DNA of 64,000 nucleotides, taken from positions 3,255,517 to 3,319,516 of the forward strand of contig NZ_KV917368.1 in NCBI RefSeq assembly GCF_002019605.1, in the 5' to 3' direction. The notes under the pieces were generated by a model. The model saw only the letters and a list, made by a program, of their open reading frames with translations, had not been told where the DNA came from and searched no databases. This DNA comes from Alkalihalobacterium alkalinitrilicum (GTDB lineage Bacteria > Bacillota > Bacilli > Bacillales > Bacillaceae_F). Positions within the stretch are counted from its first letter, which is position 1; each line of letters opens with the position of its first letter. The position numbers and the translations under genes were made by a program. Positions 1-64,000 of the stretch are shown in pieces.

Positions 1-646
1 TTCCCATTACCAATTCAGCCGCAGATGCAACCTGATCAGCCACAGCGATTTCAGTAGCTTTTAATTCATAGCCAAATTGGTCAAACTCACCTTTATAATC
101 TCTGATAGCAAGCATACCGCTGACTCCAATAGCAACGTTAGTTTGTCCCATGCGCCATGGTCGTCCAAAAGTATCCGAGATAATAACTGCCAATTCCACA
201 TTATAGTGATTTTCTAGGGATTCCTTTATTTTCTTTGCCGTAAAATCAGGGTCTTTGGGTAAAAGTAAAGCCGTTTCTTGATTCTCAATATTTGAACGGT
301 CAATCCCTGCATTAGCGCAAATAAATCCGTGCTTTGTTTCCATTATCATGACACGGTCTGTTATTTTCACTGGACTAGAGGACTCCCGAAAGATCATTTC
401 TATTTCATTTGGAGTTTTACCCGTAGATTTTGAAAGCTCTATTGCAAGAGGTGAAGGTTGAATATCTTTCTCCTCTACTAATCGCCCTTCAGCCTTTGAT
501 ACTATTTTTGAGGTGACAATAACAATATCCTTATGCTCTAATTTTTTTCCTTGCTTGTCGAGAGAACGGATAATAAGTCTTGTCAGATCATCTCCTTCTT
601 GTATTTTTGGCAATTCTTCTACTCCAAACACTGTCAATTCATTCAT
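1..646 (-). CDS. cofE: Coenzyme F420-0:L-glutamate ligase CofE (3' end beyond the window)
   Basis: CofE adds glutamate, by GTP-dependent gamma-linkage, to F420-0 in the last steps of F420 synthesis. About 215 residues are visible. The strongest signature is SDTFGRPWR at residues 157-165, followed by NVAIG and a segment ending AELVMG, all typical of the CofE fold. Family members are about 250 residues, so some 35 C-terminal residues are missing, and a fused FMN domain as in FbiB cannot be excluded. The start ATG at 646-644 overlaps the cofC stop codon (ATGA), which implies translational coupling. Last visible gene of the cofG-cofD-cofC-cofE operon. Confidence 0.9.
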   Translation of the reverse strand, partial: MNELTVFGVEELPKIQEGDDLTRLIIRSLDKQGKKLEHKDIVIVTSKIVSKAEGRLVEEKDIQPSPLAIELSKSTGKTPNEIEMIFRESSSPVKITDRVMIMETKHGFICANAGIDRSNIENQETALLLPKDPDFTAKKIKESLENHYNVELAVIISDTFGRPWRMGQTNVAIGVSGMLAIRDYKGEFDQFGYELKATEIAVADQVASAAELVMG

Positions 647-1305
647 GAAACCACTTCTTTCATTTTTAATTTTTCAATAATTCCCTGACTATAGATATAG
701 TCGTAAGTTTTTGTTCCTTTTCCAAATTTTTCGATATAGTATAAATCCATTGTGGTATCGATATCATACGATAATAATGGAGCAGTACCCAAAAGGTATT
801 CACAACCCACTTTCATTGCATTCAATCGATGTTTTTCAATACTATTAGTACCGAAGGCAGTGTCGATTACCTTTGGTGGCGATAAAATAAGTCCATTAGT
901 TCCTGTTCGGTCTTTACACGGAAAGATTGTGACGGGTACCCGCCTTTTTTGTTTCATGATAAAATCTACTTCATTTACTGTGATTAGAGGTATATCTCCA
1001 GGCAAAATTAATAGTTCTTTTACACGATGGTCTAATGAATCAACTACTGTTTTAATGGCTTGATTCATCCCAGCTACACTCTGCTCAAAATATAGTTTAG
1101 CCCCAAATTTTTTGGCTAGTTGTATTGCGTCAGGGTCACTAGTCACAATAGAAAGTTCGTCTATAGATGGGACTTTAGAAAGAACTTTAAGGACGTCATA
1201 CAGCATAGAATAAGCAAGACCAATCCTTTGGTCAGAAGAGAGTAAGCCATTCAGTCGAGTCTTTGATTTATGCATAGGTTTTTGTAAGACAATAACGGAA
1301 TTCAT
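643..1305 (-). CDS. cofC: 2-phospho-L-lactate (or related) guanylyltransferase CofC
   Basis: CofC activates the 3-carbon acid of F420 (phospholactate, phosphoenolpyruvate or phosphoglycerate, depending on the organism) with GTP to give the diphosphate donor used by CofD. The 220-residue protein has the nucleotidyltransferase layout: an N-terminal KPMHKSKTRL segment for GTP binding and LPGDIPLIT for the metal and substrate. An upstream in-frame start would add 13 residues, but the ATG at 1305 has AAGGAG nine bases ahead and gives the normal family N-terminus. It begins just after the cofD stop and overlaps cofE by four bases. Which acid is used cannot be told from the sequence by eye. Confidence 0.88.
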   Translation of the reverse strand: MNSVIVLQKPMHKSKTRLNGLLSSDQRIGLAYSMLYDVLKVLSKVPSIDELSIVTSDPDAIQLAKKFGAKLYFEQSVAGMNQAIKTVVDSLDHRVKELLILPGDIPLITVNEVDFIMKQKRRVPVTIFPCKDRTGTNGLILSPPKVIDTAFGTNSIEKHRLNAMKVGCEYLLGTAPLLSYDIDTTMDLYYIEKFGKGTKTYDYIYSQGIIEKLKMKEVVS

Positions 1306-1321
1306 AGGAATGTTCTCCTTT

Positions 1322-2266
1322 TTATAAGGCTTTAACTTTGACATCGGCAGCGAATTCTACAACTTGATTTGATAACCGTTCCTTTTTTTCATCCGAATCC
1401 ATTATGGTATCTGTGACTAAAACTCCTAATCCTCTTTTTTGCAATTTATCTGAATACTGCTCATCTAAGAAATCGATAACAATACCATCCAATAAACCTT
1501 CGTAAAAGTCAGCAATTCCGATAGGAGACACTTCTATATTCATATCTCTCATCATTCGATCGGCAGGTCCTTTGATTACCCCTCCATTCACAATGGGACT
1601 TACCGCAATGACCTTGGCTTTACTTTTTTTAATCCCTTCCTTTATTCCTGGTACTGACAAAATTGGACCGATACTGACCAAAGGATTACTTGGAGCAACC
1701 AAAATTATTTCTGCTTCCGCAATTGAGTCAAGCACTCCAGGTGAAGGAGATGCATTGGTAGATCCCCGATAATCAATATTTAATACTTTGTCTGACATTC
1801 TTCGTTGAATCAAGTACTCTTGAAAATGGAAGCAACCATCTGGAGTATCAATATACGAAGAAATACGATCATTAGACATTGGGAGTAATCTCATCGAAAC
1901 TCCTAATTTGTTGCATAGATTTCTAGTAATTTCCGTCAACGTAATGTTTTTACGCAATAAATTGGTTCGATAAATATGAGTAGCTAAATCTTTATCTCCT
2001 AGATTAAACCAGCAATCTTGACCAAAAAGGTCTGTTAGTACACTTTGTGTGGTATAGGTTTCATCTTTAAACCCCCACCCTTGCTCGTGAATTAGCCCCG
2101 CCAGTGTATACATATTAATATCAATGTCGGGCGAGATATAAAGCCCAAATCTTTCAAAATCATCTGCCGTATTAATAACCACTGTAACATCTTCTTTATA
2201 TCGAGAAGACGCTAAGCCTTTAACGAACTTAGAGCCTCCAACTCCTCCAGCTAACGTTAATATCAT
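1322..2266 (-). CDS. cofD: 2-phospho-L-lactate transferase CofD (FO transferase)
   Basis: CofD moves the phospho-acid moiety from its GDP-linked donor to the deazaflavin FO, giving F420-0 or its dehydro form. The 314-residue protein opens with the family signature LAGGVGGSKFVKG (residues 4-16), and has the conserved segments NTADDFERFGL and APSNPLVSIGPIL. Full length for the family. The start ATG at 2266 follows AAGGGTG. It lies 45 bases after cofG and 16 bases before cofC on the same strand, so the four genes read as one operon. Confidence 0.93.
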   Translation of the reverse strand: MILTLAGGVGGSKFVKGLASSRYKEDVTVVINTADDFERFGLYISPDIDINMYTLAGLIHEQGWGFKDETYTTQSVLTDLFGQDCWFNLGDKDLATHIYRTNLLRKNITLTEITRNLCNKLGVSMRLLPMSNDRISSYIDTPDGCFHFQEYLIQRRMSDKVLNIDYRGSTNASPSPGVLDSIAEAEIILVAPSNPLVSIGPILSVPGIKEGIKKSKAKVIAVSPIVNGGVIKGPADRMMRDMNIEVSPIGIADFYEGLLDGIVIDFLDEQYSDKLQKRGLGVLVTDTIMDSDEKKERLSNQVVEFAADVKVKAL

Positions 2267-2311
2267 CGTTTACAACACCCTTCTTCAAGAAGATTACCTA
2301 GATTATATAGT

Positions 2312-3490
2312 TTACAAAGGGATAACGTCTGCCCTATAACCTTGACTATCAGTAAGTTTCAGAACATAAGGAAATAGCTTCTCATCTATAAAATCTGGTT
2401 TTATATAATCTGGATATATAGGTAATCTTTGTTTTGGTACATACCCAGCTTTACGTGTAATTTCTAGCAACTGCTCTCTATGAGGCCAAGGAGATTCGGG
2501 ATTAATATAATCTATTGTTAATGGTGAGATCCCTCCCCAATCATCAATGCCTGACTTTAATAATTCCTGCAAGTGTGCTGAATTTAAATTTGGAGGTACT
2601 TGTAGGTGAATTGAACCTTGAAAAATAAAATTTGCAACACAAACAGTATGAATTAAATCTTCAAATGTTGGCTCTGGATAATTAGCCATAGGTGTGTCTG
2701 GTTTCGCCTTAAAATTCTGAATAATAACTTCTGATATATGTCCATATTTTTCATGTAATTCCTTGATTTTGAACAAAGAATCAATACGCTCTTCCCATGT
2801 TTCTCCTATTCCAATTAAAATTCCAGTGGTAAAAGGTATTTTCAATTTTCCAGCTTCTTCAATGTATCGTATCCGTCTAGATGGTTTTTTGTCAGGGGCA
2901 TTCCCATGTACTTCCCCTTTAGCATAGAGTCGTTCACTCACGGTCTCAAGCATCATCCCCATACTAGGGTTATATCTCCTCATACGAGCTAAATGATATC
3001 TATCCAAGACTCCGACATTGGTATGGGGCAACAACCCTGTTTCCTCTATAACCATTTTGCACATATCTTCGAGGTATTCAGGCATATTTCTATACCCGCG
3101 GCGATTTAACCATTCTCTTACTTCTGGAAAATAATCGGATTTATCACCAAGACTAAACAACACTTCTGTACAACCAAGGTCCTTTCCCTTTTTTACAATG
3201 GATAAGACCTCTTCTGGTGACATAATATTAGCCTCTGGATGATGAGGGTCCTTACGAAACGTACAGTAGGAACAATAATCCTTACATATATTTGTAAGAG
3301 GAATAAATACATTCTGTGTGTAAGACATTTCCGTACCAAAGGAACGCCTTCTTATTTTACTTGAAACATTCTGCATTTCTTTAAGAACTGAATCTGTAAT
3401 ACTCCCAAGTTGATAAGCTTCTTTTCTTGAAATAACTAGTCCTTGTTCTGCTTTAAACAAGATATTATCAAGATCTTTTTTTTCTATCAT
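2312..3490 (-). CDS. cofG: 7,8-didemethyl-8-hydroxy-5-deazariboflavin (FO) synthase subunit CofG
   Basis: Radical SAM enzyme that works with CofH to build the deazaflavin chromophore FO from tyrosine and the flavin precursor. The [4Fe-4S] motif CKDYCSYC (C69, C73, C76; CX3CX2C) is followed by TFRKDPHHPE, as in CofG rather than CofH. The TTGILIGIGETWEER segment is typical of this subgroup. At 392 residues it is full length. A strong site GGGGAGG precedes the ATG. First gene of the F420 operon. No cofH is in the window, so the partner must lie elsewhere, perhaps beyond the left edge. Confidence 0.93.
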   Translation of the reverse strand: MIEKKDLDNILFKAEQGLVISRKEAYQLGSITDSVLKEMQNVSSKIRRRSFGTEMSYTQNVFIPLTNICKDYCSYCTFRKDPHHPEANIMSPEEVLSIVKKGKDLGCTEVLFSLGDKSDYFPEVREWLNRRGYRNMPEYLEDMCKMVIEETGLLPHTNVGVLDRYHLARMRRYNPSMGMMLETVSERLYAKGEVHGNAPDKKPSRRIRYIEEAGKLKIPFTTGILIGIGETWEERIDSLFKIKELHEKYGHISEVIIQNFKAKPDTPMANYPEPTFEDLIHTVCVANFIFQGSIHLQVPPNLNSAHLQELLKSGIDDWGGISPLTIDYINPESPWPHREQLLEITRKAGYVPKQRLPIYPDYIKPDFIDEKLFPYVLKLTDSQGYRADVIPL

Positions 3491-3701
3491 TTAATACCTC
3501 CCCTTCCGAATGTCTATAGTAGAAAGAATATAAAAATTCAGAAAAAACATTATATTTTCTCATAATATATTAAAATATTTATTTTGTAAAATTGCTTTAT
3601 AAAATAGTAATATACTATTGTCCCGAAAGACTAAATAACCTTTCACTTAAGAGAACTTTTTTACTCATCAAACCATTTTTGAAGTGAATATACAAAATTA
3701 A
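3491..3701. other. AT-rich leader/promoter region of the F420 operon
   Basis: A 211-base gap upstream of cofG, also the space below the pterin dehydratase-like gene. Very AT-rich. It must hold the cofG promoter, but I see no clear operator, riboswitch or hairpin. Confidence 0.4.
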
Positions 3702-4031
3702 TTAAGAAGTTTGTATTACCTTATAGTTTATAGATTTTTCACTCATTTGGTTTTCAATTCGATTAATTTTTTGAGCCATAACTAAGTCCTTCCCTGTAAC
3801 ACCTTCAACATCATAAGTAGTAAGTGATATCTGAACATTAAAATCGGTTATAGATATTTGAGGATAGTGTTTTTCCTGATCCATGATTTTAGTTACTAAA
3901 TAAACAAATTGCCCTGTTTTTTCAAAACTTGGAAATGAAAAGTTTTTTATAATGGCATGATTGCCTACATGTGTCCAACCAGTAATTTTAGTTATATGAG
4001 TTACTATCGTTTCAATAGGTAACTTCGTCAT
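3702..4031 (-). CDS. Pterin-4a-carbinolamine dehydratase-like protein (COG2154)
   Basis: A 109-residue protein with the pterin-4a-carbinolamine dehydratase/DCoH fold: a GWTHVGNHAIIKNFSF strand pair, then EKHYPQISI and SLTTYDVEGVTGKDLVMA. Classical enzymes have HHP in the active site and a further His in a THD-like segment. Here these read HYP and TYD, so one His is kept and two are changed to Tyr. No aromatic amino acid hydroxylase lies nearby. The closest partners, before the IS inserted, were the molybdenum cofactor genes moeA-moaE-moaD on the same strand. Members of this family have been linked to molybdopterin metabolism by comparative genomics (Naponelli and co-workers, 2008). The start follows a perfect AGGAGGA. 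Confidence 0.75.
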   Translation of the reverse strand: MTKLPIETIVTHITKITGWTHVGNHAIIKNFSFPSFEKTGQFVYLVTKIMDQEKHYPQISITDFNVQISLTTYDVEGVTGKDLVMAQKINRIENQMSEKSINYKVIQTS

Positions 4032-4381
4032 TTGTATTCCTCCTAAAGTATGATAATGATTAGTTAGCCTTTTTCATTTAATCTCTACTTCATTTGAAAT
4101 CAGTTCTTCATACTTCTATTTTGCTAAAAAGTTTTAATTTGAACCCGTGGATTACCACCTTTGCAATATGCCTGTTCCGCTTTCTATTCGACTATTCAAG
4201 TCTCATTACAAAATCGCATTCTACTTTCCCATTAATTAAACTATTTTTCTGTCCTGCTGGAAATTCTCAACTTTCTCATCCTTTCCTCCGTTGTTTGCAT
4301 TTTTAATAATTTATGCAAGATACGTGCCAAAAGTTGATTTTGCCGAGTAATTTTTCAGAACAAAAAACTCACCATCTTATA

Positions 4382-6077
4382 GAGAGGCCACTGAAAAAGT
4401 ACCTGAAATAATAAAAGATATAGCACCTCAATTATTTGAGAGTGCTATATCTTTTTTGCTGTATAATTAAAATATCAAATTTGAGTGGGTGGATACGATG
4501 ATTCAACATCAACAAGTAAACTTAAGTCCTTATATGGCGATTTATGACATAGTAGTACCGAAGGATAATGTTTTAAGAAAAATCAATGACTTAGTCGATT
4601 TTTCTTTTGTATATGAAGAATTAGTAGATAAATATTGCCTAGATAATGGACGTAATGCGATCCATCCTATTCGCATGTTCAAATACTTATTATTAAAATG
4701 TATCCACAACGTATCAGATATTGATATTGTCGAACGCTCAAAATATGATATGTCATTCAAATATTTTTTAGATATGGCGCCAGAAGATCCAGTGATTGAT
4801 CCAAGTTCCTTAACGAAGTTTCGAAAACTGCGATTAAAGGATGTAAATTTATTAGACATGCTAATCAATAAAACTGTTGAGATCGCAATCGAAAAAGAAA
4901 TTATAAAAAGTAAATCTATCATTGTAGATGCTACCCATACTAAGTCTCGTTACAACCAAAAATCAGCTAAAGAAGTGCTGATTGATCGCTCTAAAAATCT
5001 AAGAAAGACCATTTATCAAATAGATGAAACAATGAAAAGTAAATTCCCAACCAAAACAACATCAGATGTATTAGAAGATCAAATTGAGTATTGTGAAAAG
5101 CTAATTAAAGTCATTGAAAAAGAAGAGACTATCTGTGAATTCCCCAAGGTGAAAGAAACATTAAACCTACTTAAAGAAACGATAGCTGATGATATTGAAC
5201 ATCTACAATTATCCAAAGATGAAGATGCTAAAACAGGACATAAAACATCGGACTCAGCATTTTTTGGTTATAAAACACACATTTCCTTAAGTGAAGAAAG
5301 AATTATTACTGCAGCAGTTATCACAACAGGAGAAAAGAATGACGGAAAGCAACTAGAAACCTTAATTGAAAAAAGTATGGAAGCAGGTATGGAAGTTGAT
5401 ACTGTGATTGGTGATGCAGCTTATTCGGAAAAAGGAAATATTGAATATACAAAAACAAACGAAATGAAGTTAGTAGCTAAACTCAACCCTGTTGTCACTC
5501 AAGGTAATCGAAAAAAAGAAGATGAATTTGAGTTTAATAAAGATGCTGGTATGTATGTTTGTAAGGCTGGACACATGGCTATCAGGAAAGCACGAACTGG
5601 AAAAAAAGGTGTAGCGAAAAACCAAAAACACACATATTACTTTGATATAGAAAAATGTAAGGTGTGTCCATTAAAAGATGGCTGTTATAAGGAAGGAGCA
5701 AAAGCCAAAACATATTCTGTTACAATTAAATCGGATGTACACACAGAACAAATAGCTTTTCAAGAAAGTGATTACTTTAAAGAAAAATCCTCAGAGCGTT
5801 ATAAAATAGAAGCAAAAAATAGTGAATTAAAACACCGGCACGGGTATGATGTAGCGTCATCTTCGGGTCTCGTTGGCATGGAGATTCAGGGAGCCATGGC
5901 TATGTTTACGGTGAATTTGAAAAGAATTCTGAAGTTAATTGGATAACTATAGTATGGGATTGACTTAAATTATAAGCAAAAAGAGACACCCTTATCCATT
6001 TAATGGATATAGGAACGTCTCTTTTTTGTGTGTTTATTCTTTCATCTTGAAAAACGGAAGTTTTTCAGTGGCCTCTC
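4382..6077 (+). mobile_element. IS1182-family insertion sequence, apparently intact
   Basis: A 1696-bp element bounded by perfect 17-bp inverted repeats, GAGAGGCCACTGAAAAA at 4382-4398 and its complement at 6061-6077. The 5-bp direct repeat TTATA stands on both sides. It carries one intact transposase. Each end has its own terminator-like hairpin: AAAAGATATAGCAC with its complement at 4413-4456 before the gene, and AAAAAGAGAC/GTCTCTTTTTT at 5979-6027 after it, which should shield the transposase from outside transcription. The shared bases GA next to the repeat make the exact boundary uncertain by two bases. Confidence 0.9.
4498..5946 (+). CDS. IS1182-family transposase
   Basis: DDE transposase of about 482 residues. 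It has an N-terminal helical DUF772-type segment (about 15-95), then the catalytic core with SIIVDATHTKS (first Asp), TVIGDAAYSEKG (second Asp) and RYKIEAKNSELKHRHG (Glu), plus a Cys pair in KCKVCPLKDGC. The gene is uninterrupted and spans nearly the whole element, so it is probably functional. ATG 4498 with GGGTGG upstream is preferred; a GTG at 4489 would add three residues. A hairpin about 40 bases upstream may limit read-through expression. Confidence 0.92.
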   Translation: MIQHQQVNLSPYMAIYDIVVPKDNVLRKINDLVDFSFVYEELVDKYCLDNGRNAIHPIRMFKYLLLKCIHNVSDIDIVERSKYDMSFKYFLDMAPEDPVIDPSSLTKFRKLRLKDVNLLDMLINKTVEIAIEKEIIKSKSIIVDATHTKSRYNQKSAKEVLIDRSKNLRKTIYQIDETMKSKFPTKTTSDVLEDQIEYCEKLIKVIEKEETICEFPKVKETLNLLKETIADDIEHLQLSKDEDAKTGHKTSDSAFFGYKTHISLSEERIITAAVITTGEKNDGKQLETLIEKSMEAGMEVDTVIGDAAYSEKGNIEYTKTNEMKLVAKLNPVVTQGNRKKEDEFEFNKDAGMYVCKAGHMAIRKARTGKKGVAKNQKHTYYFDIEKCKVCPLKDGCYKEGAKAKTYSVTIKSDVHTEQIAFQESDYFKEKSSERYKIEAKNSELKHRHGYDVASSSGLVGMEIQGAMAMFTVNLKRILKLIG

Positions 6078-6151
6078 TTATAGATGGTGAGTTTTTTGTT
6101 CTGAAAAGTTCAACTGAGATTTCGTAAATTAAACATAAACGAGGTTTCTTT

Positions 6152-6385
6152 CTACCCTCCACTGACAGGTGGAATAATTGCTATTACATCGTTCTCTTTA
6201 AGGACCCTATTTTCTTCTACAAATTCCTCATTTACAGCAATCATTACATTGTCAAGTGATGGTAACGAGTATTCTTTTGATAACTTTTCTTTTAGTTCTA
6301 CTAAAGTTAAATCTCTTCCTTCAATACAAAGTTCTCTTTGTCCTATCGCTTCTTCAAAAGCCGCAAAAAGTAGTATTTTAATCAT
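6152..6385 (-). CDS. moaD: Molybdopterin synthase small subunit MoaD
   Basis: Ubiquitin-like sulfur carrier of 77 residues. The C-terminus PPVSGG ends in the Gly-Gly that is adenylated and thiocarboxylated before sulfur is handed to cyclic pyranopterin monophosphate. It works in a heterotetramer with MoaE, whose gene stop overlaps this start by one base (TAATG). Last gene of the moeA-moaE-moaD group; the terminator that followed it is now split by the IS. Confidence 0.93.
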   Translation of the reverse strand: MIKILLFAAFEEAIGQRELCIEGRDLTLVELKEKLSKEYSLPSLDNVMIAVNEEFVEENRVLKENDVIAIIPPVSGG

Positions 6386-6867
6386 TATAAATGCTCCTGT
6401 TCTGGTTTTCCTGTTGGATATTTTGTACGTTCTAACTGGTCACCTATCCATTGTTCACCATTCTCCCAATGTTCTTTTTTCCATATCGGGACAATTTCCT
6501 TAATGCGCTCAATTGCATAACGGCATGCATCAAAGGAATCTGTACGGTGAGGAGTAGAGATAGCAATGACAACTGCAATATCTGTAATGTCTAATCGTCC
6601 AATTCGATGGGTAATAGCGACATTTGAGCCGCTCCATTTATGGTTAATTTCTTTTCCAATTTGTATTAATTTCTTTTCTGCCATCGGTATATAGGCATCG
6701 TACTCTAAATACAATGTTTTCTTTCCCTTTGTTATTTCACGAACCGTCCCGATAAATGTATTTATTGCTCCTGAATGACGATGAACAACCTTATCAACTA
6801 CATTTTGTATTGATATAGGCTCTTTAGTAATTAAAAAGTCTTTATTATTTTCCACTTTTTCACACAC
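6385..6867 (-). CDS. moaE: Molybdopterin synthase catalytic subunit MoaE
   Basis: Converts cyclic pyranopterin monophosphate to molybdopterin with sulfur from MoaD. Conserved features visible: HSGAINTFIGTVR near residue 31, HRIGRLDI, ISTPHRTDSFDACRYAI and VPIWKKEHW, which holds the catalytic Lys pair. Full length (160 residues from a GTG). A GTG four codons later has a better-placed AGGTG and gives a more usual N-terminus, so the true start may be 6855. Coupled to moaD by a one-base overlap. Confidence 0.93.
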   Translation of the reverse strand: MCEKVENNKDFLITKEPISIQNVVDKVVHRHSGAINTFIGTVREITKGKKTLYLEYDAYIPMAEKKLIQIGKEINHKWSGSNVAITHRIGRLDITDIAVVIAISTPHRTDSFDACRYAIERIKEIVPIWKKEHWENGEQWIGDQLERTKYPTGKPEQEHL

Positions 6868-7002
6868 CTAATTTCTAAGTTATTTACTCTGGAAATAAAC
6901 TTAATATGCTAACAAGATGTCCTACATATGTAGATTAGCTTTACGTATGTGAACCTTACTACTATTACTATATTCTTTTATTCATTACTTTCTTAAGCAC
7001 AT

Positions 7003-8271
7003 TTATTTGTCCCAAGACCAATTACTACCTTCTTCATTCAAAAGAAGAATATCTACCATAGTTCCTTTCTCATAACCTTTTTCCCCTCCTGGGAGAATTA
7101 TGAGGGCATCAGCATTAGCTAATATAGTAACATTACTAGATTTATCTATTCCAGTACTCGAAACTACTAAACTTCCATTTTGATATGATTTCTTACCACG
7201 AACAAAACGTGTAAACGAGTTTGGTTTCGTAAAATTTTCCATTAAGGTTGCCTGGATTTTTTGTAAATGTGGTTTTTCAGATTTAAAATAACTTTTTAAC
7301 CAAGGCCGAGCATAAAGTTCGAATCCAACATAACATGCAGAAGGATTTCCAGACAATCCGAATAAGAGTTTTCCATTCAATTCAGCCACAGTAGTTACAC
7401 TCCCAGGCCTCATTGAAATTTTATTAAATAAAACATTGGCTCCTAGCTTTTCATAAATAGCTGGTAAAAAATCATAATCCCCGACCGAAACACCCCCAGT
7501 GGTAATTAAAAGATCTGCTTTTTCCAACGCTTTTGTAATAGCTTCATAGCATCGTTCAAAATCATCATCCAATTTTCCAAAATAATAAGGTTCTGCACCT
7601 ACTTTTTTTACTTGTGAAGTAACCATATAAGAATTACTATTGCGAATTTTACCTAATTGAAGTTCTTCTTGCACATCTAATAACTCCGTTCCAGTTGCAT
7701 AAATACCAACAACTGGCTTTTTAATAACAGGTACTTTGGCATAACCAAATGTAGCCAGCAATGCTATTATACCTGGATTTATCCTTCTCCCTCTTTCAAT
7801 AAGTTGCGTTCCCTTTTGGGCATCTTCTCCTTGAAAGTTAATGTTATCACCTTTTTTAAAAGATTGATTAATTACAACATATTTCTTTTGGTCTCGACTT
7901 ATTTCTTTAGTTAGCTCTAGCATAACAATGACGTCCGTTCCTTCAGGCATTTTTGCACCAGTCATTATTCGAATAGCTTGTCCTTCTTTTATTTCTTTCT
8001 TTGCAACTGTACCTGCACCAACCTCTTCAATAATCTCTAACTCAACTGGCTTTTCTAAAGTAGCGTTCCTTGTATCTATTGCTCTAATAGCAAACCCATC
8101 TAATGGTGAACGATCAAAAGGTGGCACATCATGATCTGCTACTATTGGCTCTGCTAAATATCTACCATCACTTTCTTCTATTGATATGTATTCTATTTCC
8201 CCGTGCTTTTTGTATTCTAAAACTTTTTTTACTGCTTCTCTTACCGTAATGATTTCTCGCTTTGTTAACAT
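7003..8271 (-). CDS. moeA: Molybdopterin molybdenumtransferase MoeA
   Basis: Inserts molybdate into adenylylated molybdopterin. The order of segments is that of MoeA: VPPFDRSPLDGFAIRA near residue 50, TGAKMPEGTDVIVMLE, GIYATGTELL, TTGGVSVGDYDF and FGLSGNPSACYVGFELY, ending in a small beta-barrel domain. About 422 residues. ATG 8271 has AGAAAGGTG eight bases ahead; a GTG at 8280 is also in frame. First gene of a short Moco group with moaE and moaD. moaA, moaB/C and mobA are not in the window. Confidence 0.93.
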   Translation of the reverse strand: MLTKREIITVREAVKKVLEYKKHGEIEYISIEESDGRYLAEPIVADHDVPPFDRSPLDGFAIRAIDTRNATLEKPVELEIIEEVGAGTVAKKEIKEGQAIRIMTGAKMPEGTDVIVMLELTKEISRDQKKYVVINQSFKKGDNINFQGEDAQKGTQLIERGRRINPGIIALLATFGYAKVPVIKKPVVGIYATGTELLDVQEELQLGKIRNSNSYMVTSQVKKVGAEPYYFGKLDDDFERCYEAITKALEKADLLITTGGVSVGDYDFLPAIYEKLGANVLFNKISMRPGSVTTVAELNGKLLFGLSGNPSACYVGFELYARPWLKSYFKSEKPHLQKIQATLMENFTKPNSFTRFVRGKKSYQNGSLVVSSTGIDKSSNVTILANADALIILPGGEKGYEKGTMVDILLLNEEGSNWSWDK

Positions 8272-8812
8272 CCTTTTCACACCTTTCTAAATCTTATTCT
8301 TTCATTCTAACAAACAGTTGTAATTATTTATTGAATTTTACAAATTTTTTTTGCTGGATAAAGGTTATTTCATTATATATATATCTATAAACTGTTTACC
8401 TCTAATATAGGGTATGTAATGATTCTTACTTCCACATTCACTGTTTCCTAATTATATATGTTTGTAAATTAGAGGTACAATAATGAATATTGAAAAAAAT
8501 AAAATAAAAATTTCTAAAGTTAAAAAAATTTCAATTTATAAAATAATTTATTGGAAATTTTTATTAACAACCTGTTCAACTTTTATTAGGTAAAAATTGT
8601 AAGTAATCTGCAGTTTTTTGCACCTTATTTAAGCCATTTTTAATTTATTCTATATCCTGTTCTTAACTTTTAAATCTTTGTATTTTTCATCAGCTACACA
8701 ATATACCTTAATTGCTTACTTAATCTTTATCCACATCCAATGCTTTTCCCTGATCGCCCACTGATTTAAATGTTCTATTTTTTTATTTATCATGATGCCT
8801 TCTCAATTCCAT
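8272..8812. other. Intergenic AT-rich stretch
   Basis: A 540-base gap of very AT-rich sequence between moeA and a small membrane protein gene. It must contain the moeA promoter. No convincing gene, RNA element or repeat is seen. A 36-codon plus-strand frame at 8482 is lysine- and isoleucine-rich, as expected from AT bias. Confidence 0.4.
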
Positions 8813-9187
8813 TTATCTTCTTCTCCGCTTTAGCACTACTAGGTTCGTCCCTTTTACTTTTACATATGGTCGAACATAACTCCTGTAGCTGATCGCTGCT
8901 AAAACATACACAATCGTAATTACAGGAATAGGGAGAATTAAAGCCTCTAATAGAACACGTAAAATTCCACCATGGTCTTTAAATGTTGATATCGAACTAT
9001 AAAGTGCTAACTGAGAAGTACTATAAAACATTAGCATGACTAGAACATTTATTATATGAAAAAAAAGTGATAGTCGACGTTCTTTTGTTTCACGTTCAAT
9101 GTTCCACTGAATTAATAAAACAAGGATCATAGAAATTAGGGCTGCGATTATTGAAATCGTATTAATTACACCATTTGTAAGTGACAT
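8813..9187 (-). CDS. Hypothetical small membrane protein
   Basis: A 124-residue protein that I do not recognise. Three hydrophobic segments can be seen: about 8-28 (ISIIAALISMILVLLIQW), about 42-65 and about 78-98. A highly basic tail ends RRRR. By the positive-inside rule the C-terminus faces the cytoplasm. The start follows GAGGG. It stands alone between moeA and the acyl-CoA synthetase; no partner is evident. Confidence 0.6.
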   Translation of the reverse strand: MSLTNGVINTISIIAALISMILVLLIQWNIERETKERRLSLFFHIINVLVMLMFYSTSQLALYSSISTFKDHGGILRVLLEALILPIPVITIVYVLAAISYRSYVRPYVKVKGTNLVVLKRRRR

Positions 9188-9289
9188 ATACTTATCCCTC
9201 GTTATAAAAAGATTTCTTTTATTATGTGCAATTTTTAATTTCTATTTGCAAAAATTAGAAAAACATGAAAAATATTTTTAAATAAACGT

Positions 9290-9370
9290 TTAATTAATTT
9301 GAATAAGAAACACAACGGTTCCAATCAGAACAGTGACTACACCAAAAATGTTCAACCATATTCTTTTCAT
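9290..9370 (-). CDS. Putative 26-residue membrane peptide
   Basis: ATG 9370 with GAAAGG six bases upstream opens a 26-codon frame. It has a basic start (MKR) followed by one hydrophobic helix (WLNIFGVVTVLIGTVVFLI) and ends QIN. This is the layout of single-span small membrane proteins. It lies 100 bases upstream of the 124-residue membrane protein gene on the same strand and may be co-transcribed. Function unknown. Confidence 0.45.
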   Translation of the reverse strand: MKRIWLNIFGVVTVLIGTVVFLIQIN

Positions 9371-9576
9371 AAACGACCTTTCCCCGAGATCGGTGCGTAA
9401 TTGTTACACAATATCCTCTCTTAAGACTTCTGTATAAGGGAACCTCCAAGCTCTTTTAAATTTCACCTTAACCTTTAAATAAAGTTCGTATTACTTGTAT
9501 TTTACCAACTTGGAATTATTGGTGAGGACTGGAAATAAATTATTCTACACAAAAAAGAGGTAAACTCCATAAAATA

Positions 9577-9632
9577 TGTGTACCCTCAACACGTCTAGAT
9601 GCTTAACATCTTACGTTAATGAAGGGTACACA
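9577..9632 (-). terminator. Hairpin downstream of the acyl-CoA synthetase gene
   Basis: Perfect 10-base arms TGTGTACCCT (9577-9586) and AGGGTACACA (9623-9632) enclose a smaller AGATG/CATCT hairpin. It stands 54 bases after the stop of the gene at 9686 and is followed on the minus strand by a weak T-rich run, so it is a probable terminator. Confidence 0.5.
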
Positions 9633-9685
9633 GACATTTAAGAGTCTTCCTCTTAATTCCTACTTACAACTATCTTTACAGTAGT

Positions 9686-11299
9686 TTACTGAATTTGAAA
9701 ATGCTCATTTAACTGATCACGTAACGCTCTTTTCAAGAATTTACCAACCGATGTTTTTGGAATTTCATCTAAAAAGACAACATCATCTGGTAACCACCAT
9801 TTTGCAAATAGTGGTGTTAAAAACTCGATAATATCTTCTTTCGTTACTTTTCCTTTATATTGTTCATGTAAAACAACGCATGCTAATGGTCTTTCTTGCC
9901 ATTGTGGATGAGGGATGGCAATAACGGCAGCTTCAAATACCGCATCATGAGCCATTAATCCATTTTCTAAATCAACAGATGAAATCCACTCGCCACCACT
10001 CTTAATGAGATCCTTTGTGCGGTCTACAAGTTTAATGACTCCCTCATCGTCAACTGTTGCCACATCTCCAGTATGAAGCCAACCATCACGGAACGCCTCT
10101 TTACTTCTTTCATCCTTATAGTACTCGTTGGCAATCCAAGGTCCACGGATAAGTAATTCTCCCATTTCTTCTCCATCCCAGTTCACTTCACCATTTTGAC
10201 CGACTACTTTAATCTCAAGTCCAGGAACAACTAACCCTTGTTTTGCTCGAATCGCAAGCTTTTCTTCTTCTGGTAAATCTGTTTGATAGCTTTTTAGTGT
10301 GGATGCGGTAACGATTGGGCATGTTTCCGTCATTCCATATGCATGAAGGAAAGGAATTCCGTATTTCACTTCAAATGCTTTAATCATTGCAGCTGGAGCA
10401 GCGGATCCACCACATAATACAGCTCTTAAACTACTTGTATCGTAGTTATTTTCCTCAAGTTCTTTTAATAGTCCTAACCAAATCGTTGGAACTCCTGCAG
10501 TAAGTGTTATTTTTTCGCTTTCAATAAGCTCAGCCAAAATTGTTGGAGTAAACTGGGCTCCTGGCATAACTTGTGAAGAACCAAACCACGTTGCTGCAAA
10601 TGGCATCCCCCATGCATTAGCATGGAACATCGGAACAACAGCCATACAACGATCTCCCTCTGAAATCGCTGCTGTATCTACTAATCCAAGCGCCATACTA
10701 TGTAAGAATATGCCACGGTGTGTATACACAACCCCTTTTGGATTCCCTGTTGTAGCAGATGTATAACAAATCCCTGCTGCTGAGTTCTCATCTATATCTT
10801 TAATAAACTCAAACTCTGGGTTTCCTTCAGCCAATAATTCTTCATAGGAATAAACAGGTGACAAACTTGTTTCTGGTACTTCACCATCTGTCATGACAAC
10901 ATAGGCTTTAACTGTTTTCAACTCGTCTTTTACATTTTCAAGTAATGGTAAGAGGTCACTATCTACTAGCATAACTTTGTCTTCAGCATGGTTGACAATG
11001 TAGGAAATATGCTCAGACGATAAACGAATGTTAACCGTATGTAGGACAGCCCCCAACCCTGGAATACCAAAGTAAGCTTCTAGATGTCGATGTGAGTTCC
11101 AAGCAAACGTAGCCACTCTATCACCTTGTTCAACACCTAATTTTTGTAACGCACTAGCTAACCGTCTTGTTCTCTCTCCAATTTCACGGTACGTATGTCG
11201 TTTTACCCCAGCTGGTGTTCTTGTGATAACTTCTTTTTTCGGAAAATACTTTTCTGCTCTTTCCATCATAGAAGAAATATTTAATGGTACATTCATCAT
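9686..11299 (-). CDS. Fatty-acyl-CoA synthetase (AMP-binding superfamily)
   Basis: A 537-residue ANL-superfamily ligase that activates a carboxylic acid to acyl-AMP and then acyl-CoA. The P-loop YTSATTGNPKGVVYTH lies at about 178-193. GMTETCP (A5), GWLHTGD (A7), VDRTKDLIKSGGEWIS (A8) and the A10 Lys in PKTSVGKFLKRAL are all present, so it should be active. Length and motifs match the medium/long-chain AlkK/DmdB-like branch rather than B. subtilis LcfA. The exact substrate cannot be set from sequence. A cre-like site lies about 170 bases upstream. Start preceded by GAGGAGGAG. Confidence 0.85.
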   Translation of the reverse strand: MMNVPLNISSMMERAEKYFPKKEVITRTPAGVKRHTYREIGERTRRLASALQKLGVEQGDRVATFAWNSHRHLEAYFGIPGLGAVLHTVNIRLSSEHISYIVNHAEDKVMLVDSDLLPLLENVKDELKTVKAYVVMTDGEVPETSLSPVYSYEELLAEGNPEFEFIKDIDENSAAGICYTSATTGNPKGVVYTHRGIFLHSMALGLVDTAAISEGDRCMAVVPMFHANAWGMPFAATWFGSSQVMPGAQFTPTILAELIESEKITLTAGVPTIWLGLLKELEENNYDTSSLRAVLCGGSAAPAAMIKAFEVKYGIPFLHAYGMTETCPIVTASTLKSYQTDLPEEEKLAIRAKQGLVVPGLEIKVVGQNGEVNWDGEEMGELLIRGPWIANEYYKDERSKEAFRDGWLHTGDVATVDDEGVIKLVDRTKDLIKSGGEWISSVDLENGLMAHDAVFEAAVIAIPHPQWQERPLACVVLHEQYKGKVTKEDIIEFLTPLFAKWWLPDDVVFLDEIPKTSVGKFLKRALRDQLNEHFQIQ

Positions 11300-11624
11300 A
11301 AGAGAAACTCCTCCTCAAACTCATTTAATATTTATAATGTCAGCTTAAAAAGCTGTATTACACATTTTTATGACACCATCACCTTAGTATCACATTCCAG
11401 ATAGCTTACAATTAAGGTAGAAAAGCTGAGCATTCGCTCTCCCGCTTACATTTTTCACTAAGCACCTAGTTGTAAGCGCTTCCTATTTTATGTTTTTTAT
11501 CAGCTGTCTCTATTGAGTTAAACAATGTTTCGCTATTCAAATGGTAGTTTAAAACTCATTCAATTATATAGTATTGGTCCATTCACACACTTTAAAATCA
11601 TATGTTGGAAAGTGCTCTACCATT
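11300..11624. other. Promoter region of the acyl-CoA synthetase gene
   Basis: A 325-base gap. It holds the cre-like site described separately, and a TCATTCA half-site at about 11553 that resembles half of the B. subtilis FadR operator. No gene is visible. Confidence 0.35.
11471..11484 (-). promoter_or_regulatory. Possible CcpA (cre) site
   Basis: The palindromic core AAGCGCTT stands in a context with two mismatches to the usual 14-base cre consensus. A site ahead of a fatty acid catabolism gene would fit carbon catabolite control. Based on visual match only. Confidence 0.3.
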
Positions 11625-12515
11625 CTATTTTTTTGTTAAATGTTCAAGTAGGTGAGGTTGCTCAACACTAAGCCATAAATACAGACTTGCATAACTTGAA
11701 TATGGCTTCCAATCTTTTGCCATTTCTATAACTTCCTCAGCTTTTGGTTTGGTGTCCAATTGGTATAAGCGTTTTAAAGCATTTTGGATCCCAACGTCTG
11801 CAGCTGGCAATAAGTTAGGTCGCCCTAAACCAAATAATAGGAAGCTTTCTGCTGTCCACTTTCCTATCCCACGAATCTGTACTAATGTCTCCATTACTTC
11901 TTCATCTCGCTGATCGCGGAAGGCTTCCAGATTGACTTCGCCACTCATAATTCGTTTAGAAGTATCAATGATATATTCCGCTTTTCGTTGACTAAACTGT
12001 AATTTACGAAGTTGTTCGACTCTCAGTTCACAGACCTGCTCTGGGCGTGGGTAAAATAACACACCCTCTATTTCGTAACCAAACTCATTAACAAATCGAG
12101 AGGTCAGTTCGTGTGCAAACTTCATATTTAACTGTTGATGTATAATTGTTTTCATTAAACACCCATATAAATCAAAATCACAAACAATGGGTGCACCATG
12201 AAATATTTCAAATAAAGCTGCTAGCTTCGTATGCTGGAAATGTTCTTTAATCGGTTGAAGATCAACGTTCCATAGAAAAATAGTCTCTAATTTTTCAAGT
12301 GTCTTTTCTTTGTCAGAAATATTTCCACTAATGATTACTTTCGTTGTATCGTCTGTTTGAGAAAATGAGAGCGTTACAACTTCATTTTCAGCATATATTG
12401 GAACTTTAACTTCTTGATTTATGAGATCAACAACATGGAGTGGATCATTCGATAACCTTTTAAGCATATGTGAAACGGAATAAGGTGTTTTGATTTCAAG
12501 TATCATTTCATTCAT
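11625..12515 (-). CDS. yfjP: DNA-3-methyladenine glycosylase II (AlkA/YfjP type)
   Basis: A base-excision repair glycosylase that removes alkylated purines. The helix-hairpin-helix is seen in LVQIRGIGKWTAESFLL near residues 210-226, followed by the catalytic Asp in LLPAADVGIQNAL. The N-terminal 120 residues form the mixed domain found in AlkA, and the 296-residue length agrees with B. subtilis YfjP. ATG 12515 has AAGGAG eight bases ahead. Single gene. Confidence 0.88.
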   Translation of the reverse strand: MNEMILEIKTPYSVSHMLKRLSNDPLHVVDLINQEVKVPIYAENEVVTLSFSQTDDTTKVIISGNISDKEKTLEKLETIFLWNVDLQPIKEHFQHTKLAALFEIFHGAPIVCDFDLYGCLMKTIIHQQLNMKFAHELTSRFVNEFGYEIEGVLFYPRPEQVCELRVEQLRKLQFSQRKAEYIIDTSKRIMSGEVNLEAFRDQRDEEVMETLVQIRGIGKWTAESFLLFGLGRPNLLPAADVGIQNALKRLYQLDTKPKAEEVIEMAKDWKPYSSYASLYLWLSVEQPHLLEHLTKK

Positions 12516-12684
12516 ATAGAAAACTCCTTACTGGTTTCATTAAAAAAATTATCATAAATTACACTAGTTATATAATACGCTACGATTTCCTTTTTTCCTC
12601 CTTTAATTTACAAAAAATTTAGTATTTTAAATATTTAATTGTATTTTAAAGTCAAAATGCAATCATACTTACTCAAAAACCAAA

Positions 12685-12782
12685 AGGCTGTCCCATTTTA
12701 GTTATGCCGCTCTAACTCTACCAATATAGTTTCATTAAAATAATGAAACCTTATCACCATTAGAAACTGACATAGACAGCCT
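12685..12782 (-). terminator. Long-range terminator of the aldehyde dehydrogenase gene
   Basis: Arms AGGCTGTC (12685-12692) and GACAGCCT (12775-12782) are perfectly complementary. A second hairpin TTTCATTA/TAATGAAA sits in the loop. On the minus strand the structure follows the gene ending at 12797 and leads into a T-rich run. Confidence 0.6.
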
Positions 12783-12796
12783 ATTATATTGGAAAC

Positions 12797-14170
12797 TTAT
12801 TTTATTAATCGCCTTAATATACTCAATCCACCTTTAGTATTGTGATACCTAAAGGGGATATCCATTTTCGTTGACTGGTGTAACACACCTTTATCGTGTG
12901 AAAATGCGTCAAAGCTATATTTACCATGATATGCACCCATTCCACTCGAACCTACACCACCGAAAGGTAGTTGAGAGGAGCCTACATGGTAGACAACATC
13001 ATTAATACAACCCCCACCAAACGATATATGGGTAATAATATGTTGCTCTGTCTTTTTATTCTCTGTAAATAAATACAGTGCTAATGGATTAGGACGTTTT
13101 CGAACCATTTCGATTACTTCTTTTTCAGTTTCATATTCAAAAACGGGAAGAATTGGTCCAAAAATTTCCTCCTGCATAACAGCGGAATCCAAAGAAACAT
13201 TTTCTAAAATTGTCGGCTCGATAAAGCGACGTTCTTTAATAGAACGTCCACCGAAAATAATTGTTCCATCTTTCATATAATTGGTTAAACGGTCAAAATG
13301 TCGTTCATTAACGACCATCGGGAAATCAGAGTTTCGTGAAACATCCTCACCAAACTGCTCCTTAATTTGTTGAGTTAATTTGTCTAAAAATTGTTCTTTG
13401 ATACTTCTATGCACGAGTAAATAATCAGGAGCGACACATGTTTGTCCTGCATTGGTGAATTTCCCCCAGACGATACGTTTGGCAGCCACATCTAACTTTG
13501 CATCTTTATGAACAATCGTCGGACTCTTTCCGCCAAGTTCAAGCGTAATTGGCGTTAAGTTCTTCGCTGCAGCTTCCATGACAACCTTTCCAACCGCAAC
13601 ACTGCCTGTAAAAAAGATATGGTCAAACTTCAAAGCTAGAAGTGCTTTACTTGTTTCTACATCGCCTTCAACAACTGCAATATACCGTTCCTCAAACGTC
13701 TTTTGTAAAATATGAGTAAGTATGGCTGATGTATGTGGTGTTAATTCAGATGGCTTAATTACTGCACAACAGCCTGCGGCCATTGCTCCAATTAACGGAG
13801 CAATTGTTAGGTTTACGGGGTAATTCCACGGAGAAATGATTAATGAAACACCATACGGCTCGGGATAAATATAACTACCAGAGCCGACATGCGTCATTGG
13901 CGTCTTGACTTTCCTGGGCTTCGCCCAGCTTTTTACATGTTTCACTGTTTCAGAAATTTCATTATAAAGGACACCAAGTTCAGTAAGATAGGCTTCAAAA
14001 TCAGACTTATTTAAATCTTTTCGTAACGCTTCACCAATTTGCTTTTCATTAGCTTTTAAAGCTTTTTTTAGTTTCTTAAGTTGTTTAATACGAAAATGAA
14101 TATCCTTTGTCTCTCCACTATAGAAATAATCTTTTTGCATCTGAAGAAGTGTTTCATACGATTCGCTCAT
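12797..14170 (-). CDS. ywdH: NAD(P)-dependent aldehyde dehydrogenase (YwdH type)
   Basis: Oxidises an aldehyde to the acid. The 457-residue length and the C-terminal hydrophobic/basic tail match the class 3-like, fatty-aldehyde branch typified by B. subtilis YwdH. Visible motifs: ISPWNYPVNLTIAP (cofactor binding), FTGSVAVGK, the catalytic Glu in VTLELGGKSP (about 211) and the catalytic Cys in NAGQTCVAPDY (about 245). Start preceded by GGGGGAA. Substrate unknown; membrane association through the tail is an inference. Confidence 0.85.
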   Translation of the reverse strand: MSESYETLLQMQKDYFYSGETKDIHFRIKQLKKLKKALKANEKQIGEALRKDLNKSDFEAYLTELGVLYNEISETVKHVKSWAKPRKVKTPMTHVGSGSYIYPEPYGVSLIISPWNYPVNLTIAPLIGAMAAGCCAVIKPSELTPHTSAILTHILQKTFEERYIAVVEGDVETSKALLALKFDHIFFTGSVAVGKVVMEAAAKNLTPITLELGGKSPTIVHKDAKLDVAAKRIVWGKFTNAGQTCVAPDYLLVHRSIKEQFLDKLTQQIKEQFGEDVSRNSDFPMVVNERHFDRLTNYMKDGTIIFGGRSIKERRFIEPTILENVSLDSAVMQEEIFGPILPVFEYETEKEVIEMVRKRPNPLALYLFTENKKTEQHIITHISFGGGCINDVVYHVGSSQLPFGGVGSSGMGAYHGKYSFDAFSHDKGVLHQSTKMDIPFRYHNTKGGLSILRRLIK

Positions 14171-14298
14171 AACAATTCCCCCATCTCAACTTGTTAAAAG
14201 TCTTTCATGTAACCTTAGACCTTGTTTGATGTGTTTATTTTCTCCCTTTACAACTCCACATAGAGCACAAAGGCTAACTTCTATCAGTAAAGGGATTG

Positions 14299-14931
14299 TT
14301 ATTTACGCCCATAATCGGCCTTAATTTCTCCCCATAATTCAGTATGCCACTTGAGAATTGGATTTTTGTATGTGTTCGTCTTTAACCACTTTTCTGCTCG
14401 TTCCACTAACGACCATATATACTCAGTCTCTTTATCACGTTTTAAATTTGAATTTACTTTTTTATCTTTTACCCATTTCATCGCTGTTTTTGAATCCGAG
14501 TAAACTGGTGTCTCTTCTTTTCCTTGTTGTTTTAACCATGCTAATCCATGAACGATCGCTAAAAATTCACCCATATTATTCGTACCAATATGTATTTCGG
14601 GATGTGAGAATAAAATTTCTCCTGTTTTAGTATGAACTCCTTTATATTCAACGATTCCAGGGTTTCCTCTACAACCAACATCGACCGATACACTGTCCCA
14701 AATGACATCACCTACTGGCGCTTTAACTTTTGATTGAACTGACTTTTTTGCAAACGAATTCTTTATTGGGGCTTTGCCATTTGAAAAAGCAGCTTCCGCT
14801 TCTGCTTTACTTTCGAACGATTTAAATCGTGCTCCTTGAAATCCTTTAACTTGCTTTTCACATTCGGCCCATGTGTTAAATATTCCTGTTTTTCTTCCAC
14901 TCCAAACCACATAATATTTCTTTTTAGCCAA
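14299..14931 (-). CDS. rnhA: Ribonuclease HI with N-terminal hybrid-binding (viroplasmin-like) domain
   Basis: Degrades RNA in RNA:DNA hybrids. The first 45 residues (KKKYYVVWSGRKTGIF and GFQGARFKSF) form the hybrid-binding domain; the rest is RNase H. The sequence closely follows B. halodurans RNase HI, including all four acidic residues: VDVGCRGNPG (Asp), TNNMGEFLAI (Glu), YSDSKTA (Asp) and KADYGRK (last Asp). That protein begins with MAK just before KYYVVW, which points to the TTG at 14931 (GGGGTG six bases ahead) as the start rather than the GTG at 14940. Follows the MATE gene on the same strand. Confidence 0.9.
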   Translation of the reverse strand: MAKKKYYVVWSGRKTGIFNTWAECEKQVKGFQGARFKSFESKAEAEAAFSNGKAPIKNSFAKKSVQSKVKAPVGDVIWDSVSVDVGCRGNPGIVEYKGVHTKTGEILFSHPEIHIGTNNMGEFLAIVHGLAWLKQQGKEETPVYSDSKTAMKWVKDKKVNSNLKRDKETEYIWSLVERAEKWLKTNTYKNPILKWHTELWGEIKADYGRK

Positions 14932-14973
14932 TCCTCTCACCCCAATTTAAATTTATAATACAATTTATTTCCT

Positions 14974-16332
14974 CTAAAGTTTTGTGTCTACGACGAACTT
15001 TCTTTGAACTACAATTAATCGATACAATAATGCGATAGCACAACATGCAAGTCCTGTTATTAAACCAACCCAATATCCATATGGTCCAAGCGGTGTAAAA
15101 TTGGCGGTTATATAACCCGTAGGAAGTCCAATAATCCAAAAAGAAACAAGTGCCATGACGAACGGTATATTAACGTCTTTATAACCCCTCAATGCTCCTT
15201 GAATTGGTGTTGCTAGAGCATCAGAAATTTGGAAGAAAATGGCATACAAAAGAAAGTGTTGAATTAAGAGTAACACGATCGGATCATTGGAATAAAGTTC
15301 AGCTACTGGTCCTCTTGTGACATATAAAATTAATGAAGCAACAATGGAAAATAAAACAGCAAACCCGATCCCTAAATAGCTATATTGCTTTGCATCTTGC
15401 AAACGTTTTGCTCCAACTTCATATCCAACCGCAATCGTTAACGCAAATGCAATGCTCATGGGTATCATATAAAGTAAAGAAGCAAAATTAATAGCAGCTT
15501 GGTGTGCTGCGATCGTTTCTGTGTTAAATTGACTCATCAGTAAAGTAACTGCTGCAAAAATACTCGTTTCAAAAAAGATAGTAAACCCAATCGGTAGGCC
15601 TAGTAACAATAGCTCTTTCCAGGCTGAAAAGGAAAAACGAAAAAAAGTTTTAAAAATTAGATATTCTGAAAATGGACGAACTTTTATAACAACAAAAAGA
15701 GCAATACCGAATATAAACCAATAAGTAATAGAAGAGGCGTATCCTGCTCCGATCCCCCCCAACCTCGGAAAACCAAAGTAACCAAAAATAAGAATATAGT
15801 TAAAAAAGATGTTAATCGGTAAGGCAAGGAGCGTAATAACCATCGTTACACGCGTTTGCCCAAGTGAATCAAAAAAACATCGAAGAACAGTATATAAAAA
15901 TAACGGTAAAATACCAAATGACAATCCAATTAAATAATGTTTAGCAATATGCCTTACTTCATCTGTTAAACTCATTACGTTAAGGAGGGGATTAAGAACG
16001 AAAACACCAGCTATGATAATGACAGCGACAATCGCCAAAGATAAGTATATCGCTTGAATTACAGAAAAAGCCACGTTATCATACTTTTCAGCCCCTATTT
16101 CTTGCGCTAATATCGGCGTTAGTGCCATTAATATTCCAACAAGACCTGTAAAAATAGGTAACCAAATACTTGATCCAATCGCTACACCCGCTAAATCATC
16201 GGCACCCGCTTGTCCTGACATTGTTGTATCAAAAAAATTCATTCCATAAAGTCCTAGTTGTGTAATTAGAATGGGGACGAGGATATACATTAACAATCGT
16301 AACTTTTCCCGCCACGTTTTAGTTTGTTTCAT
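14974..16332 (-). CDS. MATE family multidrug/sodium antiporter
   Basis: A 452-residue integral membrane exporter with the twelve-helix, two-lobe arrangement of the MATE family. The N-terminal TQLGLYGMNFFDTTMSGQAG segment is the usual signature, repeated in weaker form in the second half (ISDALATPIQGALRGYKDVN). It resembles NorM/YojI-type proteins that export cationic compounds by Na+ or H+ exchange. ATG 16332 is preferred over a GTG four codons upstream. 42 bases before rnhA, possibly one transcript. Confidence 0.88.
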   Translation of the reverse strand: MKQTKTWREKLRLLMYILVPILITQLGLYGMNFFDTTMSGQAGADDLAGVAIGSSIWLPIFTGLVGILMALTPILAQEIGAEKYDNVAFSVIQAIYLSLAIVAVIIIAGVFVLNPLLNVMSLTDEVRHIAKHYLIGLSFGILPLFLYTVLRCFFDSLGQTRVTMVITLLALPINIFFNYILIFGYFGFPRLGGIGAGYASSITYWFIFGIALFVVIKVRPFSEYLIFKTFFRFSFSAWKELLLLGLPIGFTIFFETSIFAAVTLLMSQFNTETIAAHQAAINFASLLYMIPMSIAFALTIAVGYEVGAKRLQDAKQYSYLGIGFAVLFSIVASLILYVTRGPVAELYSNDPIVLLLIQHFLLYAIFFQISDALATPIQGALRGYKDVNIPFVMALVSFWIIGLPTGYITANFTPLGPYGYWVGLITGLACCAIALLYRLIVVQRKFVVDTKL

Positions 16333-16439
16333 GGTGCGACCCACTTTCTTTTCTCGAACATTATCTTCAAATACTATTACAACGAATTTATATATTAATG
16401 TCTAGTAATTGCTAGATAATTATTTATACAATTAAAGAA

Positions 16440-16496
16440 AAGGCGCCAGACACCATTAACGATTCCAAAAGTTAAGGGTGTTAGCACCTTTTCAAC
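16440..16496. terminator. Imperfect stem-loop with T-run
   Basis: AAAAGGCGCCAGACACC and GGTGTTAGCACCTTTT are largely complementary with a few mismatches and wobble pairs around a 20-base loop. It sits between the MATE gene and a receptor remnant. It could end transcription in either direction. Confidence 0.4.
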
Positions 16497-16508
16497 CACT
16501 TTATTTTT

Positions 16509-16631
16509 TTATTTAAGTCTAAACTTATCCACATGGTTTGCTAACTTATTGGACATTGCCGTAATCGCACCAACATTATTGACCATATTCTTTAGTGCTT
16601 CACATTGCTCTTCAGAAGAAGCTGCCACTCC
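16509..16631 (-). pseudogene. C-terminal remnant of a methyl-accepting chemotaxis protein
   Basis: An open stretch of 40 codons reads SSEEQCEALKNMVNN, then ANHVDKFRLK and a stop. This matches the last helix of chemotaxis receptors, which usually ends with SSEEQ...L..MA..L..LV..F. It starts right after an in-frame stop, so the rest of the gene is lost. Confidence 0.55.
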
Positions 16632-16696
16632 TCAGCTACTATAGGCTTGATATCATAACAGGAGGCAGCACAAAACAGTCATCCACAAAACTTTCT

Positions 16697-19600
16697 TTAT
16701 TCATTAATTGATACACAGTTTTGGGTTTGAACAAAATAAATATTCATTTCTCCTACTGGTTCATTCGTCATTTCTTCCCAAGCTTGTTTATACAAATTAA
16801 TTTGCTTTGCATAATGCATTTTAAGCTTTTCAATATCTTCTTTTTTAGTAAAACGATCCGTCTTATAATCAACAATAATCCACTGGTCATTTTCTTTGAA
16901 TATCAAGTCGATGATACCCGTTAATAACGTCTCACCCTTTTCTTCTCGGAACAGTGGATGACCTTCTTGGATTGACACTGTAAACGGTATTTCTGCATAC
17001 CATTCGTCAGATTGCTTACACCTTTCCCAAAGCGCCGATTGTAGAAATGCTTCAATGGCATCATTTACTTCTTTTGCACGCTCTATTGGGAATTCATATT
17101 TTACAAGAAGTTCTTCAATAACCTCGTTTCTGTCCCCTTTTCCCTGTAACACAGCTTCAAAAGCTTCATGAATGACACTCCCCCAATCCTTTCCACCGCC
17201 AGTCTCTCGTGCTATCCCAAGCAATGAAATGTCATCTTCTGTACGATCGGTCGGTCGCTCCATTTCATATGTCTTTTGTATTAATCGATCAGCCCAGTGC
17301 AATACTTGTTCTTTAATTCCTTTCCATTCTTCTAAGTCAATTACTTTTCTATTCGATACTTCGGGCTTAACAATATCTTCAGGTACCTGAAAATCTTCTA
17401 ATTTTATGCCTACAATTAAATCATGCCATGGATTATTTTTTTCATTTCCCTTATCCATGTTACTAATTACGAGTGTTGTTTCTGCACGAGTCGCTGCCAC
17501 ATAAACGAGACGCATTTCCTCGGCTCTTAAATATTCATACTCTTCCGCCTGTAATTGTCTCCAGTTTGGCGGCTGAGCCATCAACTCATCTTTTTCATTA
17601 TTAAAACAGAAGTATCCAATCGATTGTTCTTGCTCACGTTGAATGTGTCGGCCAATTTTACCTTTTTGATCAACAAACTTCTTTGGATGTGCTAGAAATA
17701 CAATCGGTGCCTCTAGTCCTTTTGATTTATGAACATTCATCACACGAACTGCATTTTCTTCTTCTGGTAATGTCATTTCCTCCATGGATTCATCGACAAT
17801 AAGTTGTTCTAATCGTTCAACTACTGAATGAAATTCAGATTGTCCGCCCGCTTCATAAGCCCTTATTTTTTCAAGTACTTGGTATACTCTTGTATAGTCG
17901 CGTTTATTTTTTTCTAAATTCATATACAATGGCAATAAACCTACATCCATCATAATCTTTTCTATTGAAGTTGAAGGCATATCCCTCCTACGCCATAAGA
18001 AATACTGTCTTAATTTGTCAAAAGCAATCGTTAAAATTTCTCGATCCGCTGTTTCTAATGACTCGGGAATGTTTGCAAATAACGAGAGTCTTCCCCCATT
18101 AGTTGTAAAATGATACAAAAGCTTATCACTCACTCCAAAGAAAGGGCCTCTTAATACTGCGGCAGCGTAAAGAGAGTTTGTTGGTTCCGCTAAAAACTTT
18201 AATACGTATAATAAAGCACGCAGCTCTTCATCCTCAGCTAAACTTACCTCTCCTGTTGTCATCACAGGAATACTATACTCTTCTAACTTTTTCGCATAAT
18301 CATCAATTCCACCGTTATAACGAGTAAGAACCATGAAATCTCGAGGTTGTGCTTCATTGTTCATAAGTTTGGATCGAATATACCTCGCAATTCCATCCGC
18401 ATCGGCTTCAATAACTTCCGCTGTTTTCCTAGCATTTGGAACGGTCCATTTATATATGCCCATTTGTTGATCTTCGTCGGGCTCATTTCTTTTAACGGAA
18501 TTTAACGGTCGATAGGCAGCTTGATAACTTGTCTCTTGTTCAGGAAGGTGTTGAATAAACACTTGATTTAAAGGCTCAGTAACAAGACTTGTTGTTCGGA
18601 AATTCATCGTTAAGTTAAGAGCCTCCCCACCTGTACTTGCAATCATTTCTTTCACTCGCTGATAAATATCGATATCCGCACGTCGGAAACGGTAAATCGA
18701 CTGCTTCGGATCACCTACTACAAATAGGGATCCTTGACGTGGTGTTAACTTTGTCCAATTTTTTTCTTCCGCTTCTTCACCTGTCAAATACATCATGAGT
18801 TCTGCTTGGATCGGATCAGTGTCTTGAAACTCATCCACTAGAAGACATCTGTACTTTTTTTGAAAATATCGTCGAACTTCACTATTTTCTTTTAATAGTT
18901 TCGCCGATTCCGAAAGGAGGTCTTGAAAGTTTAGGGAAGAACGCTTCTTTTTAAGGTCTTGATAGTACACTAATGCTGGATTTAGGAACGGAATTAGTTG
19001 ACTATGACAATACTCAAACCAACTTTCTAATACAGGTGCCACTGATTCTGAAAGTATAATTTGTCGTTCATCCCTTATTTCTTTAGCTACATCATTATCT
19101 TTCCAGCGGTTTAACGTCACTGTTGTTTTCTTTTGATATGGTCTTAACATTGAAACTTTTGTTTTATCTTTGCTTATATCAAAATATTTCAATTCTCGAA
19201 TCGTCCGAACAATTTTCTTTTGTAGAGAGTCGTACCCTTTATCAGGTTCTTCATCAGGAAGATTCGTTTTCACATACTCAATAAACGCTTTTAGTTCTGA
19301 AAAAACTTCATCCAAAGTTGGTCTATCTGTTTCTTCATAAAACCATATAACATCCGCATATTCGCGTAACTCATGCAAGTTTTCTCTTAATGAAGCGACA
19401 TCAATCCCTAACTCCGCTAGTTCATTAAGTTTTTCAGGCGATTTTATACGAACATCATTAATATATCGTTCCCACGCTTCATCAGCGATCATCTTGTCCT
19501 CACGCTCATCTAACTCTTTAAAGTCAAAGTCTAGCCCCGCTTCGACTGGACGTTCACGTAATAACCTAGCACAAAAGGAATGAACGGTTCCTAAATAACA

Positions 19601-19903
19601 CTGATCAAAGTCTGCCAATGCCCGTTCGATTCTATCTTTAATCACGGAATCTGTTATTTCTTTTCTTCTTTTCTCTAATTCCGTCTGAAAGCGTTCCTTC
19701 AGTTCATCTGCAGCTTTTCTTGTGAAAGTAATCGCAACAATCTCACGAATTTCATACGTGCCTGTGGTTACTAAGTTTGCCATTCTTTGAACAAGACTGT
19801 ATGTTTTCCCTGACCCTGCTCCTGCTTCCACAAGAAAGTTCGTATCCAAGTCCTGCATAATTTTATCTCTTTCATTCTTGTCCATTAAAACGACATCAGT
19901 CAT
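16697..19903 (-). CDS. AddA-like UvrD-type helicase with C-terminal RecB nuclease domain
   Basis: A 1068-residue helicase-nuclease. Superfamily 1 motifs are complete: Walker A EAGAGSGKT (about 27-35), TFTRKAADEL, TVHSFCARLLRE, Walker B LLVDEFQDTDPIQ, VVGDPKQSIYRFRRAD, VMNVHKSKGLE and VYVAATRAE. The last 200 residues have the RecB nuclease pattern: GSVIHEAFEA, LTGIIDLIF and WIIVDYKTD. It is about 160 residues shorter than B. subtilis AddA. It overlaps the addB-like gene by 8 bases, with AGGAGG inside that gene. The pair should process double-strand DNA ends for recombination; whether it is the only AddAB of this cell is unknown. Confidence 0.88.
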   Translation of the reverse strand: MTDVVLMDKNERDKIMQDLDTNFLVEAGAGSGKTYSLVQRMANLVTTGTYEIREIVAITFTRKAADELKERFQTELEKRRKEITDSVIKDRIERALADFDQCYLGTVHSFCARLLRERPVEAGLDFDFKELDEREDKMIADEAWERYINDVRIKSPEKLNELAELGIDVASLRENLHELREYADVIWFYEETDRPTLDEVFSELKAFIEYVKTNLPDEEPDKGYDSLQKKIVRTIRELKYFDISKDKTKVSMLRPYQKKTTVTLNRWKDNDVAKEIRDERQIILSESVAPVLESWFEYCHSQLIPFLNPALVYYQDLKKKRSSLNFQDLLSESAKLLKENSEVRRYFQKKYRCLLVDEFQDTDPIQAELMMYLTGEEAEEKNWTKLTPRQGSLFVVGDPKQSIYRFRRADIDIYQRVKEMIASTGGEALNLTMNFRTTSLVTEPLNQVFIQHLPEQETSYQAAYRPLNSVKRNEPDEDQQMGIYKWTVPNARKTAEVIEADADGIARYIRSKLMNNEAQPRDFMVLTRYNGGIDDYAKKLEEYSIPVMTTGEVSLAEDEELRALLYVLKFLAEPTNSLYAAAVLRGPFFGVSDKLLYHFTTNGGRLSLFANIPESLETADREILTIAFDKLRQYFLWRRRDMPSTSIEKIMMDVGLLPLYMNLEKNKRDYTRVYQVLEKIRAYEAGGQSEFHSVVERLEQLIVDESMEEMTLPEEENAVRVMNVHKSKGLEAPIVFLAHPKKFVDQKGKIGRHIQREQEQSIGYFCFNNEKDELMAQPPNWRQLQAEEYEYLRAEEMRLVYVAATRAETTLVISNMDKGNEKNNPWHDLIVGIKLEDFQVPEDIVKPEVSNRKVIDLEEWKGIKEQVLHWADRLIQKTYEMERPTDRTEDDISLLGIARETGGGKDWGSVIHEAFEAVLQGKGDRNEVIEELLVKYEFPIERAKEVNDAIEAFLQSALWERCKQSDEWYAEIPFTVSIQEGHPLFREEKGETLLTGIIDLIFKENDQWIIVDYKTDRFTKKEDIEKLKMHYAKQINLYKQAWEEMTNEPVGEMNIYFVQTQNCVSINE

Positions 19904-22900
19904 ACGAGCGCACCTCCTTTAGTCGCAGTGCTCCGAATGCATTTTCTTCTTTTTGTTTCTTCTCAATTACCTCTTCTTGATACGTATGACGCTGACATAC
20001 CATCTTAAAATCACAGTATTTACAATCCTCTACTGAATCGGTGTATGGAAAATGGCCTTTGGCTAACAATTCACATAAATGTTCAACGATCGTTAGAAAT
20101 TGTTCCCTTTCTTGAGCACTATGCTTTCGCTCAATTCTCTCCCCTTGCCCTTTAAGTGTTGGAAAGAAATACGTGCTCGAACTAACCTGAGCATTTTTAT
20201 GAGCAAACAGCTTCTCAAACGCTAGAGCATAAAGACTATGTTGAAGTTTGCGTCCACCATTAAAATAAGCCTTATCTGAGTAGCCGTAAGAACTACCTGT
20301 TTTATAATCGATAATTGCATAAAGTCCGTTTGCAAGACGATCAACTCTATCTATCTTTCCACTTAAACGGATCGATTCCCCATTTGATAAATCAATAGTC
20401 GCTGGATCTTGTCCACCGATACCGAAATGATATTCAAAAAATAGCGGTTCCCCGTCATCACTCGCCTCTTCTTCTGCTTTAAGAAAAACAGAACAGGATT
20501 CTAATATTTCTTGGCGCTCTAGCAAATAGATAATTTCACTTGGAGGTGGATTACTTTCACGCTCTTTTTGTAACACTTGATCCGCTATGTCTATTATAAC
20601 GTCTATGTGTTCCTCTACTTTTGGCTTTTGTTTGGACGCTTTGATCTGTTCATAAAAGCGCTCAAAAACTTCATGTAATAAGCTCCCTCTTGTTGGAGGT
20701 GTTAACCATTTGTACATATCAAATTCTTCTACTTGTTCTTCTTCAACATATAAAATATGCTTTAAAAAGTATTTATAAGGACACGTCCCAAGCATTTCTA
20801 GCTTACTTGTTGTAATCTTCATGTTTTCATTCTTTCTAGGATCATGTGAACCATGATCATATTCAATTCGGCCATCAAACTCAGTAAATAGATCGTTACG
20901 ACGCGCATATCTAGCAACTTGCGCTTGCATTAAGTGCCTATATGGCTCTTGGCGATACAATTCTACGTCCATTTGGTGATTACTCCATAACTGAGTTGCC
21001 CACCATTCACTTTCATGTAACACATTCTCAGCTTCTTTTTGAATAAAATGAACATCACTTTGCAGAACTTTAGCTAGCTCTTCACCCGTTACACCAGGTT
21101 GTTTGGTTTTCAAACGATAAGCTTGTAAAAATAAATGAGAAGGCGCCGTTCTTCGATTTTCTACCGTATCTAAAAATGGATAACTCATTTGAACATGACC
21201 TTTTGTCGTCAATAATAACTGTACAAACAAATAAAAATTCCGCTTCACAAACTCGCGACCTAGCGTCATTTCAGGGTGAATAGCCTTTCTTTCCACATCA
21301 AGAAGAATAGGGTCTTCTTTTTGTCGACCAGGGAATCTTCCATTATCTAAACCAACAATAAAGACATGAGGACGGTCTAAATACAAACCAATACGATGCG
21401 GCGATACATGAAGATGTCCAGGCTTAGGCATTGATGCACCAACAGTTAGCTTCATAAGCCATTGTTCTGTATCGCTCATCACCTCACCTAATGTCATTTC
21501 ACCTACTGCTAGGTGTTCAACTTCGGTGATGACTTCTAGTAGTTGGTTTTTAGCAGACGTATTTAACCCATTATTAGAGTGATCCTCGATTAACAGTAAA
21601 TCTTTTAAGGCTGTTAACCAACCCTTATAAGAAACCTTACTATACGTCTTATCTCCATCGAACCGGCGCATCCATGGATTTAACCACTTCAGTAATTGTT
21701 TATACTCTCCTAACTTCCTAAGAACGCGTTGATTTCCCTCATCCTCACTCACTGTCTGAGCCAAATCTGCGATTTTTTCATTTACCTTTTGTAAGTACCT
21801 TTCTTTTCCCCATTGAATTTCAGCATCTTGTAGAAGGGAAATGACCTTCTCACCAGAAATTTCAATAGAATCAAAGGAAATACACCCTTCTCGGATGAGC
21901 TTTGCAAGGACGTTCACACTATAATTTTCCCGTATCCATTGAAATACTCCCTTAATAAGCTTCCCTGGCTTTGTTAGATTTAGAGGAACTCCTTCAGCAA
22001 AAGTGACGGGGACATCTTGTTTTTGAACAAAACGAAGGACACTCTCTACGTATGGACGAGCGTTTGTATAGAAAATGACCGACTGATCAAAGGACAATTT
22101 TTGATTTTTTAATTGTCTAAAGACATTTTGAACTTCTTCATCTTCACTAATGGCCGCCTTTAAAGTTACATCAGGGACTTCAAGTGATTGTTCAATTTGG
22201 TATAAATAGCTGAATGGATGTTGTGTTTCAATTTGCATATTTGGTTGAACCATTGTTGAAAGTGACTCTAACCCTGCAATAGTGGGAAGTCCTAAGGCAA
22301 TGACATTTGCACCTTTGGTGTAGTGTAGAAAAAAATCTTTTTCAATTCGGTAATAGGCTTCATGAGGGAAAAATAAATACAATACTTTGCGGCGTGGTTC
22401 TACTTCTCGTTGTAGCGCTAACTCAAAAATATCTCCATCATCAAGCAACTGGTTTTCTTGCCGTTTTAGTTCATAAGCTTGAAATAACTTAAGCAAATCT
22501 TCTCCTTTCTCAGTCTTAAGAAAGGCCTGCTTCGGAAACGAATTAACTGCTACTCGAGCCTGCTTTAAATCTAATATAGCTTGATAGATCGCTTGACTAA
22601 ATGCGGAAGTCAACTGAACAGAATGAAAGTAGGATAATTGCTTATTTCTTTTTAAATTTTGAAGTTCTGAAAATATGTATTGTTTACCGATCTGGTAAGG
22701 CATCCGTTCATAACCCGCTTTTTTCATAATGGGTTTGGAAAGCTCTAGCGCTAAATCCATAAACGTTTTCACTTTAACATTGAGTACAGGTTGACCTGCT
22801 CTTGCTAACGCTTGAATGGCTAATTGCCCATCTCTGTGGGAAGGGACAACAAAGATCTTTTCCGTTATCATATGACTGGAAATAATCTCCTTTAACTGTT

Positions 22901-22922
22901 CAATAATAGGATGAGGATTCAT
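19896..22922 (-). CDS. AddB-like PD-(D/E)XK nuclease with iron-sulfur cluster
   Basis: A 1008-residue partner of the adjacent AddA-like helicase. The C-terminal third carries GTCPYKYFLKHIL (first Cys), RGSLLHEVFERFY, the nuclease core GKIDRVD and AIIDYKTGSS, and then CKYCDFKMVCQRH, giving the four Cys that hold a 4Fe-4S cluster in AddB. Unlike B. subtilis AddB, the N-terminus shows no Walker A (GxGKT) sequence, and the protein is about 150 residues shorter. Gene order B then A and the overlap are as in classical addBA operons. Start preceded by AGGAGGT. Confidence 0.85.
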   Translation of the reverse strand: MNPHPIIEQLKEIISSHMITEKIFVVPSHRDGQLAIQALARAGQPVLNVKVKTFMDLALELSKPIMKKAGYERMPYQIGKQYIFSELQNLKRNKQLSYFHSVQLTSAFSQAIYQAILDLKQARVAVNSFPKQAFLKTEKGEDLLKLFQAYELKRQENQLLDDGDIFELALQREVEPRRKVLYLFFPHEAYYRIEKDFFLHYTKGANVIALGLPTIAGLESLSTMVQPNMQIETQHPFSYLYQIEQSLEVPDVTLKAAISEDEEVQNVFRQLKNQKLSFDQSVIFYTNARPYVESVLRFVQKQDVPVTFAEGVPLNLTKPGKLIKGVFQWIRENYSVNVLAKLIREGCISFDSIEISGEKVISLLQDAEIQWGKERYLQKVNEKIADLAQTVSEDEGNQRVLRKLGEYKQLLKWLNPWMRRFDGDKTYSKVSYKGWLTALKDLLLIEDHSNNGLNTSAKNQLLEVITEVEHLAVGEMTLGEVMSDTEQWLMKLTVGASMPKPGHLHVSPHRIGLYLDRPHVFIVGLDNGRFPGRQKEDPILLDVERKAIHPEMTLGREFVKRNFYLFVQLLLTTKGHVQMSYPFLDTVENRRTAPSHLFLQAYRLKTKQPGVTGEELAKVLQSDVHFIQKEAENVLHESEWWATQLWSNHQMDVELYRQEPYRHLMQAQVARYARRNDLFTEFDGRIEYDHGSHDPRKNENMKITTSKLEMLGTCPYKYFLKHILYVEEEQVEEFDMYKWLTPPTRGSLLHEVFERFYEQIKASKQKPKVEEHIDVIIDIADQVLQKERESNPPPSEIIYLLERQEILESCSVFLKAEEEASDDGEPLFFEYHFGIGGQDPATIDLSNGESIRLSGKIDRVDRLANGLYAIIDYKTGSSYGYSDKAYFNGGRKLQHSLYALAFEKLFAHKNAQVSSSTYFFPTLKGQGERIERKHSAQEREQFLTIVEHLCELLAKGHFPYTDSVEDCKYCDFKMVCQRHTYQEEVIEKKQKEENAFGALRLKEVRSYD

Positions 22923-23231
22923 AGTTACGTTACCTCCTAGCTTATAGTAAATTACACTTCATTATACAGGAATTTCTAATTGCAAACGATCTTGTCCAAC
23001 TCAGATTAAACACGAACGCAAGTTCTTATTTTTAGTATATCAAACTCTCCATCTATTTGACTAGTATTATTCAGTATATATTTCATTTCTATATTTAACT
23101 ATTTTTCAACATTTAAGACTAGATTTGAAAAAATAATTGAACTTTTTACTTTTGCTCCGAAAACATTTACAATAATAGGTAAGGAGTATTCAGATGCCAA
23201 AATCTCACTTCAACGAAAGGAAGGTTATTTT
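22923..23231. other. Divergent promoter region
   Basis: About 310 bases between the divergently read addB-like gene and the orphan gene at 23232. It holds AAAGGAAGG before the latter. No clear operator or hairpin was seen. Confidence 0.35.
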
Positions 23232-24113
23232 ATGACGTTACCTGCTTGCCTGCTCGGTAAAACTGTAAGTTTAAATAACAATTCCAAATATATCATTAAA
23301 TATCAAGAACCTACTGATACGGATAATCATGTCATTTTATTTGAAGATGACCGCCCGAAAATTTATGCGCTTATTTCGCACATTGGGCAATTTAAAAAAT
23401 CTTTTTTCTTAAATAAAACTCAAGATGAAGATGCAATTCGTTGTCTTGAACAATGTAAAAAAATTGAGAGTGCTCGAACAAACAGTCCTCTTACGCAAGC
23501 CGATATTAAAGATGCATTAAACGAACAAGAAGATGCAAAATTTAATAATAAAAATCTAGAAAAACTTCTTATGGACGAACACCTACAAGACATTAAAAAT
23601 CGCTGGCCTTCTCGTTTACTATCTTCTCAATCGAACAATAAAAAATCACCTAATTCACTCATCCATTCCACATTAATAAGAGCACTTGCCACAGCAAACA
23701 CCAAAAAAGCAATCGACTTTTTACTACTTCATCGTTATGATCCATTTTTAGTGTATCTTCATCATCAATTGGAACAATCCCCATCGTTAATGACCGATAT
23801 TCTTACTTACTACAACGAACATCAAGCTCATGATGAAGCGACACTTCTTCTTACCAACCTAGCAAAAAATTGTACCCTTTCAAATTCTACTTTTTTAAAT
23901 GTCCTGTTAGATGAAAGTCGAAAATTGAATAAAACCAGCACGACCTCGACCATATTTAAACAAGTGTTCTTAACTCTATATCAACGGGGTAAAAGGGAAT
24001 ACGGAAAAGATGTCACCTCTTGGCTCAGTTCTATTACAAACGAGAAAAAAAATAATTTAAAAAGAGATATCATGCAGTTAATTAAAGACAAAAAGAATAA
24101 GAAGAGCAGTTAA
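23232..24113 (+). CDS. Hypothetical protein, 293 residues
   Basis: Not recognised. The gene has a strong AAAGGAAGG site and clean coding character. The N-terminal 70 residues look like beta strands (KTVSLNNNSKYIIKY, NHVILFEDDRPKIYALI). The remainder is hydrophilic and mostly helical, ending in a Lys/Ser-rich tail. No signal peptide, membrane span or catalytic motif is visible, so it is probably a soluble cytosolic protein. It is the only plus-strand gene in this stretch, placed between the addBA-like pair and a copy of the folded repeat. Confidence 0.6.
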   Translation: MTLPACLLGKTVSLNNNSKYIIKYQEPTDTDNHVILFEDDRPKIYALISHIGQFKKSFFLNKTQDEDAIRCLEQCKKIESARTNSPLTQADIKDALNEQEDAKFNNKNLEKLLMDEHLQDIKNRWPSRLLSSQSNNKKSPNSLIHSTLIRALATANTKKAIDFLLLHRYDPFLVYLHHQLEQSPSLMTDILTYYNEHQAHDEATLLLTNLAKNCTLSNSTFLNVLLDESRKLNKTSTTSTIFKQVFLTLYQRGKREYGKDVTSWLSSITNEKKNNLKRDIMQLIKDKKNKKSS

Positions 24114-24154
24114 TGCTCGAACTCTGTAGCTTTCAAATCGAGATAAGTTCTCAT

Positions 24155-24286
24155 AAAGAGAAACTTTCATCGCGGCGCATTTAGTCTTAGTTCATTTAGT
24201 TGTTACTGACAGTTTATCCCACTTATTCTTCTTGATTCCTCGAAGTCTTGAAGTGGGGGTATACTACCAGTTGATACGGGATAAAC
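24155..24286. repeat. Folded dispersed repeat, copy A
   Basis: Shares with the other copies an AAGAGAAACTTTCAT start, a GTTGTTACT segment, and the inner stem TCCCACTT (24217-24224) / AAGTGGGG (24251-24258), followed by CAGTTGATACGGGATAAA. The outer arm pair is ACTG/CAGT here. Inner bases differ from copy D but keep pairing through wobble. Confidence 0.7.
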
Positions 24287-24301
24287 GCAAGAAAAGGAAA
24301 A

Positions 24302-24329
24302 AGGCTGACTCAATCAATCAAGTCAGCCT
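24302..24329 (-). terminator. Terminator of the ycgL gene
   Basis: Arms AGGCTGACT and AGTCAGCCT around a 10-base loop, followed on the minus strand by TTTTTCC. It stands 14 bases after the stop at 24343. Confidence 0.85.
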
Positions 24330-24342
24330 CCTACCTTTGCTG

Positions 24343-25119
24343 TTACCAATCGTTTCCCCAGACTTGTTTTAACGTTCGTAGAAAATAAGCATCCAGTTCT
24401 CCTTGGTAAAGTCCTTTATCATATTCTATTGTTTGAGCAAAATTGTCTAGATGCTTAATTCCATCAAAAATATATTGCTGGATTTTACCGACCTGTTTTA
24501 TATCTATTACTTGAGTTCCTCTTTGCTTTTCTAGTAAGAGTTGGTCGAGTTCCTTATTAAGTTGTGGATCAGTGACCATATCATCGAGTAACAATTCCAT
24601 TTCATTAGGCGGCATCGAATGATGGTTTGCTATCCATCTACAAGCAAGTAACGGTTTAACAACATTTAAAAGGAGTTTGACTTTAATTTCTTGACTTTGA
24701 AAACTCCCTTTTGCATTTCGTTTCGCCATGTTTAAATAATGAAACAAACATGCTTTAGCTGAAAAAGTTGTTTGAGCTAAAGCCTTTAAGTCGCTAATCG
24801 CTGGGTGTTCATAATAAGTAGTACGAGATTGTAACCACTCCAATAATGGAGGATTCGATTTCTTTAAGAGAAATAATGCTTTCTTTAAATCCCATCCAAC
24901 AATATCTAAATTCTCACCCATTGGTGCATCTATAACATCTCGTTTTTGGTCAATTGATATATACCAGTCGACGGGATGAACATATAGAAACCGAACATCA
25001 TAATCACTTTCCTCTGAAGCCAATCCCCATGCCCTACTACCTGCTTCACAAGCATATAAAATCTTTACTTGCTGTACTTCTTCAATTTCTGAAAGTATTT
25101 GTAGGATTTTCTCTTTCAC
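24343..25119 (-). CDS. ycgL: YcgL-type predicted nucleotidyltransferase
   Basis: A 258-residue protein of the COG3541 nucleotidyltransferase group. The pol-beta-type motif EAGSRAWGLASEESDYDVRF (about 26-45) supplies GS and the DxD metal ligands; a third carboxylate is likely in NLDIVGWDL. Length and sequence agree with B. subtilis YcgL; the substrate is unknown for the family. The GTG start is preceded by GGGTGATG and is 11 bases from the ABC-F gene stop, so the two form an operon. Confidence 0.85.
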   Translation of the reverse strand: MKEKILQILSEIEEVQQVKILYACEAGSRAWGLASEESDYDVRFLYVHPVDWYISIDQKRDVIDAPMGENLDIVGWDLKKALFLLKKSNPPLLEWLQSRTTYYEHPAISDLKALAQTTFSAKACLFHYLNMAKRNAKGSFQSQEIKVKLLLNVVKPLLACRWIANHHSMPPNEMELLLDDMVTDPQLNKELDQLLLEKQRGTQVIDIKQVGKIQQYIFDGIKHLDNFAQTIEYDKGLYQGELDAYFLRTLKQVWGNDW

Positions 25120-25130
25120 AACATCACCCG

Positions 25131-27038
25131 TTATTTTTGCTCTTCAATTTCCTCAATTAATAGAGATAACTCAGTCCAACGTTCCATCGCTTGTTCTAGC
25201 TTTTCTTCGTTTTGCTTTTGAGTTTCCATCAACTCTTGTATTTTTCCAAAATCACTTCCAGCAGCGACAATCTCCGCCTCAACGTTTTCGATCTTCAATT
25301 CGAGTTGAGTAATTCGATCTTCGATTTCATTCCATTCTTGTTGATCTTTATAGGAAAGTTTTTTTCTTGGTTCTCTTTTCTTTTTCTGTTCCGTTTTATC
25401 TTGAACGCTCGTTTTACGTTCTTGTATTTCTGCTTCTTTTTCGAGTCTTCTATCTTCCATATATTCTGAATAAGACCCTTGATAGCGACTAACCGAGCCG
25501 TTCCCTTCAAACACAAGTAAATGATCAACAACACGATCTAAAAAGTAACGATCATGGGAAACCGTTAAAACGACACCTGGAAATTGATCTAAATAATCTT
25601 CTAAAACACTAAGTGTTTGCGTGTCCAAATCATTTGTTGGCTCATCAAGAAACAATACGTTCGGCTCTTCCATTAAGACACGTAATAAATAAAGACGTCT
25701 CCGTTCCCCTCCCGAGAGCCGACGAATATACGTCCACTGCATGGCACGTGAAAATAAAAAACGTTCTAACATTTGCTCAGCAGTTATGATTTGATTGTCT
25801 ACTGTTCGAACAATTTCAGCACCTTCTTTAATATAATCAATTACTCGTAAGTCTCCATCAATTTCTTCATCATCTTGTGTATAGTATGCAATTTTTACAG
25901 TTTCACCGACTTCAATCTCACCTGTAGTGGGTTTAATCCTTCCGGCTAATATATTTAACAGTGTCGACTTTCCTGTTCCATTTGGTCCGATAATGCCTAA
26001 TCGTTCACCTGGAACGATTAAATAATCTAAATGATCAAAAAGAAGATGCTCACCAAACGATTTAGACATGTCATGGACTTCAATTACTTTTTTCCCAAGG
26101 CGCGTCGATCCGATCGCAAAATCAACATCCGCTTTTTGCGTTGGCCCTTTTTGATCTTTTAAATTCTCGACGCGTTGAATTCGCGCTTTTTGTTTGGTTG
26201 TCCTTGCTTTAGCCCCTCTTTGTAACCAAGCTAATTCACGACGTAGTAAATTTTGCCTTTTTGACTCGCTTTGTTCAGCAAGTGCTTCTCTCTCGGTCTT
26301 TTTTTCTAGATATACTTCATAATTTCCTTCATACGTATAAAGTTTCCCTTGATCTAATTCATAGATCCGATTAGTTACACGATTTAGAAAATAACGATCA
26401 TGCGTGACCATGATAAGAGATCCTTTGTACTGGGCTAAATAACTTTCTAGCCATTCAATTGTTTCATTGTCTAAATGGTTTGTCGGCTCATCTAATATAA
26501 GTAAATCAGCAGGTTGGATGAGCGCTTTAGCAATCGCAACACGTTTTTTTTGACCACCCGATAAATATTTTACTTTTTTTGTGAAATCGGTAATACCAAG
26601 ACGTGTCAGTACTGTTTTTGCTACAGTATTTGCCTCCCACGCCTCACATTCATCCATCTTTACTTGAACTTTTAATAAACGTTCTTGGAGCTTTATGTTT
26701 TCTGAGTCAAGCTGAAGCTCTTGTAAGGCTTGCTCATACTCTCGCATTACTTTCATAATTAATGAATCCCCGTAATAAATCTGCTCTAATGTTGTAAGGT
26801 TATCATCAAGTTCAGGCTGTTGTGGTAAATATTCAATATGAAGTTGATTGGAATGCGTGACCTTGCCTTCCTCCATCCCTTCTACAGCTGCAAGTACTTT
26901 GAGCAACGTTGATTTTCCCGTTCCATTAATGCCAATTAATCCAATTCGCTCACGTTCTCCAATTGCAAATGATATATGATCAAATAATACCTTTTCACCA
27001 AATGATTTATACAAATGTTCAACTGTAAATATACTCAT
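25131..27038 (-). CDS. yfmR: ABC-F ATPase (Uup/YfmR type)
   Basis: A 635-residue soluble protein with two ABC domains: GINGTGKST and LSGGQKKRVAIAKAL in the first, GPNGTGKST and LSGGERRRLYLLRVL in the second. They are joined by a basic linker with LAWLQRGAKARTTKQKARI, as in Uup/YfmR. A C-terminal coiled coil (about 560-635) is also typical. Such proteins bind the ribosomal E site and relieve stalled translation; YfmR works alongside EF-P in B. subtilis. No membrane segments, so it is not a transporter. Leads the operon with ycgL. Confidence 0.9.
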   Translation of the reverse strand: MSIFTVEHLYKSFGEKVLFDHISFAIGERERIGLIGINGTGKSTLLKVLAAVEGMEEGKVTHSNQLHIEYLPQQPELDDNLTTLEQIYYGDSLIMKVMREYEQALQELQLDSENIKLQERLLKVQVKMDECEAWEANTVAKTVLTRLGITDFTKKVKYLSGGQKKRVAIAKALIQPADLLILDEPTNHLDNETIEWLESYLAQYKGSLIMVTHDRYFLNRVTNRIYELDQGKLYTYEGNYEVYLEKKTEREALAEQSESKRQNLLRRELAWLQRGAKARTTKQKARIQRVENLKDQKGPTQKADVDFAIGSTRLGKKVIEVHDMSKSFGEHLLFDHLDYLIVPGERLGIIGPNGTGKSTLLNILAGRIKPTTGEIEVGETVKIAYYTQDDEEIDGDLRVIDYIKEGAEIVRTVDNQIITAEQMLERFLFSRAMQWTYIRRLSGGERRRLYLLRVLMEEPNVLFLDEPTNDLDTQTLSVLEDYLDQFPGVVLTVSHDRYFLDRVVDHLLVFEGNGSVSRYQGSYSEYMEDRRLEKEAEIQERKTSVQDKTEQKKKREPRKKLSYKDQQEWNEIEDRITQLELKIENVEAEIVAAGSDFGKIQELMETQKQNEEKLEQAMERWTELSLLIEEIEEQK

Positions 27039-27135
27039 CTTCTCAACCCTTAGTTTTCAATTTGTTTTCTCTATTTTAAATGAAAAACACGCAAAGTGCG
27101 AAAAAATAAGCGACGATACTATAATATATCCTAGT

Positions 27136-27190
27136 TTGATTCCTCGAAGTCTTGAAGTGGGGATATTACTGCCAGTTGATGCGTGATAAA
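27136..27190. repeat. Folded dispersed repeat, copy B (3' half only)
   Basis: Matches the right half of copy A (TTGATTCCTCGAAGTCTTG, AAGTGGGGATATTAC, CAGTTGATGCGTGATAAA) without the left arms. It looks like a truncated copy, placed just upstream of yfmR. Confidence 0.65.
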
Positions 27191-27232
27191 TAAACTCATC
27201 AAATACGGAAGACCTTTCTGTTAGAAAAACAA

Positions 27233-27275
27233 AGAAAAACCGCCCTGAATGAACACATTCATCTGCGGTTTTTCT
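27233..27275. terminator. Bidirectional terminator hairpin
   Basis: AGAAAAACCGC and GCGGTTTTTCT form an 11-bp stem with an inner GAATG/CATTC hairpin. T-rich tails on both strands. Confidence 0.7.
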
Positions 27276-27289
27276 CTTTTATAATTGAT

Positions 27290-27720
27290 GATTTTAGGCT
27301 TATACTACGAGTTCCCCAACTCGTAGTTCTTTATCTCTTTTTTATCCCCTCGTCCGATATCTCTTAACCAACGATGTTTATTACTCCTTGACACTAAATA
27401 TACCATTGTTTGCAGGAAAAGCCCATCGGTGAATTCCCTGATCTTGAACTGCCCGCCACTTTTCGACCTTGCGATCCGATTGAAATGGGTGATTCCTAAG
27501 AACACCAGCGTAACCGCCAGTTTGGATTAGGCTACCGCCAACTGACATTCATCTCCCCTTATCGCTGGGCTAAATCCCTTCTAGAGATTGAAAAGGGAGT
27601 CTTCTGTCAGAAATGGTAAACCCCACTACTTCTAGACTATTACTACATTTATCTCCTGATCTATTTTTACTATTTTTCAGTTTAATAGTTTAGTATTTTA
27701 TAAATTGGAAATAATTTTAT
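27290..27720. other. Unexplained intergenic stretch with hairpin
   Basis: CTACGAGTT/AACTCGTAG (27304-27325) is a strong hairpin. The following 250 bases are less AT-rich than the surroundings and keep a 66-codon minus-strand frame without a ribosome binding site. It may be decayed mobile DNA. I cannot assign it. Confidence 0.3.
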
Positions 27721-27766
27721 AAACAATACTAAATTCTTGTTATTTTTAAAAAGGGAGGAATACAAG

Positions 27767-27850
27767 ATGAGTTTATATGAGTATATTGAAAGCATTAATC
27801 AAATGTTAGACGACGCAAAAAAAGAAACAAATGAGAGTATTAGTAAATAA
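27767..27850 (+). CDS. Putative 27-residue peptide
   Basis: ATG 27767 follows a near-perfect AAAGGGAGGA with seven bases of spacing. The 27-codon frame (MSLYEYIESINQMLDDAKK, then ETNESISK) is hydrophilic and acidic, and could form one amphipathic helix. The stop overlaps the first bases of folded repeat copy C. The quality of the site argues for translation; no function is known to me. Confidence 0.5.
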   Translation: MSLYEYIESINQMLDDAKKETNESISK

Positions 27851-27995
27851 AGTGAAACTTCATTCATCGGGTCATGCCCTGAATAGTAATTGAATTAATC
27901 AGGTTGTTACTGCGCTTCTCTTCCACTTCTTCGGCTTTCTTGTTTTCTCAACACTTTGAAGTGGGGATCTTATCACTTGTTAAACGGAATAAAAC
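27848..27995. repeat. Folded dispersed repeat, copy C
   Basis: Full-length copy. First hairpin ATTCA..GGG/CCC.TGAAT (about 27861-27886), then GGTTGTTACT, inner stem TTCCACTTC/GAAGTGGGG (two G-T wobbles compared with copy D) and a right flank ending GGAATAAA. It begins at the end of the 27-codon frame. Confidence 0.7.
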
Positions 27996-28125
27996 AACTC
28001 AGCATTAAACAGTTTTCATAAGTATGACAAGAGACAAGAGCTCCCCTTTCATAAGTTCGAACTCTTGTCTTTCTGAATTCTCCTATTGCGGTTGCAACGT
28101 TCTCTAACAACTACGTGAAAAATAG

Positions 28126-28812
28126 TTAGTCTTCAATTCGGTTCGCCACTCGAATTTCTCCAAATAACTCCTGAGCTAACTCACTTTGATAGTGGATTTG
28201 GATCATTCCCTTGCCTTTTGCAAAAACATATTTTTCATCGCCATCTTTTATTTCTACTTCTATTGCTTCCCACTCTTGATCATTCCAAGTGACCGTAGTT
28301 GTTTCTGGTGGAACTTTTGAAGTGAAAAAGAGTTCATTGAAATTACTTTCTTGGTTTTGCATCCACTCAAATGCTGCTTGCTCTCCTTCTTCTTCAACCA
28401 TTCTTTGGAGCTCTTCATATTTCTCAAACTGTTCCTCAGAAAATTGATGGGTAATGACTACTTTTTGTTCTTCATGATTAACTTGTAATAAACGATAATG
28501 ACCAAGTGCATGTCCTTGGTGACCCGAAACGAAAGCAACATCTTCAGATTGGTAGAGAATGTTCATTCCTAAACCTAGCCCCGTCCCTGGACCATCTGTC
28601 TCAAAACTTGATAAAACCTCGTATTCCTCAATGACATCGGAAAATGTATGCGGATCTTCTTCGACAGCTGGTTCTTCTATTTCTACCTCAACCTCTTCCT
28701 CTACTTTTTCTTCTTCCGTTGGCGCTTCTACTTCTGGAGCTTCTTCATTAGTACCACATCCTGCGATAAGTACGGTTAAACTTAAACCGATGAAAATAAA
28801 TAACCTTTTCAT
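28126..28812 (-). CDS. Predicted lipoprotein
   Basis: A 228-residue exported lipoprotein. The signal peptide MKRLFIFIGLSLTVLIAGC ends in lipobox IAGC with Cys19. It is followed by a low-complexity Glu/Val/Pro linker (about 24-52) and a soluble domain with no motif I can name. The linker probably holds the domain away from the membrane. AAGGAGGG precedes the ATG. Family unknown; single gene. Confidence 0.75.
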   Translation of the reverse strand: MKRLFIFIGLSLTVLIAGCGTNEEAPEVEAPTEEEKVEEEVEVEIEEPAVEEDPHTFSDVIEEYEVLSSFETDGPGTGLGLGMNILYQSEDVAFVSGHQGHALGHYRLLQVNHEEQKVVITHQFSEEQFEKYEELQRMVEEEGEQAAFEWMQNQESNFNELFFTSKVPPETTTVTWNDQEWEAIEVEIKDGDEKYVFAKGKGMIQIHYQSELAQELFGEIRVANRIED

Positions 28813-28859
28813 GAAATCCCTCCTTCCTTGCTACAGGTATTGCCTAAAAAAGGGTAAGG

Positions 28860-29400
28860 AAAACCTGAAACTCCACACGAATAAATTCGGTGGGTTCTAA
28901 GGTACTTGAGGTACTTCTTCTATACCTATGAAAGCTTGATATAGAAACTCATTCCGTTCCCTTAGACTTTCATGGACAAGGCTTGTTCTAATGAACTACC
29001 TTAACGTCCTGTCGGCTCGTTTCAAAACCGTTTATTTGAACTGAATGCCCTACAAGCCCATGCTTGCTAGGGTTTTCGTTTGCTTTAAACGTTTGATTTC
29101 TATATCGTGCAATTCCTTAAATATCGCCCAATACTTCACACATTGTTCTAGATCAAGTCGCTCTTTAGTTGGGGAAACTTTTCTCTTAAAACTCGGCTAC
29201 TTCTACCTTTAAAATCTTTAATGATCTTATGAAGCAATAGTCTAGGCTCAAATTCGATAAAAAGATGAATATGGTCTAGCATAACTTCTATGGATTTAAT
29301 GGTTACATCTTTTTCTTTCTCTACTTCGTATAACACTTTCTTCAACTCGAAGATAAACGATACCATCTTTATGAATAATCCACTCAACATAATAACCTCT
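28860..29400 (-). mobile_element. Decayed IS200/IS605-type element
   Basis: Contains a broken tnpA (29148-29390) and, downstream on the same strand, short frame-shifted pieces (CVKYWAIFKELHDIEIKRLK; EFLYQAFIGIEEVPQV) that are probably remains of the accessory gene region. No intact open frame remains. Limits are approximate. Confidence 0.5.
29148..29390 (-). pseudogene. IS200-family transposase TnpA remnant
   Basis: An 80-codon remnant of the Y1 HUH transposase. The HUH motif is visible in VMLDHIHLFIEFEP, and HKIIKDFKGRSSRVLREKFP matches the region before the catalytic Tyr, which is missing. The N-terminus also lacks the usual first strand. Confidence 0.7.
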
Positions 29401-29542
29401 ATTAAACTATACCTAATTATTCCATATCATTAGTTTATTATCTAATTAATTACTACAGCTTAAGGTTTTTAGTATATTCACAGAGGGTGCAATTCATCCC
29501 CATCAATAAATTACAGGGGCTTTCTTGCGCTAATGTTGTAAA

Positions 29543-30871
29543 TTAATACTTAAAGTTAGAGGGTGCTCTTAGCAACAAGGTGGAACCAATTTTATTACAA
29601 ATGGTTAGATAATGCATAAGTGTTAGCAGAACGACCCCTGTATTCATTCCAATAATAACACCTTTCATTTGGAATTGTTCCATTGAACCTAATACAAACA
29701 TTAATGTAAATGAAACGATCGTTGACCAAACCGCATGGAGAAATGCATCTTTGACTAATCCAAGACCAATTAAGTAGGCTTGCATTGGCATAACAAAATA
29801 GTGGAATAAAAAGTAAAGACATAATAATTGAAGGTAGCCAGCTGCACGAGATGATTCAAAAAATAACGTAGTTAGCGGTTCAGCATACACGTAAAAAATG
29901 GTTACCGCAACTAAACCGTAAAAGAAAGTAAACAGCATCACTTTCTGTAACAACTTTTGCAGCTTTAAATAGTCTCTCTTTGCATAAGCTTCTGAAACGG
30001 TTGGAATGAGAACAATGAGCAGCGAATGTGCTATAAACGCTGGAAAAAAACCTATTGTAAAAGCGACCCCCGCTAACTTTCCATACTGGGCTAATGCAAC
30101 TGCTTCGGTTAGTCCTGAGCGAAGCAACGCCTCTTTAATTAAAAATGGTTTAATCGCAAATGTGACAGCGTGGAAAATCCTTACTCCTGTCGTCGGAATT
30201 GATATTGCCAATAGCTGTTGTCTGACAGTCTTTCCACTTATCTTTTCACTTGGTTCTTTTTTCATAGAGTTTATTTGTAAAAAATAAACAGTAAGTAAAT
30301 ATACAAATACAATAAATTCACTACCAATTAACGTACATATCGCAATAAGAATAGCTAGTTCATGTTCAAAGTTAAACCACTGATATAGGATAACTAATAA
30401 TATGAGTTGAGCTGCCCGACGTAAAAAGTTCGATAATGCAATTTTCCCCATTCGATGCGACCCCATAAAGTACCCTCTAGCGACAGAAGACAAGGAGATA
30501 ATAGGGATTAACAAGATAATCAACCACCGTATCATGGGATGGTAGCGGTCAAAAATTGGAATAAAAGGCAGAATAACGACCACTACTATTAGAAAAATGA
30601 GCATGAAAACTAGGGTAAACCGTAATGTATGCTGAAGCATATTGAGGTGATATTTTTTGTCTTGCTCAGCGATAAATTTAGAAATAGAAATTGGCAACTC
30701 TATACTGGCAAGAACAACGAGCAATATAATGGTCGGCAGGATAGACATATACCGTCCTAATCCTTCATCACCTAATTCTCTAGCTAATACCATATTAATT
30801 ATAAATTCAAGGCACTCGCTTAAAAATGCCGCAACGACTAACAATAGTGCACCTTTAAAAAATGTTTTCAT
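29543..30871 (-). CDS. Polysaccharide/lipid II flippase-like membrane protein (SpoVB/YkvU type)
   Basis: A member of the MOP superfamily (MVF/Wzx/SpoVB branch) with 12-14 hydrophobic helices. KTFFKGALLLVVAAFLSECL is the usual first helix, and RGYFMGSHRMGKIALSNFLRR is a conserved cytoplasmic loop. At 442 residues it is nearer to B. subtilis YkvU (about 445) than to SpoVB (518). These proteins flip lipid-linked cell-wall or spore-cortex precursors. A longer frame extends 48 codons upstream, but ATG 30871 has AAGGAG at six bases and starts at the first helix. Confidence 0.82.
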   Translation of the reverse strand: MKTFFKGALLLVVAAFLSECLEFIINMVLARELGDEGLGRYMSILPTIILLVVLASIELPISISKFIAEQDKKYHLNMLQHTLRFTLVFMLIFLIVVVVILPFIPIFDRYHPMIRWLIILLIPIISLSSVARGYFMGSHRMGKIALSNFLRRAAQLILLVILYQWFNFEHELAILIAICTLIGSEFIVFVYLLTVYFLQINSMKKEPSEKISGKTVRQQLLAISIPTTGVRIFHAVTFAIKPFLIKEALLRSGLTEAVALAQYGKLAGVAFTIGFFPAFIAHSLLIVLIPTVSEAYAKRDYLKLQKLLQKVMLFTFFYGLVAVTIFYVYAEPLTTLFFESSRAAGYLQLLCLYFLFHYFVMPMQAYLIGLGLVKDAFLHAVWSTIVSFTLMFVLGSMEQFQMKGVIIGMNTGVVLLTLMHYLTICNKIGSTLLLRAPSNFKY

Positions 30872-31047
30872 GAGTCTCTCCTTATCTATACATACTTCTT
30901 CTATATAGATATGAGACAAGTCTACAGAATATTTTAATCTAGTTATTATTTTATCTCTTATTTTAAATTCTATAGACAAATCATTTACATTTATTATATA
31001 TTTATTGAACAACACCTAGTTCGATTAACCTAGAAAGGGTGATCTTG

Positions 31048-32352
31048 ATGTTTTTCCAACTGAAAAAAAAGCCTGACTTTCAACCTCGTATCGAATTAAA
31101 TGCAGGAGAACATTTTATATTAAGTGATAAAGAAAAAGAATTACGTCTCGAATACATGAATTTTCAAAAAGAACACGCTCTTCTATTAAAGGAGTTACAA
31201 CCTTTTGTTTTACAAATTTCAGACCAAGTTCTTGGAAAAATACTAGATCATGTTTTCAAATTTCAAATGCTAGAAGAAATTGCTACAAAACACTCCTCTC
31301 GTGAACGATTGTACGAGGTGTTTCAATATTATTTAAAGTCTTTATTTTCTGGAGAAATTAATGATGCATACTTACTGCAACGTCAAAAAATTGGAGGCTC
31401 TCACAATAAAGGACGGCTACCGATCGGTTGGTTTCTAGCAACGTATCAACTTTTTCAAACCCTACTTATCCCTCAACTTGTCAAATATTATGAAGGTGAA
31501 CCTGAAAAGTTAGGGAAAGCCATCATCGCTGTTACACATGCTATTAATTTTGACTCTCAACTGATCGTAGAAACCTATATTCAAAGTCGTATCGATGAAA
31601 TTGAAGCTTTAAATGCTGCAAACCATCAACTTCAACAGGAACTTACAGGAATAAGCCAAGAACTTGCTTCCACGATTGAACAAACGGAAGCTACAACAAC
31701 AAACACGGCTGAAAAAGCAGTTCGAATAGGAATGGACACTGAAAATACGGTCAAGAGTAGCCAAAATCTTAATCAATTAATGAGCAAAAGTGAAGGTGAC
31801 ATGGTTGAGATGGAAATTTCTTTTTCATCCTTGATGAAAGAAGTTAATCTTTCTCTAGAAAAAATTGATCAAATGAAGGAGATATCCAATCAAATCAATA
31901 CGATGACAGCTGAAATAGAGAAAATCGCTGATCAAACGAACTTATTAGCTTTGAACGCATCTATTGAAGCTGCACGTGCGGGTGAACACGGGAAAGGCTT
32001 TTCTGTCGTTGCAACCGAAGTACGAAAGCTTGCTGAGTCGTCCAAACAATTAAGTAATGACATTATTACACTCGTCATTGAAAGTAACCAAAATATTTCA
32101 AGCCTTATTAATACGATGAACTTAATGACTCAATCGACTGAAACTTCAAATAAGAGCTTAAAGACTGTAAAAAATGGCTTAGTTACTGTACGAATGGAAA
32201 TGGAACAATACTCATCCATGTTCCAAAGCAACAAAAAAGATATTGATGACATTATTTCTGCTATTCAAGAGATTAATACAGCAACAGGAAATTTAGCCTT
32301 TTTATCCACTTCATTAACTGAAAAAGCTGAAAATCTTAAAACGAATGATTAA
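31048..32352 (+). CDS. hemAT: Heme-based aerotaxis transducer HemAT
   Basis: Globin-coupled sensor of about 434 residues that signals oxygen to the chemotaxis machinery. Residues 25-180 form the globin domain; the proximal heme ligand is probably H119 in KIGGSHNKG, matching H123 of B. subtilis HemAT. The C-terminal half is a soluble MCP signalling domain with the hairpin tip [20 protein letters not shown] and [16 protein letters not shown]. No membrane segment, as for other HemAT. ATG 31048 has AAAGGGTG before it. Divergent from the ykvU-like gene. Confidence 0.93.
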
Positions 32353-32380
32353 AGTATTTAAAAGCGATTGCTTAATTAAT

Positions 32381-32420
32381 AGGAAAAGACCAGAATGAGT
32401 CGTCATTCTGGTCTTTTCCT
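32381..32420. terminator. Bidirectional terminator between hemAT and the aminotransferase gene
   Basis: Perfect 18-bp stem AGGAAAAGACCAGAATGA with its complement, GTCG loop, flanked by A and T tracts. It serves two convergent genes. Confidence 0.95.
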
Positions 32421-32423
32421 TTC

Positions 32424-33767
32424 TTAAACTTTTAACAATGCTTTTTTAATCGTATCAATAATAAATTTGACGTCTTCAACCTCAATTGTTAAAGGTGGTG
32501 AAATCGCTAACACATTATTGAACCCTGCGACGGTTGCACCGTTTTTTCCGATGATTAAACCATTCTCTTTACAAGCATTTAAAACTTTGTTAACTCGTTC
32601 TACACCAAGAGGATCTTTTGACTCTTTATTTGCTACTAATTCAATACCAATTAATAGTCCTTTCCCACGGACGTCACCTACGTGAGGATGGTGTTGTATC
32701 GCAGCTGTTAGTTCGTTAATCAACTGTTCGCCTACTTGTTTAGAACGTTCAAACAAATTTTCCTTCTCCATAATCTCTAAATTTTTCAAAGCGACTGCAC
32801 ATGCTGCTGGACTACCACCAAATGTGTTGACGTGACGAAAATAATCATACTCGCCAGACCCATTAAATGCCTCATAAATCTCACGTTTTACTGCCGTTGC
32901 CGATAAAGGCAAATAAGCACTCGTAATCCCTTTTGCCATCGTAATAACATCAGGTTTCACCCCGTAGTTCATAAACCCAAACGGCTTACCCGTTCGTCCA
33001 AAGCCGCAAATCACTTCATCAGCAATTAAAAGTGCTCCATGCTGTTCACAAACTTCTTTAACGCCTGCCATATACTTATCTGGTGGAATTAAAATACCGC
33101 CACCTGTAATAATCGGCTCCATAATGACAGCGGCAACCGTTTCACTTAGTTCCCATGTCATCGCTTGGTCAATGGCCTCAACTGACTTTAACTTTCTCGG
33201 AGGGACACTGGGGTCTTCAGGGGTTCGGTATGAGTCGGGAGGCGGGACATGGACGAAGCCTGTCGCTAATGGTTCATACTTATACTTCCGCTGGGCTTGA
33301 CCCGTTGCTGCAAGAGTCGCAATCGTATTTCCGTGGTAGCTACGGTATCTAGAAATTATTTTATAACGGTGATGCTCTCCTTTTTGCAAATGATATTGCC
33401 GAGCGATTTTAAAGGCCGTTTCATTTGCCTCTGACCCACTATTGGAAAAGAAAATAACATAGCCGCCACCTAGCATATCATTAAGTTTTTCAGCCAACTC
33501 AATTGCTGGTCGGTGACTTTGGGTTAACGGATAATAAGCAAGTTGTTTCATCTGTTCATAAGCAACATCTGCAAATTCAGTTCTTCCATAGCCTGCATTG
33601 ACACACCATAACCCAGCCATTGCATCTAAATATCTTTTGCCGTCAGTATCAGTGATCCATGCACCTTTCGCTTCTTTTATGACCATCGTTTCCTTTGGAC
33701 TATAAGGCTTCATCGCATGCCACACATACTTCTCATCTTTCGCTAACAGTTCATCCTTCTCTCTCAT
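32424..33767 (-). CDS. Class III aminotransferase (YhxA / taurine-pyruvate transaminase type)
   Basis: PLP-dependent omega-aminotransferase of 447 residues. Visible: FFSNSGSEANETAFKIAR (phosphate binding), YRSYHGNTIATLAATG, IADEVICGFGRTG (Asp to the pyridine N) and the Schiff-base Lys in ITMAKGITSAYLPLSA. The subfamily includes taurine-pyruvate and beta-alanine-pyruvate transaminases and B. subtilis YhxA; the amino donor cannot be fixed from sequence. ATG 33767 with GGAGGAGG is preferred over a start six codons upstream. Confidence 0.88.
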   Translation of the reverse strand: MREKDELLAKDEKYVWHAMKPYSPKETMVIKEAKGAWITDTDGKRYLDAMAGLWCVNAGYGRTEFADVAYEQMKQLAYYPLTQSHRPAIELAEKLNDMLGGGYVIFFSNSGSEANETAFKIARQYHLQKGEHHRYKIISRYRSYHGNTIATLAATGQAQRKYKYEPLATGFVHVPPPDSYRTPEDPSVPPRKLKSVEAIDQAMTWELSETVAAVIMEPIITGGGILIPPDKYMAGVKEVCEQHGALLIADEVICGFGRTGKPFGFMNYGVKPDVITMAKGITSAYLPLSATAVKREIYEAFNGSGEYDYFRHVNTFGGSPAACAVALKNLEIMEKENLFERSKQVGEQLINELTAAIQHHPHVGDVRGKGLLIGIELVANKESKDPLGVERVNKVLNACKENGLIIGKNGATVAGFNNVLAISPPLTIEVEDVKFIIDTIKKALLKV

Positions 33768-33917
33768 CTTAACGTCCTCCTCCATTTTGTTAAGTCAAAC
33801 TCGCCAGGGGTGTCGTTGTTCGTCGGGATGAAAAACAGATGATACTCGATCCTATATTAGAAGCTATGAGTAACCGAACATGAGAATGCATGAAGCGTTA
33901 TAAATTTGAATATATAA

Positions 33918-33956
33918 AAAAACAGTTCACTCTCAAAATGAATGAACTGCATGATT
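33918..33956 (-). terminator. Terminator of pgmB
   Basis: Arms CAGTTCA and TGAACTG with a 13-base loop, followed on the minus strand by TTTTTTT, just after the stop of the gene at 33960. Confidence 0.85.
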
Positions 33957-33959
33957 TTA

Positions 33960-34631
33960 CTATTGCACGGAAAGTTTTACAAATGTTTGTAACTTTGTAA
34001 GTGTAATTTCACTTGTTTGATATACATGCCAATTTGCTGCTTTTACTGCCGCATGGGAACCGACTCCGATCGAGAACATTTCTGTTTGTTTTATTGCTTT
34101 GATCCCAGCTTCACTATCTTCAATGGCAATACAATTTTGCGGTGGGACTTTAAGCGCATCTGCTGCTTTCAGAAAAATTTCAGGATGAGGTTTCATGTTT
34201 TTCACTTCACCGATATCAACTACATGTTCGAAAAAAGAGTTTATCCCTAAATTCCCCAAAACGGTTCTTGCATTAGAGCTTGCAGACGCAATGGCCATTT
34301 TTATCCGATGTTCTTTTAGTTCCATTAGAAACTTATACATTCCTGGTAAAACATCATCTTTCGTTAATTTTTGTATAAGCTGTCGATAATACTCATTCTT
34401 TCGGTTTCCTAATGCTTGTTTTTGATCTGAAGTGAAGGAAATATCACTGTTTTTTACAAGCTCATCAATCAGCGCTGCCCGACTCATCCCTTGCATTTTT
34501 TGATTTAATTCTCTTTCAAAAGGAATCCCCAGCTCATCGGCGACTTGTTTTGTAGCTAAATAATGATACTCAACCGTATCAGCGAGGACACCGTCTAAAT
34601 CAAAGATCACGGCATTATATGTTTGTTTCAT
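33960..34631 (-). CDS. pgmB: Beta-phosphoglucomutase (HAD superfamily)
   Basis: Interconverts beta-glucose 1-phosphate and glucose 6-phosphate in maltose or trehalose breakdown. HAD motif I FDLDGVLADT supplies the nucleophile Asp and acid/base Asp. Cap residues EYHYLATKQVADELG and QGMSR, motif II IASAS, motif III Lys in MKPHPEIF and motif IV IEDSEAGI follow the lactococcal enzyme closely. Length 223. ATG 34631 is chosen over a TTG eight codons upstream. Immediately after the rRNA methyltransferase gene; no sugar transporter is near. Confidence 0.85.
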   Translation of the reverse strand: MKQTYNAVIFDLDGVLADTVEYHYLATKQVADELGIPFERELNQKMQGMSRAALIDELVKNSDISFTSDQKQALGNRKNEYYRQLIQKLTKDDVLPGMYKFLMELKEHRIKMAIASASSNARTVLGNLGINSFFEHVVDIGEVKNMKPHPEIFLKAADALKVPPQNCIAIEDSEAGIKAIKQTEMFSIGVGSHAAVKAANWHVYQTSEITLTKLQTFVKLSVQ

Positions 34632-34651
34632 AACGTTTTGTTCAACCCAAT

Positions 34652-35851
34652 TCAACCTTTTATTTTTTGGATAAAAACGACCTTTAAATAATTTCCTTCT
34701 GGAAATTCTTTAGCCGTCTTAAAGTCACTTGGAAGTGTATATTCCTCTAAATACTTGAATTTTCCACTCATTTCTTTAAATGCTCTTTCAATCATCCCTT
34801 TGAACTTCTTCATGCCAAAGGAACTTGCATTCGTTGAAGCGACAATCACTCCATCATCTTCTGTGATCGCGATCGTTTCTTTAAGTAAGTTTGTATAATC
34901 TTTAGCCGCACTAAACGTATGCTTCTTCGACCTGGCAAAGCTCGGTGGGTCTAAAATCACCATACCAAATTTCAAATTCTTCTTTCCTGCATATTTAAAA
35001 TAGTGAAAGACATCCTCAACAATAATGTCTTGCGCCTCATAATCAATATGGTTAATACTAAATTGTTCGATTGTTTTACTTAAACTTCGATTAGCTAAGT
35101 CGACACTCGTCGTTTTCTTCGCTCCACCTAACGCGGCAAACACGGAAAAAGCTCCCGTATAGGAAAATGTGTTCAATACCGTTTTCCCTTTTGCATACTT
35201 ATCTCGGATTGTTTTTCTAACTTCACGTTGGTCTAAAAAGACACCAACCATTGCCCCCTCATTTAAGTAGATGGCAAATTGAACGCCATTTTCCTTTACA
35301 ATAATAGGAAATTCCCCTTGTTCTCCAGTAACAAAATCATCTTCTTCAATGTACTTTCCGTCTGTAGCGAACCGCTTTTTCTGATAAATTGCTTTATAAT
35401 CTGTTGTGGCTTTCAGAGCATTAATAATCTCATTTCTATATTTATAAATTCCTTGATTATACCAGTGTATTAAGTAATAACCATCGAAATATTCAATCGT
35501 TAAGCCGCCAATTCCATCTCCTTCACCATTAAAAACTCGAAATGCAGTTGTATCAGGGTCATTAAAAAATTCCGCTCGCCCTTTTAAAGCAGTCGCTATT
35601 TTATCTTCAAAAAAATCTTGTTCAAATTTTTCCAATTCGTTTTTTGTCAAAACCCAGCCATACCCTTTATTTTGCCTTCCATAATAGCCTTTAGCTATAA
35701 AACGGTGCTTCGTATCCACCAGTTTGACAACTTCGCCTTCATCCTTCACATCATTCCAGTTTGAAATGGCCTCTTTCGTTAATATAGGAAAGCCATTTTT
35801 ATACTCATTAATAAACTTGGGCTTCACGTATAAAATCATTTCTTCGCTCAT
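34652..35851 (-). CDS. Class I rRNA methyltransferase (RlmI/YwbD type)
   Basis: SAM-dependent 23S rRNA (cytosine-C5) methyltransferase family protein of 399 residues. The order is an N-terminal PUA domain (LYVKPKFINEYKNGFP to GYYGRQNKGYGWVL), a beta-hairpin linker, and a Rossmann methyltransferase with LNTFSYTGAFSVFAALGGA (SAM loop) and VILDPPSFARSKK (catalytic DPP motif). This fits RlmI of E. coli and YwbD of B. subtilis. ATG 35851 has AAAGGA seven bases ahead. Followed closely by pgmB. Confidence 0.85.
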   Translation of the reverse strand: MSEEMILYVKPKFINEYKNGFPILTKEAISNWNDVKDEGEVVKLVDTKHRFIAKGYYGRQNKGYGWVLTKNELEKFEQDFFEDKIATALKGRAEFFNDPDTTAFRVFNGEGDGIGGLTIEYFDGYYLIHWYNQGIYKYRNEIINALKATTDYKAIYQKKRFATDGKYIEEDDFVTGEQGEFPIIVKENGVQFAIYLNEGAMVGVFLDQREVRKTIRDKYAKGKTVLNTFSYTGAFSVFAALGGAKKTTSVDLANRSLSKTIEQFSINHIDYEAQDIIVEDVFHYFKYAGKKNLKFGMVILDPPSFARSKKHTFSAAKDYTNLLKETIAITEDDGVIVASTNASSFGMKKFKGMIERAFKEMSGKFKYLEEYTLPSDFKTAKEFPEGNYLKVVFIQKIKG

Positions 35852-36250
35852 CGTTTCATCCTTTACCACTATTAAGTCTCTAGTACTGCAACACGTTCAA
35901 TATGTATCAACATAAAATCGCAAACATAAAAAAAGATGTTGTAGTGTTTTACCATGATAAATGAAAACAGGTGTCCAATGCAACGGATGGTAGTTCTCAT
36001 GTTACTTTATTAGTAATCTAAGCCATAACCAAAAAATGCAAAAAGGCTGTGGTACCTGACTAAAGGTGATTACATCAGGCAACACAACCCTTATTATAGC
36101 GGATTAACGAGGTGTTTAGTTTTTTGTGTAATTTTTAAAGCCCATTCAGGTTTTTTAGTCAGAGTTCGGGATCATTTCCCTTGATATCTCTTTAATCAAC
36201 GGCTAATTTTAGTTATCTTGCTGAATGTGAACTTCTTTTTATAATCTCCT
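35852..36250. other. Intergenic stretch
   Basis: About 400 bases between the copA-associated gene and the rRNA methyltransferase gene. It must hold the methyltransferase promoter. No convincing hairpin terminator, gene or repeat was found. Confidence 0.35.
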
Positions 36251-36457
36251 TTAGTTGTTGTGAAGTTTCTGTTCGAAGTTATCCTCATCCTCTATTGGAT
36301 CTTCAACAATACCGTAGGACTCTTCACCATGATCCGTATGGTCACTGTGTATATTACCGCTCTCCAAAGGATTTGCCCCAGTTATCAAAGTGTAGCCCCC
36401 TATGACAAGGGCCAAATAAAGAATGCCTGCAAACAACCACCATTTTTTATTACTCAT
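36251..36457 (-). CDS. Small membrane protein of the copper operon
   Basis: A 68-residue protein with one membrane helix (about 6-26, WWLFAGILYLALVIGGYTLI). An outward acidic segment contains HSDHTDHGEE, three His in six residues, which could bind Cu(I/II). The ATG overlaps the copA stop by one base (TAATG), so it is translated with CopA. Not a family I can name. By position, it may pass copper leaving CopA or help its assembly (inference). Confidence 0.7.
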   Translation of the reverse strand: MSNKKWWLFAGILYLALVIGGYTLITGANPLESGNIHSDHTDHGEESYGIVEDPIEDEDNFEQKLHNN

Positions 36458-38889
36458 TAAGCCGCCTCCTTGTTCACGAGCTTTACCTTCTGCAGTCGTA
36501 AAGCGTTTAATACAACGGATACAGAACTAAAAGCCATGGCAGCTCCTGCAACCCATGGTGCAAGCAACCCAATCGCTGCAATTGGAATCGCAGAAGTGTT
36601 GTAAACAAAAGCAAAGAACAAGTTTTGTTTAATGTTTTTCATCGTTTTACGACTCATAATAATCGCATCAACCACACTATTTAAATCTCCACGCATAAGT
36701 GTAATATCTGCTGCTTCAATGGCAACATCAGTCCCAGTGCCAATCGCCATTCCGATATCGGCTATTGCCAGTGCTGGTGCATCATTAATACCATCACCAA
36801 CCATGGCAACTTTTTTTCCTTCTTTCTGCAATTTTTCAATTTCATCACTTTTCTGTTCTGGTATTACTTCAGCAATTACATGTTTAATCCCAACCTGCTT
36901 CGCGATGGCGTTCGCTGTTCGTTCATTGTCACCTGTTAACATAATGACTTCCAGACCAAGGTCTACCATTCGCTTAATGGCTTCTTTTGACGTTTCTTTG
37001 ACGGTATCTGCCACCGCTATAACCCCAGCAAGGCGGTAATCAATGGCGATTAACATAGCTGTTTTTCCTTGATTTTCTAAAGACTCCATTTGTGATAGAA
37101 CGCTGTCTTCTAGAGCAATGTTGTTTTTATTCATAAGATTGCGCGTTCCTACATAAATCGTCTTCTGATCTACTGTCGCTTTAATACCAAAGCCTGGTAT
37201 AGCTTCAAAGTCAGATGGATTTCCTAATTTGATATCCTTCCCTATTACACCTTTTACGATGGCTTGTGCCAAAGGATGCTCTGAGTTATGTTCGGCGGAA
37301 CCAACATAATATAGAACTTCTTCTTCAGAAAAACCATTTCCAACCGTCAAATCGGTGAGTTCTGGCTCACCTTTTGTTACGGTCCCTGTTTTATCTAACA
37401 CGACCGTTTGAATGAATTTTGTGTTTTCTAAATGTTCTCCACCCTTAAACAAGATCCCCATTTCTGCCGATCGTCCTGATCCAGCCATAATCGATGTCGG
37501 AGTAGCAAGTCCTAGCGCACAAGGACAAGCAATCACCAAGATCGAGATCATTGGAATTAACGCAGCACGCAAATCTCCAGGTGTAACGATGAAATACCAT
37601 ATGAAGAAGGTAGCAATCGCAATGACTACGACAACTGGAACAAAAATGCCAGATACTTTATCTACCATTCGCTGAATATCCGCTTTTGATCCCTGGGCTT
37701 CTTCAACCACTTTTACAATTTGTGCTAAGGCCGTATCTTTTCCAACCTTTGTTGCTTTCACTTTCAGAGAGCCATTCTTGTTAATCGTAGCGCCGATCAC
37801 GGGATCTCCAATAGATTTGTCTATTGGAATACTCTCCCCTGTAATCATAGACTCATCTAATGCTGAACGGCCTTCAATAATCTCTCCATCGACAGGTACT
37901 TTCTCACCTGGTTTAATGATTAAAATGTCCCCAGTCATCACTTCTTCTATTGAAATCTCTTTTTCTTCCCCATCTCGAATCACTCGTGCTGTTTTAGCCT
38001 GCAAACCTAACAGTTTTTGAATGGCCTGACTTGTTCTCCCTTTCGCTCGAACTTCAAATAACTTACCAAGTACAATGAGGGTAATAATGACTGCTGCAGC
38101 TTCGAAATATAACTCAGGCATTCCCTGACTTCCTGCACTCATCCATTCCCATCCTAAATAAATGCTGTAGAAGTAGGCAGCACTTGTACCCATAGCAACA
38201 AGAACATCCATATTGGCACTCTTATTCTTCAACGCATGATATGCGCCTCTGTAGAACTGAGCCCCAACCACAAACTGTACTGGGGTAGCTAAAGCCAATT
38301 GAACCCATGGATTCATAAACATATCGGGCATATATAGAAATGACGTTATTTCAAAATGCGTCACCATCGTCCATAAAAGTGGAAGAGTAAGTATTGTCGA
38401 AAATAGAAATTTACCATACTGTTTTTCTATTTCTTTCTCTTTATGATCCACTTTTTCTTCAGTATCTTGTTTAGGAATCAAAGTATATCCAAGTTTATGA
38501 ACAACTTCCACCATGTCAGTCGGTCTAACTTTTTCCGCGTCATACTCAACGGAAATCGTTTCTAAAGCAAAATTAACATTCGCTCGAGAAACACCTTCTA
38601 TTTTATTGACTCTCTTTTCAATCCTTGTTGCACATGCAGCACACGTCATACCAGAAACATCGAATTCCGTTTTTTCATGAAGAACATGATATCCTAGTTT
38701 TTCAATTTTATCTTCAAAATCTTTTGGACTTGTATATGTGGAATCATATATTACTTTAGTAGTTTCAAGTGCGAAGTTTACATTCGCTTCTTGCACACCT
38801 TCAATTCTAGACAGCCCTTTTTCTATTTTGTTAGCGCAAGCTGCACAAGTCATTCCTGCAATTTTCAGCGTTGCTTCTTTTTGGGTCAT
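36457..38889 (-). CDS. copA: Copper-exporting P1B-type ATPase CopA
   Basis: An 810-residue Cu(I) pump. Two N-terminal heavy-metal domains each carry GMTCAAC (about residues 13-18 and 81-86). Then come the actuator TGES (SMITGESIP), the transmembrane CPC metal site (IACPCALGLATP), the phosphorylated Asp in DKTGTVTKG, the SEHPLAQAI nucleotide-binding His-Pro and MVGDGINDAPAL. All are intact. ATG 38889 has GGAGGGAG at seven bases. A CsoR-type box lies just upstream. It is followed by the small His-rich protein and separated from copZ by a palindromic element. Confidence 0.95.
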   Translation of the reverse strand: MTQKEATLKIAGMTCAACANKIEKGLSRIEGVQEANVNFALETTKVIYDSTYTSPKDFEDKIEKLGYHVLHEKTEFDVSGMTCAACATRIEKRVNKIEGVSRANVNFALETISVEYDAEKVRPTDMVEVVHKLGYTLIPKQDTEEKVDHKEKEIEKQYGKFLFSTILTLPLLWTMVTHFEITSFLYMPDMFMNPWVQLALATPVQFVVGAQFYRGAYHALKNKSANMDVLVAMGTSAAYFYSIYLGWEWMSAGSQGMPELYFEAAAVIITLIVLGKLFEVRAKGRTSQAIQKLLGLQAKTARVIRDGEEKEISIEEVMTGDILIIKPGEKVPVDGEIIEGRSALDESMITGESIPIDKSIGDPVIGATINKNGSLKVKATKVGKDTALAQIVKVVEEAQGSKADIQRMVDKVSGIFVPVVVVIAIATFFIWYFIVTPGDLRAALIPMISILVIACPCALGLATPTSIMAGSGRSAEMGILFKGGEHLENTKFIQTVVLDKTGTVTKGEPELTDLTVGNGFSEEEVLYYVGSAEHNSEHPLAQAIVKGVIGKDIKLGNPSDFEAIPGFGIKATVDQKTIYVGTRNLMNKNNIALEDSVLSQMESLENQGKTAMLIAIDYRLAGVIAVADTVKETSKEAIKRMVDLGLEVIMLTGDNERTANAIAKQVGIKHVIAEVIPEQKSDEIEKLQKEGKKVAMVGDGINDAPALAIADIGMAIGTGTDVAIEAADITLMRGDLNSVVDAIIMSRKTMKNIKQNLFFAFVYNTSAIPIAAIGLLAPWVAGAAMAFSSVSVVLNALRLQKVKLVNKEAA

Positions 38890-38907
38890 GTCAACCACTC
38901 CCTCCTA

Positions 38908-38927
38908 TATACTATACAGGGGTATAT
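38908..38927 (-). promoter_or_regulatory. CsoR-type operator upstream of copA
   Basis: TATACTATACAGGGGTATAT contains the inverted ATAC/GTAT ends and G-run of CsoR operators. It lies 19 bases ahead of the copA start. Confidence 0.65.
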
Positions 38928-38997
38928 TTTTTTCAAAAGTAAACGTGCCATATAATAGCACGATCTCTTTTTTTATTTTAGGCTGTTTTCGTAAAAT

Positions 38998-39165
38998 TTG
39001 TTGCTATTGGACCGTTTTTTGAACATCAATCAGCCAGATGGACAAATTCATTTGTCCATCTGGCTGATTGATGTTCAAATGCTTCACGCTTAAGCGTGAA
39101 GAACCAAGCTTAAGCGTGAAGAACCAAGCTTTAGCTTGGTTGACGGTCCAATAGCTTACAGCAAC
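38998..39165. repeat. Palindromic element between copZ and copA
   Basis: Outer arms GCTATTGGACCG (39003-39014) / CGGTCCAATAGC (39144-39155) enclose three hairpins. The first is a perfect 26-bp stem (39021-39046 with 39051-39076, loop TTCA). The second is the 20-base palindrome CTTCACGCTTAAGCGTGAAG (39082-39101). The third is AACCAAGC/GCTTGGTT (39122-39129 with 39134-39141). A 20-base unit starting GCTTAAGCG is duplicated in tandem (39088-39107, 39108-39127). No coding capacity. It resembles a non-autonomous mobile element or a compound terminator. Confidence 0.75.
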
Positions 39166-39192
39166 AACCTTTTAGAAAAGAACCTTATTTTA

Positions 39193-39402
39193 TTACTTCT
39201 TTATGTCATACCCTTGATCTTCAATTTCATTTTCAATATCTTTTACGCTTAACGCGTTAGGATCAAAAGAAACATCCACTTTCCCTGTTTTAAGGTGTAC
39301 CTTGACAGATTCAACACCATTTAATTTACCGACATTGCCTTCAATGGAATTAACACAATGTCCACAAGACATTCCTTGTACATTTAGTGTTATTTGTTGC
39401 AT
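39193..39402 (-). CDS. copZ: Copper chaperone CopZ
   Basis: A 69-residue heavy-metal-associated domain of the ferredoxin-like fold. The Cu(I) motif GMSCGHC is at residues 10-16, as in Bacillus CopZ. It delivers Cu(I) to CopA. A CsoR box is found upstream at about 39467, so it is co-regulated with copA although 300 bases and a palindromic element now separate them. An AAGGAG-like site precedes the start. Confidence 0.93.
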   Translation of the reverse strand: MQQITLNVQGMSCGHCVNSIEGNVGKLNGVESVKVHLKTGKVDVSFDPNALSVKDIENEIEDQGYDIKK

Positions 39403-39465
39403 AGCTTAATTCCTCCTTTAATTTCTTTTTGTTCATTATCTTTAATATCTACTACTCAAACTTAC

Positions 39466-39486
39466 TATACCCTTGTTAGGTATGTC
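39466..39486 (-). promoter_or_regulatory. CsoR-type operator upstream of copZ
   Basis: ATACCCTTGTTAGGTATG shows the inverted ATACC/GGTAT arrangement of CsoR sites, 64 bases ahead of copZ. Confidence 0.65.
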
Positions 39487-39529
39487 AACATTTACGTAAA
39501 TAGCAGAATCACCTTACTGACAGTTATTA

Positions 39530-39832
39530 TTAAGATTTAGAAAAACGAGCAAAAACTTCCATTAATTCTTTAATCGCGTCATCCCCATCTCCAGCTTTTA
39601 TAGCATCTGATACACAATGATGGGTGTGTTTTTCTAATAATTGAAGACTTACTTTCTTCATTGCTGCATTGATCGCAGAAATTTGCGTAATAATATCTAC
39701 ACAATAGCGGTCATTTTCAACCATATTTTGAATTCCTCGAACTTGGCCTTCAATTCGTTTTAACCGATTCATTATTTGTTCTTTTTCTTTTACTGATCTA
39801 TGTGTGATTTTGGTTTCTTCCGAATGATTCAT
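39530..39832 (-). CDS. csoR: Copper-sensing transcriptional repressor CsoR
   Basis: A 100-residue all-helical DUF156 repressor that leaves DNA when it binds Cu(I). The copper ligands are visible: Cys in DRYCVDI, and His and Cys spaced HxxxC in EKHTHHCV. The basic RLKRIEGQVRGIQNMV helix contacts DNA. ATG 39832 has GAGGGTG ahead of it. It probably controls its own gene through a box at about 39862, and copZ and copA through their boxes. Confidence 0.93.
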   Translation of the reverse strand: MNHSEETKITHRSVKEKEQIMNRLKRIEGQVRGIQNMVENDRYCVDIITQISAINAAMKKVSLQLLEKHTHHCVSDAIKAGDGDDAIKELMEVFARFSKS

Positions 39833-39861
39833 AACGTTCACCCTCTTTTTATAAAGTTCAA

Positions 39862-39882
39862 AATACGTAACCAGGGTATTCT
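39862..39882 (-). promoter_or_regulatory. CsoR-type operator upstream of csoR
   Basis: AATACGTAACCAGGGTATTC contains the ATAC...GGGTAT half-sites seen before copZ and copA. Confidence 0.5.
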
Positions 39883-39970
39883 ATATTCATTGTACCATAA
39901 ACTAACGGTTGGCGAAATGTCCGAATAATTATAAAAAATGTCTTCTTTGTTACGCTTCATTTTGATTCGT

Positions 39971-40281
39971 CTATGAAAAACGCTTACCAATCATTTTCCT
40001 CATTAGTTTGCAGAATGTGTCCCAGTCGTCAGGATACTGGTTTTTACCGTATTTTTTGATGTTTCTACCTTCTCTAATAATTTCTAAACTCCAACTTGTA
40101 CCATCAAGTACACCTGGTTCTATGTATTCCCTTTTCCAATTCAGAAGGTTGATTTTCTTCAGCTCATCTAGAAATTGATTACATGTAGCTACTGTAACAG
40201 TCTTAAATTCCGTAGCTACTTCTTCCTCTCTATCCCAATGACTCCACGTTATGTTACCAGTAGTTAAATCAACATCAACAT
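39971..40281 (-). pseudogene. 5'-truncated gene fragment of unknown family
   Basis: An open frame of about 103 codons without a start codon, with in-frame stops just upstream. It has coherent protein character: WSHWDREEEVATEFKTVTVA, LDGTSWSLEIIREG, and NQYPDDWDTFCKLMRKMIG near the end. The pattern resembles small secondary-locus hypothetical proteins. The break is where the plus-strand integrase remnant begins. Confidence 0.5.
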
Positions 40282-40608
40282 GATGTATGCTAAGTTAGAT
40301 AACCCGTTATACTATCCGATATTCCTGACGGCTGTAGGAACAGGAATGAGACGAGGGGATCCCATTTATCCGAGGACGCTAGCGATTATCTTTAATCGCA
40401 TCGTAAAAAAGCAAATGTGCCTCAGATCAGAATACACGACCAAAGGCACACTTATGCAACGCTATTATTAGAATTAGGTGTCAATCCCAAAATCGTTGCG
40501 GTACGATTAGGGCATACTTCAGTAAAAATTACGTTAGATGTCTATCCTCATGCTACCACTGATATGCAAAAAGATACAGTTAAGAAGCTAGAAAAATTCA
40601 TTTACTAA
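40263..40608 (+). pseudogene. Tyrosine recombinase (phage integrase) remnant
   Basis: The first part reads FLTAVGTGMRRGD (Arg I box), then jumps to PIYPRTLAIIFNRIVKK, showing an internal deletion. A frameshift follows, then PQIRIHDQRHTYATLLLELG (HxxR) and LGHTSVKITLDVYPHAT (His and nucleophile Tyr). Clearly inactive. Marks an old integration site next to csoR. Confidence 0.8.
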
Positions 40609-40630
40609 AAAGTGAGCGTTTCGTGGTCAT

Positions 40631-40684
40631 GTGGTCTTATCGACACTCAGAAACCTTGATACTAAAGCGTTAATAAGACCACTG
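40631..40684. repeat. Inverted repeat after the integrase remnant
   Basis: GTGGTCTTAT and ATAAGACCAC are perfect inverted 10-mers about 30 bases apart. It may be a terminator or an attachment-site vestige. Confidence 0.4.
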
Positions 40685-40748
40685 ACTCAACATGGCTTGA
40701 CGAATGATCGCAGACATATTGATGTAGTATTGTTTACCTTACATTTTA

Positions 40749-41714
40749 TTAATCATTCTCTAATACAAAGTTATCAAGCAATGCACGCACTTCATCTGTT
40801 GATTTCGTGTTCATCAATTGATTTCTTAATTCACCAGCTCCACGGAATCCTTTGACATAAATTTTGAAAAAGCGATGAAGCCCTGTGATTGAACGTGGCA
40901 GTGCTTCCGCATATTGATCTTGAAGATCAAGCTGCAGTCTTAAAAGATCAAGGTATTCTTTACTGTTATGCTCTTTTGGGTCTTTTTCAAAAGCAAAAGG
41001 ATTTTTAAAAATACCTCGCCCGATCATAACGCCATCAATACCATATTGTTCAGCAAGCTGCAGCCCAGTTTGACGGTCAGGAATGTCTCCATTGATTGTT
41101 AATAGCGTATTTGGTGCGATACGGTCACGTAATTTTTTAATTTCCGGAATTAGCTCCCAATGCGCATCTACTTGACTCATTTCCTTTCTTGTACGTAAAT
41201 GAATAGAAAGGTTCGCAATATCCCGTTTTAAAATATGCGTTAGCCACTCCTCCCACTCATTTACATCCTTATAGCCAAGTCGTGTTTTCACGCTGACAGG
41301 CAGCCCGCCCGCTTTAGCTGCTTGAATAAGTTCTGCCGCAACGTCTGGGCGCAGAATAAGGCCACTACCTTTCCCTCTCGATACCACATTCGGTACAGGG
41401 CAGCCCATATTAATATCGATGCCTTTAAATCCTAGCTCTGCCATGCCAATACTCATTTGGCGGAAATATTCGGGATTATCCCCCCAAATATGTGCCACCA
41501 TTGGCTGTTCATCTTCTGTAAAAATCAAACGACCACGCACACTTTTCATGCCCTCTGGATGACAATAGCTATCTGAGTTTGTAAACTCTGTGAAAAATAC
41601 ATCTGGTCGACCAGCTTTACTTACCACGTGACGAAAAACAACATCTGTCACATCCTCCATTGGTGCAAGTACAAAAAATGGTCGTGGTAAATCACGCCAA
41701 AAATTATCTATCAT
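40749..41714 (-). CDS. tRNA-dihydrouridine synthase
   Basis: FMN enzyme that reduces uridine to dihydrouridine in tRNA. The TIM-barrel signature is clear: [32 protein letters not shown] with the catalytic Cys, VSVKTRLGY, and [13 protein letters not shown] for phosphate binding. At about 321 residues it corresponds to the shorter Dus branch, distinct from the DusB usually linked to folate genes in Bacillus. ATG 41714 is preferred over a GTG seven codons upstream. Confidence 0.88.
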
Positions 41715-41933
41715 TTCAAACTCAAATCCTCTCACTATGGATACAACTTCAAATTCTCGGTCAAAAAATATAAAGCCAAATGTGCCACTTCTTTTACACT
41801 TATATAATGCTTAATTATTTATTATCAAACACAAGTACATTGGGACATTTATAATTTGTGAAAATCGGCAATGTTTATTTTAACGAAAATCGGTCCTGAA
41901 TGGTTTTTTTAAAAATAAAAAAAGCAGATGGTA

Positions 41934-42152
41934 TTATCTAGTGGTGCCTGGCACGACCCGGTTTTTCTTGTTTCACATTAATGTTCCACAAAATGATTTC
42001 ATAGAAAAAACTCCATCCTTTTTTGATGGAGCTTCTCTCACAACACAATCTTTGCTATACACTGAGGGTCAGGCAAGACAATGTATTTTTTCAATAGTAA
42101 ATGTTTATTGGAGTTTACACTTTTAAAATAAGTTGAGCTAAACACTCCACAT
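41934..42152. repeat. 219-bp direct repeat, left copy
   Basis: Begins TTATCTAGTGGTGCCTGGCA and ends AACACTCCACAT, exactly where the stop of the gene at 42153 starts. It matches 43439-43658 with about a dozen differences. Contains a CTCCATC/GATGGAG hairpin (about 42013-42033) that would serve as that gene's terminator on the minus strand. Confidence 0.85.
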
Positions 42153-43007
42153 CTAAATACGCATTAATGCACCATTAGGCTTTGGTAACTCTTGATCTGT
42201 TATCTGATTCATTTTACAAAAATGTTCAAAAAATTGTTGTGCCAACTCTCGTTCCTTTGGGTCACTTTTCAACGAAACTATATCAAGCAAAATTTGAGCT
42301 ATCCATGAATTTTCAAAATAACGGTATTTACCTGTATTCCATGTCATTTTGTGGGGGAATTTTTCATTTACATAATATTCCCAGAAAAGCATCTGATCCG
42401 ATTCCTGTTCTGTAAGTTGGAGTCTGTATTTTGAATGAGCAGGAATATATCCATCTTCACAAATCTTACCGATAAAATCTTCATTCACCATATAGACACC
42501 TAAGATACGTCTGTCTTTTTCAGGCATGCTAGAATCTATTGCTGTTAACAGGACAGCGCTATTTTGGTGCAAGCGGATGGGTTTGTTTGGCTTCCCCTTG
42601 TTATTACCACTTTTTATTACGCCTGAAAAAACCTTCCACTCTGAAAAAGAACTATTCTGTTCTTCTGTGTCACACCAAAAAACCATTTGTGATTCGGGAT
42701 GTAGTTTATGATTTTTCATAAGTTTTTCATGTTCCAAGCGAAGTTCCTGGTTTTTTCGTTGTAGTTTTTTTTCCTCTTCCTTCTTCCATTCTTCCTCCTT
42801 TCGTTCCATTTCCTTTTTTTGTATAATCTTTTCAAGTGAATTAGCAACACTTTTATCATGTAGTTTTAGGTGCTTTCCAAATACATCAGGGAAAACAAAC
42901 TTTTTATTTTCCGATGCGAAATGTATTTCAATACTAGAATCATTATGTTTAACTATACTACCTATGCCAAAACGCTTGTGTGTAACTTTCTTATTGATTA
43001 GATTCAT
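42153..43007 (-). CDS. Hypothetical protein with N-terminal barrel and coiled coil
   Basis: A 284-residue protein not matched to a named family. Residues 1-50 (KKVTHKRFGIGSIVKHNDSS to FVFPDVFGKHL) resemble a small CarD/Tudor-like beta-barrel. Residues about 58-98 form a charged Lys/Glu coiled coil. The C-terminal 180 residues are a globular domain with many aromatic residues (MVFWCDTEEQN, WKVFSGVIKSG, MLFWEYYVNEKFPHKMTWN). Soluble. GGAGGA precedes the ATG. Flanked by 219-bp direct repeats, so it may be a unit gained or shuffled by recombination. Confidence 0.65.
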   Translation of the reverse strand: MNLINKKVTHKRFGIGSIVKHNDSSIEIHFASENKKFVFPDVFGKHLKLHDKSVANSLEKIIQKKEMERKEEEWKKEEEKKLQRKNQELRLEHEKLMKNHKLHPESQMVFWCDTEEQNSSFSEWKVFSGVIKSGNNKGKPNKPIRLHQNSAVLLTAIDSSMPEKDRRILGVYMVNEDFIGKICEDGYIPAHSKYRLQLTEQESDQMLFWEYYVNEKFPHKMTWNTGKYRYFENSWIAQILLDIVSLKSDPKERELAQQFFEHFCKMNQITDQELPKPNGALMRI

Positions 43008-43253
43008 TATTCTAGTCCTCCTTGTAGAATTAAAACTCGGTTACTATTAGATAGTAAATTGATAATTTCATTCAACTAACTTACCTTTAAAGCTCACACA
43101 ATTGTTTGAGTTTCTCTTCGGCTTAAAAAAAGATATTAAAAAAACGTATCCATAATTCTATCTGCAAAAAAATACAGTGGAATTCGGAATACGATTAAAA
43201 AAACAATTGTAAGACTATTATAACACTTTTTTGAAAATATTACAAATTTCTTA

Positions 43254-43286
43254 TTGACAACACATTTTATCGTGAGGTAAAATGTG
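43254..43286 (+). promoter_or_regulatory. Strong sigma-A-like promoter overlapped by an inverted repeat
   Basis: TTGACA at 43254-43259, 18 bases, then TAAAAT at 43278-43283. The perfect 9-base inverted repeat CACATTTTA (43261-43269) / TAAAATGTG (43278-43286) covers the spacer and -10, as for a repressor operator. No good gene follows on the plus strand. Confidence 0.5.
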
Positions 43287-43438
43287 GTTTTATTCTCTGC
43301 ACTTCTTTGAAATAGTTATGAAATAAAGGCTCCAAAAAGTCGCGAAACCTCTGGAAAGCTCCTATCAAATAACCACTTGATTACCGGTGAAAAGTGGAAT
43401 GATTCCACGATTAAACTAACCCTCATTACGTTGGAGAC

Positions 43439-43658
43439 TTATCTAGTGGTGCATGGCACGACCCGGTTTTTCTTGTTTCACATTAATGTTCCACAAACTG
43501 ATTTCATAGAGAAAACTCCATCCTTTCTTGATGAAGCTTCTCTCACAAACACAATCTTTGCTACACACTCAGGGTCAGGCAAGACGATGTATTTTTTCAA
43601 TAGTAAATGTTTATTGAAGTTTACACTTTTAAAATAAGTTGAGCTACACACTCAACAT
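43439..43658. repeat. 219-bp direct repeat, right copy
   Basis: Second copy of the repeat at 41934-42152, same orientation, beginning TTATCTAGTGGTGCATGGCA and ending CACACTCAACAT. The hairpin of the left copy is broken here by a G-to-A change. Confidence 0.85.
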
Positions 43659-44401
43659 GTGTTTTGATAGAGTGATGATACTGAAACGCGTTTATATTGA
43701 TTTTGCGTAAAGGTACCCCCCTAATATGCCAATAAAAAAGTGCTTTTATGAACGAATGTTTGTTGAATGTAAAAAAGCCATTCTATATTTGTATCCTTAA
43801 ATTATCTCTTCTGAATAGTATCGATGTACTTCTCAGTAAAGGATTTATAGTTTTTTCGTCTTTCTTCTTCAACATTAGTTACCCGTTCTTAATATAATGT
43901 TAACCTAATTATTGAGTATTTACCTTTTTGGCTCTAACCAGGAAGAAGTATAAAACTGAAAATTCATTAGTATTTATACAAAACTAGTGATGTAACATAA
44001 ATATACGCATTTAAGGTTTTCGAATAGTAATACCTTACCTTACTCATCATCTTCAAAATCACTGGATAGGCTAAACTGAATCTTCTTTAATCTAAAGAAG
44101 CGGAATGTACCAACAATTTCCCAGGGTTTGATACAGCCAATAAACGTTATCCCAATGTTGCAAAAATGAGAAAGCAAGCAACAAAATTTTCAACGTTACT
44201 CTAGGATCAATTAGCAAAGATTTAAAACTTCATCTCCTTTCAATATGTAAAAACAATAACTTTCCAAATAAAAAAGAGTATCCCTTTAACAAAATACTCT
44301 CTTCACCAATTTCATTCAAAGTTTTCAAAAAAACTATACAGATTCTCATTTTTTGTAAAAATGCTACTTTACATTGCATTTTAGAAAGCAACAAGTGACC
44401 T
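43659..44401. other. Intergenic region with small coding remnants
   Basis: About 740 bases with no supported gene. A 28-codon minus-strand stretch near 43800-43885 (VTNVEEERRKNYKSFTEKYI) looks like the lost end of a gene. The rest is AT-rich; no repeat or hairpin stands out. Confidence 0.35.
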
Positions 44402-46987
44402 TTATGATTTTAATTTAAGCGACTCTAAATATTGCTCGAGATCATCAGCCGGTAAAGGTCGACTGTAGTAATACCCTTGACCAATAACTCCTTTAGATAG
44501 TAAAAAATCTACTTGGTCTTTGGTTTCAATCCCTTCTACGACAACATTAGAACCTAGATCCGCCCCCATCCGTATAATGGCTTCTAATAACCCTGCTGAC
44601 CTTTTATTCTTCATTACATCATGTAAAAAAGCCCGATCAATCTTTAAACTATCAATAACTATACTCTGAAGCATATTTAATGAAGAATAACCGACTCCAA
44701 AGTCATCAATCGCAACTCGCACCCCTAACATCCTTAACTGATTCACAATGTTTACTGCCTCGTTTACATCAATCATAACCCTTTCGGTAATTTCAATCTC
44801 CAAGTTACTCGGTGGAAGACCCGTTTCTTTTAACACATTTTTTACTGTTTCTATAAATGAGCGTTCCTTAAATTGACGTGCAGATACATTAACAGAAACA
44901 GGTGTTTTTAATACACCTTTATCATTCCATTCTTTACCATGCTTACATGCTTCTCTTAATACCCATTCTCCAATTTCAACTATTAGACCCGTTTCTTCTG
45001 CTATTGGGATGAATTCTGCCGGTGAAACAAATCCAAACTCTGGATTCCAACGTAATAAGGCCTCTATTCCCTTTACTCTATTTGTACTTAATTCAAATTG
45101 TGGTTGATAATGTAAAGTAAACTCCCCGTTGCCAAGTGCTTTCCGTAAAGCATTTGTGACTCGACTCTTTCGTAAGACCTGGTCATTTAAGTTATCCGAG
45201 AAAAATTGATAATTATTCTTACCGATATCTTTTGCCATGTACATAGCCAAATCGGCATTTTTTATTAGAATTTCTGCATCAAATTCGTACTCAGGGAACA
45301 TACAAACACCTATGCTTGGTGTGATAAAAACCTCGTGCCCGTGCAACTCTATAGGACTTGTTAATCTTTTGATGAGTCTTTCACAAATTATACCTGTTTT
45401 CTCTTTGTCAGTGTTTTCAACCAAAATTAGAAACTCATCTCCACCTTGTCGAGATATTAGATTATCTTTCCCTAATTGACTTTCCATGATCTTAACGAGT
45501 TTTTTTAGAACTTGGTCACCGAAATGATGTCCTAAAGTATCGTTAACATTTTTAAAATTATCGAAATCTATAAATAATATACCTAGTGAATATTTATATT
45601 CTTTTGCACTTTTAATCGCTTTATCTAACTCGATACTAAAAAGTTCACGAGTTGGAAGGCCTGTTAGAGAGTCCTTATACGCTAATTCTCTTAGTTCCTC
45701 TTCAGCACGTTTTCTCCCTGTAATATCTTGGACAAATGCGATTACATTAACAGTTCCATCATCCCTAAATACTGGTACCCCATTAACATCTATATTCACA
45801 TAGTGTCCTTTTTTATGTCTAAGAGTAAGTTCCACTCTAAGTGATTCACCATTTTTTATCCTTGTAAAAATATTGTTTACTTTTTCTAATTCAATAATCA
45901 AATCATTGATCCCTAACTTTACTAGTTCCTCTTTTTGATAACCAGTTATTTTTTCTGCAACGCTATTTACACGGTAATATTTACCCTCACTGTCTATTTC
46001 AAATATGGCATCAAGTGAATTATTATATAACGAATCAAATTTTTGTTGTGTTTGTTCTAAATCATGAACCACTATTTTAAGTTGTTCCTCTGCACGTTTT
46101 TGCTCTGTTATATCTCTTGCCATATAAACCAATCTGCTTCCTAGTCCATCTTCCTCTTGAATCGGTGTTCCTTTACCCTCAAGGTATATCCACTGCCCGT
46201 TTTTATGTTTGTAACGGAAGATTAATTTTTGTGGAGCCCCGATTTTTACTTGTTTCTCAAATACCCATATGGCATTATTAACGTCATCAGGGTGCACGAA
46301 ATCAAGCCAGTTCTTTCCCACAAGTTCAAAAGAGGAGTATCCTAAGTATTTTTCATGTGATGGAGATACATATTCATAAACCCCTTGTTGATTTAATAAA
46401 CCAACGAAGTCAGATACGTTTTCTGCTAAAAGACGATACTGTTGTTCACTTTGTTGGAGTTTCTCATTTGTTTTTTTGTGTTCAATGGCAACAGATGCTA
46501 AATGAGTAAAGTCCTCAAGAATTCCCAATTCTCGAATATTTGGTACTTTAGGTTCACCATAATATAAACCAAATGTGCCTAACACTGTTCCGTCCGAGGA
46601 TAAAATAGGTTGCGACCAATATGCTTTTAGTCCATAAGATAAGGCTAATGATTTATATTCTTTCCATAATATGTATTTTTCAATATCTTTTACAATTACC
46701 CTTTCCCTCCTATAAGCCGCTGTTCCACAAGAACCTACACTTGGACCAATTTGGGTTCCATTTAAAATCTCATTATATGATTCATCGAGGCTCGGTCCTA
46801 TCCCGTTTTCCAATGTTTGCTTTTCATCATTCAACAATAAAATGGAACAATAAGTTTTTGGGATTAGTGTTTCTATTTCTAGTGCTAGAGTTGTCAATAT
46901 TTCAGTAAGAGAGCTTCCAGTAGCAGTCATTCTCAAAACTTTGTTTTGTGCCTTTAAGGTTTGTTTATCTATTGTAATTCTACTCAT
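44402..46987 (-). CDS. Dual GGDEF-EAL signalling protein with GAF and two PAS domains
   Basis: An 861-residue cytosolic regulator of cyclic-di-GMP. Order: GAF (about 15-165), PAS (180-300), PAS (310-430), GGDEF (435-600), EAL (610-860). The cyclase motif RQGGDEF is intact. The phosphodiesterase has EALLRW, the metal-binding DDFGVGYSSL and EGIET, so both activities are possible. No I-site RxxD is seen ahead of GGDEF. No membrane segment. ATG 46987 has AAAGGG eight bases upstream. The leader contains a c-di-GMP-I riboswitch, which would tie expression to its own product. Confidence 0.92.
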   Translation of the reverse strand: MSRITIDKQTLKAQNKVLRMTATGSSLTEILTTLALEIETLIPKTYCSILLLNDEKQTLENGIGPSLDESYNEILNGTQIGPSVGSCGTAAYRRERVIVKDIEKYILWKEYKSLALSYGLKAYWSQPILSSDGTVLGTFGLYYGEPKVPNIRELGILEDFTHLASVAIEHKKTNEKLQQSEQQYRLLAENVSDFVGLLNQQGVYEYVSPSHEKYLGYSSFELVGKNWLDFVHPDDVNNAIWVFEKQVKIGAPQKLIFRYKHKNGQWIYLEGKGTPIQEEDGLGSRLVYMARDITEQKRAEEQLKIVVHDLEQTQQKFDSLYNNSLDAIFEIDSEGKYYRVNSVAEKITGYQKEELVKLGINDLIIELEKVNNIFTRIKNGESLRVELTLRHKKGHYVNIDVNGVPVFRDDGTVNVIAFVQDITGRKRAEEELRELAYKDSLTGLPTRELFSIELDKAIKSAKEYKYSLGILFIDFDNFKNVNDTLGHHFGDQVLKKLVKIMESQLGKDNLISRQGGDEFLILVENTDKEKTGIICERLIKRLTSPIELHGHEVFITPSIGVCMFPEYEFDAEILIKNADLAMYMAKDIGKNNYQFFSDNLNDQVLRKSRVTNALRKALGNGEFTLHYQPQFELSTNRVKGIEALLRWNPEFGFVSPAEFIPIAEETGLIVEIGEWVLREACKHGKEWNDKGVLKTPVSVNVSARQFKERSFIETVKNVLKETGLPPSNLEIEITERVMIDVNEAVNIVNQLRMLGVRVAIDDFGVGYSSLNMLQSIVIDSLKIDRAFLHDVMKNKRSAGLLEAIIRMGADLGSNVVVEGIETKDQVDFLLSKGVIGQGYYYSRPLPADDLEQYLESLKLKS

Positions 46988-47059
46988 ATCCATATCCCTT
47001 TCTTATTTCAATATAAATAAAATACACACCCCGTTAATAAGGATATGTTTCCCTAAAAC

Positions 47060-47137
47060 GGCACCTGGCTGGCTTAACAAAAGTTTTAGCCCCTATAGTT
47101 TAGCGTCCCCCCATTACTGAAGGTTTGTCCAGGTCAT
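47060..47137 (-). ncRNA. Cyclic-di-GMP-I (GEMM) riboswitch
   Basis: Read on the minus strand, the P1 arms ACCTGG and CCAGGT are perfectly complementary. Between them are the conserved GEMM pieces ACAAACC, GGGACGCTAAA, a TATAGGGGCTAA segment, and AGCCAGGTGCCG at the 3' side. It starts about 150 bases upstream of the GGDEF-EAL gene. No clear intrinsic terminator follows, so control could be at translation or through an alternative fold of the leader. Confidence 0.88.
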
Positions 47138-47289
47138 TTTTTTTTGATAAATATCAAAATAATACTTATAATATTAGCACTATTAACAACTTATTTCGTC
47201 AAATATCTTTTTAATTTTTCGGATAACTACCATTTCCAAAAAAAGGGAGTAAATAGGTTGTTACCCTTTTTTTACATATTTAATTTCTT

Positions 47290-47445
47290 AAGCATTTTTT
47301 CCTTTATGGATTTGTGTACATAAGCATGTATTTATCGATTGATGTCCAGCCATTGCTGCAACTTTATGTACGTCAATCCTGCTTCCAATGCAGAAGTACA
47401 GAAATAACGTCGTAAGCCATGTGGTGACAAGGGTTCATTACTAGT
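47290..47445 (-). pseudogene. Tyrosine recombinase C-terminal remnant
   Basis: PLSPHGLRRYFCTSALEAGL contains the HxxR box; after a frameshift, KVAAMAGHQSINTC supplies the second His region. The nucleophile Tyr is lost. A small piece of an old integrase. Confidence 0.55.
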
Positions 47446-48010
47446 ATTTCTACTATTTTCTAAATAATTTATTTACTGTCTTACTTGAAAGGAATGACTA
47501 ATAAAGTTTTAGTCATACTCTTACCTAATTTAAATCTAAATATTAACCCAATAACAATTAACTCTGTTCAATACAAAGAGATCATCTTTTACAAGGTGCT
47601 TAGGCTTTTTAAAATGTCCTTTACAAAGGGTGCACTTTAAAGCGCAACTCATTTTTTTTAAGAAAAGAGAGGAACGCCATATTTCAGCGCATATTACATT
47701 TGAATGGCTTATACTAAGACGCTCTGGGTTCAAAAGTGAAACAGTATAGCCTAGACTTTCAAGCCTTCGTAGTGAATGTCAAACAATGGATTGTTGTTTT
47801 CGCCTATCGGGGGAATCTTCTCCTAAATCGACGTACATTTCTTTACTGGTCAATAAGTAATCTCTGGCTTTTAAATACATGAATGACTGTGCAGTAAATG
47901 ACAAACAATGGGTAAAAAGTGCTATAATAAAAACTAAAAGCCCATACTTCTTGTGGAACCCTTGACACATATAAAATAAACTTAGCCAAACGTAACCGGA
48001 GGACCCCAAT
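47446..48010. other. Intergenic region upstream of the GGDEF/B12 cluster
   Basis: Mostly non-coding. A possible sigma-A promoter, ATGACA (47898-47903), 19 bases, TATAAT (47923-47928), lies 83 bases ahead of the GGDEF gene. A short near-direct repeat (AATGTCAAACAATGG at about 47773 and AATGACAAACAATGG at about 47897) spans the region. Confidence 0.4.
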
Positions 48011-48919
48011 TTGACCAAAAATGGTGATATTCTTACAATCTTTCCTTTGGTTTACATAGTTATAGACGATTCTATGACTATTAAGACGATTAGTGGTCGA
48101 AGCAATACTATGTTATCAAAGGATACTGAGTTTTTTGAGGGTAAGAGTCTTAGTCTAATACTTGACACCCCCTCTTTGTACAAATTAAAAGAGCTTTTGC
48201 AAAATGAAGAAAGTGATGAGATTACGACAGAGTTGAATTTTCAAATCGCTTTTGAAATTCATTCTTTCCAAGCTTTTATTCGAAAAATAGACAGCTTAAC
48301 TATGATTCTATTGACCCCCTTATCCCAAGAGTATTTAGACACGGTTGAAACTATAATGAAAATTAGTTCTGACCTATCACAGTTAAACTCAGAATTAATG
48401 AGGAAAAATAAGATTATTAACGAACAAAAGAAGGAACTAGAAAAATTAAGCTTTACGGATAGTTTGACAGGATTATATAATCGTAGACAGTTTAATCAAG
48501 CGATTCAAACAGAGCTTATAAAGGCTAAGCGAAAGAAGTATCCTATAACGATCCTTATGATTGATCTTAACAATTTTAAAGAGATAAACGATACCTTTGG
48601 CCATGACAAAGGAGACCATTTATTACAGGGGTTTGCAACCATAACAAAAAGACATATCCGCCATGGCCTTGACTTTGCCTTCCGAACAGGAGGAGACGAG
48701 TTCCTCCTAATATTAACAGACTGTGATGAAAAAGAAGCGATTGACATTGGAGCTAGACTTAATAAAGAATTCCAAAAAATCACGGATATTTCGTCAATCT
48801 CTTATGGTGCTGTATCAATCCCTTATGATGATGATACAAAAGTTGAAGCTTTTATCCAGGCCGCAGATCAAAAAATGTATGAGTTCAAAAAGGAGCTAAA
48901 AAGAGATGGGGCAAGGTAG
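48011..48919 (+). CDS. Diguanylate cyclase with N-terminal PAS-like sensor
   Basis: A 302-residue soluble GGDEF protein that should make cyclic-di-GMP from two GTP. Residues 1-105 look like a PAS-type domain (PLVYIVIDDSMTIKTISG), a helix (125-150) acts as a signalling linker, and the cyclase core follows: LTGLYNRRQF, LMIDLNNFKEINDTFGHDKGD and the active site RTGGDEFLL. The I-site is degenerate (RHGLD rather than RxxD at the right spacing). The start is a TTG with GGAGGA seven bases upstream. The 3' end overlaps the B12-binding gene by 14 bases. Confidence 0.9.
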   Translation: MTKNGDILTIFPLVYIVIDDSMTIKTISGRSNTMLSKDTEFFEGKSLSLILDTPSLYKLKELLQNEESDEITTELNFQIAFEIHSFQAFIRKIDSLTMILLTPLSQEYLDTVETIMKISSDLSQLNSELMRKNKIINEQKKELEKLSFTDSLTGLYNRRQFNQAIQTELIKAKRKKYPITILMIDLNNFKEINDTFGHDKGDHLLQGFATITKRHIRHGLDFAFRTGGDEFLLILTDCDEKEAIDIGARLNKEFQKITDISSISYGAVSIPYDDDTKVEAFIQAADQKMYEFKKELKRDGAR

Positions 48920-49544
48920 AATAACAGAAAATTTTTCAACTGAATATTTATCCTACTTGTTAGAGTCAAACCGGACAGAAGCACGTCGTTTAATCCTAGA
49001 TCAATTTAAACACAATATCCCAATAGAACATACGTATTTCGGAATTGAAAAGACAATGTATAAAATCGGACAAATGTGGCAACGAAATGAAATTACAGTA
49101 GCTAATGAACACCTTGCATCTGCGATTGTTCACCAAAATGTAATGGAATGTTATCAATATGTTATTAACCAGAAGCCCAAGAAAGGTCGCGTCATCACTT
49201 GTACAACACAAGAAGAATTACATGATTTGGGGATAAAATTGGTCAACCATATTCTAGAATACCAAGGTTATGATGTAATCTATTTAGGTAATAAGTTACC
49301 CATTAAAGATGCGATTCCTTTTTTCAAAAAAGAAAATCCAGATTATATTGCAATCTCTGTCACAATCTATACTCACGTTCATCATGCCAAGGAATTAATT
49401 GATAAAATTAAAAATGAACCTCAATTGAAGGATAGCAAAATCATCATTGGTGGTTACTGTTTCAAACAAAATCCCTCCTTATTAAAACTATTAAACTATG
49501 ACTGCTACATTGAAGACATAACTGATTTGGTTACGAAAATTTAG
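48906..49544 (+). CDS. Cobalamin-binding photosensor-type protein (CarH/AerR-like, no DNA-binding domain)
   Basis: A 212-residue protein with a four-helix B12-binding cap (about 15-85) and a Rossmann B12-binding domain (about 94-210). The cap has W58 and E68-H69 in MWQRNEITVANEH, the Wx9EH motif of CarH/LitR B12 photoreceptors. The Rossmann domain has ELHDLG (104-109), the ExHxxG motif whose H106 would be the lower cobalt ligand. There is no MerR-type DNA-binding domain, so it is a stand-alone sensor like AerR. The 14-base overlap with the GGDEF gene and AAGGAG inside that gene indicate co-translation and a shared pathway. Confidence 0.85.
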   Translation: MGQGRITENFSTEYLSYLLESNRTEARRLILDQFKHNIPIEHTYFGIEKTMYKIGQMWQRNEITVANEHLASAIVHQNVMECYQYVINQKPKKGRVITCTTQEELHDLGIKLVNHILEYQGYDVIYLGNKLPIKDAIPFFKKENPDYIAISVTIYTHVHHAKELIDKIKNEPQLKDSKIIIGGYCFKQNPSLLKLLNYDCYIEDITDLVTKI

Positions 49545-49729
49545 TGACAACGGGACGGTGCCTGCCTCTTTTTGGTTAAAGTTAAAAAATACCTGATTTT
49601 AGCTTGATCAACTAGGGCGACTCTCACGGTCCAACACAAATAAATGGTGAATAAATACTTAGAATCCACTTCAATATCGGAGGGACCGCTCTCGTGGAAA
49701 AAACTTTGGCAAGAAGGAGCTACTGAATC
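49545..49729 (+). other. Gap inside the B12/GGDEF cluster
   Basis: 185 bases. Partially complementary segments CTCACGGTCC and GGGACCGCTCTCGTGG (about 49622-49700) could fold into a long hairpin. AAGGAG stands 10 bases before the ATG at 49730. May contain a promoter or attenuator. Confidence 0.35.
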
Positions 49730-50035
49730 ATGTATATTGTACATTCGATTGTTACTGTACCAACTGAAAAATTAGATGAGGTCATTTCTCTATATCAAAA
49801 CCGCTCACGGTTAGTTGATCAAGCACCCGGATTCATTTCCTTTAAGCTTTTGCAAAATGATATTAAGCCAGAAGAATTGACAGTAATGATGGAATGGGAT
49901 CAAAAAGAAGACTATTTTGCATGGGTTAAAAGTTCCGACTTTAAACGTATTCATGAATTAGAAAAAAATTATCCTGATCAAGATTTAGCAGCAATTAAGC
50001 CCGTTGTAAAACGATATGAGGTGAGAGCATTTTAA
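49730..50035 (+). CDS. ABM-domain (antibiotic biosynthesis monooxygenase-like) protein
   Basis: A 101-residue dimeric alpha/beta-barrel type protein. MYIVHSIVTVPTEKLDEVIS, then QAPGFISFKLLQ and VMMEWDQKEDYFAWVKS match the ABM fold, which includes heme-degrading IsdG/HmoA enzymes. The substrate is unknown; in this setting, a tetrapyrrole such as heme or a corrinoid is an attractive guess only. The stop overlaps the next start by one base (TAATG). Confidence 0.78.
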   Translation: MYIVHSIVTVPTEKLDEVISLYQNRSRLVDQAPGFISFKLLQNDIKPEELTVMMEWDQKEDYFAWVKSSDFKRIHELEKNYPDQDLAAIKPVVKRYEVRAF

Positions 50036-50379
50036 TGGAAGAAGCACAAAATAAATTGGTCGAAGAAATAGTTGTGAAAATCTATGAGAAATATCCTGAT
50101 TTAGTTGAAAAATTTGGAGAACACGGTAAAAGGAAGACCTTTGAGGACAACATTCACCATTTTAATTCTTTGAATCTAGCTTATGAGGCAAATCATGTAG
50201 AGATATTTGTTAACTACACTATGTGGTTAAACGATGTACTTACAACTCGCGGTGTTTCTACTGAAATTATTATTGAAAATTATAATATTATTGTAGATGT
50301 TATTGAAGGAAAGCTGACTAAGGAAAGAGTAGCATTTTATAATAAAGCCATTGAGCAGGCAGTGTGGAGTTTATTGTAA
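50035..50379 (+). CDS. Hypothetical all-helical protein, possible accessory of the B12 sensor
   Basis: A 114-residue protein predicted to be entirely helical, with a KYPDLVEKFGEHGKRK loop, NIHHFNSLNLAYEANHVEIF and YTMWLNDVLTTRGVS. From memory, this layout resembles helical N-terminal segments found ahead of B12-binding or sensory modules in other bacteria; I could not verify it. Several His (HGK, IHH, NHV) could bind a cofactor. Translationally coupled to the ABM gene by TAATG, and probably last in the cluster. Confidence 0.65.
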   Translation: MEEAQNKLVEEIVVKIYEKYPDLVEKFGEHGKRKTFEDNIHHFNSLNLAYEANHVEIFVNYTMWLNDVLTTRGVSTEIIIENYNIIVDVIEGKLTKERVAFYNKAIEQAVWSLL

Positions 50380-50468
50380 TTCTCTTTTACCTGGGGGGAT
50401 ATACCACATATCATGGTACGGTTCTAGGCCAATAGGAAATAGTCATTATTCAATGAATGTTTTTTTTA

Positions 50469-50510
50469 GAGGGTGCAAACAAGAAATGCTCACGCTATTT
50501 CAGCACCCAC
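50469..50510 (+). terminator. Possible terminator of the B12/GGDEF cluster
   Basis: GGGTGC and GCACCC arms with a long A-rich loop, about 90 bases after the last gene of the cluster. No good T-run follows, so the assignment is weak. Confidence 0.35.
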
Positions 50511-50535
50511 TTGCTCATTTATTTTATTATTTAAT

Positions 50536-52068
50536 AACTCAACTTTCGCACCTTGAAAATTGATCTTTGAGTGGGTCTATCAAAGCTTTAAGAACTATTA
50601 AGTATGTTACTTGACGAGTGCTTTTAAACAGAAAAAGCACCTGCTTCTTTGGTATAGTGGAATTGACTAGAAACCATTACCACAAAGAAGAAGTGCCTTC
50701 TCTATGATAAATGAAAAACACTCGAATGAGCAACTGCCAAATGAACTTGAATCTGTATTTTCTGAGTTACAAGTAAGGAAACACTTGCGTCAAGCAGGTA
50801 TTCAAAAAAACTTTGGGTTTTCATGTGCCTATTTGTTTCGGCTTGTTTTTTGCCTAATTTTCCATCAAAAAAATTGGTTTACCCTTGTCACATCCAAAAA
50901 GAGTGATTCTTTTCCAGGCAAAGATACCGTCTATCGATTTTTAAATCATTCCAAGTTTGCTTGGAGGAAATTTCTTTTACACTTTAGTGCGGCTACCATT
51001 CAAAAAGTCAGCATACTTACATCAAAGGACCGTCCAAAAGTGCTCATCATAGACGACTCTACGTTTGATCGTAATCGTAGTAAAAATGTTGAGTTACTTG
51101 CCCGTTGTTTTGATCACGCTTCTTTGAAAATGCGATTTTATAAAGGATTTCGAATGCTTACATTAGGCTGGTCAGACGGGCATACTTTCATACCAATTGA
51201 CTTCTCTTTACTAAGCTCAAATACATCTTCCATTAACGGAATCAATGAAGAAGTTGATAAGCGATGTTCTGGTTATAAACGCCGTACAGAAGCGTTACAG
51301 TCTGCACCTGATCAAATTCCGGCGATGATTGAACGAGCGTTATCCAAGGGAATTGAAGCGTCTTACGTATTAATGGACACATGGTTCACTCAACAACCTC
51401 TTATTAAAGCTATCGTTGAACAAGGGCTTGATGTGATTGGGATGGTGAAGAACGGCAAGCAGCGATACAACGTGAATGGACAAATGCTTTCCTTAAAACA
51501 ACTCTATCGATCTGCGACGCTACTTCAAGGAAAGAAAGGGCTTCTTCGTTCAATCACGACAACGATGGCTAATGGCGTATCCGTTAAAGTCGTGTTCGTT
51601 CAAAATCGTAATAAAAAGAGTGAATGGCTTGCCATTTTAAGCACCGATTGCACACTTTCTGAACAAGAAATTGTCCGTATTTACGGCATTCGTTGGGATA
51701 TTGAAGTGTTCTTTAAAACGACAAAGTCACTTCTTCGCTTACAAAAAGAGTTTCAAGGACGCTCGTATGACTTACTCATCAGCCATACAACGATCGTCTT
51801 CACTAGATACATTGTTCTCTCGTGGCAAAATCGTTGCCACACAAATGAGCGTACATTAGGCGGTTTATTCTATGACCTTTGTGACGAAGTGAATGAACTT
51901 GATTGGGCTGTTGCATTGCAGTAATTAATCGAGCTTCTTCAAGATGTACTGAAGAAAACGAACAAACAAACACAACAGTTACTCAAAAATCAACTGTCAC
52001 AATGGATTGCAGGTCTACCAAGTTACATCAGGGCTTACCTGCCTAATTTGGTCTGCGAAAGTTGAGTT
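50536..52068 (+). mobile_element. IS4-family insertion sequence, transposase broken
   Basis: Perfect 15-bp inverted repeats AACTCAACTTTCGCA (50536-50550) and complement (52054-52068). A 10-bp direct repeat TGCTCATTTA stands a little outside (50512-50521 and 52080-52089). It could be the target duplication, although the spacing is unequal on the two sides (14 and 11 bases). A long inverted repeat GCACCTGCTTCTTTG / CAAAGAAGAAGTGC lies just before the transposase start and would block read-through. Confidence 0.75.
50704..52065 (+). pseudogene. IS4-family transposase with premature stop
   Basis: DDE transposase with VLIIDDSTFDRN (Asp), YVLMDTWFTQ (Asp) and IYGIRWDIEVFFKTTKSLL, which is the Y-R-E-K signature of IS4. 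The frame is stopped by TAA at 51922-51924 and would otherwise run 46 codons more to 52065 (LIELLQDVLKKTNKQTQQLL onward). The catalytic residues are all before the stop, so partial activity cannot be ruled out. Confidence 0.8.
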
Positions 52069-52304
52069 AATAAGCAACCTGCTCATTTAACTTTAACTAC
52101 ATCTTTCACAAAGTAATCTAGCATAGAAGCTTCTTCTTGCGTAGTATAACGCCTACTACACATTAAAGAACGACGATTTTCTTATTCCGCCTTACTGACT
52201 CGTGAATACAATGAGCACATCTTTGAAAATAATTGAGTGTTTATGTAAATTCACAAAAGACGGTCAAGGTAAAATCACCCCCAACTAGTAGATTAAGACT
52301 TCTA
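52069..52304. other. Intergenic stretch between IS4 and the serine recombinase
   Basis: About 235 bases without a supported gene or hairpin. It probably belongs to the same mobile region. Confidence 0.3.
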
Positions 52305-53711
52305 TTAAACCTCGCATTCAATTTCCGTACCGTCCAACAAAGTCACAATAATTTTTTCTCCTTTAAATACCGTCATCTTTTCAATTAGCTTAAAGTATAA
52401 ATCTATATCAAACTCTGTTAATGTTGTAGCTTCCTTGAAAATTTCAATAAACTGTTCTGTTTTATATTTTTTTAGAAGATTGTCGCTTCCTTGCTGTCTC
52501 CACTTATTTATAAAGTGATCTTTATTTTCTAGTATGACGTTAAATACATTTATAAAGGCTTGGTATAAAGTTCTATCATCTGTATGCTTATTCTCACAGC
52601 TCTTTTCACCTTTAATAGTGTATTTTCTGTTGCATCTCCAGATTTTCCTTCTTAGCGTTTCGTTTGTAGAGTTCCAAACCTTTCTGCCAAATGGACTGTC
52701 GCAATGGCCACATAAAACTCTTCCTGCAAAAGGATTATCAATCGTAGCATAATCAACTTTTACAATCCCATGTTTCTCAGCAAAGGCTCGCCTTCTCTCC
52801 ATTTCTAGCTGAACCGCTTCCCACATGTCTTTTGGGATAATCGCTGGATGGCTTTCTTCGACATAGTACCTTGGAATTTGGCCGGTATTTTGTACTCTCT
52901 TTTTTGTCAGATAGTCGACTGTATAAGTCTTTTGCAGGAGAGCATCACCTTTATACTTTTCATTACTAAGCATTTTCCTTATGCTGCTTTCATACCATTT
53001 GGCTTTGCCGTTCCAGTTTGGAACACCATCTTCCTCAAGCTCTCTTGCTATCCTGTTCGGTCCCTTTCCATCCAGATAGTCTTTATAAATTCTTCTTACT
53101 ATCTTAGCTTGCTTTTGATTAACGATAAGGTTGCCATCCTCATCTTTGTCATAACCCAGGAATTTTGTATGGTTAACTGCTACTTTTCCCTGTTCAAACC
53201 GCCGCCTAATTCCCCAGGTTGAATTTTCCGAAATTGATCTACTCTCATCTTGGGCTAGACTGGAAAGGATACTTAACAAAACTTCACCCTTGGCATCTAA
53301 TGTGTTAATGTTTTCTTTCTGAAAAATAACGCCAATTCCTAAGTCCTTCAGTTGCCTGACAAAATTCAAGCAATCTAGGGTGTTTCTTGCAAATCTTGAT
53401 ATTGATTTTGTAATGATCATGTCTATCTTTTTTTCCTTGCAGTCCTTAATCATTTTATTGAACTGCTCTCGCTTTTTCGTATTAGTTCCTGATATTCCTT
53501 CATCTGCGTAAATTCCTGCTAGTTCATAGTCGGGGTGGCTTGAAATGTAACTTGTATAATACTCAACTTGGGCTTCATAACTTGATAACTGTTCTAATTG
53601 GTCTGTCGACACTCGGCAATAAGCCGCCATCTTCTTTTTCTGTGGCTCTAACTGTTCTGAGTTGTTCAGGCAGGTTGCTCTTGCTGGTATAACTGTAATG
53701 TTTCTTGCCAT
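52305..53711 (-). CDS. Large serine recombinase
   Basis: A 468-residue site-specific recombinase. The resolvase domain has the nucleophile Ser in AAYCRVSTDQLEQLSS (about 29-44), then GIYADEGISGTNTKKR, ITKSISRFARNTLD and SSLAQDESRSISE. It is followed by the recombinase domain (FLGYDKDEDG onward) and a zinc ribbon (CGHCDSPFGRK and CNRK...C). A short coiled coil precedes the C-terminus. Such proteins integrate and excise phages and conjugative elements. It looks complete. Its first 45 codons overlap the 3' end of the truncated upstream recombinase in another frame. Confidence 0.88.
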   Translation of the reverse strand: MARNITVIPARATCLNNSEQLEPQKKKMAAYCRVSTDQLEQLSSYEAQVEYYTSYISSHPDYELAGIYADEGISGTNTKKREQFNKMIKDCKEKKIDMIITKSISRFARNTLDCLNFVRQLKDLGIGVIFQKENINTLDAKGEVLLSILSSLAQDESRSISENSTWGIRRRFEQGKVAVNHTKFLGYDKDEDGNLIVNQKQAKIVRRIYKDYLDGKGPNRIARELEEDGVPNWNGKAKWYESSIRKMLSNEKYKGDALLQKTYTVDYLTKKRVQNTGQIPRYYVEESHPAIIPKDMWEAVQLEMERRRAFAEKHGIVKVDYATIDNPFAGRVLCGHCDSPFGRKVWNSTNETLRRKIWRCNRKYTIKGEKSCENKHTDDRTLYQAFINVFNVILENKDHFINKWRQQGSDNLLKKYKTEQFIEIFKEATTLTEFDIDLYFKLIEKMTVFKGEKIIVTLLDGTEIECEV

Positions 53712-54295
53712 CCTTTATAACCTCCTTCACAATGGTTTCTTCTTTTATATTGAGCCTGCCAACAACTTCATCATCGATTCTATTCCCTGAGCAAGCGTTT
53801 TTTCCATTTTTGATATAGTTGCTGCATTGCCATACAATTTTTCTACAGGGAAGCTTACTGTTCCAAGTTCGTCTTTTTAATGTTGAACCACATTTTCCAC
53901 AGAATAACTTTCCTGTGAGGGGATATCTTGTTTGGTACTTTGTTCGATCTCCCACGTTCCCCTTAGCTTGAGCCCTAGATTCCCTCTCTTTTTGAACCTC
54001 ATCCCACATTTTTTCTGGAATAATCGGTGGATGGTTATCTTCAATGTAATAGCTATCCACTTTACCATTATTTCGAATGGTTCCTTTCCTCAAATGGTCT
54101 GGTGTATAGTATTTTTGCAATATGGCAGCTCCTTTATATTTTTCGTTTTTAAGAACATTCAAGATTGTACTTTCCTGCCATTTTCCACCTGCTACTGTAG
54201 GAGTGTAAGCTGCATTTAATTCTTTAGCTATCGTAAAGGCCCCTTTCCCCTTTAGATAATCCTTAAAAATCCTCCTGACTATCTCTGGATAGGCT
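53575..54295 (-). pseudogene. Truncated large serine recombinase
   Basis: Only the recombinase and zinc-ribbon regions remain: YPEIVRRIFKDYLKGKG, ESTILNVLKNEKYKGAAILQ, ENHPPIIPEKMW-like segments and CGKCGSTLKRRTW. The N-terminal resolvase domain is missing, cut at about 54295 where the IS3-family element begins, and is not found on the other side, so the IS insertion came with a deletion. Confidence 0.75.
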
Positions 54296-54363
54296 ACACT
54301 TAGTTGGACAATAAAAATAAGGGCTAGTAGAATAACATATAACGAGTGAGGAGCGAATCTACT

Positions 54364-54645
54364 ATGTCCAAAAAAAGAAGAACGTTTACCACAGAATTCA
54401 AGAAGCAAGTGGTTGCTTTATATGAAGGTGGAAAAAGTCGTCAAGATATTGTCCGTGAATATGAATTAACTCCGTCTGCTTTAGACAGGTGGATTACTCA
54501 GTTTCAACAGTCTGGTTCCTTCAAAGAGAAAGACAATCGAAGTCCAGAGGAACAAGAATTGATTGAGTTAAGAAAAAGAAATAAACAGCTAGAAATGGAA
54601 GTCGATATTTTAAAGCAAGCCGCGCTGATCATGGGGCGAAAATAG
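54364..54645 (+). CDS. IS3-family transposase OrfA
   Basis: A 93-residue DNA-binding subunit. RRTFTTEFKKQVVALYEGGK and LDRWITQFQQSG form the HTH; KRNKQLEMEVDILKQAALIM is the leucine-zipper helix. GAGGAG precedes ATG 54364. It ends at CGA-AAA-TAG, where a -1 slip would join orfB. Confidence 0.9.
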   Translation: MSKKRRTFTTEFKKQVVALYEGGKSRQDIVREYELTPSALDRWITQFQQSGSFKEKDNRSPEEQELIELRKRNKQLEMEVDILKQAALIMGRK

Positions 54646-55505
54646 AAGTCATTGAGAAAAATCGGCACTTCTATTCGGTATCAGCAATGTGCAAAGTCCT
54701 ACAAATAGCTCGAAGCACCTTTTATTATGAAACAGAAGTAGCTGCTCAAAAAGAAAAGGAAAAGGCTACAGAAGAACAAGAATTAAAAGAAAAAATACTA
54801 AAAATCTTTAATGAAAACCGTAAAGTATATGGAACTCGTAAAATAAAACGAGAGCTTTTAAAAGCGGGTCACAAGGTTTCCAGACGTCGCATAGGAAGGT
54901 TGATGAAAGAGCTCGGAATCCAATCGAAGTATGCACAACCTTCCTACAAACCAATGAGCTCTCAGCCAAATGAAGAATCCGTTCGAAACATATTAGATCA
55001 GGAATTCCAAGTGAATGAAGAAATGTCCGTACTGGTTAGTGATTTAACGTACGTCAAAGTAGGACATTATTGGAGCTACGTCTGTTTTTTAATTGATTTA
55101 TATAATAGAGAAATAGTTGGTTATAGCGTTGGAAAACGCAAAGACGCAGCTTTAGTTCAACGCGCCTTCGCAACGGTTAATCGGCCATTAGAGAATGTAA
55201 AACTCTTTCATACAGATCGCGGATCTGAGTTTAAAAACGTAGCTATTGATGAATTATTAAGTGAAAATGAGATTGAACGTTCATTGAGCGATAAAGGAAA
55301 CCCTTATGATAATGCAGTGGCAGAAGCGACATTTAAGATTCTAAAAACAGAACTAATTCATGGGGAGCAGTTCCATTCCCTTAACCACCTAGAACTTGAA
55401 CTGTTTGATTATATCAATTGGTACAATAACATCCGTTCGCACAGTGCCCTGGGGTATCAAAGTCCAGCAAGTTATCGAAACTTAGCCCCTAAAAAAATTG
55501 TTTGA
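54642..55505 (+). CDS. IS3-family transposase OrfB (DDE integrase)
   Basis: The frame opens about 15 codons before the ATG at 54687, overlapping the orfA stop region, as expected for an OrfAB fusion made by -1 frameshifting at AAAAT. The core has VLVSDLTYVKVG (Asp), LFHTDRGSEFKN (Asp) and SDKGNPYDNAVAEATFKILK (Glu). Intact, so the element may still move. Confidence 0.9.
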   Translation: MEVIEKNRHFYSVSAMCKVLQIARSTFYYETEVAAQKEKEKATEEQELKEKILKIFNENRKVYGTRKIKRELLKAGHKVSRRRIGRLMKELGIQSKYAQPSYKPMSSQPNEESVRNILDQEFQVNEEMSVLVSDLTYVKVGHYWSYVCFLIDLYNREIVGYSVGKRKDAALVQRAFATVNRPLENVKLFHTDRGSEFKNVAIDELLSENEIERSLSDKGNPYDNAVAEATFKILKTELIHGEQFHSLNHLELELFDYINWYNNIRSHSALGYQSPASYRNLAPKKIV

Positions 55506-55529
55506 TTTAGTGTTGACATACCACCACAA

Positions 55530-55612
55530 ACAATAAAAAGAAAGGGTTCCCTATTATGAGTACCCCCAGCAAAACAGCCGAGGGAAAAGCTCATTGTAAG
55601 GAAACCCTTATT
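55530..55612 (-). terminator. Terminator of rlmCD
   Basis: AAGGGTTTCC and GGGAACCCTT arms surround a loop of about 55 bases. The minus strand continues TTTCTTTTTATTG. It stands just after the rlmCD stop. Confidence 0.7.
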
Positions 55613-55633
55613 TTATAGGCTTATGCAGTTATT

Positions 55634-57013
55634 CTATTTATCCACTCTTGACATCATGACTACACACTCAACATGCATTGTATGAGGAAACATATCGACT
55701 GGTTGAACTTGCGTCGTCTTATATCCACCGTCTTCGAGTACCCGTAAATCTCGTGCTAGTGTCGCTGGATTACAGCTCACATAGACGACCCGTTTCGGCT
55801 TCATCTGAATAATCGTATCAAGTAATGCTTCATCACAGCCTTTTCTTGGCGGGTCTACAACTATAACATCGGCACTTATGCCTTGTGCATACCACCATGG
55901 AATTACTTTTTCAGCTTCTCCAACTGCAAAGTCGACGTTTTCTATGTTATTTAATTTAGCATTCCTTTTCGCATCATCAATCGCTTGCGGAACAATTTCT
56001 ACTCCATAGACATGTTTGGCTTTTTGTGCTAAAAATAATGAGATTGTTCCAATTCCACAATACGCATCAATGACGATATCAACACTTGACAAATCTGCAA
56101 ATTCTAACGCTTTATCATATAACACTTTCGTTTGCTCGGGGTTGACCTGATAAAAGGACCGAGCCGAAATAGCAAATTTCACATGACCAATATAGTCGTG
56201 AATGTACTCTTCTCCCCAAAGGACGTTCGTTTGATCCCCGAATATTACATTCGTTTTCTTACTGTTGATGTTATGTACGATCGACTTCACTTCTGGAAGG
56301 CGTACCTGAATTTGTTTTATGAGCTGTTCTTTATGAGGTAGATCTGAAGTTCTAGTAACGAGTACAACCATTACTTCTTTCGTAATTAGACCATATCTTG
56401 CCACAACATGGCGAAGCGTCCCTCTATGCTTTTCTTCATCATATCCTTTAATGTTCAGTTTATTAGCAATATCTTTCACAACTTGAACAACTTGATCATT
56501 GGCCTCTTGTTGAATCAAACATTCCTCTATATCTATAATATGATGCGTCCTCTCTTGGTAAAAACCTGCAACCAAACCACCTTCACGTGTTGCGACAGGA
56601 ACTTGTGCTTTGTTTCGGTAACGCCAAGGGTCTGACATCCCAAGAGTCGAGTGGATAGGAATTTCTGAAATTTTTCCAATTCGCTCTAGTACATCTTTTA
56701 CCATTTTTTGTTTTTGTAAAAGCTGTGCTTCATAACTTAAATGCTGCAATTGACAGCCTCCACACTGATGATAGACTGGACACGGTGGCTCCACTCGATG
56801 TTCACTCGTTTCTAACCGTTCTATCAAACGGCCAAATCCGTAACCTTTATTAACTTTTGTGACTTTAATAATTCCTCGCTCGCCAGGAAGAGCCTTCGGT
56901 ACAAAAAGAGTATATCCGTTGATTTTTGCAACTGCAGCTCCTTCATGCGTTAAATCTTCGAAAACGACTTCGTATTGTTGATTTTTTTGAACAGGTACAT
57001 TCTGTTTACTCAT
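55634..57013 (-). CDS. rlmCD: 23S rRNA (uracil-C5)-methyltransferase RlmCD
   Basis: SAM-dependent enzyme that makes m5U in 23S rRNA; the single Gram-positive enzyme (YefA in B. subtilis) modifies both U747 and U1939. The 459-residue protein has a TRAM domain (about 8-65), the iron-sulfur Cys cluster [14 protein letters not shown], the SAM motif [14 protein letters not shown] and the catalytic Cys in [12 protein letters not shown]. Near dgkB and gatB, as in other Bacillaceae, but an IS now lies between it and dgkB. Confidence 0.93.
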
Positions 57014-57095
57014 CTTTTCTCTCTTCCTTTACGTTCCAAAATATGCTCCCATGATTGTAGCATAATTGACTGGTTATAAAAACTTTGACAAAAGA

Positions 57096-57247
57096 TAAAG
57101 TGAAACTTTATTCAGTAAGGGTCCTTCACCCTCACTGAATATTAGTTGAACCAATCGGGTTGTTACTAGCGCACTTCTCCCACTTAGCCTTTTCCTTCCT
57201 CAAAACCTTGAAGTGGGAATCTTAGCGCTAGTTATAACGGGATAAAC
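57096..57247. repeat. Folded dispersed repeat, copy D (best-paired copy)
   Basis: Two hairpins. First: ATTCAGT..AGGGT / ACCCT..ACTGAAT (57109-57141). Second: outer stem ACTAGCGC/GCGCTAGT with inner stem TCCCACTT/AAGTGGGA, all perfect, at 57165-57232. It ends GGGATAAA. Lies between rlmCD and the IS150-type element. Confidence 0.8.
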
Positions 57248-57308
57248 TCTTTTAACGCACAAAAAAAAGAGCACGTTCGGTGGTTACCCCCAAATGTTAG
57301 AGTTTTTA

Positions 57309-58121
57309 TTATGCAGCTGATTGGTTGGAGTGAGTTCGGTATTCAACTGGACTCATCCCAGCCAATTTTTCTTTTGATCGTTCATGGTTATACCAGTAGA
57401 TATATTCTTCAATTCGTCTTTTTAATTCTTCATAGCTTACCAATTCTTCCCCATAATACATTTCTTGCTTTAAAATCCCAAAGAAGTTCTCCATCGAAGC
57501 GTTGTCTGCGCAGGTTGCTTTACGTGACATGCTTTGAAAAATTTTGTTTTCTTTTAACACCTTTACCCATTTGTTGTGCTGATAATGCCAGCCTTGATCG
57601 GAATGGATGGTGGTTCGATAGGTTGCATGACTTTTTATTACTTCTATAGTTTCTTTTAAAGGTTCCATGACAAGATCTAACGTTGGACGTTTCTTGATTC
57701 CATACGCAGTAATTTCTCCATTATAAAGGTCAAGAATTGGATTTAAATATAACTTATCATCGCCAAGACACTTGAATTCTGTAATGTCGGTTACTAACTT
57801 TTGAAGAGGAATAGGTGTACTAAAACGGCGTGATAATCGATTCTTCGCTACGTTTCCAACGTTCCCCTTATAGGAATTGTATTTACGCGATTTCCGCATA
57901 AATTTCACACATTTTAATCCCAATTCTCGCATGATGCGATACACTTTTTTATGGTTGATGGAATGACCTAATTTCTTTAATTCATTAGTGATTCGTTTAT
58001 AACCATAACGTTCATTAAACTTTTTAAATAGATCTGTAATGATTTCTTTTAAGTTTGCGTCCGAATCTTCTTTGCCAGAATTTTTCACTTGGTAATGGTA
58101 AGTTGCTTCTGGGATGCCCAC
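57309..58121 (-). CDS. IS150-type transposase OrfB (DDE integrase)
   Basis: A 270-residue integrase. LVTDITEFKCLG (Asp), TIHSDQGWHYQHN (Asp) and KATCADNASMENFFGILKQE (Glu) form the DDE triad, with NERYGYKRITNELKKLGH in the N-terminal HTH region. It is probably made as an OrfAB fusion by frameshifting from orfA, which ends 18 bases upstream. Intact. Confidence 0.9.
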   Translation of the reverse strand: MGIPEATYHYQVKNSGKEDSDANLKEIITDLFKKFNERYGYKRITNELKKLGHSINHKKVYRIMRELGLKCVKFMRKSRKYNSYKGNVGNVAKNRLSRRFSTPIPLQKLVTDITEFKCLGDDKLYLNPILDLYNGEITAYGIKKRPTLDLVMEPLKETIEVIKSHATYRTTIHSDQGWHYQHNKWVKVLKENKIFQSMSRKATCADNASMENFFGILKQEMYYGEELVSYEELKRRIEEYIYWYNHERSKEKLAGMSPVEYRTHSNQSAA

Positions 58122-58138
58122 GACAAGGAGAACATCTT

Positions 58139-58699
58139 TTAATCGGAACCCTTCTTCTTTGAGTTCGAATGCGACCTTTGCTTGTGCTTTTCGTGGAAGG
58201 CACTCGGATTTTCCCGAAAAGCTCTCAACTTTTTTAAGTATGCTACTTCTAGCCTTAGTAATTCATTCTCTCGTTCTAATTCTTCTTCACGCGTCAGTTT
58301 TTTATTTTCGTTTTTCTTTTTGTTTGGTTTTTTAGACATAGAAGGTCGCCCCTTTGACTTTAGGTTCAGGCCTTCTATTCCTTGTTCATTAAATGTTTTC
58401 ATCCAGCGGTGAATTAATGAAGGATTGTTCAATCTAAATTGATCAGCAGTTTCCTGATAAGAAGCACCTGTCTCTAGCATAAATTGTATCGTATCTAATT
58501 TAAATTGAATAGAATAAGCTTCCTTCACCTTTTTTCGCTTTAATCCCTCAATTCCTTGGGTCTTAAAGGCTCTTACCCAATCTTGTAATGGTGTTTGAGA
58601 GGGCATATTGTATTTTTTCGCCAATAATTTATATCCAAGATCTCCATGTAAATACTCAGTAACAAGCTTTATTTTAAATTCCTCACTATATTTAGCCAT
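58139..58699 (-). CDS. IS150-type transposase OrfA
   Basis: A 186-residue protein with two helix-turn-helix units (MAKYSEEFKIKLVTEYL and YSIQFKLDTIQFMLETG) and a C-terminal leucine-zipper helix (EEELERENELLRLEVAYLKK), the longer orfA of the IS150 group. It starts just inside the right inverted repeat. Confidence 0.9.
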   Translation of the reverse strand: MAKYSEEFKIKLVTEYLHGDLGYKLLAKKYNMPSQTPLQDWVRAFKTQGIEGLKRKKVKEAYSIQFKLDTIQFMLETGASYQETADQFRLNNPSLIHRWMKTFNEQGIEGLNLKSKGRPSMSKKPNKKKNENKKLTREEELERENELLRLEVAYLKKLRAFRENPSAFHEKHKQRSHSNSKKKGSD

Positions 58700-58776
58700 A
58701 AAAACACCCCCAAAAGTTAGTTTTCTACTCTAACTTTTAGGGGTAACCACCGTTCACATGCTCTTTCTTGTTGACC

Positions 58777-59667
58777 CTACCTTTTGGGAGGACATAAAAT
58801 TTGAAAATGTTGATATAAATTGACAAACTCAGCTGGTAGCATTCCACCATATTCGCCGTCGAGATTTAATTGCATTTTGCCATCAACATGTACTTTAATT
58901 CGATTGGCTTGAGTATAAATGACCTTCGAATGGTTGATATGTTCTCCTCGCACCGCCAAGCCGCCAATACGAACGAATTCAGGAAACGAAGTCTTTTTTA
59001 CAATAATTAAATCGAATAACCCATCTCGAATTGAGGCATCTGGCGCTAATTTTTCAAACCCACCGACGGAGTTTGTGTTCGAAACGAGGAACATCATAAT
59101 TTCACCTTCAAAAAGCTTTCCATCATATTCAATCGTTACAGAAGTTGGAGAAATAGATGGTAACTTTTCAAGTCCTTTAACATAATAAGCAAGTTGTCCC
59201 ATCAGCGTTTTCAACTTACTCGGCACTTCATACGTTAATTCGGTTAATGTTCCCCCTGCTGCAATATTGATGAAATATTGACTTCCTACTTTCCCAATAT
59301 CAATTGGCTGCTGATGTTCGCCACATAATACATCACAAGCATCAACAATATCTCTTGGGATGTGAAGGGCTCTGGCAAAATCATTTGTTGTTCCACCAGG
59401 TAGTAGTCCTAATAACGGGCGGTTATCTAACTCTGCTAACCCATTAACAACTTCAAAGATTGTCCCATCCCCACCAGCTGCAATGACTAAATCAAATCCT
59501 CTTTCACCAGCTAATTTAGCCGCCTTTGTTGCACACCCCTCACCAGTAGTGGCATGTGCGGATGCTTCATAACCAACTTTTTCTAGACGCTCCAGGACAT
59601 ACGGCAAATTCTTCCGCATTTGCTCTCTACCCGAAGTCGGATTATAAATTACACGGGCTCTTTTCAT
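58777..59667 (-). CDS. dgkB: Diacylglycerol kinase DgkB (soluble)
   Basis: Phosphorylates diacylglycerol to phosphatidic acid, recycling the diacylglycerol left by lipoteichoic acid synthesis. The 296-residue protein has IYNPTSGRE at the start, the catalytic/ATP loop AAGGDGTIFEVVNG and LLPGGTTNDFARAL, and the Asp network near KLAPDASIRDGLFDL. It matches B. subtilis YerQ/DgkB. ATG 59667 is preferred over a GTG four codons upstream. Its terminator is now interrupted by the IS. Confidence 0.92.
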   Translation of the reverse strand: MKRARVIYNPTSGREQMRKNLPYVLERLEKVGYEASAHATTGEGCATKAAKLAGERGFDLVIAAGGDGTIFEVVNGLAELDNRPLLGLLPGGTTNDFARALHIPRDIVDACDVLCGEHQQPIDIGKVGSQYFINIAAGGTLTELTYEVPSKLKTLMGQLAYYVKGLEKLPSISPTSVTIEYDGKLFEGEIMMFLVSNTNSVGGFEKLAPDASIRDGLFDLIIVKKTSFPEFVRIGGLAVRGEHINHSKVIYTQANRIKVHVDGKMQLNLDGEYGGMLPAEFVNLYQHFQILCPPKR

Positions 59668-59781
59668 TCTATCTCCCACTTTTACAAAGAATATCCATCT
59701 TATTACAATCTATTAATTTGTATGATAAGGGATACATTGACCTGATACAAGTCTTATCTATTACACAATATCACATAATGT

Positions 59782-60933
59782 TTATTTTTCTTCTTTTTGG
59801 TAGACAATTTCCCCGTCCACAAAAGTTACCCATGCATAACTATTTTGTCTAAGTGGGTGCGCATCCCAAATAACAATATCAGCATCTTTACCTATCTCAA
59901 GCGTCCCCGTTTGATCTTGGATTCCTAGTACGTCAGCAGCATATTTTGTTACCGAATTTAAGGCGGTTTGCTCAGACAATCCCTCTTTTACTGCAAGGTT
60001 TACTGATGTTTGTAAATACTGAATTGGAATAACAGGATGATCGGTTGTAATTGCAAATGGAACGTTCGCTTCTTCTAATGCTTTATACGTCTGCCATCCT
60101 TTATCTCGTAACTCTACTTTACTTCGACTAGAGATCGTTGGGCCTACTGTAAACTTTGCGCCACTTTCAGCTAACAAGTGAGCAATTTGATGGCCTTCTG
60201 TTGTATGTTCCACACTTAAATCAAGATCAAACTCTTTGGCGATGCGAATTACCGTCATTATATCATCGGCTCGATGAGCATGTGCTCGAACTGGAATTTT
60301 TCTCTCCAATGCTAACTGCAACGCTTCCAGTTCAAAATCAAATACATTTTCGCCCTTTTTCTTCTTTTCCATATAATGCTTTGCTTTTGAGAACTGTTCA
60401 CGAAGAATTGCAGCCACAGCCATACGTGTCTTGGGAGCTCGTCCGTTATTACCGTGAGCAGATTTCGGGTTTTCTCCGAGTGCAATTTTTAAACCCGATG
60501 GTTCACGAAGAATCATTTCATCAACAGACTTTCCAAGCCTAATTTTGATACAAACCGTTAAGCCACCAATGACATTTGCACTCCCTGGTAAAACTTGAGC
60601 TGTTGTGACTCCTGCAGCCACCGCATCATTAAACCCTCCATCATAAGGGTAAATACCATCCAATGCTCGTAAGTGTGGCGTTACAGCTGAAGTTGTTTCG
60701 TTATAGTCTTGCCCTTCCCAACGTACACCTTCTTCATCAATTCCTAAATGCGTATGTGCGTCAATAAATCCAGCGGTAACATATTTCCCATTTGCATCAA
60801 TCACCTGTGCTGTCGCTGGTATTTCTATATCTGCTTCATTACCTATATTTATAATCTTTCCATCTTCAAAAAGAATAGTTCCTTTCGTTATTTCTGTTTC
60901 ACCTAAAATATGTGCGTTAATAATGGCCTTCAT
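59782..60933 (-). CDS. Amidohydrolase (imidazolonepropionase-related, COG1228)
   Basis: A 383-residue metal-dependent hydrolase. Metal ligands can be placed in FIDAHTHLGI (HxH), VRAHAHRADD, SVEHTTEGHQ and AITTDHPVIP; the beta-sandwich is built from both ends (KAIINAHILGETEITKGTI and DIVIWDAHPLR). No signal peptide, so it is cytosolic. The substrate is unknown; related proteins act on cyclic amides and dipeptides. AAGGAGATGG precedes the ATG. Confidence 0.82.
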   Translation of the reverse strand: MKAIINAHILGETEITKGTILFEDGKIINIGNEADIEIPATAQVIDANGKYVTAGFIDAHTHLGIDEEGVRWEGQDYNETTSAVTPHLRALDGIYPYDGGFNDAVAAGVTTAQVLPGSANVIGGLTVCIKIRLGKSVDEMILREPSGLKIALGENPKSAHGNNGRAPKTRMAVAAILREQFSKAKHYMEKKKKGENVFDFELEALQLALERKIPVRAHAHRADDIMTVIRIAKEFDLDLSVEHTTEGHQIAHLLAESGAKFTVGPTISSRSKVELRDKGWQTYKALEEANVPFAITTDHPVIPIQYLQTSVNLAVKEGLSEQTALNSVTKYAADVLGIQDQTGTLEIGKDADIVIWDAHPLRQNSYAWVTFVDGEIVYQKEEK

Positions 60934-61024
60934 TTTAATCCCATCTCCTTAAATGAAAAATCGATACCTTTATTTTATTACGGGTATCGAAATATATCAA
61001 AGACAAACTATTCCATTTTTAAAA

Positions 61025-61630
61025 TTAACTTGTATACGACCTCGCATCATCTTCTTGCTTGCTACCAAAGAACATATTTTTCAAGAAAAATCCAACCACT
61101 GCTATTACAAACACTAGAATTGATACAAGATAAATATTATGCTGTTGAAGACTTTCAATTCCTGAAACAACGATATATTTTCCAAAACTAAAGAAAATGG
61201 TACACCATATGAAACAACTAGTATACGAAACTAGTGCAAATGTTAAAAATGAAAGTTTTCGAGTACCACATAAAAAAGGGATAGCATGTCGGATCCCAGC
61301 AAAAAAACAACAGAAAAGAAGGGCATATGTGCCATGATTATCAATCATCTTTTTCCCTTTTTTTATTGCCGTTCTATTTACTAACTTACTAAGAAGTGGA
61401 GCACCTGCAAACCGACCAATTAAAAACATAGTGGTTGTACTAGCAATTATTCCAAAATAAGCAGCTATAAATGCAGGAACCATTTGTAAATAATCGTTCG
61501 ACAACCAACCAACACTTATCATAATAATTTCATTGGGCACGGGAAAGATAAACATACCTAACCACAGCCATAGAAATAATCCCCCATAACCGAACTCATA
61601 TAATACTGCTACATACGTTTCCCATTCCAT
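61025..61630 (-). CDS. DedA family membrane protein
   Basis: A 201-residue DedA/SNARE-associated (VTT) protein with 5-6 hydrophobic stretches. The conserved reentrant motif FPVPNEIIMISVGWL and FFAGIRHAIPFLCG, with its essential Arg, are present. Family members recycle undecaprenyl phosphate or phospholipids across the membrane (UptA, PetA). ATG 61630 has GAGAGGGTG. Divergent from the transporter gene at 61829. Confidence 0.85.
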   Translation of the reverse strand: MEWETYVAVLYEFGYGGLFLWLWLGMFIFPVPNEIIMISVGWLSNDYLQMVPAFIAAYFGIIASTTTMFLIGRFAGAPLLSKLVNRTAIKKGKKMIDNHGTYALLFCCFFAGIRHAIPFLCGTRKLSFLTFALVSYTSCFIWCTIFFSFGKYIVVSGIESLQQHNIYLVSILVFVIAVVGFFLKNMFFGSKQEDDARSYTS

Positions 61631-61828
61631 TCTTGCACCCTCTCCCTGTTTATTCGGAAAAAGACATGCTGTGTTTGCTCTTTTTACGTTCACATATTTA
61701 ATACCAATTTACACCATTATTATCAATAATCCAATTAAAGTGACTTTTAATCCTTTAAGCAGATCAATGTACTTAAAGTATAAAAAATGTCTTAATCGAA
61801 ATCCTATGAAAAAAGGAGCGTGGACTAA

Positions 61829-63370
61829 ATGGAGAAAGTTACGAAGGTTTTTTGGGTTTCTATTGTATTGGCAATTGTATTCGTACTTTGGGGTGTCCTA
61901 TTACCTAATCAATTGACCAATATCATGGACGTTACATTAGGATTCTTTTTGCAAAACTTTGGTTGGTTTTACCAACTTTCAGCTACCTTTTTTCTCATCT
62001 TTGCCTTATTTCTTATTTTCAGTCGATACGGTAAAGTGAAACTCGGAAAAGATGAAGATAAACCAGAATTCAAACGTCCCACTTGGTTTGCGATGCTGTT
62101 CAGTGCTGGAATGGGAATTGGGTTACTTTTTTTCGGTGTGTCTGAGCCCATCTCACATTTTGCTAGCCCACCATTAGGAGAAGCTGGGACTAGTGCCGCT
62201 GCAACTCAAGCCTTACGTTATACATACCTTCACTGGGGGTTTCACGCATGGGCAATTTATGCAACGATTGCATTAGGCTTGGCTTACTTTAAATTTAGAA
62301 AAGGGTACCCTGGATTAATGAGTGCTACCTTATATCCTATTTTAGGTGAAAAAACAAAAGGACCCATCGGCGGAATTATTGATGTTGTTGCTGTCTTTGC
62401 TACAATCTTTGGCGTTGCCGCTTCATTAGGGTTAGGCTCTGCTCAAATAAACGGTGGCTTAAGTTATGTCACTGGTATCCCAAATACATTCGGTATTCAA
62501 TTACTAATTATTGGTATTATTACTGTTCTCTTCCTCATTTCAGCTGGAACAGGGATCAAAAAAGGTATAAAGTACTTAAGCAATACGAATATGATATTAG
62601 CAGTTCTTTTATTTTTTGGAGTGCTTTTCTTAGGTCCGACCGTCTTTTTATTAGAACTATTTACGACGACCTTTGGTTCATACATTCAAAACTTACCCGC
62701 TATGGGTTTACGACTAGCCCCATTTAATGCAAATGACGCAGCTTGGATTCAAGGATGGACAATTTTTTACTGGGCATGGTGGATTGCTTGGGCTCCTTTT
62801 GTCGGAACATTTATTGCACGAGTTTCAAAAGGACGAACCGTTAGAGAGTTTTTAGTAGCCGTTCTGTTCATCCCAACCATTGTTTGTAGTTTATGGTTTG
62901 CAGTATTCGGCGGAACTGGCATTCATCTTGAATATAATTTAGGAATTCCAGTTTCTGAACAAACCCTTGAGACAGCACTCTTTTTAGTATTTCAACAGCT
63001 GCCATTTAGTGCTTTGTTAATTCTCATTACTTTATTTTTAATTACTGTATTCTTCATTACATCGGCAGACTCTGCGACATTTGTCCTCGGTATGCAAACA
63101 ACCAACGGAAGTTTAGAGCCGCCAAACATCGTCAAGTATGCTTGGGGAATATTATTATCCGCTTCAGCCGCAATTTTAATGTACACAGGCGGATTGGCTG
63201 GTATACAGACGGCGATTATCGTTAGTGCCTTTCCACTTACCTTTGTTCTTATAGCCATGTCATTTGCAATGGTTAAATCTCTAAAAGAGGAAGTCGGACC
63301 GAAGAAGCAAACAGATCCAGAAAAGAGCAAGAAAAAAACTAAGATTAAAGAACAGATTAATCCAACGTAA
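61829..63370 (+). CDS. opuD: BCCT family glycine betaine transporter (OpuD type)
   Basis: Sodium-coupled betaine/choline/carnitine transporter of 513 residues with 12 predicted helices. GMGIGLLFFGVSEP (about 92-105) and the Trp-rich substrate site WTIFYWAWWIAWAPFVGTFI with the following ARVSKGRT are diagnostic. The charged C-terminal tail (EEVGPKKQTDPEKSKKKTK) may sense osmotic conditions. Length and motifs fit B. subtilis OpuD (512). AAGGAG before ATG 61829. Confidence 0.9.
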   Translation: MEKVTKVFWVSIVLAIVFVLWGVLLPNQLTNIMDVTLGFFLQNFGWFYQLSATFFLIFALFLIFSRYGKVKLGKDEDKPEFKRPTWFAMLFSAGMGIGLLFFGVSEPISHFASPPLGEAGTSAAATQALRYTYLHWGFHAWAIYATIALGLAYFKFRKGYPGLMSATLYPILGEKTKGPIGGIIDVVAVFATIFGVAASLGLGSAQINGGLSYVTGIPNTFGIQLLIIGIITVLFLISAGTGIKKGIKYLSNTNMILAVLLFFGVLFLGPTVFLLELFTTTFGSYIQNLPAMGLRLAPFNANDAAWIQGWTIFYWAWWIAWAPFVGTFIARVSKGRTVREFLVAVLFIPTIVCSLWFAVFGGTGIHLEYNLGIPVSEQTLETALFLVFQQLPFSALLILITLFLITVFFITSADSATFVLGMQTTNGSLEPPNIVKYAWGILLSASAAILMYTGGLAGIQTAIIVSAFPLTFVLIAMSFAMVKSLKEEVGPKKQTDPEKSKKKTKIKEQINPT

Positions 63371-63383
63371 TTCTTTACAAGAA

Positions 63384-63412
63384 GAGCTGACACGAGGAGT
63401 CAGCTCTTTTCC
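63384..63412 (+). terminator. Terminator of opuD
   Basis: AAGAGCTGAC / GTCAGCTCTT stem with a short loop and TTTT tail on the plus strand. Confidence 0.9.
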
Positions 63413-63430
63413 ATGAAGACCATATTAAAA

Positions 63431-63475
63431 GCAAAATAACGTATAAAACCCAATGGTTTTATACGCTATTTTTAT
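63431..63475 (-). terminator. Terminator of gatB
   Basis: GTATAAAACC / GGTTTTATAC stem with CAAT loop, inside AATAACG/CGCTATT flanks, located after the gatB stop. Confidence 0.8.
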
Positions 63476-63497
63476 CATGGTTTTACGCCTGAGGAAC

Positions 63498-64000
63498 TTA
63501 GCGCTTTCCAATTTCTTCGACGATAATTTTATTAACCATCGGTGGATTAGCTTTTCCTTTGGTTTCTTTCATTACTTGTCCTACAAGGAAACCAATCGCT
63601 TTTTGCTTTCCAGCTTTAAAGTCATCGACCGATTGTTGATTATTATCAAGAATCGCAACAACGATGTTCCTCAATTCACCTTCATCTGAAATTTGCACGA
63701 GACCTTTTTCTTTAACAATAGTTTCAGGGTCTCCACCATTTTCTATCATTTCTTTAAATACGGTTTTGGCAATCTTAGATGAGATCGTTCCTTTTTCAAT
63801 TAATGCAATCATTTTCGTTAAATTCTCAGGTGTTAGCGGTACATCTGTAATCTCTTTATCATTCGAATTTAAGTACGCCGATACATCTCCCATGAGCCAG
63901 TTGGCAACAAGCTTAGCATCGCCATCATGGACTAAGGCTTGCTCAAAGAAATCAGACATTGCCTTAGACGCAGTCAAGACTTGTGCATCATATTCTGAAA
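63498..64000 (-). CDS. gatB: Asp-tRNA(Asn)/Glu-tRNA(Gln) amidotransferase subunit B (5' part beyond the window)
   Basis: The frame is open to the right edge and reads [20 protein letters not shown] onward, which is the C-terminal helical and YqeY-like tail of GatB, ending [11 protein letters not shown]. About 167 residues are visible of roughly 475. GatB works with GatC and GatA to amidate mischarged tRNA. In B. subtilis gatB is followed by yerQ (dgkB); here opuD, dedA and an amidohydrolase gene lie between. Confidence 0.93.

Follow-up and report, generated by a model that had tools for sequence, protein, structure and literature searches.

The stretch of DNA analyzed here, referred to as the window, comprises 64,000 nucleotides from Alkalihalobacterium alkalinitrilicum and carries on its forward strand a set of four genes spanning positions 48011-50379. 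In order, these genes encode a diguanylate cyclase with a GGDEF domain, a stand-alone B12-binding protein of the photocobilin/CarH type, a protein of the ABM fold resembling HmuQ and IsdG, and a five-helix, photoglobin-like globin of the bilin type. The cyclase gene (48011-48919) is preceded by a GGAGG ribosome-binding site (47998-48002, forward strand), located 8 nt before its TTG start, and its end overlaps the B12 gene (48906-49544) by exactly 14 nt, as had been stated in the original prediction from the sequence. The next gene, for the ABM protein (49730-50035), follows after a gap of 185 nt and has one base in common with the globin gene (50035-50379). The two-gene unit proposed earlier therefore stands as a pair of cyclase and B12 protein but falls short in extent, since the ABM and globin genes (49730-50379) continue the set. 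A consensus scan of the forward strand detected no terminator-like hairpin between the four genes, and one was placed after the globin gene (50618-50640, forward strand), a weak assignment given that three such sites occur in the region against 1.5 expected by chance.

On the reverse strand, a divergent gene (44402-46993) encodes, according to Pfam, a GAF-PAS-PAS-GGDEF-EAL protein of c-di-GMP turnover, and by position it lies downstream of a c-di-GMP-I riboswitch aptamer (47057-47139, reverse strand; Rfam RF01051, 51.7 bits against a gathering score of 35) in its leader. This riboswitch, located approximately 0.9 kb from the start of the cyclase gene, is one of six c-di-GMP-I riboswitches in the genome and the lowest-scoring among them. 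The region at 50704-55505 contains a DDE_5 transposase and an integrase-core transposase along with two recombinases, of which one is a full serine recombinase and the other lacks the N-terminal Resolvase domain of Pfam; on account of these transposase and serine-recombinase genes a horizontal gain of the operon is considered likely. In the three remaining genomes of the genus, the B12 protein finds no match better than an E-value of 7.2e-15, although G001 and G002 have their own ABM-globin pairs (L070 and L072). A stretch of the G001 locus recurs exactly in L115, from Alkalihalobacterium chitinilyticum, which places the window in this genus. A scan of the window for tRNA genes and a plasmid search with the whole operon returned no match.

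The B12-Binding Protein

The B12 protein starts with ATG and consists of 212 residues, in which Pfam recognizes only B12-binding_2 (8e-8) and B12-binding (4.3e-17); no DNA-binding domain, MerR-type or other, was found by Pfam, in agreement with the earlier reading. By family, its fold is expected to combine a helical cap with a Rossmann fold. Its characteristic motifs are G55-x-x-W58, E68-H69, H106 as the lower ligand, and G128-x-x-x-P132, and the residues singled out in the original prediction, namely W58 and E68-H69 in the Wx9EH spacing together with E104, H106, and G109, are all present as described. Across an alignment of 98 B12 segments, with gaps set aside, W58 and E68 are each retained in 96 of 96 rows and H106 in 95 of 95; H69 is kept in 95 of 96 and E104 in 90 of 94, a degree of conservation indicating that these residues do not occur by chance.

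Several characteristics distinguish this protein from CarH. Directly after W58 stands Q59, and SasPcob likewise has Q at the aligned position. Of the 98 rows, 85 have E in this column and 6 have Q, with H and K found twice each, L once, and gaps in two. In Thermus CarH the residue directly after the W is His132, an additional ligand of the light state. The light state of CarH is described as bis-His in the available passages of PMC10979010, and the second His of that state is not present in the B12 protein. A light signature composed of GxxW, EH, GxxH, and GxxxP has been published (PMC11796333, in the parts accessible); the GxxW, EH, and GxxxP elements are found in the B12 protein, and the GxxH position reads ExxH, which is counted against the interpretation as a split photocobilin. 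The G of this element occurs in 32 of the 98 aligned rows.

In a ranking by sequence against the PDB, the photocobilin chains 8j2w, 8j2x, and 8j2y, together with the uncharacterized entry 8jbs, are placed above CarH, and the NCBIfam CarH model yields 56.8 bits against a cut-off of 400. The earlier classification as a CarH-type photosensor thus holds as far as the photoreceptor-type B12 residues are concerned, and CarH gives way to the photocobilins as the closest relative by sequence. A stand-alone CarH/AerR protein as the full account of the locus was rejected, as it misses the globin and the ABM protein and as photocobilin chains outrank CarH.

Separate B12 proteins of 308-310 residues were also observed, one in the same genome (L016, G000:C1:2184377-2184958) and one in the same genus (L017). 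Inspected by eye, L017 combines a MerR-type HTH with a B12 domain and has WE instead of WH before the EH motif; as L016 groups with L017, a MerR-type B12 protein apart from that of the operon appears to be encoded in the genome.

The Globin and Its Predicted Bilin Pocket

The globin reaches 13.8 bits with the Pfam Phycobilisome family (PF00502), below the cut-off of 22.2, and its AlphaFold model has five helices with a pLDDT of 95.6. Among the best 50 of 694 Foldseek matches, the leading PDB entries are allophycocyanins and phycocyanins, with a best E-value of 0.011 and none below 0.001; phycobiliproteins and smURFP reach TMq values of 0.71-0.86, compared with 0.49-0.72 for heme globins, and photocobilin chains are not found among these best 50. 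A phmmer search of the PDB with the globin alone returned only chance-level matches. A profile built from 29 globins performed better against 177,635 sequences, with phycocyanin at the top (E 0.018), followed by the photocobilins 8j2y, 8j2x, and 8j2w (0.024-0.07), all of these E-values being modest.

In the biliverdin pocket of SasPcob, D270 is a key residue and W296 contacts ring D, and AbPcob, which binds biliverdin weakly, has His at the place of D270 (PMC10979010, in the passages available). The Trp61 of that paper corresponds to chain index 55, hence D270 and W296 of SasPcob correspond to indices 264 and 290. In the profile alignment, D38 and W64 of the globin fall on these two residues, and the AbPcob chain has His there. 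Within an alignment of 151 globins, D38 is retained in 150 rows and W64 in all 151, while H42 is likewise kept in 150. The motif CXRD is given as phycobiliprotein-type in the accessible parts of work on BBAG proteins (PMC10151467); its Cys position is occupied by C in 95 and by T in 53 of the 151 rows. Since the globin of the window has T at this position, a thioether link to a bilin is not predicted for it. Judging from these alignments and the structural model, the globin is probably of the bilin type, phycobiliprotein-like, and a predicted bilin binder.

The ABM Protein and the Possible Source of the Pigment

The ABM protein has the ABM fold by sequence (Pfam ABM, 1.5e-14), and its best NCBIfam match is HmuQ (E 3.1e-10), which at 40.3 bits stays below the cut-off of 130. 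Enzymes of the IsdG type require an Asn, a Trp, and a His (PMC6018153 and PMC5557675, as far as their text was accessible). When the ABM protein is aligned with IsdI, 8avh, and TT1380, the Trp and His are preserved as W65 and H75, and the column of the catalytic Asn contains Ser (S6). The same pattern prevails throughout 147 aligned rows, where the Asn column holds S in 141, with one A, one T, and four gaps (S in 141 of 143 residues), the W65 column holds W in 134, Y in 9, a single S, and three gaps, and the H75 column holds H in 145 rows besides two gaps. The designation of this protein as a true IsdG heme oxygenase was rejected as unproven, the catalytic Asn being missing.

No match to the heme oxygenase family PF01126 was obtained in the whole genome, and a Pfam scan of 11 window ORFs detected no bilin reductase. 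Searched with the operon-type ABM profile, the genome yields one further ABM protein (L204, G000:C1:2996043-2996282; P0001), in which the N, W, and H are in place. Based on the Ser in the Asn column, the occurrence of an N-W-H paralogue elsewhere, and the lack of a PF01126 match, the operon ABM protein may represent a modified heme oxygenase or else carry heme or bilin. The Ser substitution and the lack of PF01126 in the genome are at the same time counted against the split-photocobilin interpretation, as they bear on the source of the bilin. A scan of viral contigs with the ABM alignment gave 43 pattern matches, none of which was confirmed.

The Cyclase and Its Probable Input Domain

The cyclase consists of 302 residues organized into an N-terminus of PAS fold (approximately 1-105), a long helix (106-144), and a GGDEF domain (148-295). 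The GGDEF domain is recognized by Pfam with an E-value of 2.7e-40, and the active-site GGDEF motif is intact, which supports the earlier identification of the partner as a c-di-GMP synthase; the motif read-out found no RxxD inhibitory site. The AlphaFold model of the N-terminus, built on an alignment that included STAS partners of related loci, displays the PAS fold and the long helix with a pLDDT of 86, and its top Foldseek matches are PAS domains of bacteriophytochrome and PpsR entries, with 31 matches at E <=0.001.

The N-terminal 140-150 residues of the different partner types were compared as profiles with hhalign, the cyclase type being represented by 3 sequences and the STAS type by 42. 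The N-termini of these two types are homologous (probability 95.5, E 1.5e-8), and so are those of the STAS type and the Metabacillus-type kinases (probability 99.8, E 3.7e-29). No signal was obtained between the cyclase type and either kinase set (probability 2.3 and 0.7), no homology between the STAS type and the Paenibacillus kinases (2.3), and the control comparison of the cyclase-type N-terminus with the STAS C-terminus gave a probability of 0.1. In our reading, one PAS-type input domain takes the signal of the B12 protein and carries different outputs, and the point at which the B12 protein contacts the cyclase is probably this PAS domain.

Distribution of the Gene Set

A search of the order with the globin profile gave matches in 167 of 397 genomes at an E-value of 0.01. 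The resulting census comprises 150 loci, namely 149 listed globin matches (flanks of approximately 3.2 kb, seven of them shortened by contig ends) and the window, weaker unlisted matches being excluded, and gene labels were assigned with small home-made HMM profiles and fixed gap rules. Under these rules an ABM gene lies directly upstream of the globin gene in 145 of the 150 loci, the exceptions being L315, where the ABM gene is present outside the rule, L335, L336, L340, and L345. Similarly, among 80 named loci found through the ABM protein (80 of 268 kept), a globin ORF follows in all except L093 and L142, that is, in 78.

A B12 gene is located on the same strand within approximately 3 kb in 92 of the 150 census loci, directly downstream of the globin gene in 83 of these. 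The other 58 loci lack a same-strand B12 gene within reach, and 37 of them consist of the ABM-globin pair alone. These 58 loci, together with a B12-cyclase pair in G200, which is outside the genomes listed with a globin match, indicate that the parts can live apart. In one genome (G032), a B12 gene was observed approximately 157 kb away on the same contig.

The gene beside the B12 gene in these 92 loci encodes a STAS protein in 76, a histidine kinase in 6, and a GGDEF protein in 1, the window, with no partner by rule in the remaining 9. Two of these nine (L208 and L262) have a STAS gene just outside the rule, one (L353) has a GGDEF gene after the globin gene, and six remain without a partner. 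Four loci from four genomes of genus g62 (L253, L267, L281, and L309) display the order ABM-globin-B12 with no rule partner beside the B12 gene. Read by eye, L039 contains a B12 gene, then a short PAS-like protein with neither GGDEF nor STAS seen, and then a carbonic-anhydrase-like gene. With 2 of the 92 listed globin loci with B12, window included, the cyclase version is rare; the genome survey for the same gene pair called for by the original prediction thus revealed that the B12-GGDEF pair recurs, yet with the cyclase as a rare partner.

The named loci provide a closer view of the partner genes. In 51 of 53 cases the B12 gene is followed by a same-strand gene belonging to one single-linkage cluster, and the two genes overlap in 47 of the 51, by 11 nt in 17 and by 14 nt in 6 when the most upstream start is taken. 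The partners are of STAS length in 42 and of kinase length in 7; Pfam detected STAS in the two partners tested for it (2.8e-8 and 8.9e-6) and kinase domains in L105, L094, and L097. The order in the window is reversed relative to these loci, the cyclase gene preceding the B12 gene.

Cyclase Pairs, Fusions, and the Tree of B12 Proteins

Among the inspected loci of the order, cyclase and B12 genes are neighbors in the window, in G200, in G245, where the cyclase frame is broken, and in G106, where the globin-B12 frame contains a stop. In addition, Alkalibacillus almallahensis (G170, locus L146) carries B12, ABM, globin, and cyclase genes in one run, of which the first three overlap and the cyclase gene follows 13 nt further on. 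Another genome (G327) has the order B12-ABM-globin, with no cyclase gene in the 12-kb stretch read. An ArsR-like regulator gene, recognized by eye, is situated beside the B12-ABM-globin genes in both G327 (L352, 4644-4985, reverse strand) and G170 (L146, 4856-5203, reverse strand), and an ion-transporter-like gene comes after the ArsR-like gene in G327 and in L036 of G170.

Globin and B12 domains are also found within a single ORF, as in Paenibacillus (L096, L097, and L099). Among 23 class-level loci (L174-L196), all from family f50, the fusion is present in 22, a histidine kinase follows in all 23, and an ABM gene occurs within the 1.5-kb flanks in only 2, the last count weighing against the split-photocobilin interpretation. 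The family f50 is taken for Paenibacillaceae, as the named Paenibacillus rows fall among its members in the tree. At the level of the phylum, matches were obtained in 9 of 299 genomes, 4 of them outside the class, and in 3 of these 4 (G853, G915, and G939) a fused globin-B12 gene is followed by a GGDEF gene. As B12-cyclase neighbors recur both inside the order (G170, G200, G245, and G106) and outside the class (G853, G915, and G939), the case in which B12 orthologues always occur without a GGDEF neighbor is excluded.

A maximum-likelihood tree of 124 B12 rows was rooted at its midpoint and has long branches; G106 was left out owing to its broken frame. The STAS and kinase types together with six rows without a partner form a clade of 87 rows (support 98/100). 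Outside this clade, the window groups with G245 (91/96), and G170, G327, and G200 group together (90/85), both groups being placed alongside the f50 fusions and outgroup rows. A very long branch carries the MerR-type rows, which are placed within the fusions. The cyclase label needs three changes on this tree, which accordingly does not establish a single origin.

Interpretation of the Locus

The four genes are best explained, with a probability of about 0.63, as a photocobilin, a photoreceptor using both B12 and a bilin, whose parts are distributed over separate subunits, with a diguanylate cyclase as the coupled output. A split photocobilin is probable, rather than a CarH protein minus its DNA-binding domain, because of the phycobiliprotein-like globin with the pocket Asp and Trp of SasPcob. 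The gene associations of the census, the globin-B12 fusions, the homology between the N-termini of the cyclase and of the STAS partners, and the published activation of a cyclase by light-state photocobilin also speak for it. Besides the points named above, it is opposed by the modest Foldseek E-values of the globin and the lack of photocobilin chains among the best 50 matches, by the 58 census loci with no same-strand B12 gene and the B12-cyclase pair of G200, by the missing signal between cyclase-type and kinase-type N-termini, by the 185-nt gap between the B12 and ABM genes, and by the three changes of the cyclase label on the tree. The B12 protein would hold adenosylcobalamin with H106 below the cobalt and with W58 and E68-H69 around the adenosyl group, and the globin would hold a linear tetrapyrrole through D38 and W64 and dock on the B12 protein in the manner of the fused globin domain of SasPcob, the ABM protein supplying or handing over the pigment. 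Green light, acting through B12, or red light, acting through the bilin, would break the Co-C bond, after which the altered B12 protein would directly contact the PAS domain of the co-made cyclase and the long helix would relay the change to the GGDEF dimer. The riboswitch ahead of the divergent GGDEF-EAL gene may sense the c-di-GMP product; no c-di-GMP riboswitch was found in 10 relative loci, so the link between riboswitch and cyclase is drawn from the window. In this account the gene set, the homologies, the residues, the exchange of domains between outputs, and the riboswitch match are observed, and the bound pigments, the response to light and its direction, the contact partner, and the coupling to the riboswitch are inferred.

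The direction of the response can be considered by analogy. In AbDPcob, a fusion of cyclase and photocobilin, adenosylcobalamin inhibits in the dark and light brings a gain in turnover of more than 10-fold, and an isolated cyclase is activated in trans by light-state AbPcob and by holo SasPcob (PMC10979010). Such control in cis and in trans makes it plausible that the same logic operates from separate genes, with the cyclase of the window probably inhibited in the dark and activated by light. SasPcob without biliverdin acts on the cyclase with the opposite sign (PMC10979010), a warning that the direction of the response hinges on the bilin subunit.

Among the alternatives, the set might respond not to light but to B12 status, oxygen, or the redox state, the supply of adenosylcobalamin or the oxidation of cobalt switching the cyclase and the bilin or heme part adding an input from oxygen or heme degradation. 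The kinship of such B12 domains with metabolic corrinoid proteins, which provide the best-scoring NCBIfam models, and the suggestion of heme breakdown in the HmuQ/IsdG-like ABM protein speak for this account, which is nevertheless regarded as unlikely: W58 and E68-H69 match the adenosyl contacts of SasPcob (PMC10979010, as far as available) with the near-complete conservation given above (95-96 of 96), two MetH-type rows (L024 and L026) lack these residues, and a globin of the bilin type makes most sense with light. The retention of H42 and the heme-type partner gene, along with the Phycobilisome score below the cut-off, could instead point to a globin that binds heme, the ABM-globin pair being a heme or gas module recruited beside a B12 sensor; the higher TMq values for phycobiliproteins and smURFP than for heme globins among the best 50 matches and the conservation of the two bilin-pocket residues of SasPcob (D and W) render this very improbable.

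It is also conceivable that a CarH/AerR-like protein gates the cyclase through B12 only, with the ABM-globin pair as an unrelated neighbor. The layout of the window, in which the 14-nt overlap joins only the cyclase and B12 genes and the 185-nt gap separates them from the ABM gene, would fit such an arrangement, as would G200 and G245, where B12 and cyclase genes occur without globin or ABM genes alongside. This explanation is improbable in view of the association of ABM-globin with a photoreceptor-type B12 gene in 92 of the 150 census loci, the existence of globin-B12 fusions, and the single run of B12, ABM, globin, and cyclase genes in G170.

Beyond the window, the split photocobilin may be an instance of a widespread three-protein photoreceptor of non-photosynthetic Bacillota, an extension offered tentatively and at somewhat below even odds. 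It would consist of the B12 protein, the bilin globin, and an ABM protein making the pigment by new chemistry with Ser in place of Asn, with the output swapped between stressosome-type STAS protein, histidine kinase, and cyclase behind the input domain of the partner; the window would represent the cyclase version, its riboswitch closing a feedback loop from light to c-di-GMP. The conserved gene neighbor names the likely output of each sensor, being STAS in most Bacillaceae-type loci seen, kinases in others, and cyclases in few. In many Bacillota seldom studied for light, such a system would connect c-di-GMP or stress control with light, and it would offer a genetically simple, separable green/red light switch together with a candidate pigment source.

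Comparison with Known Systems

Separate B12 and globin genes are already known from deltaproteobacteria (PMC10151467), as is a light-switched cyclase from AbDPcob (PMC10979010). Within the openly licensed literature, covered through titles, the beginnings of abstracts, and passages, no account was found of such a split set in Bacillota, be it with ABM, STAS, or cyclase; Schneider and others 2022 (photoglobin) may describe part of this neighborhood.

The photocobilins SasPcob and AbDPcob (PDB 8j2w, 8j2x, and 8j2y) resemble the window in their B12 domain with W, EH, and a lower-ligand His, SasPcob also in its bilin-type globin with Asp and Trp, and AbDPcob in its diguanylate cyclase as the output (PMC10979010). 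Those characterized are single fused proteins, the function of stand-alone ones being called less clear in the same work, whereas the window has B12 protein, globin, and cyclase as three genes with an extra ABM gene, and its cyclase carries a PAS-like domain common to the STAS partners. The BBAG-2/pre-2 clusters of deltaproteobacteria and the globin-HO-B12 clusters of Myxococcales likewise have separate B12 and globin genes beside bilin-synthesis genes, and the two BBAG-2 proteins tested bind biliverdin (PMC10151467, in the parts available). The BBAG-2/pre-2 clusters contain a pre-PcyA bilin reductase, with a heme oxygenase in some (PMC10151467), while the window contains an ABM gene, no bilin reductase among the 11 ORFs scanned, and a signaling output gene beside the sensor.

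CarH/LitR proteins, represented by Thermus CarH (PDB 5c8a and 5c8d), share the Wx9EH motif and the His lower ligand; the B12 protein of the window differs in having no MerR domain, a Q for the second His, and a globin and a cyclase as partners. With IsdG and HmuQ, the operon ABM protein has in common the ABM fold and the heme-ligand His and Trp, and it departs from them in the Ser that replaces the catalytic Asn. STAS sensors of the RsbR/YtvA type in Bacillus join an input domain to a STAS output. The partner genes of most relatives follow this same architecture of input domain and STAS, whereas the window has GGDEF in place of STAS.
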